From NCBI RefSeq assembly GCF_000702905.1, contig NZ_JNKR01000010.1:1-64000 (forward strand): DNA of 64,000 bases. The letters are read 5' to 3'. Position 1 is the first letter of the stretch. Every line of letters begins with the position of its first letter. The notes under the pieces were generated by a model. The model was not told the DNA's origin. It was given only the letters and a program-made list of their open reading frames with translations, and ran no database searches. Positions 1 to 64,000 of this stretch are shown here, piece after piece. The position numbers and the translations under genes are program-made. The stretch is from Mitsuokella jalaludinii DSM 13811. GTDB lineage: Bacteria > Bacillota > Negativicutes > Selenomonadales > Selenomonadaceae.

Positions 1-8
1 AAAACGGC

Positions 9-88
9 AAAAAAAAAGACGCTCGCGCGTCCAAAAGCAAGAAAACATATGAAATATAAGTGCTTTTGAGTATGTCGATCGCTCGACA
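9..88 (-). ncRNA. Small RNA candidate (about 80 nt) with intrinsic terminator
   Basis: Read on the minus strand, a near-consensus promoter (117 down to 94) is followed by three hairpins in a row. The first is TGTCGA-GCGA-TCGACA (88-73), the second pairs AAAAGCA (67-61) with TGCTTTT (39-33), and the third is GACGC-GCGA-GCGTC (31-18) followed by nine Ts (17-9). The last has the form of a Rho-independent terminator, yet no minus-strand gene lies to its right that could need it. Two of the loops are GNRA-type GCGA. No reading frame is evident in the transcript. The promoter and structure are seen; function and actual transcription are unknown. Confidence 0.5.
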
Positions 89-93
89 GACTC

Positions 94-122
94 ATTATAG
101 CGGGGCAGATCTGCTTTGTCCA
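94..122 (-). promoter_or_regulatory. Sigma-70-type promoter of the small RNA candidate
   Basis: On the minus strand, TGGACA (122-117) is separated by exactly 17 bp from TATAAT (99-94). ACTC (93-90) and GAGT (71-68) extend the first hairpin of the RNA into the promoter region, so the palindrome could also be a protein-binding site. Confidence 0.55.
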
Positions 123-167
123 GCTTTTTCTCGGAATACCACAACGATTTTTTTAGGGGGCATATTC

Positions 168-1103
168 ATGTCAAGGAATGCTGCCTTGAAGCAGCGGACA
201 GCTTACTTGTCCATCATCTCGAATACGACGCTCGTCGTCCTCAAACTCATCGTCGGCATCTACGTCGGCGCGGTCAGCCTGATCTCGGAGGCGCTCCATT
301 CAGGCGTCGACCTCATCGCCGCGCTCATCGCCTTCTGGGCCGTGCGCAAGTCGGTGACGCCGCCTGACGTGGAGCACGACTATGGGCACGGCAAGTACGA
401 GAACCTTTCGGCAGCCGTCGAGGCTGTGCTCATCGTGGCGGCCGCGCTTGGCATCGTCTACGAGGCCGTGGACAAGTTCCATGCGTCGGCCGTGCCGGAG
501 TTCTTGAGCTACGGTATCGCGATCATGGTCATCTCAATCGTCATCAACTTTTTCGTCTCGCACCGCCTCATTGTCGTGGCGAAGAAGACGGGCTCGCAGG
601 CACTCGAGGCCGACGGTCTACACCTGCGCGCGGACATCTGGACGTCCGTCGGCGTCCTGACGGGCCTCGTGCTCATGCAGGTCACGGGCTGGGCCTGGCT
701 TGATCCGGTCATCGCCATCTTCGTCGCTGGCATCATCTTCCGCGCGGGCTGGCGCATGATTGTCGATTCGACGATGCAGCTGACGGATGCGAGCCTGCCG
801 GAGGCAGAGGAGCAGCGCATCCGCAAGATCATCGAGAGCGTGCCCGAAGTCAAGGGCTGCCACTGCCTCAGGACGCGCCGTTCGGGCTCCTACAAGCTCC
901 TGGATGTGCACGTGCTGTTCGACGGGAACATGCATCTCTCACAGGTCCACGCAATCTGCGATGAGCTCGAGCAGCTCATCCGCGAGGAGCTCGGCACGTT
1001 CGACATCATGATCCACCCGGAGCCGGCCGGCTACCATGATGTCGAGACGAAGGTCAGCCTCTACGAGGAATCGCAGGCCGAGGGCGCCCACCAAAAAGGA
1101 TGA
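168..1103 (+). CDS. Cation diffusion facilitator (CDF) family metal exporter
   Basis: 311-residue inner-membrane protein with about six hydrophobic segments and a cytoplasmic C-terminal domain, the layout of CDF proteins that export divalent metals (Zn, Mn, Fe or Co) against protons. The two HxxxD metal-site motifs of the family are present: H44/D48 in the second half of TM2 and H152/D156 in TM5. The start at 168 is chosen over an upstream in-frame ATG at 60 because an AGGGGG ribosome site sits at 155-160 and the residues before 168 have no family character. The metal cannot be told from sequence alone. The gene appears monocistronic; a signal-peptide protein follows after 112 bp. Confidence 0.88.
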   Translation: MSRNAALKQRTAYLSIISNTTLVVLKLIVGIYVGAVSLISEALHSGVDLIAALIAFWAVRKSVTPPDVEHDYGHGKYENLSAAVEAVLIVAAALGIVYEAVDKFHASAVPEFLSYGIAIMVISIVINFFVSHRLIVVAKKTGSQALEADGLHLRADIWTSVGVLTGLVLMQVTGWAWLDPVIAIFVAGIIFRAGWRMIVDSTMQLTDASLPEAEEQRIRKIIESVPEVKGCHCLRTRRSGSYKLLDVHVLFDGNMHLSQVHAICDELEQLIREELGTFDIMIHPEPAGYHDVETKVSLYEESQAEGAHQKG

Positions 1104-1215
1104 GCGGCTTTCCTTGCTATTTCCAAGGATCTATGCCAAAATAATAGACATAGGCAACATTCAAAGACAGAATGCCGGGAGAATCCCGACAATACGGGTC
1201 AAGGGGGAACGATAT

Positions 1216-2142
1216 ATGAAATTCCGCAAGCTCGTCAGCGCCGTCATGAGCGCTGTATTCTTCGTCTCGTCGATGGGCATCACGGCGGCCGCGACACCGG
1301 AGACGGTCCAGGACAAACTCGGCGCGATCGAGAAGGACACATACGGTACCATCCAGACGGGCGCGCTCGTCGACCGCATCAACAAAATCGAGAAGGACTA
1401 CGACGGCTCGCACCGCAGCGGCAGCATGATGGCGCGCGTCAACGCTATCTACAACGAAGTCTACACGAACAGCACGAAGCCGTCGCTGCTCGCCGACCTC
1501 AATGCCGTCGAGTGGAATATCGGTCACGAGGTCAGCATGGAACCTGTCGATTCCCGCATGGCGGACCTCGAGATGAGCATGATGGGCAAGACGGGGACGG
1601 GCACCTACAAGCAGCGCCTCACGGCGCTCTCGAAGGCATCGTTCGGCACGGCCGTCCTGCCGCTCGACCAGGTGCGCGTGCCGGCTGATACGCTCGTCAA
1701 GATTGCGCTCGTCACGCCGGTCGACTCAGATAACCTCAAGGTTGGCGACACGATCCGCTACAAGGTCGCGGACGATGTCATCGTCAACGGTAAGCTCGTC
1801 TTCGCCAAGGGGCTGCCGGGCGAGGGCACGGTGACGAAGGTCAAGCAGGCGCGCAACTTCGGCCGCAATGCAGAGGTCAACATCGACTTCAACAAGACGA
1901 AGTCGATTGATGGCACTTACGTCGACACGCACGTCGGCGAAGCGGCCAAGAAAGAGATGAAGAGCCTCGCGATGGCCGCCGGTGCAAGCCTCGCGGGCAT
2001 CGCCGTCCTCGGTCCTGTCGGCATCGTGGCCGGTGCCTTCGTGCACGGCAAGGATGTCCGTCTGCCGGCCGGCACAGAGCTCTACATCCAGACAAAGGCC
2101 GATACGACGCTCTACGGCGTCGTGACAACGCAGGCACAGTGA
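1216..2142 (+). CDS. Exported protein of unknown function
   Basis: 308 residues. The N-terminus (Met-Lys-Phe-Arg-Lys, a hydrophobic stretch, then Ala-Ala-Ala near residue 26) is a Sec signal peptide, so the protein should reach the periplasm. Residues about 28-130 contain loosely repeated short helices (IEKD...G...V/INKIEKDY); residues about 150-250 look beta-rich; residues about 255-280 are a Gly/Ala-rich hydrophobic patch that could sit in a membrane. I do not recognise the family. AAGGGGG at 1201-1207 supports ATG 1216 rather than the upstream in-frame ATG at 1036, which lies inside the preceding gene. A strong terminator follows, so it is probably transcribed alone. Confidence 0.75.
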   Translation: MKFRKLVSAVMSAVFFVSSMGITAAATPETVQDKLGAIEKDTYGTIQTGALVDRINKIEKDYDGSHRSGSMMARVNAIYNEVYTNSTKPSLLADLNAVEWNIGHEVSMEPVDSRMADLEMSMMGKTGTGTYKQRLTALSKASFGTAVLPLDQVRVPADTLVKIALVTPVDSDNLKVGDTIRYKVADDVIVNGKLVFAKGLPGEGTVTKVKQARNFGRNAEVNIDFNKTKSIDGTYVDTHVGEAAKKEMKSLAMAAGASLAGIAVLGPVGIVAGAFVHGKDVRLPAGTELYIQTKADTTLYGVVTTQAQ

Positions 2143-2171
2143 CCGGTCAAAGCAGTATATTGCCATGGAAA

Positions 2172-2200
2172 GACCTCGCGCAGCAGCGCGGGGCCTTTTT
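2172..2200 (+). terminator. Rho-independent terminator
   Basis: CCTCGCGC and GCGCGGGG pair around an AGCA loop, followed by a run of five Ts. It closes the exported-protein gene. Confidence 0.85.
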
Positions 2201-2231
2201 GCTAGGGGCAGATGCTTTAGGACCTGCTGGC

Positions 2232-2260
2232 AAGACAGGAATCGGTTCTTCTGATATAAT
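2232..2260 (+). promoter_or_regulatory. Promoter of the yybS-gdpP-rplI cluster
   Basis: TATAAT at 2255-2260 is preceded by TGA (extended -10) and, 17 bp upstream, by the weak -35 AAGACA. The yybS start follows 33 bp later. Confidence 0.55.
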
Positions 2261-2293
2261 GAAAAATAGTCTTAGTTTTGAAAGGATGAAGAC

Positions 2294-3253
2294 ATGACTT
2301 CACATAGAATCACGCCGCTCACAGAGAGTGGTCTCTTGTCGGCGCTGACGGTCATCCTGGCCCTCGCGGCAGTCTACCTGCCCGTGGTCGGTGTCGTGGC
2401 CTCGCTCGTCTGGGCAATCCCCGTCATCGTTCTCGTCGTGCGCCACGGCCTGCGCTGGGGCGCGATGGCCGTTCTCGTCTCGGGCGTCATCATGGCGCTG
2501 CTCATCGAGCCGACCATCTCGCTGCGCATGGTCCTGTCCTTCGGGCCGACCGGCCTCGTGCTCGGCTACGCCTTCCGGCGCAGATGGTCCGGCGCGCAGG
2601 CCTTCGGCACGACGCTCGTCGCGTCGGTCGCCGGCAAGCTCCTGACGTTCGGCCTGCTGTTCCTCTTGACATCGGTCAACCCGCTCAACATGCAGATGGA
2701 TGTCATGCAGCAGAGCTTCGACGAGACGTTTGCTGTTTATGAGCAGATGGGCATGGACAAGGCAGCCATCGAGGCGAGCCGCGCGCAGGTGCAGGAGGCG
2801 CTGACGTACCTCAATCTGCTGCTGCCGTTCGTCGTCGGCGTCATGGGTCTGCTCGACGCGGCCGTCGCCTACATTGTCGGCAGCCGCGTGCTGCGCCGGC
2901 TCGGCGAGTCGGTGCCGCAGCTGCCGCCCTTTGCGGAGTGGCGCTTGCCACAGTTCTTCCTGTACTTGCTCGGCTTCGCGCTCGTCGGCATCTACTGGGG
3001 CGGCTCGCGCGAGATCCAGCCGCTCTACCAGGCGGCCTTCAACCTCAACATGGTGGCGATGGGCGCCGGTGTCATCCAGGGCCTCTCGCTGATGAGCTAT
3101 GTGATGGACCGCTTCCGCGTGGGCAAGGTCATGCGCATCTGCCTCTACGCTTTCGTGCTGCTGGGCGGTGTCCTCATGCAGATCCTGGCCTTCACGGGCC
3201 TTTTCGATATGCTGTTCGACTATCGGCGCCGCTTCGGCCAGAAGAAGAGCTGA
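2294..3253 (+). CDS. yybS: YybS family (DUF2232) integral membrane protein
   Basis: 319 residues, mostly hydrophobic, with about eight predicted membrane segments. It is recognised as YybS/DUF2232 from its pattern (short N-terminal TMs with Gly/Ala/Val-rich helices, a hydrophilic loop near residues 130-160) and from its position directly ahead of gdpP, rplI and dnaB, the order found in Bacillus (yybS-yybT-rplI-dnaC). The biochemical role is not established; some relatives resemble the membrane part of ECF-type transporters. AAAGGATGA at 2281-2289 is a good ribosome site for ATG 2294. The next gene, gdpP, starts 39 bp downstream without a terminator, so the two are probably co-transcribed. Confidence 0.82.
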   Translation: MTSHRITPLTESGLLSALTVILALAAVYLPVVGVVASLVWAIPVIVLVVRHGLRWGAMAVLVSGVIMALLIEPTISLRMVLSFGPTGLVLGYAFRRRWSGAQAFGTTLVASVAGKLLTFGLLFLLTSVNPLNMQMDVMQQSFDETFAVYEQMGMDKAAIEASRAQVQEALTYLNLLLPFVVGVMGLLDAAVAYIVGSRVLRRLGESVPQLPPFAEWRLPQFFLYLLGFALVGIYWGGSREIQPLYQAAFNLNMVAMGAGVIQGLSLMSYVMDRFRVGKVMRICLYAFVLLGGVLMQILAFTGLFDMLFDYRRRFGQKKS

Positions 3254-3292
3254 CAGCAGGCATATCCGCATAATTTGGAATGAGGTGAAACA

Positions 3293-5302
3293 ATGCCGCG
3301 GAATCTCTCGGCATGGATCGATCTTTCGATACATCTGTTCGTAATACTGATGCTCATCGGCATCCTGTCTTGCTACAACTATTTCATCGCTGCGATCGCC
3401 TTTGTCATCTGGCTTTGCCTGGCGTTCTTTGTGAAGGAGCGCTGCCACGACAGGTCGCGCCGCTTTGAGCGCTACTGCCGCAATGTCGTGCGCAACCTCA
3501 ATGAGATGATGAACTACGCCATCGAGGACCTGCCGCAGGGCATCCTGATCGTCAATCAGGAGGGGCGCATCCAGTGGTGCAATGAGCGCATGGCGGAGTA
3601 CGCCGGCAAGAAGCCGGAGCAGGACACGGATGTCAAGGATATCTGGCCCGCCGTCATCATCGGTCCCGTCTGGGGCACGGTCGGCGAGTACGTCTTTGCC
3701 AACGAGGACCGCTACTATCAGGTCCGCTACCGGCCTGTGCCCGTGCCGCCGCACCAGGCGCCCTTGATGGCGCTCTACGTGCAGGACATCACGGGCTTCG
3801 AGACGCTGCGCAGCTCGTACAAGCTCAGCCGCACCGTTCTCGCCTACATCCAGATCGACAACTACGATGAGGTCATCCAGGGGCTCGACGAGGCGGCTCG
3901 CACGGCGCTCCTGCTCTCGGTCAACCAGCAGCTCGACACATGGATGAAGAGCCTCGGCGGCTTCATGCGGCGCGTGTCGGATGACCTCTACGTCGTCATC
4001 CTCGAGCGCAAGGGCCTCGACAAGGCCATCGCGGCCCGTTTCGACATCCTCGACAAGGTCCGGCAGCTCCACAGCGCGAACCGCCTGCCCGTCACGCTTT
4101 CGATGGGCGTGGCGGTGGCGGACTGCCAGAGCATGGCCGACCTCGGCACGCAGGCCCAGGCGGGGCTCGACCTCGCGCTCGGCCGCGGCGGCGACCAGGT
4201 CGCCGTGCAGATCGGCGGCAAGACGCAGTTCTTCGGCGGCCGCGCCAAGGCCGTGGAGAAGCACACGCGCGTCAAGGCGCGCGTCGTCGCGCACGCCATC
4301 CGCGAGATCATGGAGGGGGCCGATGCCGTCTACGTCATGGGCCACCACAATGAGGACTTCGACTGCTTCGGCGCCTCGATGGGCGTGGCCAAGATGGCCC
4401 GCCAGCTCGGCAAGCCCGTCAAGATCGTGCTGTCCGACATGAACGAGGGCATCGGCAAGTTCGAGGACATCCTCAAGGACAACGAGGAATACCGGGACAT
4501 CATCGTGCACGCGGATGATCTCGCGGGCACGACGGCACTCAATCCCGTGCTCGTCGTCGTCGACACGCACATCCCGCACCTTGTCGCGGCGCCGGCGCTC
4601 TTGGAGCGCATCCCGCGCGTCATCGTCATCGACCACCACCGCCGCAGCGAGCACTTCATCAAGAACCCGCTGCTCGTCTACATCGAGCCGGCTTCGAGCT
4701 CGTCGAGCGAGCTCGTCACAGAGCTCTTGATGTACTTCGGCGACGACCTCGTGCTCTCGCGCGTCGAGGCGACAGCGCTCTACTCCGGCATCGTCGTCGA
4801 CACGAAGAACTTCGCCGTGCAGACGGGCGTGCGCACCTTCGACGCCGCGGCCTACCTGCGTCGCAGCGGTGCCGATCCCGTCATGGTCCGCCACCTCTTC
4901 CGCACGGATTATGAGACGACCGTCGCACTCGCGAAGGCGGAGGCCCGGTCGGAATTCTACGAGGGCGGCCTCATCGTTTCGACATGCCCCGAGCTCATCT
5001 CGAATGGCCAGGTCATCGCGGCGCAGGTCGCGGACTCGCTGCTGCGCATCGAGAACGTGCGCATGAGCATCGTCGTCTTCCAGCTCACGGAGGACACAGT
5101 GGGCATCAGCGCGCGCTCGACGGGCGAGCTCAATGTCCAGGTCATCATGGAGGCCTTCGGCGGCGGCGGCCACCAGAACGTCGCCGGCGCTCAGGTCAAG
5201 GGCGGCGATGTAGAAGATATCAAACAACAGGCAATCGAGATTGCCAAGAAGTACATAGAGGAGAATGATCAAGATGAAAGTAATCTTACAGCAGGACGTT
5301 AA
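3293..5302 (+). CDS. gdpP: Cyclic-di-AMP phosphodiesterase GdpP (YybT)
   Basis: 669 residues. It hydrolyses c-di-AMP to pApA and so sets the second-messenger level that controls potassium and osmotic balance. Domains in order: two TM helices (about 8-25 and 30-47), a PAS-like sensor (about 70-165), a degenerate GGDEF domain (about 170-300, lacking a GGDEF signature), DHH (about 335-500) and DHHA1 (about 530-645). The first metal motif reads GHHNEDFD near residue 348, the DHH triad is D447-H448-H449, and the DHHA1 glycine motif is G623-G626 followed by H627. TGAGGTG precedes ATG 3293. Its 3' end overlaps rplI. The trkA-trkH-trkH genes 9.6 kb downstream are plausible physiological partners through potassium (inference). 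Confidence 0.95.
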   Translation: MPRNLSAWIDLSIHLFVILMLIGILSCYNYFIAAIAFVIWLCLAFFVKERCHDRSRRFERYCRNVVRNLNEMMNYAIEDLPQGILIVNQEGRIQWCNERMAEYAGKKPEQDTDVKDIWPAVIIGPVWGTVGEYVFANEDRYYQVRYRPVPVPPHQAPLMALYVQDITGFETLRSSYKLSRTVLAYIQIDNYDEVIQGLDEAARTALLLSVNQQLDTWMKSLGGFMRRVSDDLYVVILERKGLDKAIAARFDILDKVRQLHSANRLPVTLSMGVAVADCQSMADLGTQAQAGLDLALGRGGDQVAVQIGGKTQFFGGRAKAVEKHTRVKARVVAHAIREIMEGADAVYVMGHHNEDFDCFGASMGVAKMARQLGKPVKIVLSDMNEGIGKFEDILKDNEEYRDIIVHADDLAGTTALNPVLVVVDTHIPHLVAAPALLERIPRVIVIDHHRRSEHFIKNPLLVYIEPASSSSSELVTELLMYFGDDLVLSRVEATALYSGIVVDTKNFAVQTGVRTFDAAAYLRRSGADPVMVRHLFRTDYETTVALAKAEARSEFYEGGLIVSTCPELISNGQVIAAQVADSLLRIENVRMSIVVFQLTEDTVGISARSTGELNVQVIMEAFGGGGHQNVAGAQVKGGDVEDIKQQAIEIAKKYIEENDQDESNLTAGR

Positions 5303-5717
5303 GAAACTCGGCAAGAAGGGCGATATCGTAGAGGTATCGGAAGGCTACGGCCGCAACTTCCTGCTGCCGCGCAAGGCAGCAGTGCCGGCCACGTCGCAGA
5401 ACCTCAATGTAGCCAATGCCCAGGCAGGCTCCAAGGCCCGCAAGGAGGCCATGGCAGCTGACGAGGCCAAGCTCATGGCCAAGCAGCTCGAGAAGGTCGA
5501 GGTCAAGATCCCGGTCCGCATCGGCGAGGGCGGCAAGCTCTTCGGCAGCGTGACGGGCAAGGATGTCTCGGATGCGCTCAAGAAGCAGCACATCGACATC
5601 GACAAGCGCAAGATCACCATCCAGGGTGAAGTGACGGGCACCGGCGTCTATGAGGCGGTCATCAAGGTTCATCCGTCTGTCACGAGCAAGATCAAGGTCA
5701 GCGTCGTCGCAGAGTGA
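5274..5717 (+). CDS. rplI: 50S ribosomal protein L9
   Basis: 147 residues, the usual length of bL9. The N-terminal KVILQQDVKKLGKKGDIVEV stretch with the YGRNFLLPR motif is the hallmark of the N-terminal RNA-binding domain; a long charged helix (about 40-75) joins it to the C-terminal domain. The start is taken at 5274 because AGGAG (5259-5263) is 10 bp upstream; the in-frame ATG at 5265 is only 1-2 bp from the same site. The gene overlaps the 3' end of gdpP by 29 bp, which implies co-transcription and probably coupled translation. A terminator follows. Confidence 0.97.
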   Translation: MKVILQQDVKKLGKKGDIVEVSEGYGRNFLLPRKAAVPATSQNLNVANAQAGSKARKEAMAADEAKLMAKQLEKVEVKIPVRIGEGGKLFGSVTGKDVSDALKKQHIDIDKRKITIQGEVTGTGVYEAVIKVHPSVTSKIKVSVVAE

Positions 5718-5730
5718 TTGACCCGGTAGA

Positions 5731-5756
5731 AGCCTCCTCGCAAGAGGGGGCTTTTT
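5731..5756 (+). terminator. Rho-independent terminator after rplI
   Basis: AGCCTCCTC and GAGGGGGCT pair (one G-U) around a GCAA tetraloop, followed by five Ts. Confidence 0.85.
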
Positions 5757-5798
5757 GATTCCAGACAGAAGAGGCATCTAGCAGACAAAGGAGGGAAT

Positions 5799-7724
5799 AT
5801 GTCCTTTTTCAATCGTTTTTTTCACCGCGATGAGCAGAAGGAAGTGGTGCCGCCCGCAGAGCCGGAGGTGCTGCCAATCGACCGCGAGATCGACGCGCTC
5901 TACCAGGCGCTCATCGACCTCATCGGCACGGATTCGCTCGTCATACAGGCCGGCCGCATGAACGCGATGAATCTCCTGCGCTCCTCGGGACGCTGCGAGC
6001 GCGTGCTGGCCCTGCAGCGCATCCTCGACGAGGATCCGCTCCTGCATCCCGCCCCGCGCGAGGAGGACCTGCCAGAGGTGCTCCAGCGTCTGACGGAGCG
6101 CATCGCCGAGAAGCGCGCGCGCAAGGATATCGAGGACCGCATCGAGAAGAAGGTCAACGAGAAGCTTGAGCAGGAGCACCAGGACTACGTCGACGACATC
6201 CGCAAGCAGGTCATCAAGGAGGAGAAGCCTGATGCGGAATCGCCGCAGGACGCCGAGAAGCGCAAGAAGCTTGAGCAGCTCGACAGCATCCACCTGACGC
6301 AGTCGGTCATGGAACTTTTGCGCCCGCGCGACTTCAGCGAGATCGTCGGGCAGGAGCGCGCCGTGAAATCGCTGCTCGCCAAGCTCTCCTCGCCGTACCC
6401 GCAGCATCTCCTGCTCTACGGGCCGCCGGGCGTCGGCAAGACGACGGCCGCGCGCCTCGTGCTCGAGGCCGCGTGTAAGAAGCCGTCTTCGCCGTTCCGT
6501 GAGGATGCGCCGTTCGTCGAGACGGACGGCACGACATTGCGTTGGGACCCGCGCGACATCACGAATCCGCTCCTGGGCTCTGTCCACGACCCCATCTACC
6601 AGGGCGCGCAGAGAACGCTTGCGGACAGCGGCATCCCCGAGCCGAAGCCGGGCCTCGTCACAGAGGCGCACGGCGGCATCCTCTTCATCGACGAGATCGG
6701 CGAGATGGACGAGATGCTGCAGAACAAGCTCTTGAAGGTCCTCGAGGACAAGCGCGCCTACTTCGAGTCGGCCTACTACGACCCGACTGACCCGAAGGTG
6801 CCGCCCTACATCCGCAAGCTCTTCGAGGAGGGCGCGCCGGCTGATTTCGTGCTGATCGGCGCGACGACGCGCGACGCCGGTCACATCAACCCCGCCCTGC
6901 GCTCGCGCTGCGCCGAGATCTACTTCGAGCCGCTGACGCCGAAGCACATCGAGACCATCGTGCAGAATGCGGCGGCAAAGCTCGAGGTCGCGCTCGAGCC
7001 GGGCGTGGCGGCGCTGATCTCCGAGTACACGACGGAGGGGCGCAAGGCCATCAACATCCTCGCCGACGCCTACAGCCTCGCGCTCGAGAAGGCGAATGGA
7101 GAGATGGCAGGACTCACGATCGGCCGCGAGGCCGTCTACGAGGTCGCGCAAGTCTCGCGCCTCTATCAGTTCGTCACGCGCAAGGCGCGCCACACGGCCG
7201 TGCAGGGCCACATCTTCGGCCTCGGCGTCGCGGGCTTCCTCGGCTCCGTCATCGAGATCGAGGCCGTGGCCTTCCCTGCGCGAGAGAAGGGCAAGGGCAT
7301 GGTGCGCTTCAACGAGACGGCCGGCAGCATGGCCAAGGACTCCGTCTTCAACGCGGCGTCCGTCATGCGCCAGCTCACGGGCAAGGATATCCACGACTAC
7401 GATGTGCACATCAACGTCATCGGCGGCGGCAACATCGACGGACCGAGCGCCGGCACGGCCATCCTCGCCTGCATCGTCAGCGCCGTGACGGGGAAGAAGA
7501 TCCGCCAGGATGTGGCCGTGACGGGCGAGATCTCGCTCGCGGGCCGCGTGCGCCCGGTGGGCGGCGTCTTTGAGAAGGCGTACGGCGCGCGCCAGGCCGG
7601 CATCAAGACGCTCGTGATCCCGAAGGAGAACGAGCGCGACATCCCAGAAGACCTCTTAGGGCTCGACATCCACGCGGTGGAGACGGCCGAGGAGGCATTC
7701 CAGCTGATTTTTGAGGGGGAATGA
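5799..7724 (+). CDS. Lon-family ATP-dependent protease (LonB/LonC-like)
   Basis: 641 residues, shorter than classical LonA (about 780-800) because the long N-terminal substrate domain is missing; the first about 190 residues are charged and helical instead. An AAA+ module follows with Walker A GPPGVGKT (208-215) and a Walker B ending in LFIDEIGEM. The C-terminal protease domain has the Ser-Lys dyad Ser550 (GPSAGTA) and Lys593 (VFEKA), 43 residues apart as in LonA. The intact Walker motifs argue against an ATP-independent LonC. Relatives are the LonB/LonC-type proteases of Firmicutes. The stop overlaps the dnaB ribosome-site region, so lon and dnaB are one transcript. Confidence 0.88.
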   Translation: MSFFNRFFHRDEQKEVVPPAEPEVLPIDREIDALYQALIDLIGTDSLVIQAGRMNAMNLLRSSGRCERVLALQRILDEDPLLHPAPREEDLPEVLQRLTERIAEKRARKDIEDRIEKKVNEKLEQEHQDYVDDIRKQVIKEEKPDAESPQDAEKRKKLEQLDSIHLTQSVMELLRPRDFSEIVGQERAVKSLLAKLSSPYPQHLLLYGPPGVGKTTAARLVLEAACKKPSSPFREDAPFVETDGTTLRWDPRDITNPLLGSVHDPIYQGAQRTLADSGIPEPKPGLVTEAHGGILFIDEIGEMDEMLQNKLLKVLEDKRAYFESAYYDPTDPKVPPYIRKLFEEGAPADFVLIGATTRDAGHINPALRSRCAEIYFEPLTPKHIETIVQNAAAKLEVALEPGVAALISEYTTEGRKAINILADAYSLALEKANGEMAGLTIGREAVYEVAQVSRLYQFVTRKARHTAVQGHIFGLGVAGFLGSVIEIEAVAFPAREKGKGMVRFNETAGSMAKDSVFNAASVMRQLTGKDIHDYDVHINVIGGGNIDGPSAGTAILACIVSAVTGKKIRQDVAVTGEISLAGRVRPVGGVFEKAYGARQAGIKTLVIPKENERDIPEDLLGLDIHAVETAEEAFQLIFEGE

Positions 7725-7726
7725 AG

Positions 7727-9055
7727 ATGGCACTACCAGATCGTGTGCCGCCTCAGAACATCGAAGCTGAGCAGGCAGTGCTCGGCGCGATGATGATCAA
7801 GAAAGAGGCGATCATCGAGGCGCAGGAGATCCTGCAGCCGGAGGACTTCTACCGCGAGGCGCACCGCCGCGTCTACGATGCGATGCTGAAGCTCGCGGAG
7901 AACGATGAGGCAGTCGACCTCGTCACGCTGACAGAGCAGCTGCGCAAGGACGGCGAGCTCGAGAAAATCGGCGGCATCCCGTTCATCACGACGATCGCCA
8001 ATATCGTGCCGACGGCGGCCAATGTCACCTACCACGCGAAGATCGTCAAGGAGAAGGCCGAGTTGCGCCGCCTCATTGACGCGGCGACAGAGATCGCCGG
8101 CGCGGCCTACGAGGACTCGCAGCCCGTCGAGAACATCATGGACGCGGCCGAGCAGAAGATTCTCGCCGTGGCAGGCTCGCAGACGGCCAACGGCTTCGAG
8201 CCGATCAAGAGCATCCTCATGCGCACGTTCGAGCGCATCAACGTGCTCTACGAGTCAAAGGGCGGCATTACGGGCCTGCCGACGGGCTTCAAGGACCTCG
8301 ACCGCCTGACGAGCGGCCTGCAGGCGTCCGACCTCATCCTCGTCGCCGCGCGCCCGTCGATGGGCAAGACGGCCTTCACCCTCAACATCGCCTCGTACGT
8401 CGGCCTGCACGGCGGCAAGGTCGCCTTCTTCTCGCTCGAGATGAGCAAGGAGCAGCTCATGCAGCGCATGCTCTGCTCCGAGGGCAGCATTGACTCGCAG
8501 CTCCTGCGCACGGGGCAGCTCGGCGACGAGGACTGGACGAATCTCGTCACCGTCGCCGACAAGCTCAATCGCGCGCCAATCTACATCGACGACACAGCGG
8601 GCATCACCATCATGGACCTGCGCTCAAAGGCGCGCCGCCTCAAGGCGGAGCACGGCCTCGACCTCATCGTCATCGACTACCTGCAGCTCATGCAGGGCCG
8701 GCCGGGCAAGAACGGCGACAACCGCCAGCAGGAGATTTCCGAGATCTCGCGCTCCCTCAAGGCGCTCGCGCGCGAGCTCAACGTGCCGGTCATCGCCCTC
8801 TCGCAGCTCTCGCGCTCCGTCGAGGCGCGCCAGGTCAAGCGCCCGATGCTCTCCGACCTGCGCGAGTCCGGCTCTCTCGAGCAGGACGCCGATATCGTCA
8901 TGTTCCTCTATCGCGAGGACTACTACGACAAGGACACGGAGCACAAGAACCAGACGGAAGTCATCATCGCCAAGCACCGCAACGGTCCTGTCGACACGGT
9001 CAATCTCTACTTCCAGAAGGAGTACACGAAGTTCCGCGATATGATCCGCGAGTGA
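7727..9055 (+). CDS. dnaB: Replicative DNA helicase DnaB
   Basis: 442 residues, normal for a bacterial hexameric replicative helicase that unwinds DNA at the fork and recruits primase. The N-terminal domain opens with the family's PPQNIEAEQAVLGA stretch; the RecA-like C-terminal domain has Walker A (ARPSMGKTAF), Walker B (LDLIVIDYLQLM) and the late DLRESGSLEQDAD motif. ATG 7727 is preferred to the in-frame ATG at 7721 because AGGGGGA (7714-7720) is spaced 6 bp from it. The start lies just past the lon stop codon. No intein or other insertion is seen. Confidence 0.96.
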   Translation: MALPDRVPPQNIEAEQAVLGAMMIKKEAIIEAQEILQPEDFYREAHRRVYDAMLKLAENDEAVDLVTLTEQLRKDGELEKIGGIPFITTIANIVPTAANVTYHAKIVKEKAELRRLIDAATEIAGAAYEDSQPVENIMDAAEQKILAVAGSQTANGFEPIKSILMRTFERINVLYESKGGITGLPTGFKDLDRLTSGLQASDLILVAARPSMGKTAFTLNIASYVGLHGGKVAFFSLEMSKEQLMQRMLCSEGSIDSQLLRTGQLGDEDWTNLVTVADKLNRAPIYIDDTAGITIMDLRSKARRLKAEHGLDLIVIDYLQLMQGRPGKNGDNRQQEISEISRSLKALARELNVPVIALSQLSRSVEARQVKRPMLSDLRESGSLEQDADIVMFLYREDYYDKDTEHKNQTEVIIAKHRNGPVDTVNLYFQKEYTKFRDMIRE

Positions 9056-9066
9056 CGTTTTTTTGC

Positions 9067-9095
9067 TTGACAAAACGCAGTCTTCGTTATACACT
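9067..9095 (+). promoter_or_regulatory. Promoter of the sucrose PTS operon
   Basis: TTGACA at 9067-9072; TATACA (9089-9094, spacer 16) or TACACT (9090-9095, spacer 17) serves as -10. The TTTTTTT at 9058-9064 just upstream lies after the dnaB stop. Confidence 0.65.
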
Positions 9096-9102
9096 TGGAA
9101 TA

Positions 9103-9116
9103 TGAAAACGGTCTCA
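9103..9116 (+). promoter_or_regulatory. cre-like / LacI-family operator in the sucrose PTS leader
   Basis: TGAAAACGGTCTCA, close to the CcpA cre consensus (TGWAANCGNTNWCA), lies just downstream of the -10 where binding would block transcription. The same core (GAAAACG-TCTC) recurs in the palindrome at 13098-13117. The identity of the binding protein is inference. Confidence 0.45.
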
Positions 9117-9168
9117 TAAAGAGGAATCGAATCGAAATGAGAGGAAAAGAGAAAAGGGGGAAATCTTC

Positions 9169-11046
9169 ATGAAAGAGATTCGCTTGAACAGTCCGCTCAA
9201 GGGACAGCTCATCGAATTGAAAGATGTCAAGGACCCGGCTTTTGCCAGCGGCGCTATGGGTAAGGGCGCTGCCGTCAAAGATCCGGAGGGCAAGGTCTAC
9301 TCGCCAGTCGACGGCACCGTCACCGTGCTCTTCGGCACGAAGCATGCCATCGGCATCCATTCAGAGGATGGTGCAGATATCCTGATTCACGTCGGCATCG
9401 ACACGGTCAACCTCGGCGGCAAGTACTTCGACGCCAAGATTGAGCAGGGCGATGCCGTCAAGAAGGGCCAGCTCCTGCTCGAGTTCGACCCGGAGGGCAT
9501 CAAGTCGGCTGGCTACGACACGACGACGCCGGTTCTCGTGACGAATGCCTTCGACTACGACAAGATCACCGTGGCGCTCGGCGACAAGGAAATCACGACG
9601 GTCACGGCGGAGCCGGCTGAAGAGGAAGCCCCCGCTGCAGAGGCTCCTGCAGAGCCGGAAGAGGACTACAGCGACCTTCCGAAGGAAGAGCGCGTCGCCA
9701 AGCTCATCTGGAAGTACGTTGGCGGCCGCGACAACGTCCGCAGCGCAGAGCACTGCGCGACGCGCCTGCGCCTGATCATCAACGACAAGTCGAAGCTCAA
9801 TGAGAAGGCCATCGAGAATATCGACGGCGTCAAGGGCCAGTTCTTCGCCGCGGCCCAGTACCAGATCATTCTCGGCACGGGCTTCGTCGACAAGGTATTC
9901 GACGCCTTTGTTGCCGGCACGGGCCTCGCCGGTGCCAGCAACAACAAGGCTGAGGCATACGCACAGATGTCGATGGCCCAGAAGATTTCCCGCACGCTCG
10001 GCGACGTCTTCGTGCCGATCATCCCGGTCCTCGTCGCGACAGGTCTTTTCATGGGCCTGCGCGGTGCCAGCCTGAGCCTTGGCGTCCAGTTCAGCGACAA
10101 TGTCCTGCGCATGAGCCAGATCCTCACGGATACGGCCTTCGCCTTCCTGCCGGCGCTCGTCTGCTGGTCCACGACGAAGCGCTTCGGCGGCACGCCGGTC
10201 ATCGGCATCGTCCTCGGCCTCATGCTCGTCGCACCGCAGCTGCCGAACGCCTACGCGATCGCAGCCGGTGAGGCACAGCCAATCATGATGGACATCTTCG
10301 GCCTCAGCGTGCCGGTCGTCGGCTACCAGGGCTCCGTCCTGCCGGCCCTCGTCCTTGGCATCTTCGCCGCGAAGCTCCAGAAATGGCTCAAGACCTTCAT
10401 CCCGGATGTCATCGACCTCATCGTCACGCCGTTCCTGACGCTCTTCATCTCCATGATTCTCGGCCTCCTCATCGTCGGCCCGATCATGCACTGGATTGAG
10501 CTCGCCGTCTTTGGTGCCATCCAGACGTTCCTCGCTCTGCCGTACGGCATCGGCGGCTTCATCGTCGGCGGCGTCCATCAGGTCATCGTCGTCTTCGGTG
10601 TCCACCACGTCTTCAATGCCCTTGAGGTCCAGCTCCTCGCCACGACGGGCGTCGATCCGTTCAACGCCATCATCACGGGCGCCATCATCGCACAGGGCGG
10701 TGCCGCTGCCGCTGTCGCAGCCCGCACAAAGAACAAGAAGAAGCGCGCTCTCTACGTTTCCTCGATCGTGCCGGCCTTCCTCGGCATCACGGAGCCGGTC
10801 ATCTTCGGTATCAACTTGCGCCTCATGAAGCCGTTCCTCTACGCGCTCGTCGGCGGCGCCTGCGCAGGCGGCATTGCCGGCTTCCTGCACCTTGCCGGCA
10901 CGGGCATGGGCATCACGGTGCTGCCGGGTACGCTCCTGTACCTCGACCACCTGCCGCAGTACATCCTCGTCAATGTCGTTGGTTTCGCCGTAGCGTTTGC
11001 TCTGACGTTCACGCTGTTTAACCCGGAAAAAGAGGACGAAGCGTAA
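9169..11046 (+). CDS. PTS sugar permease EIIABC, probably sucrose-specific
   Basis: 625 residues carrying all three PTS parts in the order EIIA-EIIB-EIIC. The N-terminal Glc-type EIIA (1-145) has H59 (KHAIG) and phospho-acceptor H74 (LIHVGIDTV). After an Ala/Glu/Pro-rich linker (about 145-170) comes EIIB with active Cys196 (EHCATRLRL), then a membrane EIIC (about 265-620). It takes up and phosphorylates a sugar using HPr-P. The next gene is a GH32 sucrose-6-phosphate hydrolase, which points to sucrose as substrate. Most relatives of this family have the order EIIBCA, so an N-terminal EIIA is less common. AAAAGGGGG at 9152-9160 gives ATG 9169. Regulation is probably through the cre-like site at 9103. 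Confidence 0.88.
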   Translation: MKEIRLNSPLKGQLIELKDVKDPAFASGAMGKGAAVKDPEGKVYSPVDGTVTVLFGTKHAIGIHSEDGADILIHVGIDTVNLGGKYFDAKIEQGDAVKKGQLLLEFDPEGIKSAGYDTTTPVLVTNAFDYDKITVALGDKEITTVTAEPAEEEAPAAEAPAEPEEDYSDLPKEERVAKLIWKYVGGRDNVRSAEHCATRLRLIINDKSKLNEKAIENIDGVKGQFFAAAQYQIILGTGFVDKVFDAFVAGTGLAGASNNKAEAYAQMSMAQKISRTLGDVFVPIIPVLVATGLFMGLRGASLSLGVQFSDNVLRMSQILTDTAFAFLPALVCWSTTKRFGGTPVIGIVLGLMLVAPQLPNAYAIAAGEAQPIMMDIFGLSVPVVGYQGSVLPALVLGIFAAKLQKWLKTFIPDVIDLIVTPFLTLFISMILGLLIVGPIMHWIELAVFGAIQTFLALPYGIGGFIVGGVHQVIVVFGVHHVFNALEVQLLATTGVDPFNAIITGAIIAQGGAAAAVAARTKNKKKRALYVSSIVPAFLGITEPVIFGINLRLMKPFLYALVGGACAGGIAGFLHLAGTGMGITVLPGTLLYLDHLPQYILVNVVGFAVAFALTFTLFNPEKEDEA

Positions 11047-11056
11047 GAACTCTATG

Positions 11057-11082
11057 AGGGCTGCCGTTACGGCAGCCCTTTT
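11057..11082 (+). terminator. Weak intra-operon terminator/attenuator between PTS gene and sacA
   Basis: GGGCTGCC and GGCAGCCC pair around GTTAC, followed by TTTT. It lies inside the PTS-sacA operon, with only 30 bp to the sacA start, so it may lower sacA expression relative to the permease or protect the upstream mRNA. Confidence 0.6.
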
Positions 11083-11108
11083 CTTGTTTGTATAGAAGGG
11101 AGATCCTT

Positions 11109-12560
11109 ATGGAAAAGTTTGATAAGAAGGCCATCGATGCCAAGGTGGCGGCCGGCTTCCCCCTGACGGACCGCTGGCACAACCGCTTCCATCTCGAGAT
11201 GCCGTTCGGCCTCATCAACGACCCGAATGGCATGACGTTCGCGAACGGCGAGTACCACATCTTCTACCAGTGGAACCCTCTGGGCTGCGAGCACAAGAAC
11301 AAGTGCTGGGCACACGTGAAGACGCGCGACTTCGTCCACTACTCGCTGCCGGAACTCTCGCTCTGGCCGAGCGACGAGCACGACAAGGACGGCTGCTATT
11401 CGGGCTGCGGCTTCACGGAGAAGGGCGAGGTCCGCGTCTTCTACACCTGCAACGCCAAGAATGACGGCGTGCGCACGCCGGCACAGCGCCTCGGTACCCT
11501 GCAGGCGGACGGCCATGTCGAGAAGGACGAGATCGTCGTGCCGGACAGTCCCGAGGGCATCACGGGCCACTTCCGCGACCCGTACCTCTTCCACCGCCAC
11601 GGCAAGTGCTACTTCGTCATCGGCGCGCAGGCGGACGAGGAGAAGCCGCGCGGCACGGTCCTCATCTACAAGGAGACGAAGGACGGCTGGCAGAACCTCG
11701 GCGAGCTCAAGACACGCCTCCAGGACTTCGGCTACATGTGGGAGTGCCCGAACATGCTGCACTTCGGCAGCTACGACGCGCTGATCTTCTGCCCGCAGGG
11801 CCTCGAGGCGCGCGAATTCGACCGCCAGAACATCTATCAGGCCGGCTACATCGCGGGTCATCTGTCCCTCGACAGCATGGACATGATGCAGCACACGAAG
11901 TTCCAGGAGCTCGACCACGGCTTCGACTTCTATGCGCCGCAGGTTCTCCAGCACGAAGGCCGCCACATCATGATCGGCTGGATGGGCATGCCGGACAAGG
12001 ACGCAGAGTACCCGACGCGCGAGAAGGGCTGGATGTACAGCCTGACACTGCCGCGCGTGCTGACGCTGCGCCAGGGGCACATCTTCTCGCGCCCGGCTGC
12101 AGAGCTCAAGGCACTGCGCATCGAGAGCACGGCCATCGACATCGATGCCGACATGGAGAGCAGCATTCTCACGCGCCTCTTCGACGGCTCGGAAGTCCTC
12201 TTGGACATCACGCTGGGCAAGGCGCAGAAGGTCACGATGACGCTGGCCTACGGCCTCGAGAAGACAGTCTTCTCGTACGACCGCACGACGCAGGCCATGA
12301 CGATCGACCGCACGGGCATGAAGAACGGCGGCCGCGGCGTGCGCCGCTTCAAGATGTTCGTCGACAAGGTGCTCTCGTTGCAGATGTTCGTCGACCGCGC
12401 CGCCGTCGAGGCCTTCTTCCAGCACGGCGAAGACGTGGCGAGCATGCTCGTCTTCCCCGAGAAGAACATCCGCCCCGAGCTGCGCATCGAGGCCGACGCC
12501 GCACTAGAGACGGTCACGGGCCGCGTCTGGGAGCTCGACGCCTTCCGCTTCAATCCCTGA
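11109..12560 (+). CDS. sacA: Sucrose-6-phosphate hydrolase (GH32 invertase)
   Basis: 483 residues, typical of intracellular GH32 enzymes. It splits PTS-imported sucrose-6-phosphate into glucose-6-phosphate and fructose. The catalytic signature is complete: nucleophile D38 in NDPNG, transition-state D157 in FRDP and acid/base E212 in WECPN. The five-bladed propeller domain takes up about residues 20-340 and the beta-sandwich the rest. There is no signal peptide, which fits cytoplasmic action on a phosphosugar. ATG 11109 is chosen because GAAGGGAG lies 6-13 bp upstream; an in-frame ATG at 11088 has none. The gene follows the PTS permease by 62 bp. No fructokinase or LacI regulator is adjacent. 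Confidence 0.92.
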   Translation: MEKFDKKAIDAKVAAGFPLTDRWHNRFHLEMPFGLINDPNGMTFANGEYHIFYQWNPLGCEHKNKCWAHVKTRDFVHYSLPELSLWPSDEHDKDGCYSGCGFTEKGEVRVFYTCNAKNDGVRTPAQRLGTLQADGHVEKDEIVVPDSPEGITGHFRDPYLFHRHGKCYFVIGAQADEEKPRGTVLIYKETKDGWQNLGELKTRLQDFGYMWECPNMLHFGSYDALIFCPQGLEAREFDRQNIYQAGYIAGHLSLDSMDMMQHTKFQELDHGFDFYAPQVLQHEGRHIMIGWMGMPDKDAEYPTREKGWMYSLTLPRVLTLRQGHIFSRPAAELKALRIESTAIDIDADMESSILTRLFDGSEVLLDITLGKAQKVTMTLAYGLEKTVFSYDRTTQAMTIDRTGMKNGGRGVRRFKMFVDKVLSLQMFVDRAAVEAFFQHGEDVASMLVFPEKNIRPELRIEADAALETVTGRVWELDAFRFNP

Positions 12561-12580
12561 CAGACGTAACTGCATATAGA

Positions 12581-12616
12581 GAAAGCCCCGAAGCAGCGGA
12601 CTGCTTCGGGGCTTTC
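12581..12616. terminator. Bidirectional Rho-independent terminator
   Basis: Sixteen-base arms (12581-12596 and 12601-12616) pair perfectly around CGGA. It separates sacA from the convergent small gene on the minus strand. Confidence 0.9.
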
Positions 12617-12641
12617 TGTCTTGCAAACAGGACTGATAGAA

Positions 12642-12875
12642 TCAGTTATTTACAGCACGTTTTTTTGGTGGGGCCGCCAATGCGACTCGGCGGATACGCT
12701 CAAATGGAATCTCTGCAAATGCATAGCGGATATCCAGATAAGTATCGGAACGTGTGAATGTGATCTTTTTCAATGTGAATTTCGTGGTAGCTTTGATACG
12801 TTCGATATAATACTGTGCGTCTTCCGCGGAGAAGGGACCCTGTTCGATGATAACGCGGATATTGTCGATCATCAT
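12642..12875 (-). CDS. Small protein of unknown function (77 residues)
   Basis: 77 residues starting Met-Met-Ile-Asp-Asn, with mixed alpha/beta character and a basic C-terminus (APPKKRAVNN). I do not recognise the family. It is called as real because GGAGG stands 8 bp before the ATG at 12875, a near-consensus promoter lies upstream (13042-13014), and a bidirectional terminator follows. The central segment, with alternating Lys/Thr and aromatic residues, resembles a small beta-sheet domain. The leader between promoter and start is about 135 nt, long for such a small gene. It could be a small regulator or toxin/antitoxin-type protein, but nothing in the sequence decides. Confidence 0.65.
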   Translation of the reverse strand: MMIDNIRVIIEQGPFSAEDAQYYIERIKATTKFTLKKITFTRSDTYLDIRYAFAEIPFERIRRVALAAPPKKRAVNN

Positions 12876-13013
12876 GGGAAACACCTCCAACAAAACCGAC
12901 GGCATGAAAGCAGGAAACCGGGCGGGCCGACTCCTTCTGCCATGCACAGAAAACTTGCGGACTGTTGTAAGCGATGATAGGGATAGGGGCGTATTCCTTC
13001 ACAACTTACGGCT

Positions 13014-13048
13014 ATTATACTACAGTTTGAATCTGATGTTAAACTGTA
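13014..13048 (-). promoter_or_regulatory. Promoter with overlapping palindromic operator for the 77-residue gene
   Basis: On the minus strand, TTAACA (13042-13037) and TATAAT (13019-13014) are 17 bp apart. The arms TACAGTTT (13021-13028) and AAACTGTA (13041-13048) form a perfect 8-bp inverted repeat spaced by 12 bp, covering the -35 and the spacer, where a bound protein would occlude RNA polymerase. The 12876-13215 gap holds this promoter, the palindrome at 13098 and the rrf2 terminator, and no further gene. Confidence 0.5.
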
Positions 13049-13097
13049 TTTTACGGCTATAGCGGGGAAAATGGTTCATTTTATGGAATTAATACCA

Positions 13098-13117
13098 TAT
13101 AGAGAACGTTTTCTATA
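13098..13117. promoter_or_regulatory. Orphan LacI-type palindrome
   Basis: A 20-bp palindrome, TATAGAGAACGTTTTCTATA, with one mismatched pair and a central AACGTT, the form of LacI/ScrR-family operators. It lies 56 bp upstream of the -35 of the small minus-strand gene; no LacI-family gene is in the window. Confidence 0.4.
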
Positions 13118-13156
13118 AAAATTATTGCGAAATAGGCACATTTTCGCTTGAAAGAA

Positions 13157-13191
13157 GCGGCAGAACCCTGAGATAGTCAAAGTTCTGCCGC
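13157..13191 (-). terminator. Hairpin at the 3' end of the rrf2 gene
   Basis: GCGGCAGAAC and GTTCTGCCGC form a perfect 10-bp stem with a 15-base loop, 25 bp past the rrf2 stop; on the minus strand it is followed by the pyrimidine-rich TTCTTTC. Confidence 0.6.
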
Positions 13192-13215
13192 ATTTTGATG
13201 CTATGATGCTGTCAA

Positions 13216-13662
13216 TCAGATGAAATACATGAGGCTCTCGGTCGATTTCTCTTTGTCGATGGCCGTGAGGATGTCGTCGAGCGAGACAGAGGAGAGCGTC
13301 TTCTGGATGGCTTCGTCGAGCGGAGTGAAGACGCAGGCGGCGAGTGCGCGGTCGAGTTCCGGCATCTTCTCCTGGGCGGCGGGCGCCGTTTCCTCCATCA
13401 GAGAGAGTTCGATGGAGGAGAGGATATCGTACGGCGTGATCTCACGCGGCGCGCGTGAGAGCTGGTAGCCGCCTTGGCTGCCCTTGATGGAATTGACGAG
13501 GCGCGCGCGCTTCAGCAGCGAGAATACCTGCTCGAGGTAGATCTTCGAGATGCCGAGCTTCTCCGAGATACTGACGATCGTGACCGGCGAGCCAGAAGCG
13601 TAATTGCGGGCCAGGTACGTCATGGCCGCAAGCCCGTAGCGGCCTTTAGCAGAAATCTTCAT
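13216..13662 (-). CDS. Rrf2-family repressor, CymR-like (cysteine metabolism)
   Basis: 148 residues with the Rrf2 winged helix at the N-terminus (MKISAKGRYGLAAMTYLA, then a recognition helix around YLEQVFSLL and a KGSQGGYQL wing). Only one cysteine (in LAACVF) is present, so it lacks the three-Cys Fe-S site of IscR/NsrR and fits the cluster-free CymR type, which represses sulfur-assimilation genes together with CysK. Divergent cysK next door supports that. The 23-bp palindrome in its own leader (13684-13706) recurs at cysK and metNIQ. ATG 13662 is chosen because GAGGGA lies 6 bp upstream; an earlier ATG at 13707 would sit inside the operator. CymR identity is inference. Confidence 0.85.
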   Translation of the reverse strand: MKISAKGRYGLAAMTYLARNYASGSPVTIVSISEKLGISKIYLEQVFSLLKRARLVNSIKGSQGGYQLSRAPREITPYDILSSIELSLMEETAPAAQEKMPELDRALAACVFTPLDEAIQKTLSSVSLDDILTAIDKEKSTESLMYFI

Positions 13663-13683
13663 CGATGTTCCCTCATTCCTAAT

Positions 13684-13706
13684 AATCATATTGAAAATAT
13701 ATGTCA
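13684..13706. promoter_or_regulatory. Putative CymR-like operator, site 1 (autoregulation)
   Basis: AATCATAT-N7-ATATGTCA, an imperfect copy of the palindrome AAACATAT-N7-ATATGTTT, located between the rrf2 promoter and its start codon. Confidence 0.6.
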
Positions 13707-13720
13707 TTCTTGTATGCTAT

Positions 13721-13749
13721 ATCATATTAGAAATACAGGAAAAAGTCAA
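13721..13749 (-). promoter_or_regulatory. rrf2 (cymR-like) promoter
   Basis: On the minus strand, TTGACT (13749-13744), a 17-bp spacer, and TATGAT (13726-13721). It is back-to-back with the cysK promoter. Confidence 0.7.
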
Positions 13750-13755
13750 TCCCTA

Positions 13756-13784
13756 TTGACAAGGCGCTGAGGCTGTGCTAATAT
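13756..13784 (+). promoter_or_regulatory. cysK promoter
   Basis: TTGACA (13756-13761), a 17-bp spacer, TAATAT (13779-13784), immediately followed by the operator at 13787. Confidence 0.8.
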
Positions 13785-13786
13785 AT

Positions 13787-13809
13787 AAACATATTAATCA
13801 TATATGTTT
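13787..13809. promoter_or_regulatory. Putative CymR-like operator, site 2 (cysK)
   Basis: AAACATAT-N7-ATATGTTT, perfect 8-bp arms with centre TAATCAT, covering the expected transcription start of cysK. Confidence 0.65.
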
Positions 13810-13853
13810 TAACTCGCACTGAAATACACATGATATAAATGGAGGTATTCACC

Positions 13854-14786
13854 ATGGGTAAAGTCTACAACAGCGTTACGGAACTGATCGGCGGCACGCC
13901 GCTCCTGAAGGCCAACAACTTCATCAAGGCCAATGACATCAAGGCTAACATCTACGTGAAGCTCGAGTACTTCAACCCGGCTGGCTCCGTCAAGGATCGC
14001 ATCGCGAAGGCCATGATCGAGCAGGCCGAGAAAGATGGCAAACTGAAGCCGGGCGCTACGATCATCGAGCCGACCTCCGGCAACACGGGCATCGGCCTCG
14101 CCAGCGTCGCAGCAGCCCGCGGCTACAAAGCCATCCTGACGATGCCGGAGACGATGAGCGTCGAGCGCCGCAATCTGCTCAAGGCATACGGCGCGAAGAT
14201 TGTCCTGACGGACGGCTCGAAGGGCATGAAGGGCGCCATCGCCAAGGCTGAGGAACTCGCCAAGGAGACACCGAACTCCTTCATCCCGGAGCAGTTCGCC
14301 AACCCGGCCAACCCGGCTGCCCATGAGGCGACGACGGGCCCGGAGATCTACAACGATCTCGACGGCAAGGTCGATGCCTTCATCGCTGGCGTCGGCACGG
14401 GCGGCACTCTCTCGGGCGTCGGCCACTACCTCAAGAAGCAGGACAAGGACATCCGCGTCGTCGCTGTAGAGCCGGCCACGAGCCCGGTCCTCTCGAAGGG
14501 CCAGGCAGGTCCGCACAAGATCCAGGGCATCGGCGCAGGCTTTGTGCCGGAGACGCTCGACACGAAGGTCTACGATGAAGTCATCGCCGTGCCGAACGAG
14601 GATGCCTTCAAGTACGGCCGCCAGTTCTCCCATGTCGAGGGCGTGCTCATCGGCATCTCCTCAGGCGCAGCACTCGCTGCTGCCATCGAGCTCGCCAAGC
14701 GTCCGGAGTTCGAGGGCAAGAACATCGTCGCTCTGTTGCCGGATACGGGCGACCGTTACCTCTCGACGGAACTCTTCACCGAGTAA
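13854..14786 (+). CDS. cysK: Cysteine synthase A (O-acetylserine sulfhydrylase)
   Basis: 310 residues, the normal length. It makes cysteine from O-acetylserine and sulfide with PLP. The PLP lysine is K47 in NPAGSVKDR; the phosphate-binding GTGGTLSG loop and the substrate loop SGNTGIG are intact. GGAGG at 13841-13845 and ATG 13854 are well spaced; the in-frame ATG at 13839 precedes the ribosome site and is rejected. It is monocistronic, with its own promoter and terminator. In organisms with CymR, CysK also acts as co-repressor through binding the regulator; the divergent CymR-like gene makes that plausible here. No serine acetyltransferase is adjacent. Confidence 0.95.
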
Positions 14787-14817
14787 TAAAGAGACCTCCC
14801 ACATATCACACGTCAGA

Positions 14818-14844
14818 GACAGGGGCCAGCGGCCCCTGTCTTTT
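14818..14844 (+). terminator. Rho-independent terminator after cysK
   Basis: GACAGGGGCC and GGCCCCTGTC pair around AGC, followed by TTTT. Confidence 0.88.
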
Positions 14845-14858
14845 CTTTGCCCAAAATT

Positions 14859-14887
14859 TTGTTGGATACGGGCGGAGATGGTATAAT
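14859..14887 (+). promoter_or_regulatory. Promoter of the trkA-trkH operon
   Basis: TTGTTG (14859-14864), 17-bp spacer, TATAAT (14882-14887). The leader is short (about 35 nt), with no room for a c-di-AMP riboswitch. Confidence 0.6.
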
Positions 14888-14925
14888 GAAAAGTATCATT
14901 TGATTTTGTATAGGAGGCTGCCGTC

Positions 14926-16278
14926 TTGCGTATTGTCGTGGTCGGAGCGGGCAAGCTGGGCTACAGCATCGCCTCGCTCCTCTCAAAAGAACAGTTCGAC
15001 GTGATCGTCATCGATCACGATGAAGGCCAGTTGGAGGCCGTCAAGAACACACTCGATGTACTGACGATCTTCGCCAACGGTGCGAGCCCCATCACGATGA
15101 ATGACCCCGATATCCGCGGGGCTGACATCCTCATCGCGGTGACGGCCAGCGACGAGGTCAACATGGTCGCCTGCATCCTCGCGAAGAAGCATGGCATCCG
15201 CCACACGATTGCGCGCATCCGCGATATGCAGTTCATGAGCGAGGCCAAGGACTACCTCAAGGAGAATTTCGACATCGACCTCATGCTCAACCCGGAGCTC
15301 ATCACTGCCAACGAGATCAACCGCATCCTCATGACACCGGCTGCGCTCGATGTCGAGGACTTCGCACACGGCAAGATCCGGCTGTTCGAGACGAAAGTGC
15401 GTCGCTCGTCGCCGCTAGCGAATATCCCCCTGAAGGACATCGAGTTCCCGAAGGGCGTGCTGGCCGGCATGATCTTCCGCGACCACCGCATGATCATCCC
15501 GCATGGCGACGACTGTCTGCTGCCGCACGACAACGCCTATTTCATCGGCATCCCAGAGGAGATCGAGAAGTTCAGCCAGACCTTCGTGCAGCGCGACGCC
15601 CGCAAGCTGCATCGCGTCATCATCATCGGCGCGGGCCGCGCGGGCCGCGCGCTCGCGCCGATGCTCGAGAAGCAGGGCGTGCGCGTCAAGGTCATCGACA
15701 AGGACCCGGAGCGCTGCCGACTCATGGCGGACAAGCTCGTCGACGGCATCGCCATCTGCGGCGACGGCACGGACATCGACCTCTTGACAGAGGAAGGCGT
15801 GGCGGAGGCGGACGTCGTCGTCTGCCTGACGGAGGATGACAAGCTCAACCTCATGCTGGCGCTGCTCGCGCGCCACATGTCGCACAACAAGACGAAGACG
15901 GTCGTGCGCGTCGCGCGCAACGAGTACGTGGAGCTCATGGAGAAAGTCGGTGTCGACATTGTTCTCTCGGCCCGCCTGCTCTCGGCGAGCGAGGTCCTGG
16001 CCTTCGCGCGCCGCGGCGGCGTCGTCTCGGTATCGCTGCTCGAGGGCGCCAAGGCGGAGGCCGTCGAGGTCATCGTGCAGGAAGGCGCGCCTGTGGCGGG
16101 CAAGCCTCTGATGGAGGCCAAGCTGCCGCGCGCCTGCCTCGTCTGCGCCTATGTGCGCGACGGCGAGGCCGTCATCCCGAACGGCGCGACCGTCCTCCAG
16201 CCGGGCGACCGGACAATCCTCTTCATCCAGACGCAGTTCTCCAAGAAGGTCATGCAGTATTTCAAGGGCAGGGAATGA
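14926..16278 (+). CDS. trkA: Trk potassium uptake regulatory subunit TrkA
   Basis: 450 residues with two tandem RCK units. Each begins with a Rossmann nucleotide motif (VVVGAGKLGYS at residue 3 and IIIGAGRAGRA near residue 230) followed by a TrkA-C domain. TrkA is the cytosolic NAD(H)/ATP-binding ring that gates TrkH. The start is TTG 14926, with AGGAGG at 14912-14917; no in-frame ATG gives the N-terminal beta strand. The stop is one base before the first trkH start, showing tight coupling. Duplicated RCK halves match the E. coli-type TrkA rather than the single-RCK KtrA. Confidence 0.93.
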   Translation: MRIVVVGAGKLGYSIASLLSKEQFDVIVIDHDEGQLEAVKNTLDVLTIFANGASPITMNDPDIRGADILIAVTASDEVNMVACILAKKHGIRHTIARIRDMQFMSEAKDYLKENFDIDLMLNPELITANEINRILMTPAALDVEDFAHGKIRLFETKVRRSSPLANIPLKDIEFPKGVLAGMIFRDHRMIIPHGDDCLLPHDNAYFIGIPEEIEKFSQTFVQRDARKLHRVIIIGAGRAGRALAPMLEKQGVRVKVIDKDPERCRLMADKLVDGIAICGDGTDIDLLTEEGVAEADVVVCLTEDDKLNLMLALLARHMSHNKTKTVVRVARNEYVELMEKVGVDIVLSARLLSASEVLAFARRGGVVSVSLLEGAKAEAVEVIVQEGAPVAGKPLMEAKLPRACLVCAYVRDGEAVIPNGATVLQPGDRTILFIQTQFSKKVMQYFKGRE

Positions 16279-16279
16279 G

Positions 16280-17758
16280 ATGATCAAGCTCCAACAGCGA
16301 AAACGCCAGCTGGACATCTTCTGGCTGCTCATGGGCGGCGTCGCGTCCATCGTGGGGCTCGCCCTGCTCGTGCCGTTTGCGGACAGCCTGCTCTGGCATG
16401 AGGAGAAGAGCTGGGCCTTCCTCGTGCCGGCCGTGCTCTCTCTGGCTCTCGGCCTGGGCTTTGGCTGGCTCGGCCGCGACCACAAGCGCCAGATCGATGT
16501 CTGGGAAGGCGCGCTCTTCATGGTGCTCGTCTGGCCGCTGCTCTCCGTCCTCGGCATGATGCCCTACGTGCTCTCGGGCGTCCTGACGAGTCCTGTCGAC
16601 GCGTTCTTCGAGAGCGTGGCCGCCATCACGACGACGGGGCTCTCGTGCCTCGACTACGCGCGCAGCGACATGGCGCGGAGCCTCGTCCTCTGGCACAGCA
16701 TCATGAACTGGCTCGGCGGCCTCAACTTCATCATCATCCTGTCGACCGTCCTGCCGCAGGTCAGCGGCTGTTTCGGCTTGACGCTGTCGGCGCGCCAGAG
16801 CATTTTTTTCAGCCCTGTCTGGAACAAGATGGCCGAGTCGGCGCGTCAGGGCTTCGGTGTTTACACTGCGCTGACGGGGCTTTCGTTTGTGCTCTACCTG
16901 CTGGCCGGGCTCGACCCCTTCGCAGCCCTGACGCAGTCGATGGTGACGCTGTCGTCGAGCGGCTCGGCTGACCGGGGTTACTTCATCGCCTATGACAGCA
17001 TCGCGCTGGAGCTCGCGGCCGGCATCTCGATGCTGCTCTCGGGCCTCAATCCGCTGCTCTGCTGGAAGGTCTGGGACAGGCTGAGCTTCCGGCTCATGCT
17101 GCGCGATACGGAACTGCAGGCTTACGCGGGGCTCTTTCTCGCGAGCGGTGTGCTCGTCGCCTGGAATCTCTGCCGCTCGGGTGTCTACGATGCGGCGGAG
17201 AGCCTGCGCTACGGTCTGTTCCAGACGGCGGCCTTCCTGTCGACGGGCGGCTTTGTTTCCGCGCCGTGCTGGGACTGGCCGGATTTCTCGCGCCTCGTGC
17301 TCTTCGTGCTCGTCTTTGTCGGCGGCTGCATCGGCAGCGCGGGCGGTGGCCTCAAGGTCATGCGCCTGCTCGTGCTCATGCGCATGGGCGTGACGGAAGT
17401 CCGCCACACCCTGCACCCACACATGGTCGTCAGCATCAAGATCGACGGGCTGCCCGTGCCGATGAAGATTGTCGGGCGCATCCTGTCGTTCTTTTTCCTG
17501 TTTTTGAGCATCTTCATCGTCTCCACGCTCGTCATCTCACTCTCGGGCATCAGCCTCATGCAGGCGATGGGCGTTGCGGCGGGCTGCCTGACGAGCGCAG
17601 GCTCGACGGCAGATCTCTTCGGCATCATGAGCTTTGCGGAGGCGCCCGACTGGATGGAGCTCTTCTGCGCTTTCATCATGATCATCGGGCGTATCGAGCT
17701 CTTCTCGTTCTTTGTGCTGCTCGACGGAGGCATCCGCTCTGTCGGACGCCATTGGTGA
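16280..17758 (+). CDS. trkH: TrkH family potassium uptake membrane protein (copy 1)
   Basis: 492 residues, four MPM repeats with about ten or more membrane helices. Each pore loop keeps its filter glycine: TTTGLS, SSSGSAD, STGGFV and TSAGSTAD. The start is ATG 16280, two bases after the trkA stop; the upstream in-frame region belongs to trkA. This copy diverges from the second (43 bp downstream) in loop 2 and loop 4, so the pair is not a recent duplication. It may differ in ion selectivity or affinity, or the two may be used under different salt conditions; the sequence does not decide. Confidence 0.9.
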   Translation: MIKLQQRKRQLDIFWLLMGGVASIVGLALLVPFADSLLWHEEKSWAFLVPAVLSLALGLGFGWLGRDHKRQIDVWEGALFMVLVWPLLSVLGMMPYVLSGVLTSPVDAFFESVAAITTTGLSCLDYARSDMARSLVLWHSIMNWLGGLNFIIILSTVLPQVSGCFGLTLSARQSIFFSPVWNKMAESARQGFGVYTALTGLSFVLYLLAGLDPFAALTQSMVTLSSSGSADRGYFIAYDSIALELAAGISMLLSGLNPLLCWKVWDRLSFRLMLRDTELQAYAGLFLASGVLVAWNLCRSGVYDAAESLRYGLFQTAAFLSTGGFVSAPCWDWPDFSRLVLFVLVFVGGCIGSAGGGLKVMRLLVLMRMGVTEVRHTLHPHMVVSIKIDGLPVPMKIVGRILSFFFLFLSIFIVSTLVISLSGISLMQAMGVAAGCLTSAGSTADLFGIMSFAEAPDWMELFCAFIMIIGRIELFSFFVLLDGGIRSVGRHW

Positions 17759-17803
17759 TTGGTTTTGTAAGGGAATCGATACAGATAGAAAGGAGGTTAG
17801 GGG

Positions 17804-19255
17804 ATGAACTGGGATATCATCTGTTACGTGCTCGGGCGCCTCGTCCTGGCGGAGGCCGTCATCCTCGGCATCCCCTTCCTCATGGCGCTCTACGGCTGGG
17901 AGAGGAGTGCGCCGGCCTTTGCTGTCTCCATCTGCATCTGCGTGCTCGTGGGGCTCGCGCTGCGCGTCAACGGCCGCTCCGGCAATGAGCAGCTGACGAT
18001 GCGCGAGGGCGCGGCCATCACGGGCCTCGGCTGGCTGCTCGCGACCTTCCTCGGCATGCTGCCGTATCTTTTGAGCGGCTCTTTGGGCTTCCTCGACGGC
18101 ATCTTTGAGAGCATCTCAGGTTTTACGGGCACGGGCGCGACCGTCATGACGAGCATCGAGTCGCAGCCGTTCAGCATCCTGTTCTGGCGCATGATGACGC
18201 ACTGGTTCGGCGGCCTCGGCATCATCGTCATCTTCATCGCGCTGCTGCCGCAGGCCGGCCAGAGCACGGTCTACATGTACAACGCTGAGACGACGGGGCC
18301 GACGCGCGACCGCGTCTTGCCGCGCCTGCGCGAGATGACGCGCTCGCTCTTCCTCATGTACATGGTTTTCACCGTCACGGCCTGCGTCATCTATCTCTTC
18401 TGCGGCCTCACCTTCCTCGACGCCATCGCGCACGCGATGAGCACGCTCGGCACGGGCGGCTTCTCGCTCTACGACGACAACGCCATGCACTTCGACAACC
18501 CCGCGCTCGAGGGATGGATGACCTTCTTCATGATCCTCGCGGGCGGCAACTTCGGCCTCTACTACCGCGTCTGGAAAAAGGGGCCGCGCGTGCTCAAGAA
18601 CAACACGGAGTTCAAGGCCTACCTCGTGATCCTCGCAGCGGCCATGCTGCTGATCACCGTGAATCTCATCGATGCGATGGGCATGAAGCCCGTCGAGGCT
18701 TTCCGTTATGCGAGCTTCCAGGTCGGCTCGCTCTCGACGACGGGCTTCGTCTCAGCCGACTTCGACCAGTGGCCCGCTTTCTCGAAGGGCGTTTTGATGA
18801 TGCTAATGATCAGCGGCGGCTGCGCAGGCTCGACGGCCAGTGGCGTCAAAGTCTCGCGCGTCGTCCTGCTCGCCAAGAACGCCTGGGCCGTTGTCCATCA
18901 GAAACTCAGCCCGCGCCGTGTCATCCGTGCGCACATGAACGGCATCGAGGTCGGCGGCGACATCCTGCTGCGCGTCGGGCAGTTCTTCTTCCTCTACATC
19001 CTTTGCATCGTCCTCTGGGCGCTGCTCCTGACCTTCGACGGCATCGGCGCCTTCGACGCCCTTGGCATCAGCATCACCACCCTCGGCAACGTCGGCCCCG
19101 CCTTCGGTATAGCCGGCGCCACCTGCAACTTCGCTGGCCTCTCTGACTTCACCAAGAGCATCCTCTGCATCGAGATGCTCTTAGGCCGCCTCGAACTCTT
19201 CACCCTGCTCGTCATGCTGAGCCCGGAATTCTGGAAAATCCGCAATCGCTGGTGA
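17804..19255 (+). CDS. trkH: TrkH family potassium uptake membrane protein (copy 2)
   Basis: 483 residues with pore-loop motifs of the standard TrkH pattern: TGTGATV, TLGTGGFS, STTGFVSA and TLGNVGPAFG. A strong AAAGGAGG site at 17790-17797 precedes ATG 17804. Three genes in a row (trkA, trkH, trkH) with no terminator between them suggest one TrkA ring serving two channels, or a preferred TrkA-TrkH2 pair with copy 1 specialised. The last base of the operon is followed by the inverted-repeat element at 19276. Confidence 0.92.
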   Translation: MNWDIICYVLGRLVLAEAVILGIPFLMALYGWERSAPAFAVSICICVLVGLALRVNGRSGNEQLTMREGAAITGLGWLLATFLGMLPYLLSGSLGFLDGIFESISGFTGTGATVMTSIESQPFSILFWRMMTHWFGGLGIIVIFIALLPQAGQSTVYMYNAETTGPTRDRVLPRLREMTRSLFLMYMVFTVTACVIYLFCGLTFLDAIAHAMSTLGTGGFSLYDDNAMHFDNPALEGWMTFFMILAGGNFGLYYRVWKKGPRVLKNNTEFKAYLVILAAAMLLITVNLIDAMGMKPVEAFRYASFQVGSLSTTGFVSADFDQWPAFSKGVLMMLMISGGCAGSTASGVKVSRVVLLAKNAWAVVHQKLSPRRVIRAHMNGIEVGGDILLRVGQFFFLYILCIVLWALLLTFDGIGAFDALGISITTLGNVGPAFGIAGATCNFAGLSDFTKSILCIEMLLGRLELFTLLVMLSPEFWKIRNRW

Positions 19256-19275
19256 AGGTGGGAAAGTGTTGCGCA

Positions 19276-19564
19276 ACGTTACTTAGGGAAATTCTTACCT
19301 GGCGGGGATACCTGTTTCGGCTTCGGCGTGGATCTTCATTTGTGTTTAGCGCTCTCGGGCAGATTGCGTGATGGGCGGGGGGATGTATTCTGGCTTCGTC
19401 GCTCCGTTAAATGTGCCCCATGTTTCTAGCCGTCCTTGAAGTTATTTCGCCGCCTGCCGCGGCGAATCTTCTTTATGGCACAGGAGCAGCTTGAGGCCCA
19501 TTCAGCGGAAGTCCGAAGCCGAAAAAGGTCCACCCCGCCACGCGAGAAGAGTACTAAGTAACGT
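19276..19564. repeat. 289-bp element bounded by long inverted repeats (MITE-like or structured RNA)
   Basis: The 416-bp gap after trkH holds no plausible gene. Its ends pair over about 51 bp: ACGTTACTTAG (19276-19286) with CTAAGTAACGT (19554-19564), TGGCGGGG (19300-19307) with CCCCGCCA (19533-19540), and TTTCGGCTTCGG (19315-19326) with CCGAAGCCGAAA (19513-19524), with short unpaired internal loops at matching places. Inside lies a perfect hairpin TTCGCCGC-CTGCC-GCGGCGAA (19446-19466). Matching internal loops suggest a folded RNA; paired ends also suit a miniature mobile element. No clear target duplication was seen. The rest of the gap (19565-19671) is the promoter region of the next gene. 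Confidence 0.6.
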
Positions 19565-19671
19565 AGTAGGACAGTTTATCGCGTATTTGTCAATGATAAA
19601 TCCCACATCGCCGCTTCCTAGGGCGTCTTTTTTTGTGCTATACTGAAACCATCATGAAAGGTGGAATCATT

Positions 19672-20613
19672 ATGGTCAGTAACCTGATCGTCGCAGTCTG
19701 CGCGATTATCCCGTTGTTTTTCCTGATGCTCATCGGTGTAGCCGTCAAGAAGATGAAGCTGCTCACCGAGCTGGAGCTCGCCCATGTCAACCGCATGGTC
19801 TTCAAGATCTTCTTTTTCTTCATGATGTTCTACAACATCTACACGACTGACATCGCCGAGACATTCCGGCCGCATCTCATGCTGTTCGGTGTCCTAGGCG
19901 TGCTCGCGTCGGCGCTCATTGGCGGCATCATCATCTGCCTGCTCGAGAAGTCGAACAAGCGGCGCGGGGCGATGATCCAGGCCATCTTCCGCAGCAACTT
20001 TGTCATCATGGGTATCCCGATCATCAGCAATATCTTCGGCGATGATCAGCTGGCCATCCCGACGATGATGATCGCGATCATCGTGCCGATCTACAACATC
20101 GTCTCTGTCTTCATCCTCGAGACGTTCCGCGGCGGCCATTTCTACCTGCCCGGCATTCTCCTCGGTGTGCTCAAGAACCCGATGATCCTCGGCGCGATTC
20201 TCGGCTTCTCCATGCTGCTTCTCGGCATCCCTCTGCCAAAGGTCATCCTCAAGCCGGTCAGCCAGCTCGCTGCTGCGACGACGCCGATGGCGCTCATCGT
20301 CCTTGGCGCTTCCTTCAAGGCCGGCAGCTACCATGATCACCTGCCGCAGCTCATCGGCTGCGTCGCGGGCAGGCTCATCATCGTGCCGACGATCATGCTC
20401 GGGCTGGCCATTTTCCTGGGATTCCGCGGCATTGAGCTTGTCACACTCATGGCCATCTTCGCGACGCCGTGCGCCGTTGCCGGTTACGCCATGGCACAGC
20501 AGATGGGCAGTGATGCCGACCTCGCCGGCAACTGCGTCGTCTACACGACGGGTCTCTCGTGCTTCACGATCTTCGGCTGGGTCTTCGTCTTGAAGACGCT
20601 CGGCCTGTTCTGA
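19672..20613 (+). CDS. AEC (auxin efflux carrier) family permease
   Basis: 313 residues with about ten membrane segments in two halves of five, the fold of AEC transporters, which move organic acids such as malate or malonate in bacteria. The start is ATG 19672, with AAAGGTGG at 19657-19664; upstream in-frame ATGs (19633, 19654) give hydrophilic extensions not expected of the family. An extended -10 (TGC-TATACT, 19636-19644) lies upstream. It is followed by an RpiR regulator gene with its own promoter, so it seems monocistronic. The substrate is unknown. Confidence 0.82.
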   Translation: MVSNLIVAVCAIIPLFFLMLIGVAVKKMKLLTELELAHVNRMVFKIFFFFMMFYNIYTTDIAETFRPHLMLFGVLGVLASALIGGIIICLLEKSNKRRGAMIQAIFRSNFVIMGIPIISNIFGDDQLAIPTMMIAIIVPIYNIVSVFILETFRGGHFYLPGILLGVLKNPMILGAILGFSMLLLGIPLPKVILKPVSQLAAATTPMALIVLGASFKAGSYHDHLPQLIGCVAGRLIIVPTIMLGLAIFLGFRGIELVTLMAIFATPCAVAGYAMAQQMGSDADLAGNCVVYTTGLSCFTIFGWVFVLKTLGLF

Positions 20614-20629
20614 TGCTCTTGAGAACATC

Positions 20630-20658
20630 TTGTCGTATCCTTTCAGGGATGGTATCAT
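20630..20658 (+). promoter_or_regulatory. Promoter of the RpiR regulator gene
   Basis: TTGTCG (20630-20635), 17-bp spacer, TATCAT (20653-20658). Confidence 0.5.
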
Positions 20659-20706
20659 TTTGTATTGAAAAGGAATAAGAAATGCATTCGTCAAGGGGGA
20701 ACGGAT

Positions 20707-21501
20707 ATGCGTCTCGATGAAATCATCAACACCCACCGCCAGTCGCTCAACGACACCGACATGGTCATCTGGAAATACATCCTGCAGCACCGGGAGATGG
20801 CGCGCCACATCTCCATCCATGAGCTCGCAAAGTCCTGCTGCGTCTCGAGTACGACGATTGTGCGCTTCGCGCAGAAGCTCGGACTCGACGGCTTCGGCGA
20901 GCTCAAGGCCATCCTCAAGATGGAGGAGCAGGAGACGCCGCACTACAATTCGAACGTGCTCGAGGACCTCAGCGACTTCTACCTCAAGACAGGCGAGAAG
21001 ATCTTCAAGCGCAACTTCGACAGCGCGAGCCGACTCGTGCATGAGGCCAACCGCGTCTTCACGTTTGCCTCGGGCTACGTGCAGGCCAACGTCCTGCAGG
21101 AGCTCAAGCGGCTGTTCTTCTACGACAACGTCTTCCTCTATGAGATACCGGCCCGCGAGGAATTCTATTCGCTGCTGAACACCTTGACGAAGGATGACCT
21201 CTTCATCATCGTCTCGCTGTCGGGCGAGACGCCGACTGTTGTCGAGTTCGCCCGTGAGCTCCAGCTGCGCGACATTCCGCTGATCTCCATCACGAAGCTC
21301 CACGACAACACACTCGCGAGCCTCTCGACCGTCAACCTCTACATCTCGCCGGCCGAGTTCCAGCTCTACGATGCCGAGGACGGCAAGCACATCTCTTTCA
21401 AGTCGATGATGCCGTACTTCATGCTCATCGAGGTCTGGTATGTCAAGTACCGCATGTACGTGCATCGATTGAAAGAGAAAACTATTCAGTCAACAATATA
21501 A
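20707..21501 (+). CDS. MurR/RpiR family transcriptional regulator
   Basis: 264 residues. An N-terminal RpiR helix-turn-helix (about 1-75, with the characteristic SSTTIVRFAQKLGLDGFGELK segment) is joined to a C-terminal SIS sugar-phosphate-binding domain (about 105-240, with LSGETPTVVEFAREL). Such regulators sense phosphosugars. The next genes encode an alpha-glucoside PTS permease and a GH13 glucosidase, so a phosphorylated alpha-glucoside is the likely effector (inference). AAGGGGG at 20694-20700 fits ATG 20707; the upstream in-frame ATG at 20665 has no ribosome site. Confidence 0.88.
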   Translation: MRLDEIINTHRQSLNDTDMVIWKYILQHREMARHISIHELAKSCCVSSTTIVRFAQKLGLDGFGELKAILKMEEQETPHYNSNVLEDLSDFYLKTGEKIFKRNFDSASRLVHEANRVFTFASGYVQANVLQELKRLFFYDNVFLYEIPAREEFYSLLNTLTKDDLFIIVSLSGETPTVVEFARELQLRDIPLISITKLHDNTLASLSTVNLYISPAEFQLYDAEDGKHISFKSMMPYFMLIEVWYVKYRMYVHRLKEKTIQSTI

Positions 21502-21512
21502 AGAAAGACTGC

Positions 21513-21687
21513 CTGCAAACCCTTGCAGCACCTCGCGTGTACCAAGATACGCCGGATGTACCGTGGTACACGAAAGGGGTGATGTGCCTAAAGGCCGCGA
21601 AACTATTGCGTTTGCGGTCTTTTTTTTGTATCCTTTAGGTACAAGATAACCGAGGGGTGATCGGGGGATTGCAATCACCCAGCTCGG
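21513..21687 (+). other. Structured leader with terminator ahead of the alpha-glucoside PTS gene
   Basis: Four hairpins line up between the RpiR gene and the permease: CTGCAA/TTGCAG (21513-21528); CGTGTACC/GGTACACG (21536-21543 and 21565-21572); a 13-bp stem with one bulge (21590-21622) followed by eight Ts, a clear intrinsic terminator; and CCGAG+GGTGAT paired with ATCACC+CTCGG (21650-21687). The terminator could simply end the rpiR transcript, but hairpins on both sides invite an antitermination or riboregulator model. No known riboswitch consensus was recognised. Confidence 0.5.
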
Positions 21688-21764
21688 AAACCAAGCCGAA
21701 TCGATAACAATGTCGAATTGGCAAGAACTCATAAGGGTATGTTTAAGAAATAGGGGGTATGAAC

Positions 21765-23885
21765 ATGTCGATCAAGAAAGATCGCGTCATGCAAGAATTG
21801 CAGCGGTTTGGCGGCGCAATGTACACGCCGGTCATCCTGTTCGCATTCTTCGGTCTCACGGTTGCCATCTCGATTGTCTGCAAGAACACAATGCTTCTCG
21901 GCAGCATTGCAGATAAAGGCACAGTCTGGTACGATTTCTGGTTCGTCGTCGAACAGGGTGCCTGGACGGTATTTGCCCAGATGCCAATCCTCTTCGCCAT
22001 CGCCGTTCCAATCGGCTTCGCGAAAAAGGAACCTGCGCGCTGCGCAATGGAGTCCTTCGTCATCTACATGTGCTTCAACTACTTCATATCCGCATTCCTG
22101 ACGCTGCACGGCAGCTTCTTCGGAGTGGATTACAGCCAGGCAGCTGGTGCGGGCACAGGCCTTGCGATGATCGCGAACATCAAGACGCTCGACATGGGCA
22201 TGCTCGGCGCCATCTTCATCGCCTGTTGCTCCTCTTGGATCCACAACCACTTCTATGATACGGAGATCCCGGACTGGCTCGGCATCTTCAAGGGCCCTGC
22301 CTTTGTTGTAGCCGTCGGCTTCGCCGTCATGATCCCGATGGCACTGCTCTTCTGCTTCGTATGGCCGGCTGTCCAGCACGCCATTGAGCAGTTCCAGTTC
22401 TTCCTCAAGACGAGCGGCATCGTCGGCGTATGGTGCTACACCTTCTCCGAACGAATCCTCCTGCCGGCAGGTCTGCATCACTTCATCTACCTGCCGTTCA
22501 TCTTCGGCCCGGCCGTCTGCGATGGCGGTATCCAGGCTTACTGGCTCCAGCATCTCAATGACTTCGCTACGAGCGCTCATTCCCTGAAAGAGATGTTCCC
22601 GGAAGGCGGCTTCGCCCTCCACGGCATGTCGAAGGTCTTCGGCCTGCCTGGCGCTGCACTTGCCATGTACTTCTGCGCAAAACCGGAGAAGCGCAAGAAA
22701 GTCGCAACGCTGCTGATCCCGGCCACGATTACGGCCGTCCTCTGCGGCATCACTGAGCCGCTTGAGTTCACCTTCCTCTTCGTCGCACCGCTCCTCTACG
22801 CTGTGCATGCCGTTCTCGCGGCAACGCTTTCCGCAACGCTTTACTTCTTCGGCCTTTCCGGTAACTTCGGCGGCGGCCTCATCGATTGCTTCGTCCAGAA
22901 CTGGATCCCGCTGTTCAAGTATCATGCAGGCACCTACATCATGCAGATCATCGTAGGCCTCTGCTTCACCGCAATCTACTTCTTCGTATTCCGTTACCTC
23001 ATCCTCAAGAACGACTACAAGACGCCGGGCCGCACGGACGACGATGAAGAGGACAAGCTCTTCTCGAAAGCCGAGTACAAGGCCAAGAAAGAGATGGAGA
23101 AGAAGGGCCTCGCCAACAACCCGGAAGCTCTGAAGGCTCAGGTCTTCCTCGACAACCTCGGCGGCCCGTCCAATATCAAGGAAGTCACGAACTGCGCAAC
23201 GCGTCTGCGCGTCACGGTCGCTGATCCGGATAAAGTCGCATCGGCAAGCAAGTTCACGAAGGCTGGCGCATTCGGCCTCGTCAAGAACGGCCATGCGATC
23301 CAGGTCATCGTCGGCCTCTCCGTACCGAATGTCCGCAGCTATTTCGATGCCCTGCTCAAGGGCGACCTCGCTGACGTAGCCGTCGAGGCGAAGGCAGCAG
23401 CTGATCCGAGCGAGCCTGTCAAGACGGATCTCGCGATGAAACTCAAGGCATTTGCTTCCGGCAAGCTCATCGACATGACGGAGGTCCCGGACGACGTATT
23501 CTCCCAGAAGATGATGGGCGACGGCGTTGCCATCGAGCCGACGACGGAAATGGTCGTAGCTCCGGCTGACGGCGAAGTCACCATGATTATGGAAGGTTCC
23601 TATCACGCCATCGGCCTGCGCCTGACGAACGGCGCCGAGATCCTCATCCACATCGGCCTCGATACGGTCAAGATGGGCGGCAAGGGCTTCCGCTGCCTGA
23701 CGAAGACGGGCGCGAAAGTCAAGGCCGGCGACGAGCTCATCGGCTTCAGCCGCGATGCCATCAAGGCTGCGGGCTACAAGGATACGATCATCCTCGCTGT
23801 CACGAACAGCGGTGACTATCCGCAGATGAAGAAAGCTGCAGACGGAGACGTCAAAGTAAACGAAACCCCGATCATCTCCTTCTGA
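21765..23885 (+). CDS. PTS permease EIICBA, alpha-glucoside type
   Basis: 706 residues in the order EIIC (about 1-410), EIIB (about 450-545, phosphorylated Cys477 in TNCATRLRV) and Glc-type EIIA (about 575-700, H614 and H629). The EIIC resembles the maltose/alpha-glucoside branch (AglA/MalB-like) rather than the sucrose or trehalose branches. It imports and phosphorylates an alpha-glucoside using HPr-P. The GH13 glucosidase and HAD phosphatase downstream form the likely catabolic pathway. ATG 21765 is preferred to ATG 21759 because the GGGGG site at 21753-21757 is 7 bp from it. Exact sugar (maltose, isomaltose, sucrose isomers, trehalose) is not decidable. Confidence 0.85.
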   Translation: MSIKKDRVMQELQRFGGAMYTPVILFAFFGLTVAISIVCKNTMLLGSIADKGTVWYDFWFVVEQGAWTVFAQMPILFAIAVPIGFAKKEPARCAMESFVIYMCFNYFISAFLTLHGSFFGVDYSQAAGAGTGLAMIANIKTLDMGMLGAIFIACCSSWIHNHFYDTEIPDWLGIFKGPAFVVAVGFAVMIPMALLFCFVWPAVQHAIEQFQFFLKTSGIVGVWCYTFSERILLPAGLHHFIYLPFIFGPAVCDGGIQAYWLQHLNDFATSAHSLKEMFPEGGFALHGMSKVFGLPGAALAMYFCAKPEKRKKVATLLIPATITAVLCGITEPLEFTFLFVAPLLYAVHAVLAATLSATLYFFGLSGNFGGGLIDCFVQNWIPLFKYHAGTYIMQIIVGLCFTAIYFFVFRYLILKNDYKTPGRTDDDEEDKLFSKAEYKAKKEMEKKGLANNPEALKAQVFLDNLGGPSNIKEVTNCATRLRVTVADPDKVASASKFTKAGAFGLVKNGHAIQVIVGLSVPNVRSYFDALLKGDLADVAVEAKAAADPSEPVKTDLAMKLKAFASGKLIDMTEVPDDVFSQKMMGDGVAIEPTTEMVVAPADGEVTMIMEGSYHAIGLRLTNGAEILIHIGLDTVKMGGKGFRCLTKTGAKVKAGDELIGFSRDAIKAAGYKDTIILAVTNSGDYPQMKKAADGDVKVNETPIISF

Positions 23886-23910
23886 TGTCCCATCGATAAG
23901 AAATGAGAGT

Positions 23911-23934
23911 GGAGTGTGGAGTGCTCCACACTCC
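23911..23934 (+). terminator. Intercistronic hairpin between PTS gene and GH13 gene
   Basis: GGAGTGTGGAG and CTCCACACTCC are perfect complements with a minimal loop, followed by the pyrimidine-rich TCTTTCTTATTTCT. It may be a partial terminator or an mRNA-stabilising hairpin in the operon. Confidence 0.6.
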
Positions 23935-23978
23935 TCTTTCTTATTTCTCAGAGATTCTCAGAAGAAAGGAGCATATAC

Positions 23979-25643
23979 ATGAATGAATTGAAATGGTGGC
24001 AGAAAACCATCGTCTATCAGATCTATCCGAAGAGTTTCCAGGATACGACCGGGACGGGCGTGGGTGACATCCCAGGTGTCACGAGCCATCTCGACTACCT
24101 GAAGTCCCTCGGCACGGGAGCCATCTGGCTCACGCCGGTCTACCCATCGCCGATGGTCGACAATGGATATGATATTTCCGATTACTGCGGGATCGACCCG
24201 TCGTACGGCACGATGGAGGACATGGAAGAGCTCATCGCCGAGGCGAAGAAGCGCGACATCCGCATCGTCATGGACCTCGTATTCAACCACAGCTCTGACC
24301 AGCACCCGTGGTTCCTCGAGTCGAAGAAGGACCGCACGAATCCCAAGGCCGACTGGTACATCTGGCGCGACGCCAAGCCAGACGGCTCGGCTCCGACGAA
24401 CTGGAGAGCCATCTTCGGCGGCTCGGCCTGGACGTGGTGCGAGGAGCGCCAGCAGTACTACCTGCACACGTTCGCTGAGGCGCAGCCGGACCTCAACTGG
24501 GAGAACCCAGAGGTGCGCCAGGCGCTCTTTGACGCCGCGAACTTCTGGCTCGACAAGGGCGTCGGCGGCTTCCGCATCGATGCCATCGTCTACATCAAGA
24601 AGCCGGCGTTCAAGGACGGCCCGGTCGACGGTGCTGACGGCCTCTCCGGCATCCACGAGATGACGGCCAACACGCCGGGCATCCTCGACTTCCTGCACGA
24701 GTTCCGCCGCAACGTCTTCGACGGCCACGACATCTTCACGGTCGGCGAGGCCAACGGCGTCAGCCCGGAGGAACTGCCGCAGTGGGTCGGCAAGGACGGC
24801 GTCTTCTCGATGCTCTTCGAGTTCAGCCACCTCGAGCTCTCCTACCCGGAGGGCGAGATCTGGTGCAAGCGCTTCGCCTGGAAGCTCGGCCAGCTCAAGG
24901 ATGCCCTGTCAGCCAGCCAGGCTGCGACGGCAAAAGAGGGCTGGTACCCGATTTTCTTCGAGAACCACGATCAGAACCGCTCCATGCACCGCTATTTCCC
25001 GGAGGGCACCGATCCGAAGACGGCAGCCAAGGCGCTTGCGACCGTGCTCTTCACGCTGCGCGGCACGCCTTTCGTCTACGAAGGCGAAGAGATCGGCATG
25101 ACGAATACGGCCTTCCCGAAGATCGAGGACTACAACGATATCTCGACGCATGGCCAGTATGAATACGCCCTCGAAGAGGGCTTCTCGCCAGAAGAAGCAC
25201 TCAAGGCCGTGCAGTTCCAGAGCCGCGACAACGCGCGCACGCCGATGCAGTGGACGCGCGACACGAACGCAGGCTTCACGACCGGCAAGCCGTGGCTGCC
25301 TGTCCACAAGGACTTCATGGACTGCTGTGTCGAGGCGGAGAGCGAGGACGGCACATCCGTGCTGAGCTACTACCGTCAGATGAACCGTGAGCGCACGGAG
25401 GGCAAAGCCTCTGAGATCCTGCTGCAGGGCTCCTATGAAGAGCTGCTGCACGAGGATGAGCACGTCTACGCATTCAAACGCGTGCTTGGGGAGCATGCGG
25501 CGTACACGGTCGTCAACTTCACGAATGATACTGTTACATACGATAGCAGCGTCCTTGAGGATGCCGACATCCTGATCGGCAACTACGAGAATGCCAAGAA
25601 GGGAACTCTTAGACCGGCGGAAGCCGTCGTCTATGTCAAATGA
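23979..25643 (+). CDS. GH13 alpha-glucosidase (oligo-1,6-glucosidase / phospho-alpha-glucosidase type)
   Basis: 554 residues, the size of GH13 oligo-1,6-glucosidases, dextran glucosidases and trehalose-6-phosphate hydrolases. The catalytic triad is D201 (GFRIDAIV), E257 (VGEANG) and D331 (ENHDQNR) in a TIM barrel, with a beta-sandwich at the C-terminus. No signal peptide is present, so it acts in the cytoplasm, most simply on the sugar phosphate delivered by the PTS permease next to it. A FGGSAW motif and the overall pattern favour alpha-1,6/alpha-1,4 glucosidases; TreC cannot be excluded. ATG 23979 has GAAAGGAG upstream (23963-23971); an earlier in-frame ATG at 23916 does not. Confidence 0.85.
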   Translation: MNELKWWQKTIVYQIYPKSFQDTTGTGVGDIPGVTSHLDYLKSLGTGAIWLTPVYPSPMVDNGYDISDYCGIDPSYGTMEDMEELIAEAKKRDIRIVMDLVFNHSSDQHPWFLESKKDRTNPKADWYIWRDAKPDGSAPTNWRAIFGGSAWTWCEERQQYYLHTFAEAQPDLNWENPEVRQALFDAANFWLDKGVGGFRIDAIVYIKKPAFKDGPVDGADGLSGIHEMTANTPGILDFLHEFRRNVFDGHDIFTVGEANGVSPEELPQWVGKDGVFSMLFEFSHLELSYPEGEIWCKRFAWKLGQLKDALSASQAATAKEGWYPIFFENHDQNRSMHRYFPEGTDPKTAAKALATVLFTLRGTPFVYEGEEIGMTNTAFPKIEDYNDISTHGQYEYALEEGFSPEEALKAVQFQSRDNARTPMQWTRDTNAGFTTGKPWLPVHKDFMDCCVEAESEDGTSVLSYYRQMNRERTEGKASEILLQGSYEELLHEDEHVYAFKRVLGEHAAYTVVNFTNDTVTYDSSVLEDADILIGNYENAKKGTLRPAEAVVYVK

Positions 25644-25652
25644 GGAGGAACG

Positions 25653-26432
25653 ATGATGAAAGTAGCCGCTAGTGATTACGATGGAACCCTGTTCCGTCAG
25701 GACAGGATCGCCAAGAGCGATGCCGAGGCAATCAAGAAATGGCGTGAAGCCGGACACAAGTTCGGTGTTGTCTCTGGACGCGACCACGGCATGCTCGTGC
25801 CGCAGCTCCAGCATTACGGCGTCGGCTACGATTATCTCGCCTGCAATAACGGCGGCATCATCTGTGCAGCCAACGGTACGGTGCTCTGGGAAGCAGAAAT
25901 CGCTCCGGAGATGCTGGCCGCGCTGACGCATCTGCCGCTCGTGCGCAAGTCCTTCCATTTTGCCCTGTCCGCCGCGGACCGCACCTACCTCTGCCATGCG
26001 TCGGAAGGTACCTGGGTCATCCGCGAGGCGAAGCAGTGGAACTTCCCGATTGTCAACATCGAGGAGAGCGAAGTCGGCCATCTGCCGCAGACCATCCACC
26101 AGTTTGCGCTCGGGTTCACGAACCCGGAGGACGCCTTCGCCGCGAGTGATGAGGTCAATGCCAAGTTCGGCGACGTCGTGCACGCCTACCCGAACCGCTG
26201 TGCCGTCGATATCACGCCGAAGGAGATCAGCAAGGAACAGGCTGTCGACCACACGCTCAAGTTGATGGGGTGGCAGGATGCCGAGATCTTCGCCATCGGC
26301 GACGAGGTCAACGACCTGCCGATGATTGAGGCATTCAGCGGATATACAGTAGAGACAGCCCGCGATGCCATCAAGGCCAAGGCCCGCTGCGCCTACGAGA
26401 GCGTCGGCGCCATGCTGCTCGCCAACCTTTAA
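25653..26432 (+). CDS. HAD-superfamily (Cof-type, subclass IIB) phosphatase
   Basis: 259 residues. HAD motif I is D8-Y9-D10-G-T near the N-terminus, motif II lies in VVSGRD, and motif IV is GDEVNDLPM near residue 213; a IIB cap lies between. These enzymes dephosphorylate sugar phosphates or related metabolites. Position in the alpha-glucoside operon, 9 bp after the glucosidase, suggests it removes a phosphate that accumulates during uptake (inference). AGGAGG at 25643-25648 fits either ATG 25653 or ATG 25656; the latter has the better spacing (7 bp). A terminator follows at 26518. Confidence 0.8.
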   Translation: MMKVAASDYDGTLFRQDRIAKSDAEAIKKWREAGHKFGVVSGRDHGMLVPQLQHYGVGYDYLACNNGGIICAANGTVLWEAEIAPEMLAALTHLPLVRKSFHFALSAADRTYLCHASEGTWVIREAKQWNFPIVNIEESEVGHLPQTIHQFALGFTNPEDAFAASDEVNAKFGDVVHAYPNRCAVDITPKEISKEQAVDHTLKLMGWQDAEIFAIGDEVNDLPMIEAFSGYTVETARDAIKAKARCAYESVGAMLLANL

Positions 26433-26517
26433 TCAGCCCCCGCGCGCATGTATTTGCGTGTACATATATTTCTTTTGACCTGTGACATGTTTACAGGAAT
26501 TCCCCCTTTGGGTGTGT

Positions 26518-26551
26518 AACGGTTCTGTCCTCTATCACACACAGAACCGTT
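26518..26551 (+). terminator. Terminator-like hairpin after the alpha-glucoside operon
   Basis: AACGGTTCTGT and ACAGAACCGTT form a perfect 11-bp stem with a 12-base loop; a T-rich stretch (CTTTTT) follows 10 bp later, so it is not a textbook terminator. Confidence 0.5.
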
Positions 26552-26691
26552 ATCGCCTGCTTTTTACCGGGAGATATCAGAAAAGTTTATATGATGAGAT
26601 TTTCATATCGGAACAAGGATAGATAAGGGAATCTCATTCTTATAAAATCCCAATTACCCATTTATCTTAAAAGGGAAAGGAAGTCTATCAC

Positions 26692-28245
26692 ATGAAGATC
26701 AACACGAAAGCACTTGCTATCCTTGCCGGTCTGACGGTCGGCATGTCCAGTACGGCATTTGCTGCTACGGCGGACAGTTTCACAGACGTCCCGAAGGATC
26801 ACTGGTCCTACCAGGCACTCGACTACCTGGCCAAAGAAGGCGTCATCGAAGGTATGGGGGATAGTACCTTCCAGGGCAGCCGCACCATGACTCGTTATGA
26901 GATGGCAGCAATTGTAGCAAAGGCAATGCAGAAGAAGGACGTCAGCTTCGGCGATAAGGCCGTGCTCGACAAACTCTCTGCCGAGTATGCCAATGAGCTG
27001 GGCACGCTGAAAAATCAGGTCAACAAGAATACGAATGACATCAATGATCTCAAGAACAAGACGGATAAATTCAAGGTCTGGGGCATGACGCGTGTACAGG
27101 TTGGCGATGACAATGGCTTGGTGAAAGATGGTCATAATGGCACCTATAATAATCGCTTCTACATGGATCTCGAGGGTTCCATGAAGGTCAACGATCATGC
27201 AACGGCACGCTTTACGGTTGAGAAAAACGCGCATTATCGCGACAGTGAATACGCGAACAGCAAGATTCCTAAGATGCTCAAGTTGACCCGTAAAGATGGT
27301 ACGACTGATTTCCTTGAGACGACAAATGCTATTTCTGGTATCGATAAGGATAGTTTGCTCGGCGATGATAACCACAATGGTTCCATCTCGAATATCTGGG
27401 TAGAACTCCAGCTCGGCAAGAACCACAACTGGTATACGAACATTGGCCGCAAGTGGAACGGTATTGGTATGCAGAACCTCATGCTTGGTGGTCAGGTCGA
27501 CGGTATCGCCACGTACCATCCGATTGAAGGTGGTCACGGTTGGTGGATGAGTGCTCAGTACTGGAAACCGTCTGCTGACTGGACGACTGTCTCGGGTACG
27601 GACCAGATCAAAGAAACGTTTAATGAAGATGGTTCGCATAAGGGCTGGGATACTTCTTCTGTCAAGATTAACACGCATCGCGCACCGATTGTTGGTTCGT
27701 TGGATTTCTGGGGCCCAATCGGTAAATACCTCGATGCAAACATCGCTTACTCTCGTGTCGTCGATCATACATCGGATACGGGTAACTCGGCAGATGGTTA
27801 TTACACGGGGGCTAAGAACTTCTATGGTGTTGATTTGAAGGCGAAACTTTTCAAAGATTTCTCGGTCACGGGTTCTTATCTGAAATCTGATGCCCTGTTA
27901 GAGGACCTGAATTGGCTGAAACCGCATGCAGATCGCACGTGGGCTGTCCGCTTTGATTATCGTGGCACGGATCTCAACAAAGTTGGTTCTTGGGGGGCCT
28001 ATGCAAAGTGGATGGATATCGGTGCCGTTTCGGATCTCGGACATGATGATGAGTGGGCTACGCGTGAACCGACCTTTGTCAATGGCGTCAAGGGCTGGTT
28101 CTACGGCTTCAAGATGGTTCCGTGGCAGAACTGCGAGTGGGAGACGATGTGGGCTCCGCATCTCACCGAAAATAGTGATGCTAACTGGGCTGGTGGTGCC
28201 TACACGCGTCACATCCTGCGCAGCTGGCTCGACTTCCACTTCTGA
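26692..28245 (+). CDS. SLH-domain outer membrane porin (OmpM-like)
   Basis: 517 residues. Signal peptide to about residue 25 (STAFA-AT), one SLH domain (about 28-85: SFTDVPKDHWSYQALDYL ... TRYEMAAIVAKAM), a short coiled coil (about 90-125, LKNQVNKNTNDINDLKN), then an acidic, aromatic-rich beta-strand region ending in a C-terminal Phe (WLDFHF), the signature of an outer-membrane barrel. This is the OmpM architecture of Negativicutes: the SLH domain binds polyaminated peptidoglycan and ties the outer membrane to the wall while the barrel forms the pore. Codon and base use are less GC-rich than in the neighbours, as usual for very highly expressed genes. AAAGGAAAGG lies upstream of ATG 26692. 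Confidence 0.93.
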   Translation: MKINTKALAILAGLTVGMSSTAFAATADSFTDVPKDHWSYQALDYLAKEGVIEGMGDSTFQGSRTMTRYEMAAIVAKAMQKKDVSFGDKAVLDKLSAEYANELGTLKNQVNKNTNDINDLKNKTDKFKVWGMTRVQVGDDNGLVKDGHNGTYNNRFYMDLEGSMKVNDHATARFTVEKNAHYRDSEYANSKIPKMLKLTRKDGTTDFLETTNAISGIDKDSLLGDDNHNGSISNIWVELQLGKNHNWYTNIGRKWNGIGMQNLMLGGQVDGIATYHPIEGGHGWWMSAQYWKPSADWTTVSGTDQIKETFNEDGSHKGWDTSSVKINTHRAPIVGSLDFWGPIGKYLDANIAYSRVVDHTSDTGNSADGYYTGAKNFYGVDLKAKLFKDFSVTGSYLKSDALLEDLNWLKPHADRTWAVRFDYRGTDLNKVGSWGAYAKWMDIGAVSDLGHDDEWATREPTFVNGVKGWFYGFKMVPWQNCEWETMWAPHLTENSDANWAGGAYTRHILRSWLDFHF

Positions 28246-28287
28246 TGAAGTGCTCTCCGCTTGATACGCAAATGATTTTCTGACAGT

Positions 28288-28388
28288 ATCGGGATTTCAC
28301 AGTGGGGGCAACCTCGCACCTGACATGGGCTTTGTGGTTACCACTAAGGTGATAGACGAGTCGTTGCCCTCAGCAGTGAGGTCCCGAT
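28288..28388 (+). other. 101-nt nested stem-loop element before the amylase gene
   Basis: A long imperfect hairpin made of coaxial stems: ATCGGGA/TCCCGAT (28288-28294 with 28382-28388), TCAC/GTGA (28297-28300 with 28376-28379), GGGCAAC/GTTGCCC (28306-28312 with 28363-28369), CTCG/CGAG (28313-28316 with 28357-28360), CACCT/AGGTG (28317-28321 with 28347-28351) and an apical GTGG-TTA-CCAC. It is followed by TTTTATT and, 16 bp later, by the amylase ribosome site. It could be the porin terminator, a cis-regulatory leader or a miniature repeat. Confidence 0.5.
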
Positions 28389-28418
28389 TTTATTCCTTTG
28401 GTGAAAGGGGCATTCGTA

Positions 28419-31400
28419 ATGAGTCATAAGAAAGCGTTGAAACGTGCCATTGGCATGTCGCTGGCCTTTAGCCTGCTCGGCAGTCCGTTCGTCATGCCGG
28501 CAGACGTCATGCCAACCTGCATCACGGCTTCGGTTGCTGAAGCTGCGGCAGCGGTAGGCCCTTCAGATGTTGTTCTCGTCGGCACGGTTCAGTCGAAGCT
28601 CGGTGCTGGTGCAGACTGGGCACCGGGAGACGGTACGACGATCATGAAGGATGCCGGCAACGGCAAGTACCAGTATACGGGCAAACTGCCGAAGGGCAAT
28701 TACGAGTATAAGATTGCCATCGGTGGCACGTGGGATACGAATTACGGTGCTGACGGCGCGGCCGATGGTGCCAATATGAAGCTGAAGCTCACGAAGGACA
28801 CGGAGGTGACCTTCACGTACGATTCCGCTACGCATAAGACGACGGTATCGTATGCTGGACAGGGATCTGCGGAGGAAAAGGCAGCAACTACTGCTGAAGC
28901 AGCCCGACCTGGCTCCGTACAGCCGACTGACGTTGTTTTGGTAGGCTCCTTGCAGGATGAGCTTGGTGCGGCCAAGGAGTGGGATCCTGCCGATGGCAAG
29001 ACCATCATGAAGTCGGACGGCGCTGGCCATCATGTCTTCACGGGCCATCTGCCGAAGGGCAACTACGACTTCAAGGTCGCCGTGGGCGGCTCGTGGGATG
29101 TCAACTACGGCGCGAACGGTGAGGCGAATGGCAAGAACATCGCGCTGCGTCTGCTCAAAGACCACGATGTCACATTCACCTACGACGATGCGACGCATGC
29201 CGTGACGTACGATTACGCGGGCAAGGACGCTGAGGAGAAAGCTCTCGCTGCCGAGGGACGCAGCATCGTGCTGACGGGCACGGTGCAGTCGAAGGCCGGT
29301 GCGGCCAAGGACTGGGATCCGTCGGATACGACGACGCGCATGAAGGCCATCGGCCATGATTTCTATTCTTACAAGATAAAGCTGCCTGCCGGCACGTATT
29401 ACTACAAGATTTCCGTCAACGGCAGCTGGGCCGAGAACTACGGGCTCGGCGGCAACTTCGACGGCGCCAATGTGCAGCTGACGCTGCCGAAGGCGCAGGA
29501 GGTCACGTTCTACTACAACGACAAGTCGCATCACATCGCGGACAGCACGAGCTACACATTCCGCGCGGATAAAGACCTGCCGGTGCTCTCGGGCAGCTTT
29601 GGCGCGGTCGATGACCCGCTGATGCGCGACCAGATGCTCGACAATCTCTTCCAGAAGACCGTCCCACTGAAGAAGGGCGACTACACGGTCACGGTCAAGA
29701 TGCCGGGTGCGGATGCGCTGACGCAGCAGGTCAATGTCGCCAAGGATGGCGATGTCACGTTCTACTACGACAGCAAGGCAAAGCGCCTGATCGCCGACGA
29801 TGGCCGCATCCGCGAGGACAAGGTCTACCACGACAGCTGGAGTACGGATTACCGCGCTCCGTTTGAAGCCGTCAAGGAGGGCACGCCTGTAAAGCTCTCG
29901 CTCGCCACGGGCAAGGGCGATGTCACGAGCGCGAAGCTCGTCGTCTACAAGGCCAAGATTACGGCCAATGGCGGCGATGAGTACAATCCGGACTACACGG
30001 CCGGCACGGTCACTTCGTATCCGATGACGAAAGCCTCGACCTCTGGCGACCAGGACATCTGGACGGCATCGTTCACGCCGACGTCGTACGGCCTCTATGG
30101 CTACAAGTTCGTGCTCAACGACACGAAGGAGTACGGCGACGATGCGAAGCCCGGCAGCACGGGCGAGCTCAAGCTGCGCGGTGTCAAGCCGTACCAGCTC
30201 ACCGTCTACAGCAAGGATTACAAGACGCCGGACTGGGCGAAGGATGCCGTCTGCTACCAGATCTTCCCGGACCGCTTCTTCAACGGCGACAAGAGCAACG
30301 ACAACGCGCGTGCGAATGCGCGCGGCTTCCAGCCGGTGCAGCACCGCAAATGGAGCGACCTGCCGGCTAACTACAGCAAGACGCCGGCTGCCGACGGCGA
30401 CAAGTGGGAGTGCAACGACTTCTTCGGCGGCGATATCGCCGGCATTACGAAGAAGCTCGACTACCTCAAGGGCCTCGGCGTGACGGCTATCTACGTCAAC
30501 CCGATCTACGATGCCAGCTCGAATCACCGCTACGATGCCGTCGACTACGGCACAATTGACCCGTTCCTCGGCAACTTCAAGGATCTCGAGAAGCTCTCGG
30601 CGGAGATGCAGAAGCGCGGCATGCACCTGATCATGGACGGTGTCTACAACCACATCGGCGATGATTCCATCTACTTCGACCGCTACGGCAAGTACAAGAC
30701 AGTCGGTGCCTACGAGTACTGGAGCCGCATCTACGACCTCATGAACGACAAGCACATGACGGAGGCGGCGGCCAAGGTCGAGGCCAAGAAAGAACTCGAG
30801 GCCGAAGGCCAGGTCTTCAGCCCGTGGCATTGGGAGAACTGGTTCGACATCCGCAACGAGAAGACACAGGACATGATGGGCAAGAAGTACGCCTACCATG
30901 ACTGGCAGGGCTACGACAGCCTCGTGCCGTTCAAGGATGCCGATTATCCGGGCTCGGAGCAGGGCACAGTGAAGTCGGACCTCGGCGACTACCTGCTCTA
31001 CGGCAATGGCAAGGACAAAGGCGTCATCATGAAGTGGTTCGACGAGGGCCTCGACGGCTGGCGCCTCGACGTCGCCAAGGAGGTGCCGCCGGGATTCTGG
31101 GCCAACGTCCGCAAGGAAGTCAAGTCCATCAAGACGAAGGACGGCTCTGAGCCGCTGCTCTTGGGTGAGATCTGGCAGGATGGCTCGCAGTTCTTCACGG
31201 GCGACACGTTCGACTCTGTCATGAACTACAAGCTCTCGTTCGCGCTCGGCGACCTCTTCCTCAACAAGGGCGACGCCAAGGCGGCCGACTACGAGCTGAC
31301 GGTCCTGCGCCAGAACTACCCGAAGGAGGCCTTCTACGACCTCATGAACATCGTCGACAGCCACGACACGGTCCGCGCTATCTACAAGTTTGGCGGCGGC

Positions 31401-31901
31401 TCCGACAGTGTCGCACAGCCGACGAAGAAGGACTTCGACTACAACCTCGGCAAGGCGCGTCTCAAACTCGCGGCGACCTTCCTCATGGGCTATCCGGGCA
31501 TGCCGACCATCTACTACGGCGATGAAGCCGGTCAGTACGGCAGCAGCGACCCGGATTGCCGCCGCACCTATCCGTGGGGCAAGGAGGACAAAGACCTCAT
31601 TGCCCACTACAAGAAAGTCATCGGTGTCCGCAACGCGCACAAGGATATCTTCGCGCGCGGCGATGTCAATACGCTCAAGGCAGAGGGCGACATCTACGCC
31701 TTCAGCCGCAAGGCCGACTCCGGCAAACTCGGTATCGTCGCCTTGAACCGCGGCAAAGCACAGCAGGTTACCCTGCCCGTCTCCGCCGCAGATGGCACCA
31801 TCTTCACCGATGAGCTGACCGGCACCAAAGCTACGGCAAATGGCGGTCAGCTGACACTGGCCCTTGGTGAGAACCAGGGGATGATGCTCGTAGAAGACTG
31901 A
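28419..31901 (+). CDS. Secreted GH13 amylase/pullulanase with repeated X25 modules
   Basis: 1160 residues with a signal peptide (basic start MSHKKALKRA, then a hydrophobic core). Three X25-type modules, as in bacterial amylopullulanases (pattern VVLVGTVQS...LP.GNYEYKIA..G.W..NYG), occupy about 48-148, 168-268 and 281-371, with a degenerate fourth near 380-460. A beta-rich neopullulanase-type N-domain (about 470-600) precedes the catalytic barrel (from about 610) with D884 (GWRLDVAKE), E917 (LLGEIW) and D983 (VDSHDT). It degrades alpha-glucans outside the cell or in the periplasm, feeding the sugar uptake genes upstream. ATG 28419 follows AAAGGGG (28404-28410). Linkage specificity (1,4 or 1,6) is not decidable. 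Confidence 0.88.
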   Translation: MSHKKALKRAIGMSLAFSLLGSPFVMPADVMPTCITASVAEAAAAVGPSDVVLVGTVQSKLGAGADWAPGDGTTIMKDAGNGKYQYTGKLPKGNYEYKIAIGGTWDTNYGADGAADGANMKLKLTKDTEVTFTYDSATHKTTVSYAGQGSAEEKAATTAEAARPGSVQPTDVVLVGSLQDELGAAKEWDPADGKTIMKSDGAGHHVFTGHLPKGNYDFKVAVGGSWDVNYGANGEANGKNIALRLLKDHDVTFTYDDATHAVTYDYAGKDAEEKALAAEGRSIVLTGTVQSKAGAAKDWDPSDTTTRMKAIGHDFYSYKIKLPAGTYYYKISVNGSWAENYGLGGNFDGANVQLTLPKAQEVTFYYNDKSHHIADSTSYTFRADKDLPVLSGSFGAVDDPLMRDQMLDNLFQKTVPLKKGDYTVTVKMPGADALTQQVNVAKDGDVTFYYDSKAKRLIADDGRIREDKVYHDSWSTDYRAPFEAVKEGTPVKLSLATGKGDVTSAKLVVYKAKITANGGDEYNPDYTAGTVTSYPMTKASTSGDQDIWTASFTPTSYGLYGYKFVLNDTKEYGDDAKPGSTGELKLRGVKPYQLTVYSKDYKTPDWAKDAVCYQIFPDRFFNGDKSNDNARANARGFQPVQHRKWSDLPANYSKTPAADGDKWECNDFFGGDIAGITKKLDYLKGLGVTAIYVNPIYDASSNHRYDAVDYGTIDPFLGNFKDLEKLSAEMQKRGMHLIMDGVYNHIGDDSIYFDRYGKYKTVGAYEYWSRIYDLMNDKHMTEAAAKVEAKKELEAEGQVFSPWHWENWFDIRNEKTQDMMGKKYAYHDWQGYDSLVPFKDADYPGSEQGTVKSDLGDYLLYGNGKDKGVIMKWFDEGLDGWRLDVAKEVPPGFWANVRKEVKSIKTKDGSEPLLLGEIWQDGSQFFTGDTFDSVMNYKLSFALGDLFLNKGDAKAADYELTVLRQNYPKEAFYDLMNIVDSHDTVRAIYKFGGGSDSVAQPTKKDFDYNLGKARLKLAATFLMGYPGMPTIYYGDEAGQYGSSDPDCRRTYPWGKEDKDLIAHYKKVIGVRNAHKDIFARGDVNTLKAEGDIYAFSRKADSGKLGIVALNRGKAQQVTLPVSAADGTIFTDELTGTKATANGGQLTLALGENQGMMLVED

Positions 31902-31947
31902 CACGAGCATCCATAACATCCCTCATTTCTCTTAAATTTCCCTTTTT

Positions 31948-31985
31948 GACCCGCGACAGTTCCCCGCTGTTGCGGGTCTTTTTTG
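31948..31985 (+). terminator. Rho-independent terminator after the amylase gene
   Basis: GACCCGCGACAG pairs with CTGTTGCGGGTC (one G-U) around TTCCCCG, followed by TTTTTT. Confidence 0.9.
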
Positions 31986-32004
31986 TCTGTATATCATTTA
32001 CTAT

Positions 32005-32033
32005 TTGACGTCAGAATTTTCGTTCGGTACAAT
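32005..32033 (+). promoter_or_regulatory. Promoter of the 5'-nucleotidase gene
   Basis: TTGACG (32005-32010), 17-bp spacer, TACAAT (32028-32033). Confidence 0.7.
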
Positions 32034-32080
32034 GGATGTAAGAGTATGGTTTTAGTATTATTTTGCCGAAAGGAGAATTT

Positions 32081-33673
32081 ATGAAAAAGATACTGGCAGT
32101 GCTGGCACTCGTCTTTGCCTGTCTCTGGGGCACGGCGTTTGCGGCGGATTTCTCGCATCTCGTCATCTTGCACACGAATGACACGCATGGCTATGACCAG
32201 CGTGCCGACGGCGTCAACGGCATGGCGACAGTCGCCGCACTCAAGAAGGATTACGAGGCCAAGGGCTACAAGGTCCTGCTCGTCGATGCCGGCGATGCGA
32301 TCCAGGACAACAATCTCGTCAATTTCAGCAAGGGCAAGACGGCCATTGACTTCATGAACGCCGTGGGCTACGATGCCATGACGCTGGGCAATCATGAGTT
32401 CGACTACGGCTCGGATGTGACCATGGAGCGCATCAAGCAGGCGAAGTTCCCGATCGTGTCGGCCAACATCATCGTCGATGCGACGGGCAAGCCGTTCACG
32501 GGCAAGACGCACGCCATCATCCGCAAGGGTAGTCTCAAGATCGGTGTCTTCGGCCTGACGACGCCGTCGACCATCACGACGTCGAACCCGAAGAGCACGC
32601 GCGGCCTGACCTTCCTCTCGAAAGAGGAAATGTACGAAGCAGCCCAGAAGGAAGTCGCGGCGCTCAAGGCCGCGCACTGTGACCTCATCGTCGCCATCGG
32701 CCATCTTGGCAGCGAGCCGGATGCCATCGGCGACCGCTCAAACGACGTCCTCGCGAACGTCAAGGGCATCGACGTCTTCATCGACGGCCACGATCACACG
32801 GTCAAGAATCTCTACATTGACGGCAGTCTGCTGACCGAGACGGGGTCGCACCTCGCGAACATCGGCGTTGTCCGCTATGAAGATGGCAAGTGGCAGGAAG
32901 ATCTCCATGCCTACGGCCAGTTCAACAAAGAGGATGCCAAGGTCAAGGCAATCGTCGATAAGGCGCAGGCCGCCATCGACAAGAGACTCGCGACAAAAGT
33001 CGGCATGACGCCATTTGAGCTCAACGGCAGTCGCGACCCGGGCGTGCGCACGGAAGAGACGAACCTCGGCGACTTCCTCGCCGATGCTTACCTCTGGCAG
33101 GTCCGTCAGGCTGCGGTGCTCGACCGCGTCACGATTGACGGCGCCCTGATGAACGGCGGCAGCATCCGCGCGGGCATCAAGGCCGGCACGATCACGGAGG
33201 CCGACCTGCTGCGCGTCCTGCCGTACCACAACTACCTGCAGTACGTCACCATGAAGGGCTCGACGCTGCTCGAGATCCTCGAGGCGGCGACGTGCACGAC
33301 GCCGACAGCGCTCGGCGCTTTCCCGCAGGTTGCAGGAATCGTCTACACGGTCGACACGAAAACGCCGTTCGCAAAAGGCGAGCTTTACCCGCATTCCGTC
33401 TATTACCGTCCGGCAGCCCCCGGCTCGCGCGTCACGATTACGAGCGTCGGCGGCAAGCCGTTCGACCCGGAGGCGACCTACAACATCGCCGTCCCCGACT
33501 TCCTGACCTCCGGCGGCGACTCCTACTACTCCATGCAGGACCCTGCTAAAGTCACCATCCACGATGTCGACTACCTCGACACCGACGCCGTCCGCAACTA
33601 CCTCAAAGAACTCGGCGGCACAGTCAGCGCCGACTACAAGGCACCGCAGGGCCGCATCACGATCGTGCAATGA
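32081..33673 (+). CDS. Periplasmic 5'-nucleotidase / UshA-family metallophosphoesterase
   Basis: 530 residues with a signal peptide (MKKILAVLALVFACLWGTAFA). The N-terminal calcineurin-like domain starts at LHTNDTHG and includes the dinuclear metal motifs (DAGD, GNHEFDYG, GHDH); the C-terminal 5'-nucleotidase domain (about 310-520) contains NLGDFLADAYL and the NGGSIRAGI substrate segment. It hydrolyses nucleotides (or UDP-sugars) in the periplasm to release nucleosides and phosphate. AAAGGAG precedes ATG 32081; an in-frame ATG at 32063 sits before the ribosome site. Monocistronic, with a shared terminator facing metQ. Confidence 0.9.
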   Translation: MKKILAVLALVFACLWGTAFAADFSHLVILHTNDTHGYDQRADGVNGMATVAALKKDYEAKGYKVLLVDAGDAIQDNNLVNFSKGKTAIDFMNAVGYDAMTLGNHEFDYGSDVTMERIKQAKFPIVSANIIVDATGKPFTGKTHAIIRKGSLKIGVFGLTTPSTITTSNPKSTRGLTFLSKEEMYEAAQKEVAALKAAHCDLIVAIGHLGSEPDAIGDRSNDVLANVKGIDVFIDGHDHTVKNLYIDGSLLTETGSHLANIGVVRYEDGKWQEDLHAYGQFNKEDAKVKAIVDKAQAAIDKRLATKVGMTPFELNGSRDPGVRTEETNLGDFLADAYLWQVRQAAVLDRVTIDGALMNGGSIRAGIKAGTITEADLLRVLPYHNYLQYVTMKGSTLLEILEAATCTTPTALGAFPQVAGIVYTVDTKTPFAKGELYPHSVYYRPAAPGSRVTITSVGGKPFDPEATYNIAVPDFLTSGGDSYYSMQDPAKVTIHDVDYLDTDAVRNYLKELGGTVSADYKAPQGRITIVQ

Positions 33674-33684
33674 TGATGCATGAA

Positions 33685-33717
33685 AAAAGCTCCATCAGCG
33701 TTACTGATGGAGCTTTT
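33685..33717. terminator. Bidirectional terminator between 5'-nucleotidase gene and metQ
   Basis: AAAAGCTCCATCAG and CTGATGGAGCTTTT pair perfectly around CGTTA; both sides carry the A/T tracts needed for termination in either direction. Confidence 0.92.
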
Positions 33718-33733
33718 GTGCTGTCTTGGGCAA

Positions 33734-34573
33734 TCAGAATGCCGGGACGACAGCGCCTTTATACTTGTTGTTGATGAAATCCTTGATTTCCTGGCTGTGC
33801 AGGACTTTCATGAGAGCCTGGATCTCGGGGCGGTTCTCATCGCCCTGGCGTACGGCGACAATGTTGACGTACGGGCTCGTGCTGTCCTCGATGAAGAGCG
33901 AATCCTTCGTCGGGTCGAGCTGGACCTGCATTGCGAAGTTGGAGTTGATGATGGCGGCATCGACATCATCGAGCGTGCGCGGAACCTGTGCGGCTTCGAC
34001 TTCCTGGAACTTGAAGTTCTTCGGGTTCTCCGCGATATCCTGCAGCGTTGCCTTCTCCTTGACGCCGTCCTTGAGCTTCAGCAGACCAGCTTTCTCGAGA
34101 AGGAGCAGGGCGCGGCCGCCGTTGGTCGGATCGTTCGGGATGGAGATTGTAGCGCCGTCTTTGAGGTCCTTGAGGTCGTTGACCTTCTTGGAGTAGATGC
34201 CCATCGGTTCGATGTGGACGCCGCCGGCGCTGACGAGCTTGACTTCCTTGTGCTCTTCCATGAAGTTCTGGAGGTACGGGTCATGCTGGTAGAAGTTGGC
34301 ATCGAGTTCCTTGTCGTTGAGGGCGAGGTTCGGCTGGACGTAGTCGTTGAATTCGACGATGTCGAGTTTGATGCCTTCTTTCTCGAGCAGCGGCTTGGCT
34401 GCCTCGAGGATTTCGGCGTGCGGCACAGCCGTAGCACCTACCTTGAGCGTCTTCGTGCCGCTCGTCTGAGCTGCGCTCGACGAGGACGAAGAAGAGGACT
34501 GGCTGCCGCCGCAGCCGGCGAAAGCCAGCGTCGCGACGACGAGCGCAGCGATGAGTGCGAGTACTTTTTTCAT
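33734..34573 (-). CDS. metQ: Methionine ABC transporter substrate-binding lipoprotein MetQ
   Basis: 279 residues. The signal peptide ends in a lipobox (LAFAGC, Cys21) followed by a Ser-rich tether, so it is lipid-anchored. The NlpA/MetQ family pattern is clear: GATAVPHAEILEAAKPLLEKEG, FNDYVQPNLAL and NANFYQHDPYL-like segments. It binds methionine (or another sulfur amino acid such as cystine in some relatives) and delivers it to MetI/MetN. GGGAGG lies 6 bp before ATG 34573. Last gene of metN-metI-metQ; the operator upstream of metN links it to the CymR-like repressor. Confidence 0.93.
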   Translation of the reverse strand: MKKVLALIAALVVATLAFAGCGGSQSSSSSSSSAAQTSGTKTLKVGATAVPHAEILEAAKPLLEKEGIKLDIVEFNDYVQPNLALNDKELDANFYQHDPYLQNFMEEHKEVKLVSAGGVHIEPMGIYSKKVNDLKDLKDGATISIPNDPTNGGRALLLLEKAGLLKLKDGVKEKATLQDIAENPKNFKFQEVEAAQVPRTLDDVDAAIINSNFAMQVQLDPTKDSLFIEDSTSPYVNIVAVRQGDENRPEIQALMKVLHSQEIKDFINNKYKGAVVPAF

Positions 34574-34593
34574 GTGGATTCCTCCCTTTTTGT

Positions 34594-35247
34594 TTATCTC
34601 TTGTCCAGACGTTTGGCGAGCGTATTGCCGACGAACTGGACGAGCTGAACGAGTACGATGAGGATGACGACGGTGGCCAGCATGATTTCCGGGCGGAAGC
34701 GCTGGTAGCCGTAGCGGATGGCGAGGTCACCGAGGCCGCCGCCGCCGACGGCACCGGCCATGGCCGACTCGCCGACGAGGCTGATGATGACGGTCGTGAG
34801 CTGTGCGACAATCGAGGACATCGATTCCGGAAGCAGGACCTTCCAGATGATCTGGGCCGGCGTTGCGCCCATCGACTGCGCAGCCTCGACGAGGCCGAAC
34901 GGCACTTCCTTAAGGCTCGTCTCAACCTGGCGCCCGATGAACGGGATTGCAGCGATGACGAGCGGTACCATGGCAGCCGTCGTGCCGATGGCCGAGCCGA
35001 CGAGCAGGCGTGTGAACGGGATGATGGCGACGAGCAGGATGATGAACGGGATGGAGCGCACCGCGTTGACGATGGCGCCGACGATGCGGTTGACAGCCAG
35101 CGACTCGAGAATCTGTCCCTTGCTCGTCGTGTGAAGCAGTACGCCGAGCGGCACGCCGATGATGGTGGCGATGACCATCGAGACGACGACCATGTAGACC
35201 GTCTCGCCGAGGGCCTTAGTCAGAAGTGGAATCATGTCTGCGGACAT
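34594..35247 (-). CDS. metI: Methionine ABC transporter permease MetI
   Basis: 217 residues, five membrane segments, normal for MetI. The cytoplasmic EAA-like loop (GLVEAAQSMGATPAQIIWKVLLPESM) that contacts MetN is intact. The start at 35247 overlaps the 3' end of metN by 32 bp; AGGAGG lies 9 bp before it. The overlap implies translational coupling. Confidence 0.94.
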   Translation of the reverse strand: MSADMIPLLTKALGETVYMVVVSMVIATIIGVPLGVLLHTTSKGQILESLAVNRIVGAIVNAVRSIPFIILLVAIIPFTRLLVGSAIGTTAAMVPLVIAAIPFIGRQVETSLKEVPFGLVEAAQSMGATPAQIIWKVLLPESMSSIVAQLTTVIISLVGESAMAGAVGGGGLGDLAIRYGYQRFRPEIMLATVVILIVLVQLVQFVGNTLAKRLDKR

Positions 35248-36277
35248 AGCCGATCACCTCCTCTTTGAGATCTTGCTGGCGCAGGTACTGGAGAGCTTCC
35301 TGGATCTTTGCCTCCGGGCCCGTGATGCCGATGATCATGCGCCCAAAAGGCGTCGACTTGATCTGGTCGAGGTTGCCGAAGAGCATCGTGACCTCGATTT
35401 CCGGGAACTTGCGGATCATGCCGGCCAGCACGGGGTCGTCGGCCGATTCGCCGATGAACGTCAGGCGCAGCAAGAGATAGGCGCCGGGCAGCGGCGTCTT
35501 CGAGACTTCGCCGCCGCGGAACGCCGCGGGCAGCTCGTTCGAGAGCAGGACGCTGATGAAGTCCTTCGTGATGGGCTTCTGCGGGTTCGTGAAGACCTCG
35601 AGGACGGTGCCCTGCTCGGCAATGACGCCGTTCTCGATGACGGCGACCTTGTCGCAGATGTCCTTGATGACCTGCATCTCGTGCGTGATGACGACGACCG
35701 TCAGCGAGAGCTTGCGGTTGATGTCCTGGATGAGCTCGAGAATCGAGCGCGTCGTCTGCGGGTCGAGGGCGCTTGTTGCCTCGTCGCAGAGCAGGACTTT
35801 CGGCTCGCTCGCGAGTGCGCGGGCGATGCCGACGCGCTGCTTCTGGCCGCCAGAGAGCTGTGAGGGGTACTGGTGCGCCTTGTCGGCCAGGCCGACGAGC
35901 TCCAAGAGCGGCAGTACCTTTTTCTTGATCTCTGCTTCCGGCGTGTGCGAGAGGCGCAGCGGGAATGCGATGTTGTCGTAGACAGTAGCCGAGCTCAGCA
36001 GGTTGAAGTGCTGGAAGATCATGCCGATGTTCTTGCGCGCCTTGCGCAGCTCTTTCTCGCTCATGGCCGTCATGTCCTGACCGTCGACGATGACCTTGCC
36101 GGCCGTCGGGCGCTCGAGCATGTTGATGCAGCGAATCAGCGTGGACTTGCCCGCGCCGCTGAGGCCGATGATACCGAAGATCTCGCCGCGCTCGATCGTC
36201 AGGTCGATACCCTTGAGCGCCTTGACGGGACCGGAGGGGCTGTCATACGTCTTCTCGATATGAGACAGCTGTATCAT
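35216..36277 (-). CDS. metN: Methionine ABC transporter ATP-binding protein MetN
   Basis: 353 residues. Walker A GLSGAGKST (about 38-46), signature LSGGQKQRV (about 140), Walker B LLCDEATSALD, then a C-terminal NIL domain (about 265-345) that binds methionine and inhibits transport when the internal pool is full. AGGAGG precedes ATG 36277 by 11 bp and overlaps the CymR-like operator half-site, so repressor and ribosome sites share DNA. It is the first gene of the metNIQ operon. No SAM riboswitch is present in the leader; control appears to be by repressor instead. Confidence 0.95.
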   Translation of the reverse strand: MIQLSHIEKTYDSPSGPVKALKGIDLTIERGEIFGIIGLSGAGKSTLIRCINMLERPTAGKVIVDGQDMTAMSEKELRKARKNIGMIFQHFNLLSSATVYDNIAFPLRLSHTPEAEIKKKVLPLLELVGLADKAHQYPSQLSGGQKQRVGIARALASEPKVLLCDEATSALDPQTTRSILELIQDINRKLSLTVVVITHEMQVIKDICDKVAVIENGVIAEQGTVLEVFTNPQKPITKDFISVLLSNELPAAFRGGEVSKTPLPGAYLLLRLTFIGESADDPVLAGMIRKFPEIEVTMLFGNLDQIKSTPFGRMIIGITGPEAKIQEALQYLRQQDLKEEVIGYVRRHDSTSD

Positions 36278-36294
36278 AGAATGAGTTACCTCCT

Positions 36295-36317
36295 AATCAT
36301 ATTAATCTTATATGTTT
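36295..36317. promoter_or_regulatory. Putative CymR-like operator, site 3 (metNIQ)
   Basis: AATCATAT-TAATCTT-ATATGTTT on the plus strand: one perfect half-site and one with two changes, the same N7 spacing as at cysK and rrf2. It sits directly downstream of the metN -10. Confidence 0.65.
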
Positions 36318-36319
36318 TG

Positions 36320-36348
36320 ATAGTAGCATAGGAATGAAATGTTGTCAA
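36320..36348 (-). promoter_or_regulatory. metNIQ promoter
   Basis: On the minus strand, TTGACA (36348-36343), 17-bp spacer, TACTAT (36325-36320). Confidence 0.75.
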
Positions 36349-36380
36349 TACAATCTTACAGACTGCTACGAGTCCTGACT

Positions 36381-36402
36381 ATGCTATTGTCCATTATAGC
36401 AT
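36381..36402. repeat. Inverted repeat between metN and the DUF3793 gene
   Basis: ATGCTAT and ATAGCAT with an 8-bp spacer, in a short AT-rich intergenic stretch. It could be an operator for either divergent gene. Confidence 0.3.
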
Positions 36403-36460
36403 CAAAGGGGGTTATCTCATAGGAGGACAAAGGCGAAATCGAAAAATTTTATCGGCCGCC

Positions 36461-36489
36461 TTGTAATTGAGAAACATTTTCGATATAAT
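36461..36489 (+). promoter_or_regulatory. Promoter of the DUF3793 gene
   Basis: TTGTAA (36461-36466), 17-bp spacer, TATAAT (36484-36489). Confidence 0.65.
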
Positions 36490-36537
36490 ACAGGCAGAGC
36501 AACGATGATAATAATTTTCAACAAGAGGTGATGCATT

Positions 36538-37104
36538 TTGGGACGAGAGGGTTTCGAACAGCTCATGGGCTTCCACGCCGCGCCGCTGCTCGTCGGGCTG
36601 CGGCCCGCGAGTCTGCTCTCCTTCCGCAGGGACCGCTTTGATGATTTCGAAGGGCTGCTGGCCTCGTACAAGGCGTGTTTTTCCTGCAAGGGAATCGAAG
36701 TCTTCCGCGTAGCGGAGGGAGAGGCGTACACGCTGCTGCTGTTCTACCGGGCAGCATGCCTTCGCCGCCATCTGGAGCAGGCGGAGGTACGGGATTTGCT
36801 GCAGGCGTACGGCTATCCGTGTGACGAAGGGCTCGATGTATGCCTCGCGCATCTGTGCCTGCGCATGCAGCTCCAGAAATCCTTCCCGCATGAGATTGGC
36901 CTGTTCCTTGGCTATCCTGTCGAGGATGTTGTCGGTTTTATCACGCACAAAGGGCAGGATTTCTGCTATAGTGGGTATTGGAAGGTATACGCGAACGAAA
37001 GAGAGACGCGGGCGCTGTTCGACCGCTATGCGCACTGCACGGAGGACTTCTGCTCGCGCCTCGAGCAGGGCTGTTCGTTCCCGGATCTCGTCAAAGCCGT
37101 TTGA
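36538..37104 (+). CDS. DUF3793 family protein
   Basis: 188 residues. It is recognised as DUF3793 by its pattern: an N-terminal HAAPLLVGLRPASLLSF segment, a cysteine-rich middle (CFSCKGIEVF) and a C-terminal HEIGLFLGYPVEDVVGFI stretch with GYWKVYA. The function is unknown. These genes very often sit next to a flavodoxin gene, as here, hinting at a redox or iron-related role (inference). The start is TTG 36538, with AAGAGGTG at 36523-36530; the nearby ATG at 36531 is out of frame. Confidence 0.78.
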   Translation: MGREGFEQLMGFHAAPLLVGLRPASLLSFRRDRFDDFEGLLASYKACFSCKGIEVFRVAEGEAYTLLLFYRAACLRRHLEQAEVRDLLQAYGYPCDEGLDVCLAHLCLRMQLQKSFPHEIGLFLGYPVEDVVGFITHKGQDFCYSGYWKVYANERETRALFDRYAHCTEDFCSRLEQGCSFPDLVKAV

Positions 37105-37150
37105 GTCAGAAGAAGCAGATATACTTTTATAGAAAGAAAGGTGATTCTCA

Positions 37151-37585
37151 ATGAGCAAGATCGCAATCATTTACTGGACCGGCACGGGCAATACGCTGGA
37201 GATGGCCAGGGCCATCGAGAAGGGGGCCAAGGAGGCCGGCGCCGATGTCGATGTATTCGAGGTAGAATCGTTTGGCGGCGTCGAGCGCCTCAAAGAATAC
37301 GATGGCCTGATGTTCGGCTGCCCGGCCATGGGGGATGAAGTCCTCGAGGAAGGGGCGTTCGAGCCCTTCTTCGCAGAGGCCGAGAGCCATCTGCAGGGCG
37401 TGCCTGTCGCACTCTTCGGTTCCTACGGCTGGGGCGGCGGTGCCTGGATGGAGTCCTGGGCTGAGCGCACGCGCAATGCGGGCGCCAAGCTCATAGGCGA
37501 CGGCCTTGCCATCGAGAACGCCCCTGATGACGACGGCATCGCCGCGTGCGAAGCCATCGGCAGAGAGTTTGCCGTATCTCTTTGA
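37151..37585 (+). CDS. Flavodoxin (short-chain)
   Basis: 144 residues, the length of short-chain flavodoxins that carry FMN as a low-potential electron carrier. The FMN phosphate loop is WTGTGNTLEMA near residue 10; the second flavin loop lies in FGCPAMGDE, the third around GSYGWGGG. AAAGGTGA precedes ATG 37151. It follows the DUF3793 gene by 46 bp without a terminator, so they are probably co-transcribed. It may substitute for ferredoxin under iron shortage. Confidence 0.92.
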   Translation: MSKIAIIYWTGTGNTLEMARAIEKGAKEAGADVDVFEVESFGGVERLKEYDGLMFGCPAMGDEVLEEGAFEPFFAEAESHLQGVPVALFGSYGWGGGAWMESWAERTRNAGAKLIGDGLAIENAPDDDGIAACEAIGREFAVSL

Positions 37586-37604
37586 TGTGGATTTGTGCTC
37601 CATG

Positions 37605-37654
37605 TGATACAATAGGCGAGAAGGCATCACACAATTGACTGCGATTGTGATCAC
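37605..37654 (+). promoter_or_regulatory. Extended -10 promoter and imperfect palindrome before the YhcH-like gene
   Basis: TGA-TACAAT (37605-37613) is an extended -10 with no clear -35. Downstream, CACAAT (37630-37635) and ATTGTG (37644-37649), spaced by 8 bp and flanked by ATCA/ATCAC, form an operator-like inverted repeat. Confidence 0.4.
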
Positions 37655-37669
37655 AGAGGAGGGCATATC

Positions 37670-38134
37670 ATGATTTTTTCTTCCATCCATGCAAAACAGC
37701 AGAGCGTCATGCTGCCGACGGCCGTCGAGAAGGCACTGGATTTCTTGAAGGCGCATGACTTCACGAAGATGGAGCCGGGCCGCTATGCGATCCAGGGCGA
37801 TGACATCTACGCGCAGGTCTTCGACGCGGAGACGAAGCCGGCAGAGGAGCAGCGTCCCGAAGCCCATGAAAAGTACGCCGATGTCCAGTTCCTCGCCTCG
37901 GGCAGAGAGCGCCTTGGCTTCACGCCGGACACAGGCAGCTATGAGGTGGCGGAGCGCTTCGACGACCGCGACCTGATCTTCTACAAGAAGGTGGAGAACG
38001 AGTGCTTCATCGAGGCGCGCCCCGGCTGCTACAGTGTCTTTTTCCCGGAAGATATCCATCGTCCGGCCTGCGCCTCCGGTCAGCCCATGACCGTGCGCAA
38101 GGTTGTCGTCAAGATCAGCGTGAAGTTGCTCTGA
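37670..38134 (+). CDS. YhcH/YjgK/YiaL family (DUF386) protein
   Basis: 154 residues forming one cupin-like domain: EKYADVQFLASGRERLGF and the C-terminal FFPEDIHRPAC segment with the metal-binding His are typical. Relatives sit in sialic-acid or other sugar gene clusters and include the beta-subunit of evolved beta-galactosidase; an anomerase or sugar-binding role is proposed for the family. No sugar operon is directly attached here, so the substrate is unknown. GAGGAGGG precedes ATG 37670. Confidence 0.85.
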   Translation: MIFSSIHAKQQSVMLPTAVEKALDFLKAHDFTKMEPGRYAIQGDDIYAQVFDAETKPAEEQRPEAHEKYADVQFLASGRERLGFTPDTGSYEVAERFDDRDLIFYKKVENECFIEARPGCYSVFFPEDIHRPACASGQPMTVRKVVVKISVKLL

Positions 38135-38148
38135 GGTTTGTATGACAT

Positions 38149-38187
38149 AAAAAGGTGATTGACCACAGTTGGTCAATCACCTTTTTT
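38149..38187. terminator. Bidirectional terminator between the YhcH-like and MFS genes
   Basis: Seventeen-base arms (38149-38165 and 38170-38186) pair perfectly around CAGT; five As on one side and six Ts on the other. Confidence 0.93.
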
Positions 38188-38213
38188 ATAGCAGTGTTTT
38201 CAGTTGATTGTTC

Positions 38214-39560
38214 TCATGCTTCGGCTTCTTCAACGCTGACGGCGGCTTTATCGGCTGCGAAGACGTCTTTGCGCTGGCCGTTGAGCTTGTACTGGATGGT
38301 CAGGACGAGCAGGCCGGAGACGAGCATGGCGGCACCCATGATGAAGTAGCCGGCATCGAAGGAACCCGTATTGACTTTGACCCAGGCCATCATGTTCGGG
38401 CCGACCCAGCCGCCGAGGTTGCCGCAGGAGTTGATGAGGGCAACGGAGCCGGCGGCAGCAGGGCCGGTGAGGAACGTCGTCGGGATGGTCCACCAGACGC
38501 CCATGGCGGCGTGGATGCCGATAGCGGAGAGGCAGACGAGCGCGAGAGCGACGGGCAGACTCTGAGCAAAAGGCGAGAGGCCGAGGCCAACAGCGCCGAC
38601 GAAGAGTGTGCAGGCTACGTGCCAGACCTTATCGCCTGTCATCGTGGCCGTCTTGCTGATGACGAGCTGGACGAGCAGGGCCGCCGTCATCGGGATGGCG
38701 ATGGCACCGCCGAGCAGCGAGGTCGAGAGACCGGAGAGTTCTTTGAGAACGGTCGGCATCCAGAAGTAGAAGCCCCAGAAACCAACAACCCAGAGGAAGT
38801 AGATCAGGCAGAGCTTGAGGACTTTCGGGTCATGGAATGCTTCGAGAACCGTGTATTTCTTGCGGGACTGCATGGCAGCCTGCTCTTTGTTGAAGTTGTC
38901 CGTCAGGTATTTTTTCTCGGCGTCCGTGAGCCAGCTGACCTGGCCCGGGCGGTCCTTGACGCAGAAGAAGAAGAAGACAGCGAAGGCGAGGGCCGGGATT
39001 GCTTCGAGGATGAAGAGCTCCTGCCAGCCGTGCAGGCCGAAGAAGGAACTCTCGAGCAGCACGCCGGCAATCGGCGCGCCGATGATGTTCGAGAGCAGCA
39101 GCGACGTCAGCATGAGGCTCGTGGCGCGGGCGCGCTCACCGGCCGTGAACCAGCGCGGGAAGAGCACGGAGTAGATGACCGGGTAGAGGCTGGCCTCCGA
39201 CGCGCCCAAGAGGAAGCGGCAGAGGAAGAACTGGAACTCGGTCGAGATAAACGCCATGAAGACGCAGACGAGGCCCCAGGTGAACATGATGCGCGCGATC
39301 CACTTCGTCGCGGAGAAGTGCGAGGCGACGAGCGAGCCCGGGATCTCGAAAATCAGGTAGCCGACGAAGAAGATGCCGGCACCCATGCCGAAGACTTCCG
39401 GCGTGATCCACGGCAGGTCTGCTGTCATCGTGAGCTTTGCGTAGGCGACATTGACGCGGTCGATGCAGGCGATGATCGAGACGAGGAAGACCGGCAGGAT
39501 GATGCGCCAGTCGCGCGCTCGCTTGAGATGGGCAAGATCGACGTTTGCTGCTTGTTCCAT
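38214..39560 (-). CDS. MFS transporter, anion:cation symporter (ACS)-like
   Basis: 448 residues with about twelve membrane helices. The N-terminal half (IDRVNVAYAKLTMTADL, GYLIFEIPGSLVAS, FLLGASEASLYPVIY) matches the ACS family of the major facilitator superfamily, whose members carry organic anions such as hexuronates, phthalate-type acids and others. ATG 39560 has GGAGGT upstream; an in-frame ATG at 39713 lies inside the T-box. A T-box leader controls it, so the substrate is probably an amino acid or a precursor/oxo-acid related to the cognate amino acid rather than a sugar acid (inference). Monocistronic. Confidence 0.85.
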   Translation of the reverse strand: MEQAANVDLAHLKRARDWRIILPVFLVSIIACIDRVNVAYAKLTMTADLPWITPEVFGMGAGIFFVGYLIFEIPGSLVASHFSATKWIARIMFTWGLVCVFMAFISTEFQFFLCRFLLGASEASLYPVIYSVLFPRWFTAGERARATSLMLTSLLLSNIIGAPIAGVLLESSFFGLHGWQELFILEAIPALAFAVFFFFCVKDRPGQVSWLTDAEKKYLTDNFNKEQAAMQSRKKYTVLEAFHDPKVLKLCLIYFLWVVGFWGFYFWMPTVLKELSGLSTSLLGGAIAIPMTAALLVQLVISKTATMTGDKVWHVACTLFVGAVGLGLSPFAQSLPVALALVCLSAIGIHAAMGVWWTIPTTFLTGPAAAGSVALINSCGNLGGWVGPNMMAWVKVNTGSFDAGYFIMGAAMLVSGLLVLTIQYKLNGQRKDVFAADKAAVSVEEAEA

Positions 39561-39640
39561 GATGATACCTCCAAGATAAATGATAGATGAGATGAAAGCA
39601 GTCACAAGATTTCTCAGGGCTGTTCCGAGTGATGGAATAA

Positions 39641-39952
39641 AAATAAAAAATCCGTCCCTCTGAAAGGGACGGATTGATTTCCGCGTTACCACCCAAGTTC
39701 CGTGCCAAAGCACGACGCTCTGACGTACTCAGGCATTCGTAAGGTTCACGACGTACCATCATACGCGGCTCCTGTAACGGGGAGCAGCCGTGGTCGCTTA
39801 CTCTGGTTCAGCGCCATGCCTCGAGGATGATTTTCGGCTTCCTGCTCATCACCGGCTTTCACCATGCCCGGCTCGCTATGCATCAGCACCAGAAGTCTAC
39901 TCTTTCCTGTCTTCAGCTGTATTCGTTATGTGAACTGTTGTTTTGATTACGG
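39641..39952 (-). ncRNA. T-box riboswitch, probable isoleucine (AUC) specifier
   Basis: The conserved T-box AACTTGGGTGGTAACGCGG reads on the minus strand at 39699-39681. Upstream are the AGAGTAGA and AGCGAGCCGGG/GGTGAAAGCCGGT stem I elements, and a GGCTGCTCC...GGAGCC stem III. The terminator arms AATCCGTCCCT (39675-39665) and AGGGACGGATT (39659-39649) precede a long T-rich run. In the specifier loop GAAAATCA, ATC (39831-39829) followed by A is the best reading, hence isoleucine; the specifier call is inference. Uncharged tRNA would favour the antiterminator and expression of the MFS gene. Confidence 0.9.
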
Positions 39953-39957
39953 GTACT

Positions 39958-39986
39958 ATCATAACGCTCGCGTGTAATGTTGTCAA
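39958..39986 (-). promoter_or_regulatory. Promoter of the T-box/MFS transcript
   Basis: On the minus strand, TTGACA (39986-39981), 17-bp spacer, TATGAT (39963-39958). Confidence 0.8.
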
Positions 39987-40040
39987 TAGCTGCTTCGGAA
40001 AAAATTGCAGATTTTTTCGGGCAGCTGGCGGGTGTGCTGG

Positions 40041-40082
40041 CGGATGATGGCGCTCGGATGATGGCGCCCGGATGATGACGCT
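40041..40082. repeat. Three tandem 14-bp repeats
   Basis: CGGATGATGGCGCT, CGGATGATGGCGCC and CGGATGATGACGCT follow each other without gaps. The 39987-40184 interval otherwise holds an AT-rich hairpin (about 39995-40020) and a TATAAT at 40152-40157 for the next gene, and no gene of its own. Confidence 0.75.
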
Positions 40083-40184
40083 CTTAGAAAATATTTGCCT
40101 GAAAGGTTCGGTTTTTACGCGATGAGAGAGGATTTTGGCCGTGTTTTATAGTATAATAATAACAAGCAGAAAGGAACGATGGAC

Positions 40185-41861
40185 ATGATTTTTGAACGGG
40201 AAGCCGTCATCCACGACGAGGGCGGCATCCATGCGCGCGTCGCGGCGATGATCGTGCAGCGCGCACAGGAACTCTGCAAGCGCTACGATTGCCACCTCTA
40301 CCTGCGCAGCGCGCGCAGCGAGCGCTGTGAGATGCACAGTCTCATGAAGCTCGTGACCCTCAAGGTCGCACAGGGTGACTCAGTCTTCGTCTCGGCGGAG
40401 GGGGACAACGGGCGTCAGGCCGTCATCGAGATGGTGCGCTTCCTCGAGAGCGACTTTATCATGAACGAGGCCTCGGAGATCCACGGCGTCGACAAGCTGC
40501 TGCACGAGAATGCCCTGATGCAGGAGCGCCTGCAGATGATCCTCGAGTCGGTGCAGGACGGCATCTGTGTCGTCGACCGCAGCGGCGAGATCACCTACGT
40601 CAATCCGTCGTATCTGCGCATTGTCCACAAGACGCCGGAGATGGTCATCGGCCAGAACGTCTTTGAGACGGCTGCCGACGGCAATCGCTGTGCCGTGCTT
40701 CGCTCTGGCATCGCGCGCATCGGCAGCATCCGCCACAAGAAGGACGGCACGACGATCGTCGCCAATGTCAACCCAATCTTCGTCGACGGCGAGATTGCCG
40801 GCGTCGTCTCGGTCATCAAGGACATCACGGAAATCCAGACCTTGATGGAGCGCCTGTCGCAAGTCTCGGCCAAAGCGGAGTACCTCGAGCAGGAGCTCCT
40901 GCGCACCAAGAAGACGGCGCAGGCTTTTGCCAACTACATCGGCAAGAGCGGCAAGGTCGTCGACGTGCTGGCGCTGGCCTCGAAGGCGGCGGACTCTTCG
41001 GCCAATGTCCTGATCCGCGGCGAGAGCGGCACGGGCAAGGAGGTCATCGCGGAGGGCATCCACTATGCGAGCGGACGACGTCGCGGCCCCTTCATCCGCG
41101 TCAACTGCGGCGCCATCCCCGGAGCGCTGCTCGAGTCAGAGCTCTTTGGCCACGAGAAGGGTGCTTTCACTGGTGCCGTGCGCCGCAAGCTCGGCAAGTT
41201 CGAGCTCGCCAACCGCGGCACGATCTTCCTCGACGAGATCGGGGAGCTCGACAAGAACCTGCAGGTCAAGCTCCTGCGCGTCTTGCAGCAGAAGGAATTC
41301 GACCGCGTCGGCGGTGAGGAAACCATTCACGTCGATGTGCGCATCATCGCGGCGACGAACCGCGACCTCGAGGCGATGGTCCGCGAGGGCACTTTCCGCG
41401 ATGACCTCTACTACCGCCTCAACGTCATCCCCATCATCCTGCCGCCGCTGCGCGACCGCCCCGACGATATCCCCTTGCTCGTCGAGCACTTCACCGAGAA
41501 GATCAGCAAGGAGAACAAGAAGGCGGTGCGCGGCATCACGCCGGACGCCATGCAGATGTTCATGCACTACCGCTGGCCCGGCAATGTCCGCGAGCTCGAG
41601 AATGTCATCGAGCGCGTGATCACGCTGATGGACACGGACCTCATCACGACAGCCATGCTGCCTTCTTATATAAAGGGCGACATCGCCGGACGCGAGGTGC
41701 AGAGCCTTGCCGATGACACCGTCCTCCCGTGGGAAGAGTACGAGAAGCAGATCATTGCAAACGCCCTTCGCCAGGGAACGAGCTTCAACGGCGCGGCCAA
41801 ACTGCTGCGCATCAGTCACAAGACCGTGGCGGCCAAGGCGCGGAAATACGGCTTGGTATAA
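40185..41861 (+). CDS. Sigma-54 activator with HPr-like, PAS, AAA+ and HTH domains
   Basis: 558 residues. Residues 1-88 are an HPr-like domain: the phospho-His position is kept (H16 in GGIHARV, where HPr has HARP) and so is the regulatory serine (S52, aligned with HPr Ser46). A PAS domain (about 105-220) follows, then a sigma-54 AAA+ module with Walker A GESGTGKE (279-286), the sigma-54 contact motif GAFTGA (326-331) and Walker [10 protein letters not shown]-like, and a C-terminal HTH (about 515-555). It faces ptsHI across a region with palindromic enhancers and a -24/-12 promoter, so ptsHI is the likely target. ATG 40185 has better spacing to AAGGAA (40171) than ATG 40179. EI-dependent phosphorylation of H16 is inference. 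Confidence 0.88.
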
Positions 41862-41922
41862 TTTACCAAGCGTTGGTAAAAATTACCAAGCAAAATCGCA
41901 GTTTTGGTAAAATTTACCAAAA
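41862..41922 (+). promoter_or_regulatory. Upstream activator sites for the sigma-54 regulator
   Basis: Five half-sites in 61 bp: TTTACCAA-GCG-TTGGTAAA (41862-41880, perfect palindrome), ATTACCAA (41882-41889), then TTGGTAAA (41904-41911) and TTTACCAA (41913-41920), the last two inside a perfect palindrome with 10-bp arms TTTTGGTAAA and TTTACCAAAA (41902-41922). They start one base after the regulator stop and end about 125 bp before the sigma-54 promoter, a normal enhancer distance. Confidence 0.8.
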
Positions 41923-42044
41923 CCCATATCGGAGAACGTCATATAGCGGCGGAACAATCCGAAAGCAAAAGACGATATGATCTCGGAAGCCTTGTGTACA
42001 AGGCCTGACGGGTCAAGATAAAAAATCCTGCTTGGAGGAAAAAG

Positions 42045-42061
42045 TTGGCACGTATCTTGCA
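42045..42061 (+). promoter_or_regulatory. Sigma-54 (-24/-12) promoter of ptsHI
   Basis: TTGGCACGTATCTTGCA matches the consensus TTGGCACNNNNNTTGCA at every defined base; the GG (42047-42048) and GC (42059-42060) are 10 bp apart. The ptsH start is 78 bp downstream. Confidence 0.9.
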
Positions 42062-42138
42062 TTATTTATAAGTGCTGATTATGTTCCTGTAACGACAGGG
42101 AAAGTAAGATTAATGGTTTTAAGATTGGAGAGGTTCAA

Positions 42139-42405
42139 ATGACTCAGGAAACGCTTACGATTGAAAACAAGACTGGTATCCACGCTCGCCCGGCTTCCAT
42201 CTTCGTTCAGACGGCTACGAAGTTCAAGTCCAAGATCCAGCTGCAGGCTAAGGGCAAGACGATCGATGCAAAGAGCATCCTCATGATCATGAGCATGGGC
42301 CTCGTCAAGGGCACGGAAGTCACGATTATCGCAGACGGCCCGGATGAAGCAGAGGCAGTCAAGGCTCTGAAAGACCTCATCGACTCCAAGTTCGGCGAGG
42401 AATAA
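42139..42405 (+). CDS. ptsH: Phosphocarrier protein HPr
   Basis: 88 residues. It carries phosphate from EI to sugar-specific EIIA domains. The active site is H15 in TGIHARP, and S46 (in DAKSILMIM) is the site phosphorylated by HPr kinase in Firmicutes, so catabolite control via CcpA is possible. GGAGAGG precedes ATG 42139. It is the first gene of ptsHI, transcribed from the sigma-54 promoter at 42045. Two Glc-type PTS permeases in this window depend on it. Confidence 0.96.
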   Translation: MTQETLTIENKTGIHARPASIFVQTATKFKSKIQLQAKGKTIDAKSILMIMSMGLVKGTEVTIIADGPDEAEAVKALKDLIDSKFGEE

Positions 42406-42444
42406 TTTCGGATTCGAGCGCGATAAGCGAACAGAAGAGGTGAG

Positions 42445-42478
42445 TGACCTTCCTCCGGCTCCGGCGGGAGGGAGGTCA
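42445..42478 (+). other. Intercistronic hairpin between ptsH and ptsI
   Basis: A 12-bp stem (42445-42456 with 42467-42478, one G-U) with a 10-base loop, followed by only TTT. It may act as an attenuator that keeps ptsI below ptsH, a ratio seen in other bacteria, or stabilise the ptsH mRNA. Confidence 0.55.
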
Positions 42479-42536
42479 TTTGCATATGTGCAGGGAATGC
42501 ACGCGAATGCAGGGAATTTTTCAGGGGGAAAGTAAA

Positions 42537-44252
42537 ATGGCAGAAATCATTCGTGGTAAAGGCGTCATCTCCGGTATCGCCATGGGCAAGATCATGCTCG
42601 CAGGCCAGAACCTTGACGGCTATCTCGTCAACTACAAGCCGGAAGACAAGGCGACGGAGAAGCAGAAGGCACAGGATGCCCTGACGGCTGTCGCAGAGAT
42701 CCTGCGCGAGAGCATCGAGAAGCTCAAGAGCAAGGACATGAAGGAGCAGGCCGCCATCATGGAAGCACACCGCATGATGGTACAGGACCCGATGATGGCC
42801 GACAACATCATGGCCAAGATCGAGGAGCTCGGCAATGCGCCACAGGGCGTCCTCAAGGCTGCGGAAGAGCAGGCCGTCATGTTCGAGCAGATGGAGGACG
42901 AGTACTTTGCAGCCCGCGCTGTTGACCTGCGCGATGTCGGCAAGCGCGTCGCCAAGTACATCCTCGGCGTCAAGGAGCCGGAAATCGGTGACGAGAAGGT
43001 CATCCTCTGCGGCCGTGAGATTGAGCCGTCCGTCATCGCCGGCATGGAGACGGAGAAAATCGCCGGTGTCCTGCTCGGCTCGGGCAGCACGACGGCCCAT
43101 GCCGTTATCATCGCCAAGGCTCGCGCAATCCCGACGATCGTCGGCCTCAACAAGGAAGACCGCATCGACCGCATCGCGGATGGCGACCACGTCATCATGG
43201 ACGGTGAGCGCGGCGAGATCGTCATCAATCCGGCACCTGAAGATATTGCCAGCTACGACGAGAAGATCAAGAAGCAGAAGGAGCTTGCTGCTCATTACGC
43301 GGCTCTTAAGGACCTGCCGGCTGTCACGACGGATGGTGTCAAGGTCGACCTCATGGCCAACATCGGTACGCACATGGACGTCGACAACGCGCTGAACTAC
43401 GGTGCAGAGGGCGTTGGCCTGTTCCGCTCCGAGTTCGTCTTCATGGGCCGTCAGGACATCCCGACGGAGGAAGACCAGTTCAAGGCCTACAAAGAGGCCA
43501 TCGAGAAGTGCAAGGGCAAGCTCTGCGTCATCCGCACGATGGATATCGGCGGTGACAAGCCGCTGCCGTACCTCAACATCCCGGAGGAGGAGAATCCGTT
43601 CCTCGGCTATCGCGCCGTCCGCATCAGCCTGCAGCGCCGTGACCTCTTCCTGCCGCAGCTCAAGGCCATCCTGCGCGCCGGCGTCTACGGCAAGGCAGCC
43701 ATCATGATCCCGATGATCATCAACGTGGCGGAGTTCAAGAAGGTCAAGGAGTTCATCGAGGAAGCAAAACTCGAGCTCGCGCATGAGGGCAAGGCGTACT
43801 CTGACGATGTCCAGGTCGGCATCATGGTCGAGACGCCGGCAGCAGCCATCATGACGCCGGTACTTGCCAAGTACGTTGACTTCTTCTCCATCGGCACGAA
43901 CGATCTCGTCCAGTACACGCTGGCAGTCGACCGCGGCAATGCGAATATTTCCTATCTCTACAACCACTTCAACCCGGCTGTGCTGCGCCTTGTACAGCGC
44001 ACAATCACGAGCGCTCGTGAGAACGGCATCTGGGCCGGCATGTGCGGCGAGATGGCGTCGGATCCGAACGCCGCTGTCCTGCTCATGGCTATGGGCATCA
44101 ACGAGCTCTCGATGAGTGCACCGTCGATCCCGCGCGTCAAGGAGAAGATCCGCTCCATCAGCTCGGTCAAGGCAAAGGAAATCCTCGCAGACGTCATGAC
44201 GATGGAAGACGGCGACGACATCCGCAACTACCTCCAGAAGATTCTCGGCTGA
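42537..44252 (+). CDS. ptsI: Phosphoenolpyruvate-protein phosphotransferase (Enzyme I)
   Basis: 571 residues, normal length. It takes phosphate from PEP and gives it to HPr. Active H188 is in GSGSTTAHAVIIAKA (E. coli His189 equivalent). The C-terminal PEP-binding barrel has the FRSEFVFM and GMCGEMASD motifs. The reading frame is open upstream of ATG 42537, but CAGGGGGAAAG at 42522-42532 is the only good ribosome site, and the protein from here matches EI exactly. In an operon with ptsH; terminator after it. Confidence 0.96.
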   Translation: MAEIIRGKGVISGIAMGKIMLAGQNLDGYLVNYKPEDKATEKQKAQDALTAVAEILRESIEKLKSKDMKEQAAIMEAHRMMVQDPMMADNIMAKIEELGNAPQGVLKAAEEQAVMFEQMEDEYFAARAVDLRDVGKRVAKYILGVKEPEIGDEKVILCGREIEPSVIAGMETEKIAGVLLGSGSTTAHAVIIAKARAIPTIVGLNKEDRIDRIADGDHVIMDGERGEIVINPAPEDIASYDEKIKKQKELAAHYAALKDLPAVTTDGVKVDLMANIGTHMDVDNALNYGAEGVGLFRSEFVFMGRQDIPTEEDQFKAYKEAIEKCKGKLCVIRTMDIGGDKPLPYLNIPEEENPFLGYRAVRISLQRRDLFLPQLKAILRAGVYGKAAIMIPMIINVAEFKKVKEFIEEAKLELAHEGKAYSDDVQVGIMVETPAAAIMTPVLAKYVDFFSIGTNDLVQYTLAVDRGNANISYLYNHFNPAVLRLVQRTITSARENGIWAGMCGEMASDPNAAVLLMAMGINELSMSAPSIPRVKEKIRSISSVKAKEILADVMTMEDGDDIRNYLQKILG

Positions 44253-44275
44253 TTCACTTGAAGCAGTCGTGCAAT

Positions 44276-44307
44276 AAAAGGGCCTCCCTTGCGGGAGGCC
44301 CTTTTGT
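44276..44307 (+). terminator. Rho-independent terminator after ptsI
   Basis: AAAAGGGCCTCCC and GGGAGGCCCTTTT pair around TTGC. Confidence 0.93.
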
Positions 44308-44317
44308 TGCTCGTGGC

Positions 44318-44346
44318 TGGACAAAAAAGATGCTGTAGAGTAAACT
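44318..44346 (+). promoter_or_regulatory. Promoter of the NSS symporter gene
   Basis: TGGACA (44318-44323), 17-bp spacer, TAAACT (44341-44346). Confidence 0.5.
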
Positions 44347-44405
44347 GGTGTAGTGTGAACCACAAGGAATTGTATCCCTGTAAAAGGGAATAGGAGGGAT
44401 AATTT

Positions 44406-45779
44406 TTGGAAAAAAGAGGAAGTTTTTCGACGCGCTTGGGCTTCATCCTGGTCTCAGCGGGCTGTGCCATCGGACTCGGCAATGTCTGGCGCTTCCCGTA
44501 CATCACAGGCCAGTATGGCGGCGCCTCGTTCGTGCTGATCTATCTCGTGTTTCTGGCCATTCTCGGGCTGCCTATCATGGTCGCGGAATTTGCCGTCGGG
44601 CGCGCGAGCGTCCGCAGTGCGGCCATGTCGTTTGACGTGCTCGAGCCGAAGGGGACGAAATGGCATCTCTACAAGTACGGGGCGATTGCAGGCAATCTTC
44701 TGCTCATGATGTTCTACACGACCGTCTCGGGCTGGATGTTCTACTACATCTACAAGATGGCGACGGGCGCCTTTGACGGCATGGACGCCGAGGCGGTCGG
44801 GGCCGTTTTCGGCGGCCTGCTCGCCGACCCCGTGACGCTGGCCGGCTGCATGATCCTCGTCGTCGTGCTCTGCGGCGGCGTCTGCTACCTCGGTGTCGAG
44901 GCCGGCGTCGAGCGCATCACGAAGTTGATGATGGCGGCCCTGCTCGTCCTGATGGTCGTGCTGGCCATCAACTCCATCATGCTGCCGAACAGCGAGATCG
45001 GACTCAAGTACTACCTCTATCCGGACTTCAGCAAGGTCGTGGAGTACGGCGTGCAGGAGGTCGTCTTCGCGGCGATGGGGCAGGCCTTCTTCACGCTGAG
45101 CCTCGGCATCGGCGCGCTCGCCATCTTCGGCAGCTACATCGGCAAGTCGAAGCGGCTGACGGGCGAGGCTGTCTGGGTCATCGTGCTCGACACCTTCGTT
45201 GCCATCATGGCCGGCCTCATCATCTTCCCGGCCTGCTTCAGCTACGGCGTCAATCCGGGCAGCGGCCCGAACCTGCTGTTCGTCACCTTGCCGAACGTAT
45301 TCAACCACATGCCGCTCGGCCACTTCTGGGGCGCGATGTTTTTCCTGTTCATGGCCTTTGCCTCGATGTCGACGGTCATCGCCGTGTTCGAGAATCTCAT
45401 CTGCTGTTTCCTCGAGCTTTTGCGCAAGGACCGCAAGATCATCATCCGCTGGGGCATGCTCATCATCATCCTGCTCTCGATGCCCTGCGTCCTGGGCTTC
45501 AACCTCTGGAGCGGCTTCACGCCGTTCGGCCCGGGGTCGAATGTCCTGAGCCTCGAGGACTTCATCGTCAGCAACAACCTGCTGCCGCTCGGCAGCCTCG
45601 TCTACCTGGCCTTCTGCACGAGCCGCTACGGCTGGGGCTGGAATAACTTCATCAAGGAGGCCGACACCGGCAAGGGCATGGCCTTCCCAAAGTGGATCCG
45701 CTTCTACGCGACCTGGATCCTGCCGCTGATTGTCCTCTACATCTTTGTAGCGGGCTACTACGCGATGTTCTTCAAGTAA
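44406..45779 (+). CDS. Neurotransmitter:sodium symporter (NSS) family transporter
   Basis: 457 residues with about eleven to twelve membrane helices of the LeuT fold. The N-terminal TM1 segment (LGFILVSAGCAIGLGNVWRFPYITGQYGGASF) contains the unwound substrate/Na site and is family-diagnostic. Such carriers import amino acids (tyrosine, tryptophan, leucine, alanine and others) with sodium. The start is TTG 44406, with AGGAGGG at 44392-44398 in front. Substrate not known. The next gene follows 47 bp later without a terminator but has its own good ribosome site. Confidence 0.9.
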   Translation: MEKRGSFSTRLGFILVSAGCAIGLGNVWRFPYITGQYGGASFVLIYLVFLAILGLPIMVAEFAVGRASVRSAAMSFDVLEPKGTKWHLYKYGAIAGNLLLMMFYTTVSGWMFYYIYKMATGAFDGMDAEAVGAVFGGLLADPVTLAGCMILVVVLCGGVCYLGVEAGVERITKLMMAALLVLMVVLAINSIMLPNSEIGLKYYLYPDFSKVVEYGVQEVVFAAMGQAFFTLSLGIGALAIFGSYIGKSKRLTGEAVWVIVLDTFVAIMAGLIIFPACFSYGVNPGSGPNLLFVTLPNVFNHMPLGHFWGAMFFLFMAFASMSTVIAVFENLICCFLELLRKDRKIIIRWGMLIIILLSMPCVLGFNLWSGFTPFGPGSNVLSLEDFIVSNNLLPLGSLVYLAFCTSRYGWGWNNFIKEADTGKGMAFPKWIRFYATWILPLIVLYIFVAGYYAMFFK

Positions 45780-45826
45780 GCGGGATGACATTTGGGTGTG
45801 AATCTGTGAGAACGGAAAGGGATGGG

Positions 45827-46975
45827 ATGATGCGAAAGAACATGAGCCGCTTTTGGCTGCTCGTTCTGCTGCTATTTGCTCTGTCGACTGCCGCAATCGT
45901 GGCGGGCTGCGGCAAGGCGCAGAGCGGCGATGGCGCAGGTCAGACAGCGAAGGAGCAGACGCTCGACGAGAAGGTCGATGCGATTGTCGACTCGATGACG
46001 ACGACGGAGAAGGTCGGCCAGATGGTCATGATCGGCGTCCAGGGGACGGATGTCACGGATGACAGCCTCTACATGCTGCACCAGTACCACATGGGTGGCG
46101 TCATCCTGTTTGACCGCAACATGGAGTCGGCCGACCAGACGAAGAAGCTCATCGCGGACCTGCAGGCGAAGGCGGACCAGAAGGTGTCGCTCTTCATCGG
46201 CGTCGATGAGGAGGGCGGCCAGGTCGTGCGCGGCAAGTCGTTCCTGACGCCGCCGCCGTCGGAGCAGGAGATCGGCAGGAGCGGTGAGGTAACGCGCGCG
46301 GAGGAGTCGGCCCGCCAGACGGCGGAGAAGCTCAAGAAGCTCGGCTTCAATGTCAACTTTGCGCCTGTCGCTGACGTGGGAGACTACGCGCGCTCCTTCG
46401 GCCCGGATCCGGAGCAGGCGGCCAAGTTCGTCGAGGCTGCCGCACAGGGCTACGAGCAGCAGCACATGATGTACGCGCTCAAGCACTTCCCGGGCATCGG
46501 CCGCGGCACGGTCGACTCGCACGAGGACATCTCCTCCATCACGGCCACGAAGGCGGAGCTCCTGAAGCGCGATATCGTGCCGTTCCAGAAGGTCATCGAT
46601 GAGCGCCAGAGCGAGGACTACTTCGTGCTCGTCTCGCACCTGCGCTATCCGGCGCTCGACGGAGAGAACCCCGCGAGCCTCTCGAAGGCCATCCAGACGG
46701 ACTTTCTGCGCGGTGAGCTAGGCTACCGCGGCCTCATCATCACGGATGACGTCGAGATGGGCGCACTCGCGAAGCACTACAGCTTCCGCGAACTCGGCGT
46801 CAAGGCTGTCGAAGCCGGCTCAGATATCGTGCTCGTCTGCCACGAGTACCCGCATGAGACGGACGTCTACCTCGGCCTCTTGGACGCCGTCGAGGACGGC
46901 ACGATCCCGATGGAGCGTGTCGACGAGTCGGTGCGCCGCATCGTCAAGGCAAAGCTGCTGCACGCGCAGTCTTGA
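45827..46975 (+). CDS. GH3 beta-N-acetylhexosaminidase-like lipoprotein (NagZ family)
   Basis: 382 residues. Signal peptide with lipobox (IVAGC), so it is anchored in a membrane rather than cytosolic like E. coli NagZ. The GH3 barrel (about 45-375) carries the NagZ motif KHFPGIGRGTVDSHED (family KHFPGHG...D.H) and the nucleophile region IITDDVEMGAL. It probably removes beta-N-acetylglucosamine from peptidoglycan fragments or other glycans. The substitution of His by Ile within KHFPGxG is notable but the DSH dyad is intact. ATG 45827 follows GGAAAGG; earlier in-frame codons overlap the NSS gene. Confidence 0.86.
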   Translation: MMRKNMSRFWLLVLLLFALSTAAIVAGCGKAQSGDGAGQTAKEQTLDEKVDAIVDSMTTTEKVGQMVMIGVQGTDVTDDSLYMLHQYHMGGVILFDRNMESADQTKKLIADLQAKADQKVSLFIGVDEEGGQVVRGKSFLTPPPSEQEIGRSGEVTRAEESARQTAEKLKKLGFNVNFAPVADVGDYARSFGPDPEQAAKFVEAAAQGYEQQHMMYALKHFPGIGRGTVDSHEDISSITATKAELLKRDIVPFQKVIDERQSEDYFVLVSHLRYPALDGENPASLSKAIQTDFLRGELGYRGLIITDDVEMGALAKHYSFRELGVKAVEAGSDIVLVCHEYPHETDVYLGLLDAVEDGTIPMERVDESVRRIVKAKLLHAQS

Positions 46976-47003
46976 GTGATGAGACAATCCAACATCCGAT
47001 GAT

Positions 47004-47042
47004 AAAAGACGCTCTGACATTTCAGGTCAGAGCGTCTTTTTT
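47004..47042. terminator. Bidirectional terminator between the GH3 lipoprotein gene and mqnA
   Basis: AAAAGACGCTCTGAC and GTCAGAGCGTCTTTT pair perfectly around ATTTCAG, with T tracts on each strand. Confidence 0.92.
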
Positions 47043-47067
47043 GCGCCGTATTCTCTTATCGTGCCGC

Positions 47068-47913
47068 TCAGCTGCGCCGCACGGGGGCGAACTCGATCTC
47101 AGGCACGTGGTCGATGAGGTTCATCTCGTGGGCGAGCTTGTAGAAGGTCCTGAGGCCGTCGAGGTAGTCGTCGGCGAGGTCCCAGCGGATGATCGGGCCG
47201 AGATACTCCTCGAGCTGCTCGTAGGTGAAGGCGGGTTTCTTCGGCAGGATCTCGCGGATGGCCGCGTCCTTGTGCGCTTCTGCAGTCTGGAAGGCCGTGT
47301 GGATGCGGTCGTAGACGAGCTGCAATGATTCTGGATGGCTCTCGGCGAAGCGGCGGCTCGCGACCCAGAGCGCGTAGACCATCTTCTTGCCCGTCATCTT
47401 CTTCCACTCGAGGCCGAGGTCGTAGTAATAGTAGCCCTCGCGCGGGTGGTGGTAGAGCCAGAGCGCGTCGTCGCCGATGAGCAGCGAGGCTGTCGCGTCG
47501 TCAGGGATCGGGTCTTCCGGCGTGATGTGACGCACGTAGTAGTTCGGGATGGCGCCGTAGGCGAGGCGCAGGATGATCTTCAAGAGGCAGTGCGATGTCG
47601 CCGACTTGGCCGTCAGGATGATCTTGTCGTCCTTCAGGGACTCGATGGGCTTGCGCGAGGCGAGCAGGATGCTCTCGACATCGCCGTCCGTCGAGACACA
47701 GACATCCGGTACGACGACGAGTTCCTCACTGTGGCGGGCGTAGACGATGGACGAGACATTGCTGACATCGAGGCGGTGGTTGACGATGTCGCTGTTGAGC
47801 TCCGCCGGTACGCCGCGCGTGAGCTGGAGGCCGTCCGCTGCGCCGTGTGCATAGCTCCAGGTCAGCGGCAGAACGTTCAGGAAGTTGATGTGTCCAACCC
47901 TTGGACAGGTCAT
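47068..47913 (-). CDS. mqnA: Chorismate dehydratase MqnA (futalosine menaquinone pathway)
   Basis: 281 residues, periplasmic-binding-protein fold. It converts chorismate to 3-enolpyruvylbenzoate, the first step of the futalosine route to menaquinone. Family motifs: GHINFLNVLPLTW at the N-terminus, a SNVSSIVYA stretch, and LLIGDDALW with the active-site Asp-Asp region. ATG 47913 has AAAGGGG upstream; the in-frame ATG at 47949 would add an unusual extension. No other mqn gene is in the window, so the pathway must be completed elsewhere. Confidence 0.9.
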   Translation of the reverse strand: MTCPRVGHINFLNVLPLTWSYAHGAADGLQLTRGVPAELNSDIVNHRLDVSNVSSIVYARHSEELVVVPDVCVSTDGDVESILLASRKPIESLKDDKIILTAKSATSHCLLKIILRLAYGAIPNYYVRHITPEDPIPDDATASLLIGDDALWLYHHPREGYYYYDLGLEWKKMTGKKMVYALWVASRRFAESHPESLQLVYDRIHTAFQTAEAHKDAAIREILPKKPAFTYEQLEEYLGPIIRWDLADDYLDGLRTFYKLAHEMNLIDHVPEIEFAPVRRS

Positions 47914-48023
47914 AGAATATCCCCTTTCTTGTTTCATAGTCTCTTTCATTATACACGCTGCTTCTGCGAAAATATATGGATTTCTTATGTATACGGTATT
48001 TTTCGGGGACGATGTCTGCCGCC

Positions 48024-48080
48024 TTGAACCTGCTAGCCCAATATGTTACAATTATCGTAATCATAGTTGATTTCATCAAC
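48024..48080 (+). promoter_or_regulatory. Promoter and palindromic operator of the marR-MFP-RND operon
   Basis: TTGAAC (48024-48029), 17-bp spacer, TACAAT (48047-48052) with an upstream TG. The perfect palindrome AGTTGAT-TTC-ATCAACT (48064-48080) covers the expected transcription start, where a MarR-family repressor would block the promoter. On the other side, 47914-48023 contains a minus-strand TATAAT that may serve mqnA. Confidence 0.65.
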
Positions 48081-48138
48081 TGGACATTTGCTGATACATA
48101 TCTGCCAAGGGATAGGCAGATAATGGGAGGGATCACTC

Positions 48139-48633
48139 ATGGATGAGTATATCAACATAGGACGCTGGTTTTCGGTGCTTCATCGCCGCTCACAGATCTT
48201 TGTTGTCGAGGCGTGCGAGAAGCTGCATCTGACGTACTCGGAGTACGTCATGCTGCTGCGCATCTACGACCACGAGGGTGCGCGGCAGGATGAGCTCGCT
48301 GCGATGCTCTACCTCGACAAGGCCGTCGTGACGCGCACGATGACGATGCTCGAGAATAAGGGGCTCGTCTACCGCGAGCAGGATGCGCGCGACAAGCGCG
48401 CCAAGCACGTCTACCTGACGGACTACGGCAAGAAGCAGCATGCCTACTTGCGCAATGTCATCCAGCGCTGGGTCGACTACCTCGTGGAGGACATGGAGCC
48501 TGCCGAAGTCGAGGTCATCGTCAAGGGTTTCGACCATCTCGTCGACCGGGCCTGCCGTGCCGACATCCGCAAGCTGGCGCGCGATATACCGGAGGTAGAA
48601 ATGACAAGGGGGAACGGTCATGCAGAATCGTAA
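48139..48633 (+). CDS. MarR-family transcriptional regulator
   Basis: 164 residues. The winged-helix DNA-binding core is clear: LTYSEYVMLLRIYDHEGARQDELAAML, recognition helix DKAVVTRTMTMLENKGLVYREQDARDKRAKHVYLT. As first gene of an efflux operon, with a palindrome over its own promoter, it is most likely an autorepressor released by a toxic ligand. The following MFP gene overlaps its end by 14 bp, so all three genes are expressed together. Confidence 0.92.
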   Translation: MDEYINIGRWFSVLHRRSQIFVVEACEKLHLTYSEYVMLLRIYDHEGARQDELAAMLYLDKAVVTRTMTMLENKGLVYREQDARDKRAKHVYLTDYGKKQHAYLRNVIQRWVDYLVEDMEPAEVEVIVKGFDHLVDRACRADIRKLARDIPEVEMTRGNGHAES

Positions 48634-49699
48634 GGGACTGGCGCTCGTGCTCGCGTTCGTTGTCGCGCTCTCGGCCGCCGGCTGCGGCCAGAAGGCGGCG
48701 CCTGCAGAGAAGGCGCCGCTCGTCAAGACGCAGCAGGCCGGCAGCGGCATGGAGGCTGACACGGGCACGTACGCTGGCACGGTGCGCGGCCGCTATGAGA
48801 CGAACCTCGCCTTCCAGGTCGGCGGCCAGATCCTCGCGCGCAATGTGCAGGAGGGCAGCCGCGTCAGGGCGGGCGACACGCTGATGGTCATCAACGCCAA
48901 GGACGTCGTGCAGCAGTCGAATGCCGGCGACGCGCAGGTCGCGCAGGCCCGCGCGCAGCTCGACCTGGCACAGCGCAACCTCGCGCGCTACAGCGAGCTC
49001 TACCAAGAGGATGCTGTCGCGGCCTCTGTGCTCGACCAGTACCAGGCCAATTACGATGCGGCCTTTGCGACGTACCAGCAGGCGCTCGCCACCGCTGCGC
49101 AGGGGCACAACGCACTCGGCTACACGAACTTGACAGCCGGTGCAGACGGCGTCATCTCGAAGATTGACGCGGAGGAAGGGCAGGTCGTCGCGGCCGGCCA
49201 GACCGTCATGACGCTCGTGCAGACGGATGAGCTTGAGGTGGAGATCGCCGTCCCGGAGAACCACATCGAGGATGTGGCAGTCGGCACGCCGGTCAAAGTT
49301 TCGTTCTGGGCGCTCTCTCAGGAAGTGGACGGCACGGTGCGCGAAGTTGCGCCGATGGCGGACAGCACTTCGCGCACCTACAAAGTGCGCGTCTCCGTTC
49401 CGAACCCGCCGCAGGGCATGCAGCTCGGCATGACGGCCAGTGTGGCTGTCCGGCAGTCGGACGGCAACGCCTCTTCAGGTGCCGTCCTGCCGCTCTCGGC
49501 CATCTACCAGACGGATGACGCGCCCGAGGTATGGGTCGTCACGGACGACAACACCGTTGCCCTGAAGAGCGTCGAGGTCGAGAACTTCGGCGACAACACG
49601 GTCCTCGTGCACGGCCTCGCGCCGACGGATGTCGTCGTGACGGCCGGCGTCCATAAACTCCGTGAGGGCCAGGCCGTGCGGACGGAGGCGGACAAATGA
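48620..49699 (+). CDS. RND efflux periplasmic adaptor (membrane fusion protein)
   Basis: 359 residues. Signal peptide with lipobox (ALSAAGC, Cys22). The HlyD/AcrA architecture is visible: beta-barrel and lipoyl parts (YETNLAFQVGGQILARNVQEGSRVRAGDTL), a helical hairpin with Ala/Gln-rich heptads (about 95-145), the second lipoyl half and a membrane-proximal domain. It links an RND pump to an outer-membrane channel. Overlaps marR upstream and the RND gene downstream (ATGA). The operon lacks a TolC-type gene, so an outer-membrane factor must be encoded elsewhere. Confidence 0.92.
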   Translation: MQNRKGLALVLAFVVALSAAGCGQKAAPAEKAPLVKTQQAGSGMEADTGTYAGTVRGRYETNLAFQVGGQILARNVQEGSRVRAGDTLMVINAKDVVQQSNAGDAQVAQARAQLDLAQRNLARYSELYQEDAVAASVLDQYQANYDAAFATYQQALATAAQGHNALGYTNLTAGADGVISKIDAEEGQVVAAGQTVMTLVQTDELEVEIAVPENHIEDVAVGTPVKVSFWALSQEVDGTVREVAPMADSTSRTYKVRVSVPNPPQGMQLGMTASVAVRQSDGNASSGAVLPLSAIYQTDDAPEVWVVTDDNTVALKSVEVENFGDNTVLVHGLAPTDVVVTAGVHKLREGQAVRTEADK

Positions 49700-52600
49700 G
49701 AAATCTGACAGAAGTCTCCTTGAAGAACAAGGTGCTCGTCTGGTACTTCATCATCGTGACGGCTATCGGCGGCATCTTTGCCTACAACAAGCTCGGCCGC
49801 ATGGAGGACCCGCAGTTCACGATACGCCAGATGGTCGTCTCGGCCGCCTGGCCGGGCGCGACGGCGCAGGAGATGCAGGAGCAGGTCACGGACAAGCTCG
49901 AGAAGAAGCTCCAGGACACGCAGGGACTCGACAACATCAAGAGTGAGACGCGCGCGGGCCAGACCATCATCTACGTCGAGCTCTCCGATGAGGTCGCGAA
50001 GGAAAAGGTGCGCGACACTTGGAAGGATGTGCGCAATCTCTGCGAGGACGTCAAGCGCGAACTGCCGCAGGGCGTCTACGGCCCGTACTACAACGACCGC
50101 TTCGACGATGTCTACGGCTCGATCTACGCCGTGACAGGCGACGGCTACTCGTATGAGGAGATGCGCCAGCAGGCCGAGAAGACGCGGCGACTGCTCCTCA
50201 ATGTGCCGAGCGTCCAGAAAGTCGAACTCGTCGGCGAACAGGAGGAGAAGGTCTACATCGAGATGGACCGCGCCAAGCTCTCCGAGCTCGGCATCAGCCC
50301 GCAGGTCATCATGAACGCGCTCGCACAGCAGAATGACATGACGCCAGGCGGCATGGTCGAGACGGACTCCGACAACGTCTACGTGCGCGTGTCGGGCCAG
50401 TTCGACGATGTCGAGGCCATCCGCCAGATGCCCGTGAATGCGGGCGGCAAGGTGCTGCGGCTCGGCGATATCGCCAAGGTCGAGCGCCGCTTTGAGGAGC
50501 CGGCTGCGCCGAAGATGTACTACAACGGCGAGCCGGCCATCGGCATCGCCGTCTCGATGGAGGACGGCGGCAATATCCTGAAGCTCGGCGATGATCTCAA
50601 GGCGGAGATCGGCAAGATCCAGCAGGACATGCCCGTCGGCCTCGAGATCCACCAGGTATCTGACCAGCCGAGCGTCGTCGCAGAGTCCATCCACGACTTC
50701 GTCAAGACGCTCGTCGAGGCCATCGTCATCGTGCTGGCCGTCAGCTTCCTGTCGCTTGGCTTCCGCACGGGCCTCGTCGTCGCGGGCTGCATCCCGCTCG
50801 TGCTCTGCGGTACCTTCGTCGTCATGTACGCTGTGGGCATCGACCTGCACAAAGTCTCGCTCGGCTCGCTGATCATCGCGCTCGGCCTGCTCGTCGACGA
50901 TGCCATCATCGCCGTCGAGATGATGAGCGTTAAGCTCGAGATGGGCAACAGCCGCTTTGATGCGGCCTGCTATGCCTTCCGCGCGACAGCCAAGCCGATG
51001 CTGACGGGCACGCTCATTACCTGCTGTGGCTTCATCCCCGTCGCCTTTGCGAAGGGCATGGCCAGCGAGTTCTGCAGCGCGCTCTTCCCGGTCATCGCAA
51101 CGGCGCTCTTGCTCTCGTGGATCGTCTCTGTCATGGTCGCGCCGCTCTACGGCTACTACCTGATCCGCGTCGAGGTCAAGAAGGATGCTGAGGGGCATAT
51201 TGACCCGTACCAGAGCCGCTTCTACACGTGGTTCCGCAAGGTGCTCACCATCTTCCTGACGCATCGCAAGGTCGTGCTCATCGCGACGGCCGGCGTATTC
51301 TTCCTCTCGCTCCTCATGATGACGTTCATCAAGCAGGAGTTCTTCCCGCCGTCGCTGCGCCCGGAGATCCTCGTAGAGCTTAAGCTGCCGGAGGGCTCCT
51401 CGATGGAGGCCTCGCAGGCCGTCTGCGACCGCATGTCGGACTTTTTGCAGGAGCGCAGTGACAAGCTTGAGAACTACTCGTATTACGTCGGCCAGTACGC
51501 GCCGCGCTTCGTGCTGACGGTCGACCCGAAGGCCGCAGCTGACAACTGTTCGCAGTTCGTCATCGTCGCGAAGGACACGAAGGCCCGCGAGGCGCTGGCC
51601 AAGGATCTCCAGGATGCCTTTGCCGGTGAGTTCTCCGACGTCAGCGGCAACATCCAGTTCATCCAGACGGGCCCGCCGGCCGATCATCCTGTCATGCTGC
51701 GCGTCTCTGGCTACACAGTCGACCAGGCGAAGGCGACGGCGGCTGAGGTCGCGGACATCCTCGCCGAGGATCCCAACAACACGAATATCCAGACGGACTG
51801 GGGTCAGAAGAGCAAGGTCGTCCACCTCGAGCTCGATCAGGACAAGCTGCGCAGCATGGGCGTGACGACGCAGGCCGTCTCGCAGATGCTCTACACGGAG
51901 ATCACGGGCGCCAAGGCGGCGGAATTCTACACGGGTGACCGCACGATCGACATCGACCTGCGGCTCGCGGCTGTTGACCGCCAGAACATCGCGGAGCTCA
52001 AGAATCTGCCGATCTACCTCGGCCAGGCCGGCTATGTGACGCTCGACCAGATCGCGAAGATCTCGTACGAAGGTGAGGACGGACTCATCAAGCGCTACGA
52101 CCTCATGCCGACCGTCACGGTCAGCGCCGATGTCAAGACGGGCACGGCTAATGACGCGACGAAGAAAGCGTACGAGGCGACGAAGGACCTGCGCGATGAT
52201 CTGCCGCTCGGCTGTTCCATCGAAGCTGCCGGCACGCTCGAGGACAGCGACAAGTCAGTCGGCTTCCTCGTCAAGCCGATACCAGTCATGGTATTCCTGA
52301 TCATGACGCTCCTGATGTTCCAGCTGCGCAGCTTCAAGGACATGGTCCTGACCGTCCTGACGGCGCCGCTCGGCATCATCGGCGTGGCCATCGGCATGCT
52401 CGTGCTCGACAAGGCCATGGGCTTCGTCGCCATTCTCGGCGTGCTCGCGCTCTTCGGCATGATCATCCGCAACTCGGTCATCCTCATCGACCAGATCCAG
52501 AAGCATCTGGAGGCGGGCGAAACGCCGTGGGATGCCGTTGTCGACTCCGCTGTGCTGCGCTTCCGCCCCATCATGCTGACGGCTGCAGCCGCCATCCTCG

Positions 52601-52740
52601 GCATGCTGCCCCTGATGACGAGCGCCTTCTGGGGGCCGATGGCCGTCGCCATCGCCAGCGGCCTGCTCGTCGCCACGGTCTTGACACTGCTCGTGCTGCC
52701 GACGATGTATGCTGCGATGTACAAGATACAGAAGCCGTAA
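49696..52740 (+). CDS. RND-family efflux transporter (HAE1-like)
   Basis: 1014 residues with twelve membrane helices and two large periplasmic loops, typical of AcrB-type proton-driven pumps. TM4 contains the proton-relay pair in GLLVDDAIIAVE, and the second-half repeat LFGMIIRNSVILIDQ is a TM10 pattern. It may export hydrophobic drugs, bile salts or dyes; the closest subgroup (with MEDPQFTIRQMVVSAAWPGATAQEMQEQV at the start) is often of unknown substrate. Overlaps the adaptor stop by 4 bp. A strong terminator follows, so the operon is complete. Confidence 0.94.
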   Translation: MRNLTEVSLKNKVLVWYFIIVTAIGGIFAYNKLGRMEDPQFTIRQMVVSAAWPGATAQEMQEQVTDKLEKKLQDTQGLDNIKSETRAGQTIIYVELSDEVAKEKVRDTWKDVRNLCEDVKRELPQGVYGPYYNDRFDDVYGSIYAVTGDGYSYEEMRQQAEKTRRLLLNVPSVQKVELVGEQEEKVYIEMDRAKLSELGISPQVIMNALAQQNDMTPGGMVETDSDNVYVRVSGQFDDVEAIRQMPVNAGGKVLRLGDIAKVERRFEEPAAPKMYYNGEPAIGIAVSMEDGGNILKLGDDLKAEIGKIQQDMPVGLEIHQVSDQPSVVAESIHDFVKTLVEAIVIVLAVSFLSLGFRTGLVVAGCIPLVLCGTFVVMYAVGIDLHKVSLGSLIIALGLLVDDAIIAVEMMSVKLEMGNSRFDAACYAFRATAKPMLTGTLITCCGFIPVAFAKGMASEFCSALFPVIATALLLSWIVSVMVAPLYGYYLIRVEVKKDAEGHIDPYQSRFYTWFRKVLTIFLTHRKVVLIATAGVFFLSLLMMTFIKQEFFPPSLRPEILVELKLPEGSSMEASQAVCDRMSDFLQERSDKLENYSYYVGQYAPRFVLTVDPKAAADNCSQFVIVAKDTKAREALAKDLQDAFAGEFSDVSGNIQFIQTGPPADHPVMLRVSGYTVDQAKATAAEVADILAEDPNNTNIQTDWGQKSKVVHLELDQDKLRSMGVTTQAVSQMLYTEITGAKAAEFYTGDRTIDIDLRLAAVDRQNIAELKNLPIYLGQAGYVTLDQIAKISYEGEDGLIKRYDLMPTVTVSADVKTGTANDATKKAYEATKDLRDDLPLGCSIEAAGTLEDSDKSVGFLVKPIPVMVFLIMTLLMFQLRSFKDMVLTVLTAPLGIIGVAIGMLVLDKAMGFVAILGVLALFGMIIRNSVILIDQIQKHLEAGETPWDAVVDSAVLRFRPIMLTAAAAILGMLPLMTSAFWGPMAVAIASGLLVATVLTLLVLPTMYAAMYKIQKP

Positions 52741-52741
52741 T

Positions 52742-52789
52742 CCCATCAAAAAAGGTTCCACTCATCGGAGTGGAACCTTTTTTGATGGG
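52742..52789. terminator. Bidirectional terminator with 22-bp perfect arms
   Basis: Positions 52742-52763 and 52768-52789 are exact reverse complements around ATCG, with A6/T6 tracts inside. It separates the RND gene from the convergent gene at 52799. Confidence 0.95.
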
Positions 52790-52798
52790 GCAGGGCAG

Positions 52799-53899
52799 TC
52801 ACGGCAGATTGGGGATGCTGCGGCTGATGGCCGTGTGGCGGATGATGTCGTCGACGCGCAGGTCGACGGCGAGCTCCTGCTTGTTGAGCGTCTCGGCCTG
52901 GGCGAGCTCATCGGGGTCATCGTTCTTGATGCCCGCGAGGAAGTGCTGCCATGCCTTGAGCGTTAGCTCCGTGGCCTGCTGGCGCTGGTCGGCAAGGTAG
53001 CGGGCACCGGGCGGCACCTCGACGCTCGAGAGCTCCTGCTGGCGAGCCTGCAGAGTCGGGATGACTTCCTTCTCGACCAGTGCCTCAAGCCCCGCCTTCT
53101 GCTCGGCCGTGAATGTGCCGGAACTCGTCTGGCTCAGTGCGGCAAAGCGGGCCTTGTAGGCGGTGAGCTTCTCGTTGTAGGAGGCGACGATGTTCTTCGT
53201 CGCCTCGCTGTACTTGGCGATGTCCTCGTTGTGTAGCGGCGTGATGGCGTCGAGGTAGTCGCGGTAATTCTTGAGATAGGTGACTTGCCAGTGGCCGTCC
53301 GTCGCCTGCTCCATGGCGGCCTCGAGCGTGAAGGATGTGCCCGTCCAGTCGTCGCGCACCTCGATCTCAGCCGTTGCCGCCGTGCCGTCGCGCGTGACCT
53401 TGCCGATGCCGACAAGCGAGGTGTTGCGCATCTGGCTGCGCGCGAGGAAGCGCTCGTAGTCGATGCCGAGCTGGCGTCCCTTGAGGATGTCCGTGCCTTC
53501 AGGCAGGCTCCACTCGCCCGAGCTCACGCGCCGCAGGATCGTGTCCTGCGTGCCGCTCGTGAGCTGCGGCTTGACCGTGATGTAGAACTTCTCGTAGGCG
53601 GCCTTGTTGACAGCTGTCAGCGTCGTGTCGTAGGAGAGCAGGTCTGCCGTCAGGTCGTCGTAGCCGCGCGAGGTCACGAGGTCGAGGTTGACGTAGTGCC
53701 GGAAGCTGTCGGCATCCTTCTTCTGAACGGCGATCGCCGCCTGCTCGAGCGCGTATTCCGGTGTGCGCTTCTCGGCATACGAATGCCAGCCGAAGAAGGC
53801 GCCGAGCGCGAGGATCAGCAGCACGAGGATCAGGAGAGCCTGGCGTCGCCTCCTGATCCTACGCCTCTGTATGGTCTTTTCCCAAGTATAATCATCCAT
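52799..53899 (-). CDS. Membrane-anchored protein of unknown function
   Basis: 366 residues. A very basic cytoplasmic start (QRRRIRRRRQ) is followed by one membrane helix (about 21-43) and a large extracytoplasmic region. The segment after the helix (about 50-125: TPEYALEQAAIAVQKKDADSFRHYVNLDLV) resembles DUF2939-type domains; the rest is rich in helices and Gln/Glu. I do not recognise a function. AAAGGA lies upstream of ATG 53899; an in-frame ATG at 53974 has none. It is monocistronic and convergent with the RND operon. Confidence 0.78.
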   Translation of the reverse strand: MDDYTWEKTIQRRRIRRRRQALLILVLLILALGAFFGWHSYAEKRTPEYALEQAAIAVQKKDADSFRHYVNLDLVTSRGYDDLTADLLSYDTTLTAVNKAAYEKFYITVKPQLTSGTQDTILRRVSSGEWSLPEGTDILKGRQLGIDYERFLARSQMRNTSLVGIGKVTRDGTAATAEIEVRDDWTGTSFTLEAAMEQATDGHWQVTYLKNYRDYLDAITPLHNEDIAKYSEATKNIVASYNEKLTAYKARFAALSQTSSGTFTAEQKAGLEALVEKEVIPTLQARQQELSSVEVPPGARYLADQRQQATELTLKAWQHFLAGIKNDDPDELAQAETLNKQELAVDLRVDDIIRHTAISRSIPNLP

Positions 53900-54060
53900 C
53901 TGGCAAATTCCTTTCTGTCTGTGTGATTCTATTATACTATACGAGGCGGTATGCGTCCAAAAAATCGCCAGCACTCATATGTTTTCCTTGTAATATCTGG
54001 TAGAATAGTGAGATAGAGAATAGAATCTCATGCGTTTGTGCTTTGGAGGAAATGTTTTTT

Positions 54061-54522
54061 ATGAAATGGGTCAACCACCAGGTCCTGACGGGCGTCATTG
54101 TCTATGCGGCCACGGACGATATGCTGCTGACTATCTACAGCATGGCGGGGGCAATCTTCCCCGACAAGGTCGAGGGCAATCCGCATGCGGGCAATTACTG
54201 GAGCTGGCGCAGCCGTCACCGCGGCTGGTCGCACTGGCCGCTCTTGTACCTCGGTCTGATCTTTTTCCTGAGCAGGCTCGAGGAGGGGCAGCTGACTGCC
54301 TTGCCGACGGCCGACCTCACGACGATCGGCATCTACATCTGCATCGGCGCTCTCTTGCACATCGCCGAGGACGCCGTCTGCGGCAAGGTGCCGCTCTTGA
54401 CGCCGTACCAGAAAGTCGGCGTCAGGCTCTTCAAGGTCGGCTCTGTGCCGGAGTACCTCTTCACGATTGCGGCTGTGCTGCTCTGCTACGGCCTGCGCAC
54501 GCATTTTTCTTTTTTGAGCTGA
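54061..54522 (+). CDS. YdjM-like inner-membrane metal-dependent hydrolase family protein (DUF457)
   Basis: 153 residues, about three to four membrane segments. The pattern MKWVNHQVLTGVIVY ... SMAGAIFPDKVEG and HRGWSHWPLLY (with conserved His, Asp and HRxxTH-like HRGWSH) is that of the YdjM/DUF457 family, membrane-bound putative metal-dependent hydrolases of unknown substrate. ATG 54061 is chosen because GGAGGA (54045-54050) is 10 bp away; the in-frame ATG at 54052 is too close to it. The fbp gene starts 50 bp downstream. Confidence 0.8.
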   Translation: MKWVNHQVLTGVIVYAATDDMLLTIYSMAGAIFPDKVEGNPHAGNYWSWRSRHRGWSHWPLLYLGLIFFLSRLEEGQLTALPTADLTTIGIYICIGALLHIAEDAVCGKVPLLTPYQKVGVRLFKVGSVPEYLFTIAAVLLCYGLRTHFSFLS

Positions 54523-54572
54523 CTTGCGCTGAGATATGAGATTGAGGGATAGATTAGGGAAGGGGAGTCACG

Positions 54573-56486
54573 ATGACGGACTATCGCACACACACGAAGA
54601 AGACGAGCAAGATCCTGCGCCTCATGGCCGAGAAATACCCAACAAAAGAAGCCGTTTACGAGAAGCTCATCTACCTGCAGTCGTACCTCTCGCTGCCGAA
54701 GGGCATCGAGCACTTCATGAGCGACCTGCACGGCGAGTATGCCTCGTTTTTCCACATCCTCAACAACTGCTCCGGCGTCATCCGCGAGAAGGTCGACTAC
54801 GTCTTCGGCGTGCGGCTGACGGAGGACGAGAAGGCGGAGTTCTGCACGCTCATCTACTACCCGAAGGAGAAGATCGACCAGATGCGCACGGAGCGGCGCG
54901 CGACGCCGTCGTGGTACCGCGAGAACCTCTCGCGCCTGCTCGAGCTCGCGAAGCTCATGAGCTACAAGTATCCGGCTTCGAAGGTCAGCGGCTTCATCCC
55001 CGACCGCTACGCATCGGTCATCGTCGAGCTCATGAACACGCGCCCGGAAGCCGACCAGGCGCAGTTCCTCTACCTCAAGAAGCTCCTCAATACCATCGTG
55101 CAGATTGACAGCGGCGCGGACTTCATCGAGGCGTTCACCGTTCTGATTAAGCGGCTGGCCGTCGACCGGCTCCACATCGTCGGCGATTTCTTTGACCGCG
55201 GCAACCGGCCCGACGCCATCCTCAACTTGCTCATGGAGCACCCGTCCGTCGACATCCAGTGGGGCAACCACGATGTGCTCTGGATGGGCGCGGCGCTCGG
55301 CAGCGAGGCCTGCATCGCGACGGTCGTGCGCAATTCCCTGCGCTACCACAATACCGACGTCCTCGAGCGCGGCTACGGCATCAGCCTGCGGCCGCTGACG
55401 ACATTTGCCTCGCACATCTACCCCGACGAAGCGCCCCTGAAGGCAGCGGAGCGCGCCATCACCATCATGATGTTCAAGCTCGAGGGCCAGCTCATCGCGC
55501 GCAATCACGACTTCCAGATGGAGAGCCGCCGGCTGCTCCATCACATCGACTTCCGTTCCTCGTATGCGCGGCTCGGCGACGGCAGGCGCTACGAGCTCGA
55601 GAGCGCCTACTTCCCGACGATTGACGAGTCGGGCGAGGATGTCTACGAGCTGACCGCAAAGGAGCAGGAGATCATCGCGGACCTGCGCTCCTACTTCACG
55701 GAGAGCGCCGTCCTGCACCGTCACGTCGACTACCTCTACCAGAAGGGCAATCTCTACACCTGCTGCAACGGCAATCTGCTGTTCCACGGCTGCGTGCCGC
55801 TCAATGAAGACGGCAGTTTCCGCACGATACGCTTCGAGGGCAAGGAGTACCGCGGCCGCAGCTGGTTCGACTTCTGCGAGCAGCGCGCGCGGGAGGCATG
55901 GCTGCACGGCACGCCGCGCGCCCTCGACTTTATGTACTTCCTCTGGTGCGGCAGGCTCTCGCCGACGTCTGGGCGCGAGTTCAAGACGTTTGAGCGCGCG
56001 CTGATTCCCGACGAGAGCACCTGGAAGGAGCCGTCCGACCCGTACTACCGCTACATCGACACAGTGGAATGCTGCGAGCATGTCCTGCAGGAATTCGGCC
56101 TCGACCCGAAGCGCGGCCACATCATCAACGGCCATGTACCCGTCAAGGTCAAGAAGGGCGAGAGCCCCATCAAGGCGGGCGGCCGCGCCATCATCATCGA
56201 CGGCGGCTTCTGCCGCGCCTACCACAAGAAGACGGGCATCTCCGGCTACACGCTCATCTCGAATTCGCGCGGCCTGCGCCTGCTCGAGCACCAGCGCATC
56301 GCCGACGTCCGCGAGGCGCTGCGCGCCAACCACGACATCGAGTCCGTCTCCGAGACAGTCGAACTGCAGTCGTGCCACAACACGGTCGGCGACACCGACC
56401 AAGGCCGAGCCATCCAGGACGAGATCACGGACCTCTACAATCTGCTGCTCGCCTACCAGAACGGCTTGTTGAAGCCCCAGAATTGA
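54573..56486 (+). CDS. fbp: Fructose-1,6-bisphosphatase, class III
   Basis: 637 residues, typical of class III enzymes (about 640-670), which are found mainly in Firmicutes. It hydrolyses fructose-1,6-bisphosphate in gluconeogenesis. The calcineurin-like metal motifs are in order: SDLHGE (about residue 49), GDFFDRG (about 205) and WGNHDV (about 230); a late GHVPVKVKKGESP stretch completes the site. GGGAG precedes ATG 54573. larE follows 25 bp after the stop. Confidence 0.95.
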   Translation: MTDYRTHTKKTSKILRLMAEKYPTKEAVYEKLIYLQSYLSLPKGIEHFMSDLHGEYASFFHILNNCSGVIREKVDYVFGVRLTEDEKAEFCTLIYYPKEKIDQMRTERRATPSWYRENLSRLLELAKLMSYKYPASKVSGFIPDRYASVIVELMNTRPEADQAQFLYLKKLLNTIVQIDSGADFIEAFTVLIKRLAVDRLHIVGDFFDRGNRPDAILNLLMEHPSVDIQWGNHDVLWMGAALGSEACIATVVRNSLRYHNTDVLERGYGISLRPLTTFASHIYPDEAPLKAAERAITIMMFKLEGQLIARNHDFQMESRRLLHHIDFRSSYARLGDGRRYELESAYFPTIDESGEDVYELTAKEQEIIADLRSYFTESAVLHRHVDYLYQKGNLYTCCNGNLLFHGCVPLNEDGSFRTIRFEGKEYRGRSWFDFCEQRAREAWLHGTPRALDFMYFLWCGRLSPTSGREFKTFERALIPDESTWKEPSDPYYRYIDTVECCEHVLQEFGLDPKRGHIINGHVPVKVKKGESPIKAGGRAIIIDGGFCRAYHKKTGISGYTLISNSRGLRLLEHQRIADVREALRANHDIESVSETVELQSCHNTVGDTDQGRAIQDEITDLYNLLLAYQNGLLKPQN

Positions 56487-56511
56487 TTTCCCCTGAAGAA
56501 AGGTGATTCCC

Positions 56512-57351
56512 ATGAACTCTATACAGTCTCTCCCCGAGCCCGTGCGCCAGAAGTACGAGAAGTTGCGGGTCATCCTGCAGCAGCTCGGCAGTGTCGCCGT
56601 GGCCTTCTCGAGCGGCGTCGACTCGACCTTGCTCGTCAAGGTAGCGCACGATGTGCTTGGCAGCAAAGCGGTGGCGTTCACCGCGGCCTCTGACTTTGTG
56701 CCGCAGCGCGATGTCGACGACGCCCGGGCCTTCTGCGAGAAAGAGGGCATCGAGCACCATGCCGTGCCGTTCCCGATCCTCACGGTGCCGCATGTCCGCG
56801 AGAACCCCAAAGACCGCTGCTACTACTGCAAGCACGCACTGTTCGCGCACATGAAGGAACTCGCAGCAGAGCATGGCCTCGCCTTTGTTGTCGACGGCTC
56901 GAACCTCGACGACGACGGCGACTACCGCCCGGGGCACAGGGCGCTTCGCGAGCTCGCCATCGTGAGCCCGCTGCACGAGGCAGGGCTCCGCAAGGCCGAC
57001 ATCCGCGCGCTCTCCAGGGCGCTCGGCCTGCCGACCTGGGACAAGCCGTCGTTTGCCTGCCTGGCCTCGCGCTTCCCGTACGGCACGGTGCTGACGCCGG
57101 AGGGGCTCGCGCGCGTCAATCGCGCCGAGGAATTCCTTATGGCGAAGGGCTTCCGCCAGCTGCGCGTGCGCGCGCATGGCGAGGTGGCGCGCATCGAGCT
57201 CGTGCCAGAGGACATCCCGCGCTTCCTTGAAGAAGGTCTGCGCGAGGAGACGGCGGCTTTTTTCCGGCGCATCGGCTTTGCCTACGCCGCGCTCGACCTG
57301 CTCGGCTACCGCACGGGCAGCCTCAATGAGACACTTGCTGAGAAGCCATGA
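56512..57351 (+). CDS. larE: LarE-type ATP-dependent sacrificial sulfur transferase
   Basis: 279 residues. PP-loop SGVDS (34-38) and a GSNLDDDGDYRPG motif mark LarE, which builds the nickel-pincer cofactor of lactate racemase. It has a CxxC (C103, C106) plus C183 (ACLASR), three cysteines as in the Fe-S-cluster type of LarE that can act catalytically, as opposed to the single-Cys sacrificial type (inference from the pattern). ATG 56512 is preferred to GTG 56503 because AAAGGTG overlaps the latter. larA, larB and larC are not in the window, so the target may be elsewhere. Confidence 0.88.
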   Translation: MNSIQSLPEPVRQKYEKLRVILQQLGSVAVAFSSGVDSTLLVKVAHDVLGSKAVAFTAASDFVPQRDVDDARAFCEKEGIEHHAVPFPILTVPHVRENPKDRCYYCKHALFAHMKELAAEHGLAFVVDGSNLDDDGDYRPGHRALRELAIVSPLHEAGLRKADIRALSRALGLPTWDKPSFACLASRFPYGTVLTPEGLARVNRAEEFLMAKGFRQLRVRAHGEVARIELVPEDIPRFLEEGLREETAAFFRRIGFAYAALDLLGYRTGSLNETLAEKP

Positions 57352-57428
57352 GATTTGCGCTCCTCGCGGCGATGATGTACTATAGAGGATGTACGATTGC
57401 ATAGATGCATAGAATGGAGATTTTCTGG

Positions 57429-58967
57429 ATGAAATCAGCAACGAAGATTTTATCAGGCCTGATGATCACGGCCCTCGTCCTGCCGGCAGCAGCGGGCACG
57501 GCCAGCGCCGCGACGTATCATTCCGATTCCGATACGAGCCTGGGCCTGCTCGACTACCTTGAGAACGAGCACCGCGCGGCGCGCGCCCAGAAGCCGAATC
57601 CCGAGAAAGACCAGCTCAAGGCCGATACGGAGGAGATGCGCAAGCACCTGCGCTACCCGATTGACCCGACGAAGGCCGCACCTGTCGCCTTCGAGGGCGA
57701 TGACCTCACGTGGAACCAGGTGACGGGTGACTTCACGGCCAAGGGCAAGGTCAAGGTCACACAGCTCGACGAGCACCGCTTCGAAGGCGAGAACGTCGAC
57801 GGCAATACGATCGAGGAGCGCATTCACATTCCGGGCAAGGGCCATATGCTGCAGTTCACGCCGGGCCAGACTGAGGTCATGCTCGACGGCTTCGAGACGA
57901 ACTACAACTACCGCACGCGCACGGGTTCGATGGAGAGCGCCAAGGGCAAAGTGGCCGAAAACTACATGACGGGCAAGAAGTTCGAGTTCTATCCCGACAA
58001 GATCGTCATCTACGACGGCACGAAGACGAAGTGCAGCGCCATCCATCCCGACTACAACCTCTTTGCGCGCAAGATCGAGATCTACCCCGACGACAAGATG
58101 GTCCTGCACAACGTCAAGTTCAAGATCAAGGGCGCCACCTTCATGTCGAAGTCGCGCTACGAGGTCAACCTCAAGAAAGACACGACTGTCTCCGACTGGT
58201 TCCCGCGCGTCGGCTACGACAAGACGAACGGCCTCTGGATCCGCGAGAACCTCAAGCAGCCCATCGCCAAGAATGTCGATGCCAATGCCAAGATCGTCTA
58301 CACGACAAAGAAAGATTGGCGCAATGAGTTCAACGTGGGCTGGGCCAACGCGGGCAACTACGCGCGCGTGACGCAGGGCTACTTCGACGACAGCGACGAC
58401 AACTGGATCAAGAAGCAGCCGTCGCTGCTCGTCGGCCACACGGCGCGCATCGGCAATTCTCCGTTCCACTACAGCGTCAACGGCGAGTACGGCCGCTGGA
58501 AGCAGGGCGAGGTCAAGAGTAACCACAAGATGTACAATGTCGGCCTGAGCTACGACCCGATCCGCTTTGAAGGCTGGAAGCTCAACCTCAGCACGAGCTA
58601 TGAGGTCACGCACGAGTCGTACAACGACGCGCACTACAACGGCTTCAACTACGATGCGACCTTGACGAAGGACTTCGACGACCGCTGGTCGGGCTACGGC
58701 GCCTACCGCTATCAGAAGAATAATCGCGAGCTCTCGCCGTTCGACTTCGACAACGACAGCTACTCGCGCAAAGTAGAGGCCGGCTTCAGCTACCGCATTG
58801 ACGAGAACAACCGCGTGGCCTTCGGCTCGAAGTACGATGTGGACAACGCGGTCTGGCGCAAATTCGACTACTACTGGTTCCACGACATGCACTGCTCGCA
58901 GCTCATCCTTCACTACGAAGGACGCGACAATACCTGGAAGGTCAAGTGGCGCTTCCTGCCGATGTGA
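57429..58967 (+). CDS. LptA/LptD-like outer-membrane LPS-assembly protein
   Basis: 512 residues with a signal peptide (ends near ASAA, residue 28). Residues about 85-240 have the LptA/OstA beta-jellyroll pattern (LTWNQVTGDFTAKGKVKVTQ ... GKKFEFYPDKIVIYDGTKTKCS); residues about 250-512 are aromatic, alternating strands of an outer-membrane barrel (GYGAYRYQKNNRE, WKVKWRFLPM). This is the shape of LptD but shorter than proteobacterial LptD (about 780). It likely helps insert LPS into the outer membrane, next to the heptose genes that follow. ATG 57429 has GGAGA upstream. The terminal Met instead of Phe is unusual. Confidence 0.8.
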   Translation: MKSATKILSGLMITALVLPAAAGTASAATYHSDSDTSLGLLDYLENEHRAARAQKPNPEKDQLKADTEEMRKHLRYPIDPTKAAPVAFEGDDLTWNQVTGDFTAKGKVKVTQLDEHRFEGENVDGNTIEERIHIPGKGHMLQFTPGQTEVMLDGFETNYNYRTRTGSMESAKGKVAENYMTGKKFEFYPDKIVIYDGTKTKCSAIHPDYNLFARKIEIYPDDKMVLHNVKFKIKGATFMSKSRYEVNLKKDTTVSDWFPRVGYDKTNGLWIRENLKQPIAKNVDANAKIVYTTKKDWRNEFNVGWANAGNYARVTQGYFDDSDDNWIKKQPSLLVGHTARIGNSPFHYSVNGEYGRWKQGEVKSNHKMYNVGLSYDPIRFEGWKLNLSTSYEVTHESYNDAHYNGFNYDATLTKDFDDRWSGYGAYRYQKNNRELSPFDFDNDSYSRKVEAGFSYRIDENNRVAFGSKYDVDNAVWRKFDYYWFHDMHCSQLILHYEGRDNTWKVKWRFLPM

Positions 58968-58989
58968 TGCGCTGGCAGTATGAGAAAGG

Positions 58990-60009
58990 ATGAATGCGTT
59001 GCAGCAGGAATACCATGATGCCCTGTCCGGCATGCAGGGCAGGGATATCCTCGTCATCGGCGACATGGTCGCCGACATCTACCTCGACGGCCGCATCTCG
59101 CGCATCTCGCGCGAGGCGCCCGTGCTCGTGCTCGAGCAGGCGGGCGAGAAGGTCGTCGCGGGCGGCGCGGCCAACGTCGTCAACAACATCGCGACGCTCG
59201 GCGGCACGGTCCACGCCGCAGGACTCGTCGGCAGAGATGAGAGCGCCGACGGGCTGCGCGCGATACTCGCTAAGAATGGCGCGGATGTCCGCGGCCTCAT
59301 CTCTGACGAGTCGCGGCCGACCATCTCCAAGACGCGCATCATCGCGGGCGGCCGTGCGACGGTCAGCCAGCAGATCGTGCGCATCGACAAGGAGAGCAAG
59401 GAGCCGTTGCACCCTGTCATCGAGGCGGAGCTGCGCGCCTACATCGAGTCCGTCCTGCCTACTGTCGAGGGCGTCGTCATCAGCGACTACGGCTCCGGCA
59501 CCGTCACAGAGGGACTCCAGACCCTGCTCATCGACTACTGCCGAGCTAAGGGCATTCCGAGCATCGTCGACTCGCGCTACGCCGTCCGCCGCTTTTCTGG
59601 CATCGGCTACGTCAAGCAGAACGACGCTGAGCTAGCTGCGGCCGTGGGACGCGAACTGGCGACGACCGAGGACATCATCAGAGCAGCCGAGGAGCTTCGC
59701 GAGGAGCTCCATGCCAAGGGCGTCCTCGTGACGCGAGGCGAGCTCGGCATGGTCCTCGTCGAGAGCGGCGCCGTCCACGAGATCCCCGTCTCCGACAAGA
59801 GCGAGGTCTTCGACGTCTCCGGCGCCGGTGACACCTGTGTCGCGACCGTCATCCTGGCGCTGGCCGCCGGTGCAGAGCCGGCGCTCGCCGCGCGCCTCAG
59901 CAACATCGCGAGCGGCATCGCCGTGCGCAAGCTCGGCACGAGCACCGTCTCCGTGCGTGAGCTCGCCGAGGCCGTCGAGAAACAACATCCGGAATATCCG
60001 TCAAAGTGA
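58990..60009 (+). CDS. PfkB-family sugar kinase related to heptose-7-phosphate kinase (HldE kinase-like)
   Basis: 339 residues with PfkB/RfaE1 features: GDMVADIYLDGRISRISREAPV at the start, GGAANVVNN, and the catalytic DVSGAGDT. It is the divergent one of two kinases in this cluster: where true HldE kinases read VDPKGxxxxxYxxAxxiTPNxxE, this one reads VDSRYAVRRFSGIGYVKQNDAE. It may phosphorylate a different heptose or hexose phosphate. The ATG 58990 is directly after the AAAGG site; the in-frame TTG at 58999 has better spacing and may be the true start. The adenylyltransferase gene follows 10 bp later. Confidence 0.82.
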   Translation: MNALQQEYHDALSGMQGRDILVIGDMVADIYLDGRISRISREAPVLVLEQAGEKVVAGGAANVVNNIATLGGTVHAAGLVGRDESADGLRAILAKNGADVRGLISDESRPTISKTRIIAGGRATVSQQIVRIDKESKEPLHPVIEAELRAYIESVLPTVEGVVISDYGSGTVTEGLQTLLIDYCRAKGIPSIVDSRYAVRRFSGIGYVKQNDAELAAAVGRELATTEDIIRAAEELREELHAKGVLVTRGELGMVLVESGAVHEIPVSDKSEVFDVSGAGDTCVATVILALAAGAEPALAARLSNIASGIAVRKLGTSTVSVRELAEAVEKQHPEYPSK

Positions 60010-60018
60010 GGGAATACC

Positions 60019-60489
60019 ATGCTGATTGACCCAAATGATATCGAGAAGCTCTGCGAGATTCTCCATCGCGCCGGCGAGAAGATCGTCTTCACGAACGGCT
60101 GCTTCGACATCCTGCACGCCGGCCACGTCCGCTACCTCGAGAAGGCGCGCTCCTTCGGCGACTGCCTCGTGCTCGGCCTCAACACCGACGCGTCCGTGCG
60201 CGGCAACAAGGGGCCCTCGCGCCCCATCAACAGCGAGCTCGACCGCGCCGAAGTCGTCGGCGCGCTCAAATCCGTCGACTACGTCGTGCTGTTCGGCGAG
60301 AAGACGGCAGAGACAATCATCGCCAAGGTCCGTCCCGACGTTTACGTCAAGGGCGGCGACTACACGCTCGAGACGCTGCCCGAAGCCAAGATTGTCCAGA
60401 GCTACGGTGGCCGCGTCGAATTCGTCCAGATGGTTGCCGGCCGCTCGACGACAAACGTCATCGAGAAGATCAAGAAGATGGAGGGATGA
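60019..60489 (+). CDS. rfaE2: D-glycero-beta-D-manno-heptose-1-phosphate adenylyltransferase (HldE C-domain)
   Basis: 156 residues, cytidylyltransferase fold: TNGCFDILHAGHVRYL (HxGH) near residue 27, KGGDYT near 117 and a GRSTTNVI motif at the end. It adds ADP to heptose-1-phosphate in ADP-heptose biosynthesis. In E. coli this domain is fused to the kinase (HldE); here the two are separate. It overlaps neither neighbour; GAGGGAATACC precedes ATG 60019. The downstream glycosyltransferase starts 8 bp later. Confidence 0.93.
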   Translation: MLIDPNDIEKLCEILHRAGEKIVFTNGCFDILHAGHVRYLEKARSFGDCLVLGLNTDASVRGNKGPSRPINSELDRAEVVGALKSVDYVVLFGEKTAETIIAKVRPDVYVKGGDYTLETLPEAKIVQSYGGRVEFVQMVAGRSTTNVIEKIKKMEG

Positions 60490-60496
60490 TTGCGCT

Positions 60497-61543
60497 GTGA
60501 AGAATATCCTGATCGTGAAGATGAGCTCCATCGGCGATGTCATCCACGCCCTGCCCGTGAGCTACGCCATCAAGGAGACGTACCCGGAAGCCCACCTGAC
60601 CTGGGTCGTCGAGCCGCCGGCCTACGACATCGTCGCGATGGCCGCCTGCGTCGACGAGATCATCGTCTTTGAGAAGAAGAAATTCCGCAGCCTCGGCGGC
60701 TTCCTGCAGAACTTCGCGCCGCTGCGCAAGAAGATACAGGCGCGCGACTACGACGCTGTGCTCGACCTGCAGGGACTCTTCAAGTCGGCGGCCATCGCCG
60801 CGCTCGCCAAGGCCCCGAAAGGACAGAAGTACGGCATGTGGAACATGCGCGAGGGCAGCAAATTCATCTCAAAGCCCGTCATCGGTCCGCACTGCCACGA
60901 TCACGTCATCGAGCGCTACCTCGACACGGCGCGCGCCATCGGCTGTGCGGTCAAGGAAGTCCGCCTGCCGATCCGCGTGCCCGAGCGCGAACAGCAGCTG
61001 ACGCGCCAGATCGTCGCCAAGGCCGGTGCCAATATGGACAACGCCTATGTCGTGCTCGTCGTCGGTGCCAGCTGGCCGACAAAATGCTGGCCGGACGGGC
61101 ACTTTGCCGTGCTCGGCGACTGGCTCTACGATCACGGCATCATTCCTGTGCTCGTCGGCAGCGGTCCCGTCGAATCGCAGAAGGCCGCCGAGATTGCGGC
61201 CAAGATGGACATCCCGCCCATCGACCTCGTCGGCAAGCTGAACTTCAAACAGCTCGCCTACCTCTTCCAGCAGTCGGCCGCCGTCGTCGGCGGCGACACG
61301 GGGCCGACGCATCTCGCCGTCGGCATCGGTGCCAAGACCATCATGCTCATGGGCCCGACGTACCCGCGCCGCACCGGTCCTTACGGCCAGATGGAGAATC
61401 TGCTCATCGCGGACCGCGACTGCCGCGAGTGCATGAAGCGCGCCTGCCCGCTCGGCCACGACTGCCTCGCCGTCATCAAGCCCGAACAGGTCGAGGAGAA
61501 GCTCAAGGCCCTCGTGCCGGCGCTCGCTGCCGTCTCAATCTGA
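60497..61543 (+). CDS. LPS heptosyltransferase (GT9), WaaC/WaaF-like
   Basis: 348 residues, GT-B fold of family GT9: N-terminal ILIVKMSSIGDVIHALPVSY and C-terminal GGDTGPTHLAVGIGAKTIMLMGPTYPRRTGPYG (nucleotide-heptose site). It adds ADP-heptose to the LPS inner core on the cytoplasmic side. The start is GTG 60497, with GGAGGG at 60480-60486; the frame is open far upstream but that part overlaps rfaE2 and lacks family pattern. The conserved CxxC-like Cys pair near the end is retained (CRECMKRACP). Which heptose it adds is not decidable. Confidence 0.9.
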   Translation: MKNILIVKMSSIGDVIHALPVSYAIKETYPEAHLTWVVEPPAYDIVAMAACVDEIIVFEKKKFRSLGGFLQNFAPLRKKIQARDYDAVLDLQGLFKSAAIAALAKAPKGQKYGMWNMREGSKFISKPVIGPHCHDHVIERYLDTARAIGCAVKEVRLPIRVPEREQQLTRQIVAKAGANMDNAYVVLVVGASWPTKCWPDGHFAVLGDWLYDHGIIPVLVGSGPVESQKAAEIAAKMDIPPIDLVGKLNFKQLAYLFQQSAAVVGGDTGPTHLAVGIGAKTIMLMGPTYPRRTGPYGQMENLLIADRDCRECMKRACPLGHDCLAVIKPEQVEEKLKALVPALAAVSI

Positions 61544-61580
61544 AGCTGAAGAAGTCAAGAACATCAAGAAGGAAATTTCC

Positions 61581-62702
61581 ATGTACAAGAATATCCTCGT
61601 CATCAACACGATGCACATCGGCGATCTCATGCTCGTGACGCCGGCGCTGCGCACCCTGCGGACGAACTACCCGGAGGCGCACATTGCGCTCCTCACGGAT
61701 AAGCCGCTCGGCGACCTCGTGCGCTGCAACGAGAACCTCGACGAGTGCATCCTGATCGACAAGCACGGCAAGGACAAGGGACTCCTCGCTCTCGTGCGCT
61801 TCATCCGGAAGATCCGCGCGCGCCACTTCGATCTCGTCATCAACTTCCACCGCAACGAGCGCGCCTCCGCCATCGCCGCCTTTTCGGGCGGCAAGCGCAT
61901 CGTCGGCTACTCACAGCCCGGCTTCAAGCGCTTCTTCGACAAGGTCATGCCGAACTGCGCGATGGCCGACACGCCGCCGGAGCTCGTCAAGCACCAGGTG
62001 CTCTGTCACCTCGATGTCCTCAAGGAGGCCGTTGGCGTCAAGACCATCGACGACCGCGGCCTCGAGATGATGCTGCCGCCGGAGGAAGAGGCAAAGGCCG
62101 CCGCGCTCTGGCAGACCGAGTTCGCGCCCGGCGCCAAGGTCATCGCCTTCAACATCGGCGCGAGCTGGAAGACAAAGCGCTGGATCGACAGCTACTTTGC
62201 CGCCTGTGCCGACCGCTTCATCCGCGAGGGCTACGACATCGCCTTCCTCGGCGGCCCGACCGATGTGACGCTCGTCGAGAAATGCCGGGCACAGATGGAG
62301 GAGAAGGAGCGTGTGCACGTCTTTACGGGCAAGATCAGCCTGACCGTGCTCGCAGGACTCTTGCGGCGCTGCTCGCTCTTCCTCACGACGGACTCCGGCC
62401 CGATGCACGTCGGCGTCGCCATGAACGTGCCCATCGTCACGATGTTCGGCGCGAGCCCCGTGCCGACGTTCTACCCGTACGACGGCAAAGACGTCCTCAT
62501 CAAGACGCCCGAGCCGTGCCACCCCTGCGGCATTCACGAATGCCCGCGCCAGGGGAAGGATAATATGGCCTGCATGAAGAATATCCCAGTAGATGTCGTC
62601 ATGAAGTACGCCGAAGAGCTGCTCGCAGCGCACGGCGGCGCACCGGCCTATGCGTGGCCGCCCCATCCCGGCGACTACAAGTGCCGCGTCATCGAACTAT
62701 GA
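61581..62702 (+). CDS. LPS heptosyltransferase (GT9), second copy
   Basis: 373 residues. MYKNILVINTMHIGDLMLVTPALRTLRTNYPEA at the start and SLFLTTDSGPMHVGVAMNVPIVTMFGASPVPTFYPY near the C-terminus mark family GT9. A C-terminal Cys-rich segment (CHPCGIHECPRQGKDNMACM) could bind a metal. It probably adds the second heptose or a branching one. AAGGAAA precedes ATG 61581, 37 bp after the first heptosyltransferase. Shares only the fold, not close sequence, with that gene. Confidence 0.9.
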   Translation: MYKNILVINTMHIGDLMLVTPALRTLRTNYPEAHIALLTDKPLGDLVRCNENLDECILIDKHGKDKGLLALVRFIRKIRARHFDLVINFHRNERASAIAAFSGGKRIVGYSQPGFKRFFDKVMPNCAMADTPPELVKHQVLCHLDVLKEAVGVKTIDDRGLEMMLPPEEEAKAAALWQTEFAPGAKVIAFNIGASWKTKRWIDSYFAACADRFIREGYDIAFLGGPTDVTLVEKCRAQMEEKERVHVFTGKISLTVLAGLLRRCSLFLTTDSGPMHVGVAMNVPIVTMFGASPVPTFYPYDGKDVLIKTPEPCHPCGIHECPRQGKDNMACMKNIPVDVVMKYAEELLAAHGGAPAYAWPPHPGDYKCRVIEL

Positions 62703-62744
62703 GATGTTTCGACTTTGAGCTAGGGATACATTGAGAGGTGTCAA

Positions 62745-63728
62745 ATGGAAAACGAACAGCTTTATGATTTTGTCGCCCAGCGCACGGCGCGCTGCAAGAT
62801 CCTCGTTGTCGGCGATGTCATGCTCGACAAGTACTACTACGGCGAGGTCACGCGCATCTCGCCCGAGGCCCCCGTGCCGATCACGCATGTGCTCGAGACG
62901 AAGGAGACCTTGGGCGGCGCGGCCAATGTCGCGCACAACCTCGCCCTGCTCGGCTGTGAGACGAGCATCGCGGGCTTCGTCGGCGAGGACTACCACTGCC
63001 AGAGCCTGCTCGACAAATTCACGGCCCGCGGCATCGACTACCACGGCCTCATCACGACCGACCGCCCGACGACGACGAAGCTGCGCGTCATCGGCGGCCA
63101 CCAGCAGATGATGCGCCTCGACTTCGAGGAGTCCGCGCCGATCACTGGCCCGTATGCCGACCGCTTTCTCCACTACATCAACCAGAAGCTCAACGAGAGC
63201 CTCGACTGCGTGATCATCTCCGACTACGGCAAGGGCTCCTGCACCGAGCAGAACTGCCAGAAGATCATCCAGGCCTGCCACGCCCACGGCGTGCCCGTCG
63301 TCGTCGACCCGAAGGGCACGAACTGGGCCAAGTACGCGCATGCCGACTACATCACGCCAAACCTCAAGGAGATCAATGCAGTGCTCCTCGAGCCCATCCG
63401 CAACGAAGACAAGGCCGTCGAGAAAGCCGCACACTACGTCATGCGCAAGTTCAAGCTGCGCAACATCATCGTCACCCGCTCCGAAGAGGGCCTCTCGCTC
63501 GTGCGCGAGGAAGAAGTCGTCCACATCCCGACGAAGGCACAGGAAGTCTTCGACGTCTCCGGTGCCGGTGACACCGTCATCGCCGTCTTCGCCATGGCCC
63601 TGGCCGGCGGCCTCTCGCCGCGTGACGGCGCCTACATGGCCAACCTCGCCGCCAGCGTCGTCGTCGCCAAGCTCGGCACCTACGCCGTCAGCCGCGACGA
63701 ACTCATGAAGGTGCTCAAGGGCGAATAA
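62745..63728 (+). CDS. rfaE1: D-glycero-beta-D-manno-heptose-7-phosphate kinase (HldE kinase domain)
   Basis: 327 residues, all HldE kinase motifs present: GDVMLDKYYYGEVTRISPEAPVPI, LGGAANVAHN, VVVDPKGTNWAKYAHADYITPNLKE and the catalytic DVSGAGDT. It phosphorylates heptose-7-phosphate at C1. With rfaE2 and hldD it completes most of the ADP-heptose pathway; gmhA and gmhB are not seen and probably lie beyond the window. GAGAGGTG precedes ATG 62745. Only this one of the two kinases is fully canonical. Confidence 0.94.
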   Translation: MENEQLYDFVAQRTARCKILVVGDVMLDKYYYGEVTRISPEAPVPITHVLETKETLGGAANVAHNLALLGCETSIAGFVGEDYHCQSLLDKFTARGIDYHGLITTDRPTTTKLRVIGGHQQMMRLDFEESAPITGPYADRFLHYINQKLNESLDCVIISDYGKGSCTEQNCQKIIQACHAHGVPVVVDPKGTNWAKYAHADYITPNLKEINAVLLEPIRNEDKAVEKAAHYVMRKFKLRNIIVTRSEEGLSLVREEEVVHIPTKAQEVFDVSGAGDTVIAVFAMALAGGLSPRDGAYMANLAASVVVAKLGTYAVSRDELMKVLKGE

Positions 63729-63771
63729 AGAGCAAACAGTCACTTAGTGAACTTATACAGGAGGAATCCAC

Positions 63772-64000
63772 ATGATTATCGTAACAGGTGGTGCCGGTTT
63801 CATCGGCAGCAACATCGTCAAAGAACTCAACCGCCGCGGCCGCACGGACATCCTGATCGTCGACGACCTCAAGGACGGCCAGAACTACAAGAACCTCCGC
63901 GGCCTGCAGTTCATCGACTACCAGTACAAGGACGACTTCCTTCAGAGCATCGAGGACGACGACTTCGACGGCACGGACATCGACGCCGTCTTCCACGAGG
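63772..64000 (+). CDS. hldD: ADP-L-glycero-D-manno-heptose 6-epimerase (partial, cut by window end)
   Basis: The first 76 residues are seen. The Rossmann motif [20 protein letters not shown] and [16 protein letters not shown] are typical of HldD, which converts ADP-D-glycero- to ADP-L-glycero-D-manno-heptose with NADP. AGGAGG precedes ATG 63772 by 9 bp. The frame stays open to the window edge (ending in a VFHE motif), so the gene continues to the right. It completes ADP-heptose synthesis started by the kinase upstream. Confidence 0.93.

Follow-up and report, generated by a model that had tools for sequence, protein, structure and literature searches.

An isoleucine T-box leader precedes the gene of an ACS/SLC17-type transporter in Mitsuokella jalaludinii and its relatives: a putative importer of an isoleucine precursor

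The locus described here lies in a 64-kb window, the whole stretch of 64,000 nucleotides analysed from the 2.41-Mb draft genome of Mitsuokella jalaludinii DSM 13811, and consists of a leader RNA and a single protein-coding gene. All the leader elements are on the minus strand, as is the transporter gene, and follow one another in the order promoter, T-box, terminator between positions 39986 and 39649. A sigma-70-type promoter, TTGACA-17-TATGAT (39958..39986, minus strand), matches the consensus at 11 of 12 bases; two promoter-like sites were seen in the region against 0.5 expected. The T-box leader RNA, from stem I to the antiterminator (39662..39922, minus strand), was recognized by the Rfam covariance model RF00230 over its full length (1-219 of 219) with 105.6 bits, compared with a gathering score of 93, and an E value of 2.8e-22; it is the sole Rfam match within the window. 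The specifier codon AUC sits in the loop GAAAAUCA (39829..39831, minus strand), and the T-box sequence AACTTGGGTGGTAACGCGG can be read at 39699-39681 of the same strand. Its UGGU bulge (39688..39691) is predicted to base-pair with the NCCA terminus of an uncharged tRNA having discriminator A. An intrinsic terminator follows, AATCCGTCCCT-TTC-AGAGGGACGGATT and then TTTTATTTTT (39649..39675, minus strand), with 12 pairs and a T tail; the segment 39700-39641 folds with -21.6 kcal/mol and a z-score of -3.0. Terminator and antiterminator are mutually exclusive, the latter employing GGGTGG...CCGTCCC. An exact Shine-Dalgarno sequence, GGAGGT (39567..39572, minus strand), stands six bases 5' of the ATG at 39560, with which the gene for a 448-residue transporter of the major facilitator superfamily (MFS) begins (38214..39560, minus strand). 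The two genes behind it, for a DUF386 protein (YhcH/YjgK/YiaL) and a flavodoxin, are both on the other strand, so that one T-box apparently serves one gene in a monocistronic arrangement. Elsewhere in the window, on the plus strand, positions 40179-41861 encode a sigma-54 activator whose N-terminal HPr domain has a GIHAR motif and precedes PAS, AAA+ and HTH domains. It lies immediately upstream of genes for an HPr-like protein (42139) and a PTS enzyme I-like protein (42444); a sigma-54 regulator sensing PTS phosphorylation would be unusual.

The leader is not an isolated occurrence. The transporter protein was used to search 189 genomes of the family and 380 of the class, and the DNA upstream of each homologue was scanned for a T-box. 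One was found directly upstream in 49 of the 50 homologues that are 71% or more identical, and in none of the 25 homologues with 33-60% identity. The closest named relative, in Mitsuokella multacida DSM 20544, is 95% identical at the protein level. In a maximum-likelihood tree a single branch (85/98) sets the 49 T-box copies apart, and one change suffices to explain the distribution of the T-box. Two genomes (G162 and G179) each hold both types of copy, with the T-box only on the clade member and none on the distant copy. The lone clade member that has no T-box belongs to a genome (G024) in which no T-box was detected anywhere at E <= 0.001, while members of its family have about a dozen; there the transporter leader was either lost or never present. 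Another family contributes five Megasphaera-like copies, which nest with strong support within the Selenomonas and Mitsuokella copies; this points to joint transfer of T-box and gene. The gene neighbours of the clade vary between genera, which suggests that selection keeps T-box and transporter together; beyond defining the unit as a T-box plus one gene, these neighbourhoods provide no clue. Rfam matches to Plastid-ccsA-ndhD near some of the loci fell under their gathering scores and were taken for plain hairpins. GGGTGG[T/C] occurs in 47 of the 49 orthologous leaders, the variable base being U in 46. The same leader stands 5' of the orthologue in 49 genomes, which puts it beyond chance. Judged by sequence, we regard T-box regulation of the transporter gene as close to certain. 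The original prediction of a complete T-box leader, with promoter, stem I elements, T-box sequence and terminator/antiterminator, is thus borne out in all its parts, also by the covariance model.

Which tRNA does the leader read? The specifier frame (+0) is defined as the codon one base before the closing, covarying helix. In an alignment of 29 of the 49 leaders this helix, which adjoins the specifier loop, alternates between A-U and G-C in 15 and 14 rows and between G-C and A-U in 22 and 7 rows; AUC is invariant in all 29, preceded by A or U and followed by A or C, so that the isoleucine codon first read from the single sequence keeps its position in the refined structure. All 49 orthologous leaders carry AUC (48 located through a pattern, one by eye) and none is under another specifier. 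Neither of the two results that the original prediction had named as refuting it was therefore obtained. This frame also gave the expected codon in each of the 12 other T-boxes of the genome, whose codons were read by eye from the leader sequences and whose gene names we presume from the translated starts: UAC before aroF, CUC before leuS and leuA, UGC before cysE, UGG before a trp gene and trpS, UCC before serA, GUC before valS, UUC before pheS, GGC before glyQ, ACC before thrS and AUC before ileS. The loop of the ileS leader is identical to that of the transporter. The UGGU bulge suits a discriminator A, the base expected of tRNA-Ile. No tRNA-Ile(GAU) was found among the tRNA loci read in the draft assembly, where its gene probably lies within an unassembled rRNA operon. 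AUC accounts for 99% of the isoleucine T-box specifiers in TBDB, and the +0 frame is the one that this database prefers (PMC7778990).

The assignment of the protein to the ACS type, already part of the original prediction, held up at the levels of family model, profile and fold; the corresponding TC class of organic-anion MFS transporters is 2.A.1.14. MFS_1 is its only Pfam match; in NCBIfam it falls into the ACS group, with 2A0114 first and HpaX second, both under the curated cut-offs, and the DgoT subfamily model TIGR00893 gives 233.7 bits against a cut-off of 395. A profile of the transporter family matches DgoT among the solved structures at 7e-25, and also VGLUT2 and sialin, while the AlphaFold2 model (pLDDT 88) has sialin and DgoT as its best Foldseek matches. 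With DgoT, the Escherichia coli D-galactonate:H+ symporter (6E9N, 6E9O), the transporter shares the fold. DgoT holds the substrate carboxylate through Arg47 and Tyr79 and passes protons along Asp46 and Glu133; the galactonate hydroxyls are bound by Gln164, Gln264, Ser370 and Asn393 (PMC6532931, PMC10149257). In an alignment at about 20% identity, anchored by invariant neighbours, Asp34 and Arg35 in TM1, Tyr68, and Glu122 in TM4 of the transporter correspond to DgoT Asp46, Arg47, Tyr79 and Glu133 and are invariant in 49 of 49 clade members; Arg126 and Asn393 of DgoT are likewise kept in all 49. By contrast, Gln164, Gln264 and Ser370 are replaced by Leu154, Tyr254 and Gly354, so that three of the four hydroxyl-binding residues are lost. 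Retention of the carboxylate and proton sites with loss of most hydroxyl sites is what one would expect if the protein carried a hydroxyl-poor carboxylate together with protons, and a small, weakly polar monocarboxylate would fit this profile. HpaX, the 4-hydroxyphenylacetate permease (TIGR02332), belongs to the same ACS group and carries a monocarboxylate, but at 186 bits the transporter is far under its equivalog cut-off of 615 bits. The LIVCS carriers (BrnQ) are separate genes in the same genome, and their domain PF05525 is absent from the transporter.

The relatives outside the T-box clade offer a second line of evidence. In Megasphaera cerevisiae, Colibacter, Anaeroglobus and a further two members of the class, T-box-less homologues with 54-60% identity reside inside operons that encode a lipoyl-dependent dehydrogenase for a 2-oxo acid or acetoin, typically between E1-beta and E2 and in several cases together with lipoate genes. 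This position is seen in two operons with a lipoyl-E3 (L134:3978-10495 and L135:3971-10473) and in one with a plain E3 (L177:2685-9556). The E1 and E2 components score best as the pyruvate type, in the case of E1 ahead of the branched-chain type, so the context speaks broadly for 2-oxo acids or acetoin. Are the hosts equipped to use such an acid? Irrespective of the presence of the transporter, nearly all of the 57 genomes score above cut-off for ilvC (55) and ilvA (56), and no citramalate synthase reaches the curated cut-off in any genome tested; near-ubiquity on one side and absence on the other leave no useful presence/absence profile for the substrate. Hosts with ilvC and ilvA could nevertheless use an acid precursor, be it a late 2-oxo acid or one from earlier in the pathway. 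An indolepyruvate-type ferredoxin oxidoreductase, which might provide a route from branched acids, is encoded in the M. jalaludinii genome; as a partner of the transporter it was rejected, being present in 22 of 42 genomes with no link to the transporter. BrnQ was likewise discarded as a complementary carrier, since most genomes have it whether or not they hold the T-box transporter; one to three such carriers occur in most hosts of the T-box gene. This genome has two BrnQ copies, neither of them behind a T-box.

Based on these observations, we propose that an isoleucine T-box drives the expression of a proton-coupled ACS/SLC17 importer for a carboxylate precursor of isoleucine, an explanation that we hold to be probable, if only modestly so. 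In T-box regulation, uncharged tRNA favours the antiterminator over the terminator. When isoleucyl-tRNA is scarce, uncharged tRNA-Ile would pair with the AUC specifier and the UGGU bulge, the antiterminator would outcompete the terminator, and RNA polymerase would read through into the transporter gene. The carrier would then bring in the carboxylate together with protons, and the acid would be turned into isoleucine through IlvE or the ilv pathway. The sequences establish the T-box, its AUC specifier, the constancy of the T-box/gene unit and the conserved carboxylate and proton sites; we infer the tRNA response, the direction of transport and the substrate alike. Of the two kinds of cargo that the original prediction had offered, a branched-chain amino acid or a precursor acid, residues and gene context favour the latter. 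The most likely candidates are 2-oxo acids, 3-methyl-2-oxovalerate for example, and 2-methylbutyrate, a known rumen precursor of isoleucine (PMC7356843).

The most serious competitor retains the same T-box control and makes isoleucine itself, and possibly valine and leucine too, the cargo of an inducible amino acid importer. As in the survey of Wels et al. 2008 (PMC2494555), a transporter behind a Firmicutes T-box is usually taken to import the amino acid of its specifier. Moreover, the fold alone is compatible with an amino acid substrate too, given that glutamate and further anions resembling amino acids are cargo of VGLUT and sialin, which belong to the same superfamily (PMC11116495). The protein, however, belongs to an organic-anion family and none of the residue changes suggests a site for an ammonium group; with BrnQ already in most of these genomes, and under no T-box in this one, a second, induced isoleucine carrier is less needed; and dehydrogenase operons are an unexpected place for relatives of an amino acid importer. 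Isoleucine as the cargo thus seems to us unlikely, albeit deserving of serious consideration. Less probable still is a different isoleucine-linked cargo, such as pyruvate, 2-oxobutyrate, an acetolactate-type intermediate or citramalate, or else the export of an accumulating side product. Isoleucine is built from pyruvate and 2-oxobutyrate, and the homologues within operons of pyruvate or acetoin type are in keeping with this idea; against it, IlvA has matches in every genome tested, so that 2-oxobutyrate can be made, the lack of a curated citramalate synthase renders citramalate less likely, and export is without any support. Finally, that the T-box reads another tRNA in a frame shifted by one, as serine (UCA/UCC) or asparagine/tyrosine (AAU/UAU), is very improbable: a serine reading could draw on the A or C that follows AUC, since UCA and UCC each encode serine, yet the covarying helix and the genome's other T-boxes, with serA using UCC in the +0 frame favoured by TBDB (PMC7778990) and ileS sharing the loop, largely refute the serine, asparagine and tyrosine frames.

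How does the importer proposed for an isoleucine precursor relate to known systems? Isoleucine T-boxes and T-box-controlled transporters are both well known (PMC2494555, PMC7778990). The leader has the same stem I, specifier loop, T-box sequence, antiterminator/terminator and AUC specifier as the isoleucine class of RF00230, but in place of ileS, ilv genes or a LIVCS carrier it precedes an MFS anion transporter. The T-box transporters of Wels et al. 2008 are likewise genes directly behind a T-box whose substrate was guessed from the specifier; within the parts of that paper drawn on here, the MFS case in Table 1 has a lysine specifier, the isoleucine cases are ABC or LIVCS carriers, and an ACS/SLC17-type carrier is not mentioned (PMC2494555). 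Our literature search found no report of such a carrier under an isoleucine T-box, which Vitreschak 2008, Gutierrez-Preciado 2009, TBDB or RegPrecise may nonetheless list.

A Megasphaera-like genome (G332) suggests that the arrangement has counterparts. Its two ilvC copies (L194, G332:C1:1040052; L203, G332:C1:629077) are preceded one by a leucine (CUC) T-box and the other by an isoleucine (AUC) T-box, the latter with the same AUC leader as the transporter. In the same genome a valine (GUC) T-box (G332:C1:620730-620979, L215) stands before a BASS-family carrier that is PanS-like, at 222 bits versus 400. PanS, to which this carrier is related, transports ketopantoate/pantoate, and ketopantoate derives from the 2-oxo acid of valine. 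Phenylalanine (UUC) T-boxes precede a second ACS-type MFS gene (G332:C1:1139132-1139351, L220) and an SSS-family symporter (G332:C1:495550-495759, L191), whose products are possible carriers of phenylacetate or phenylpyruvate. This lineage thus repeatedly places carriers of organic-acid families behind T-boxes for amino acids. In another genome, a weak T-box of 74 bits lies 5' of a CstA-like carrier (G004:C21:147685-147941, L214). Rumen microbes are reported to use 2-methylbutyrate for the synthesis of isoleucine, isobutyrate for that of valine, and phenylacetate or phenylpyruvate for that of phenylalanine (PMC7356843). We tentatively suggest that Negativicutes may meet some of their amino acid needs with T-box-controlled importers that take up carboxylate precursors instead of the amino acids, and, equally tentatively, that these importers might comprise the ACS/SLC17 carrier for an isoleucine precursor and, in Megasphaera, the PanS-like BASS carrier under its valine T-box and the ACS and SSS carriers under their phenylalanine T-boxes. 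If this wider reading is true, anaerobes that build amino acids from branched or aryl acids or from the corresponding 2-oxo acids would possess dedicated uptake for them. As for the transporter itself, if our interpretation is right, the RNA ties an otherwise unannotatable family, hosted by the gut and rumen bacteria Mitsuokella, Selenomonas, Pectinatus and Megasphaera, to isoleucine supply, and would point to importers for the branched acids that are known amino acid sources of rumen microbes.
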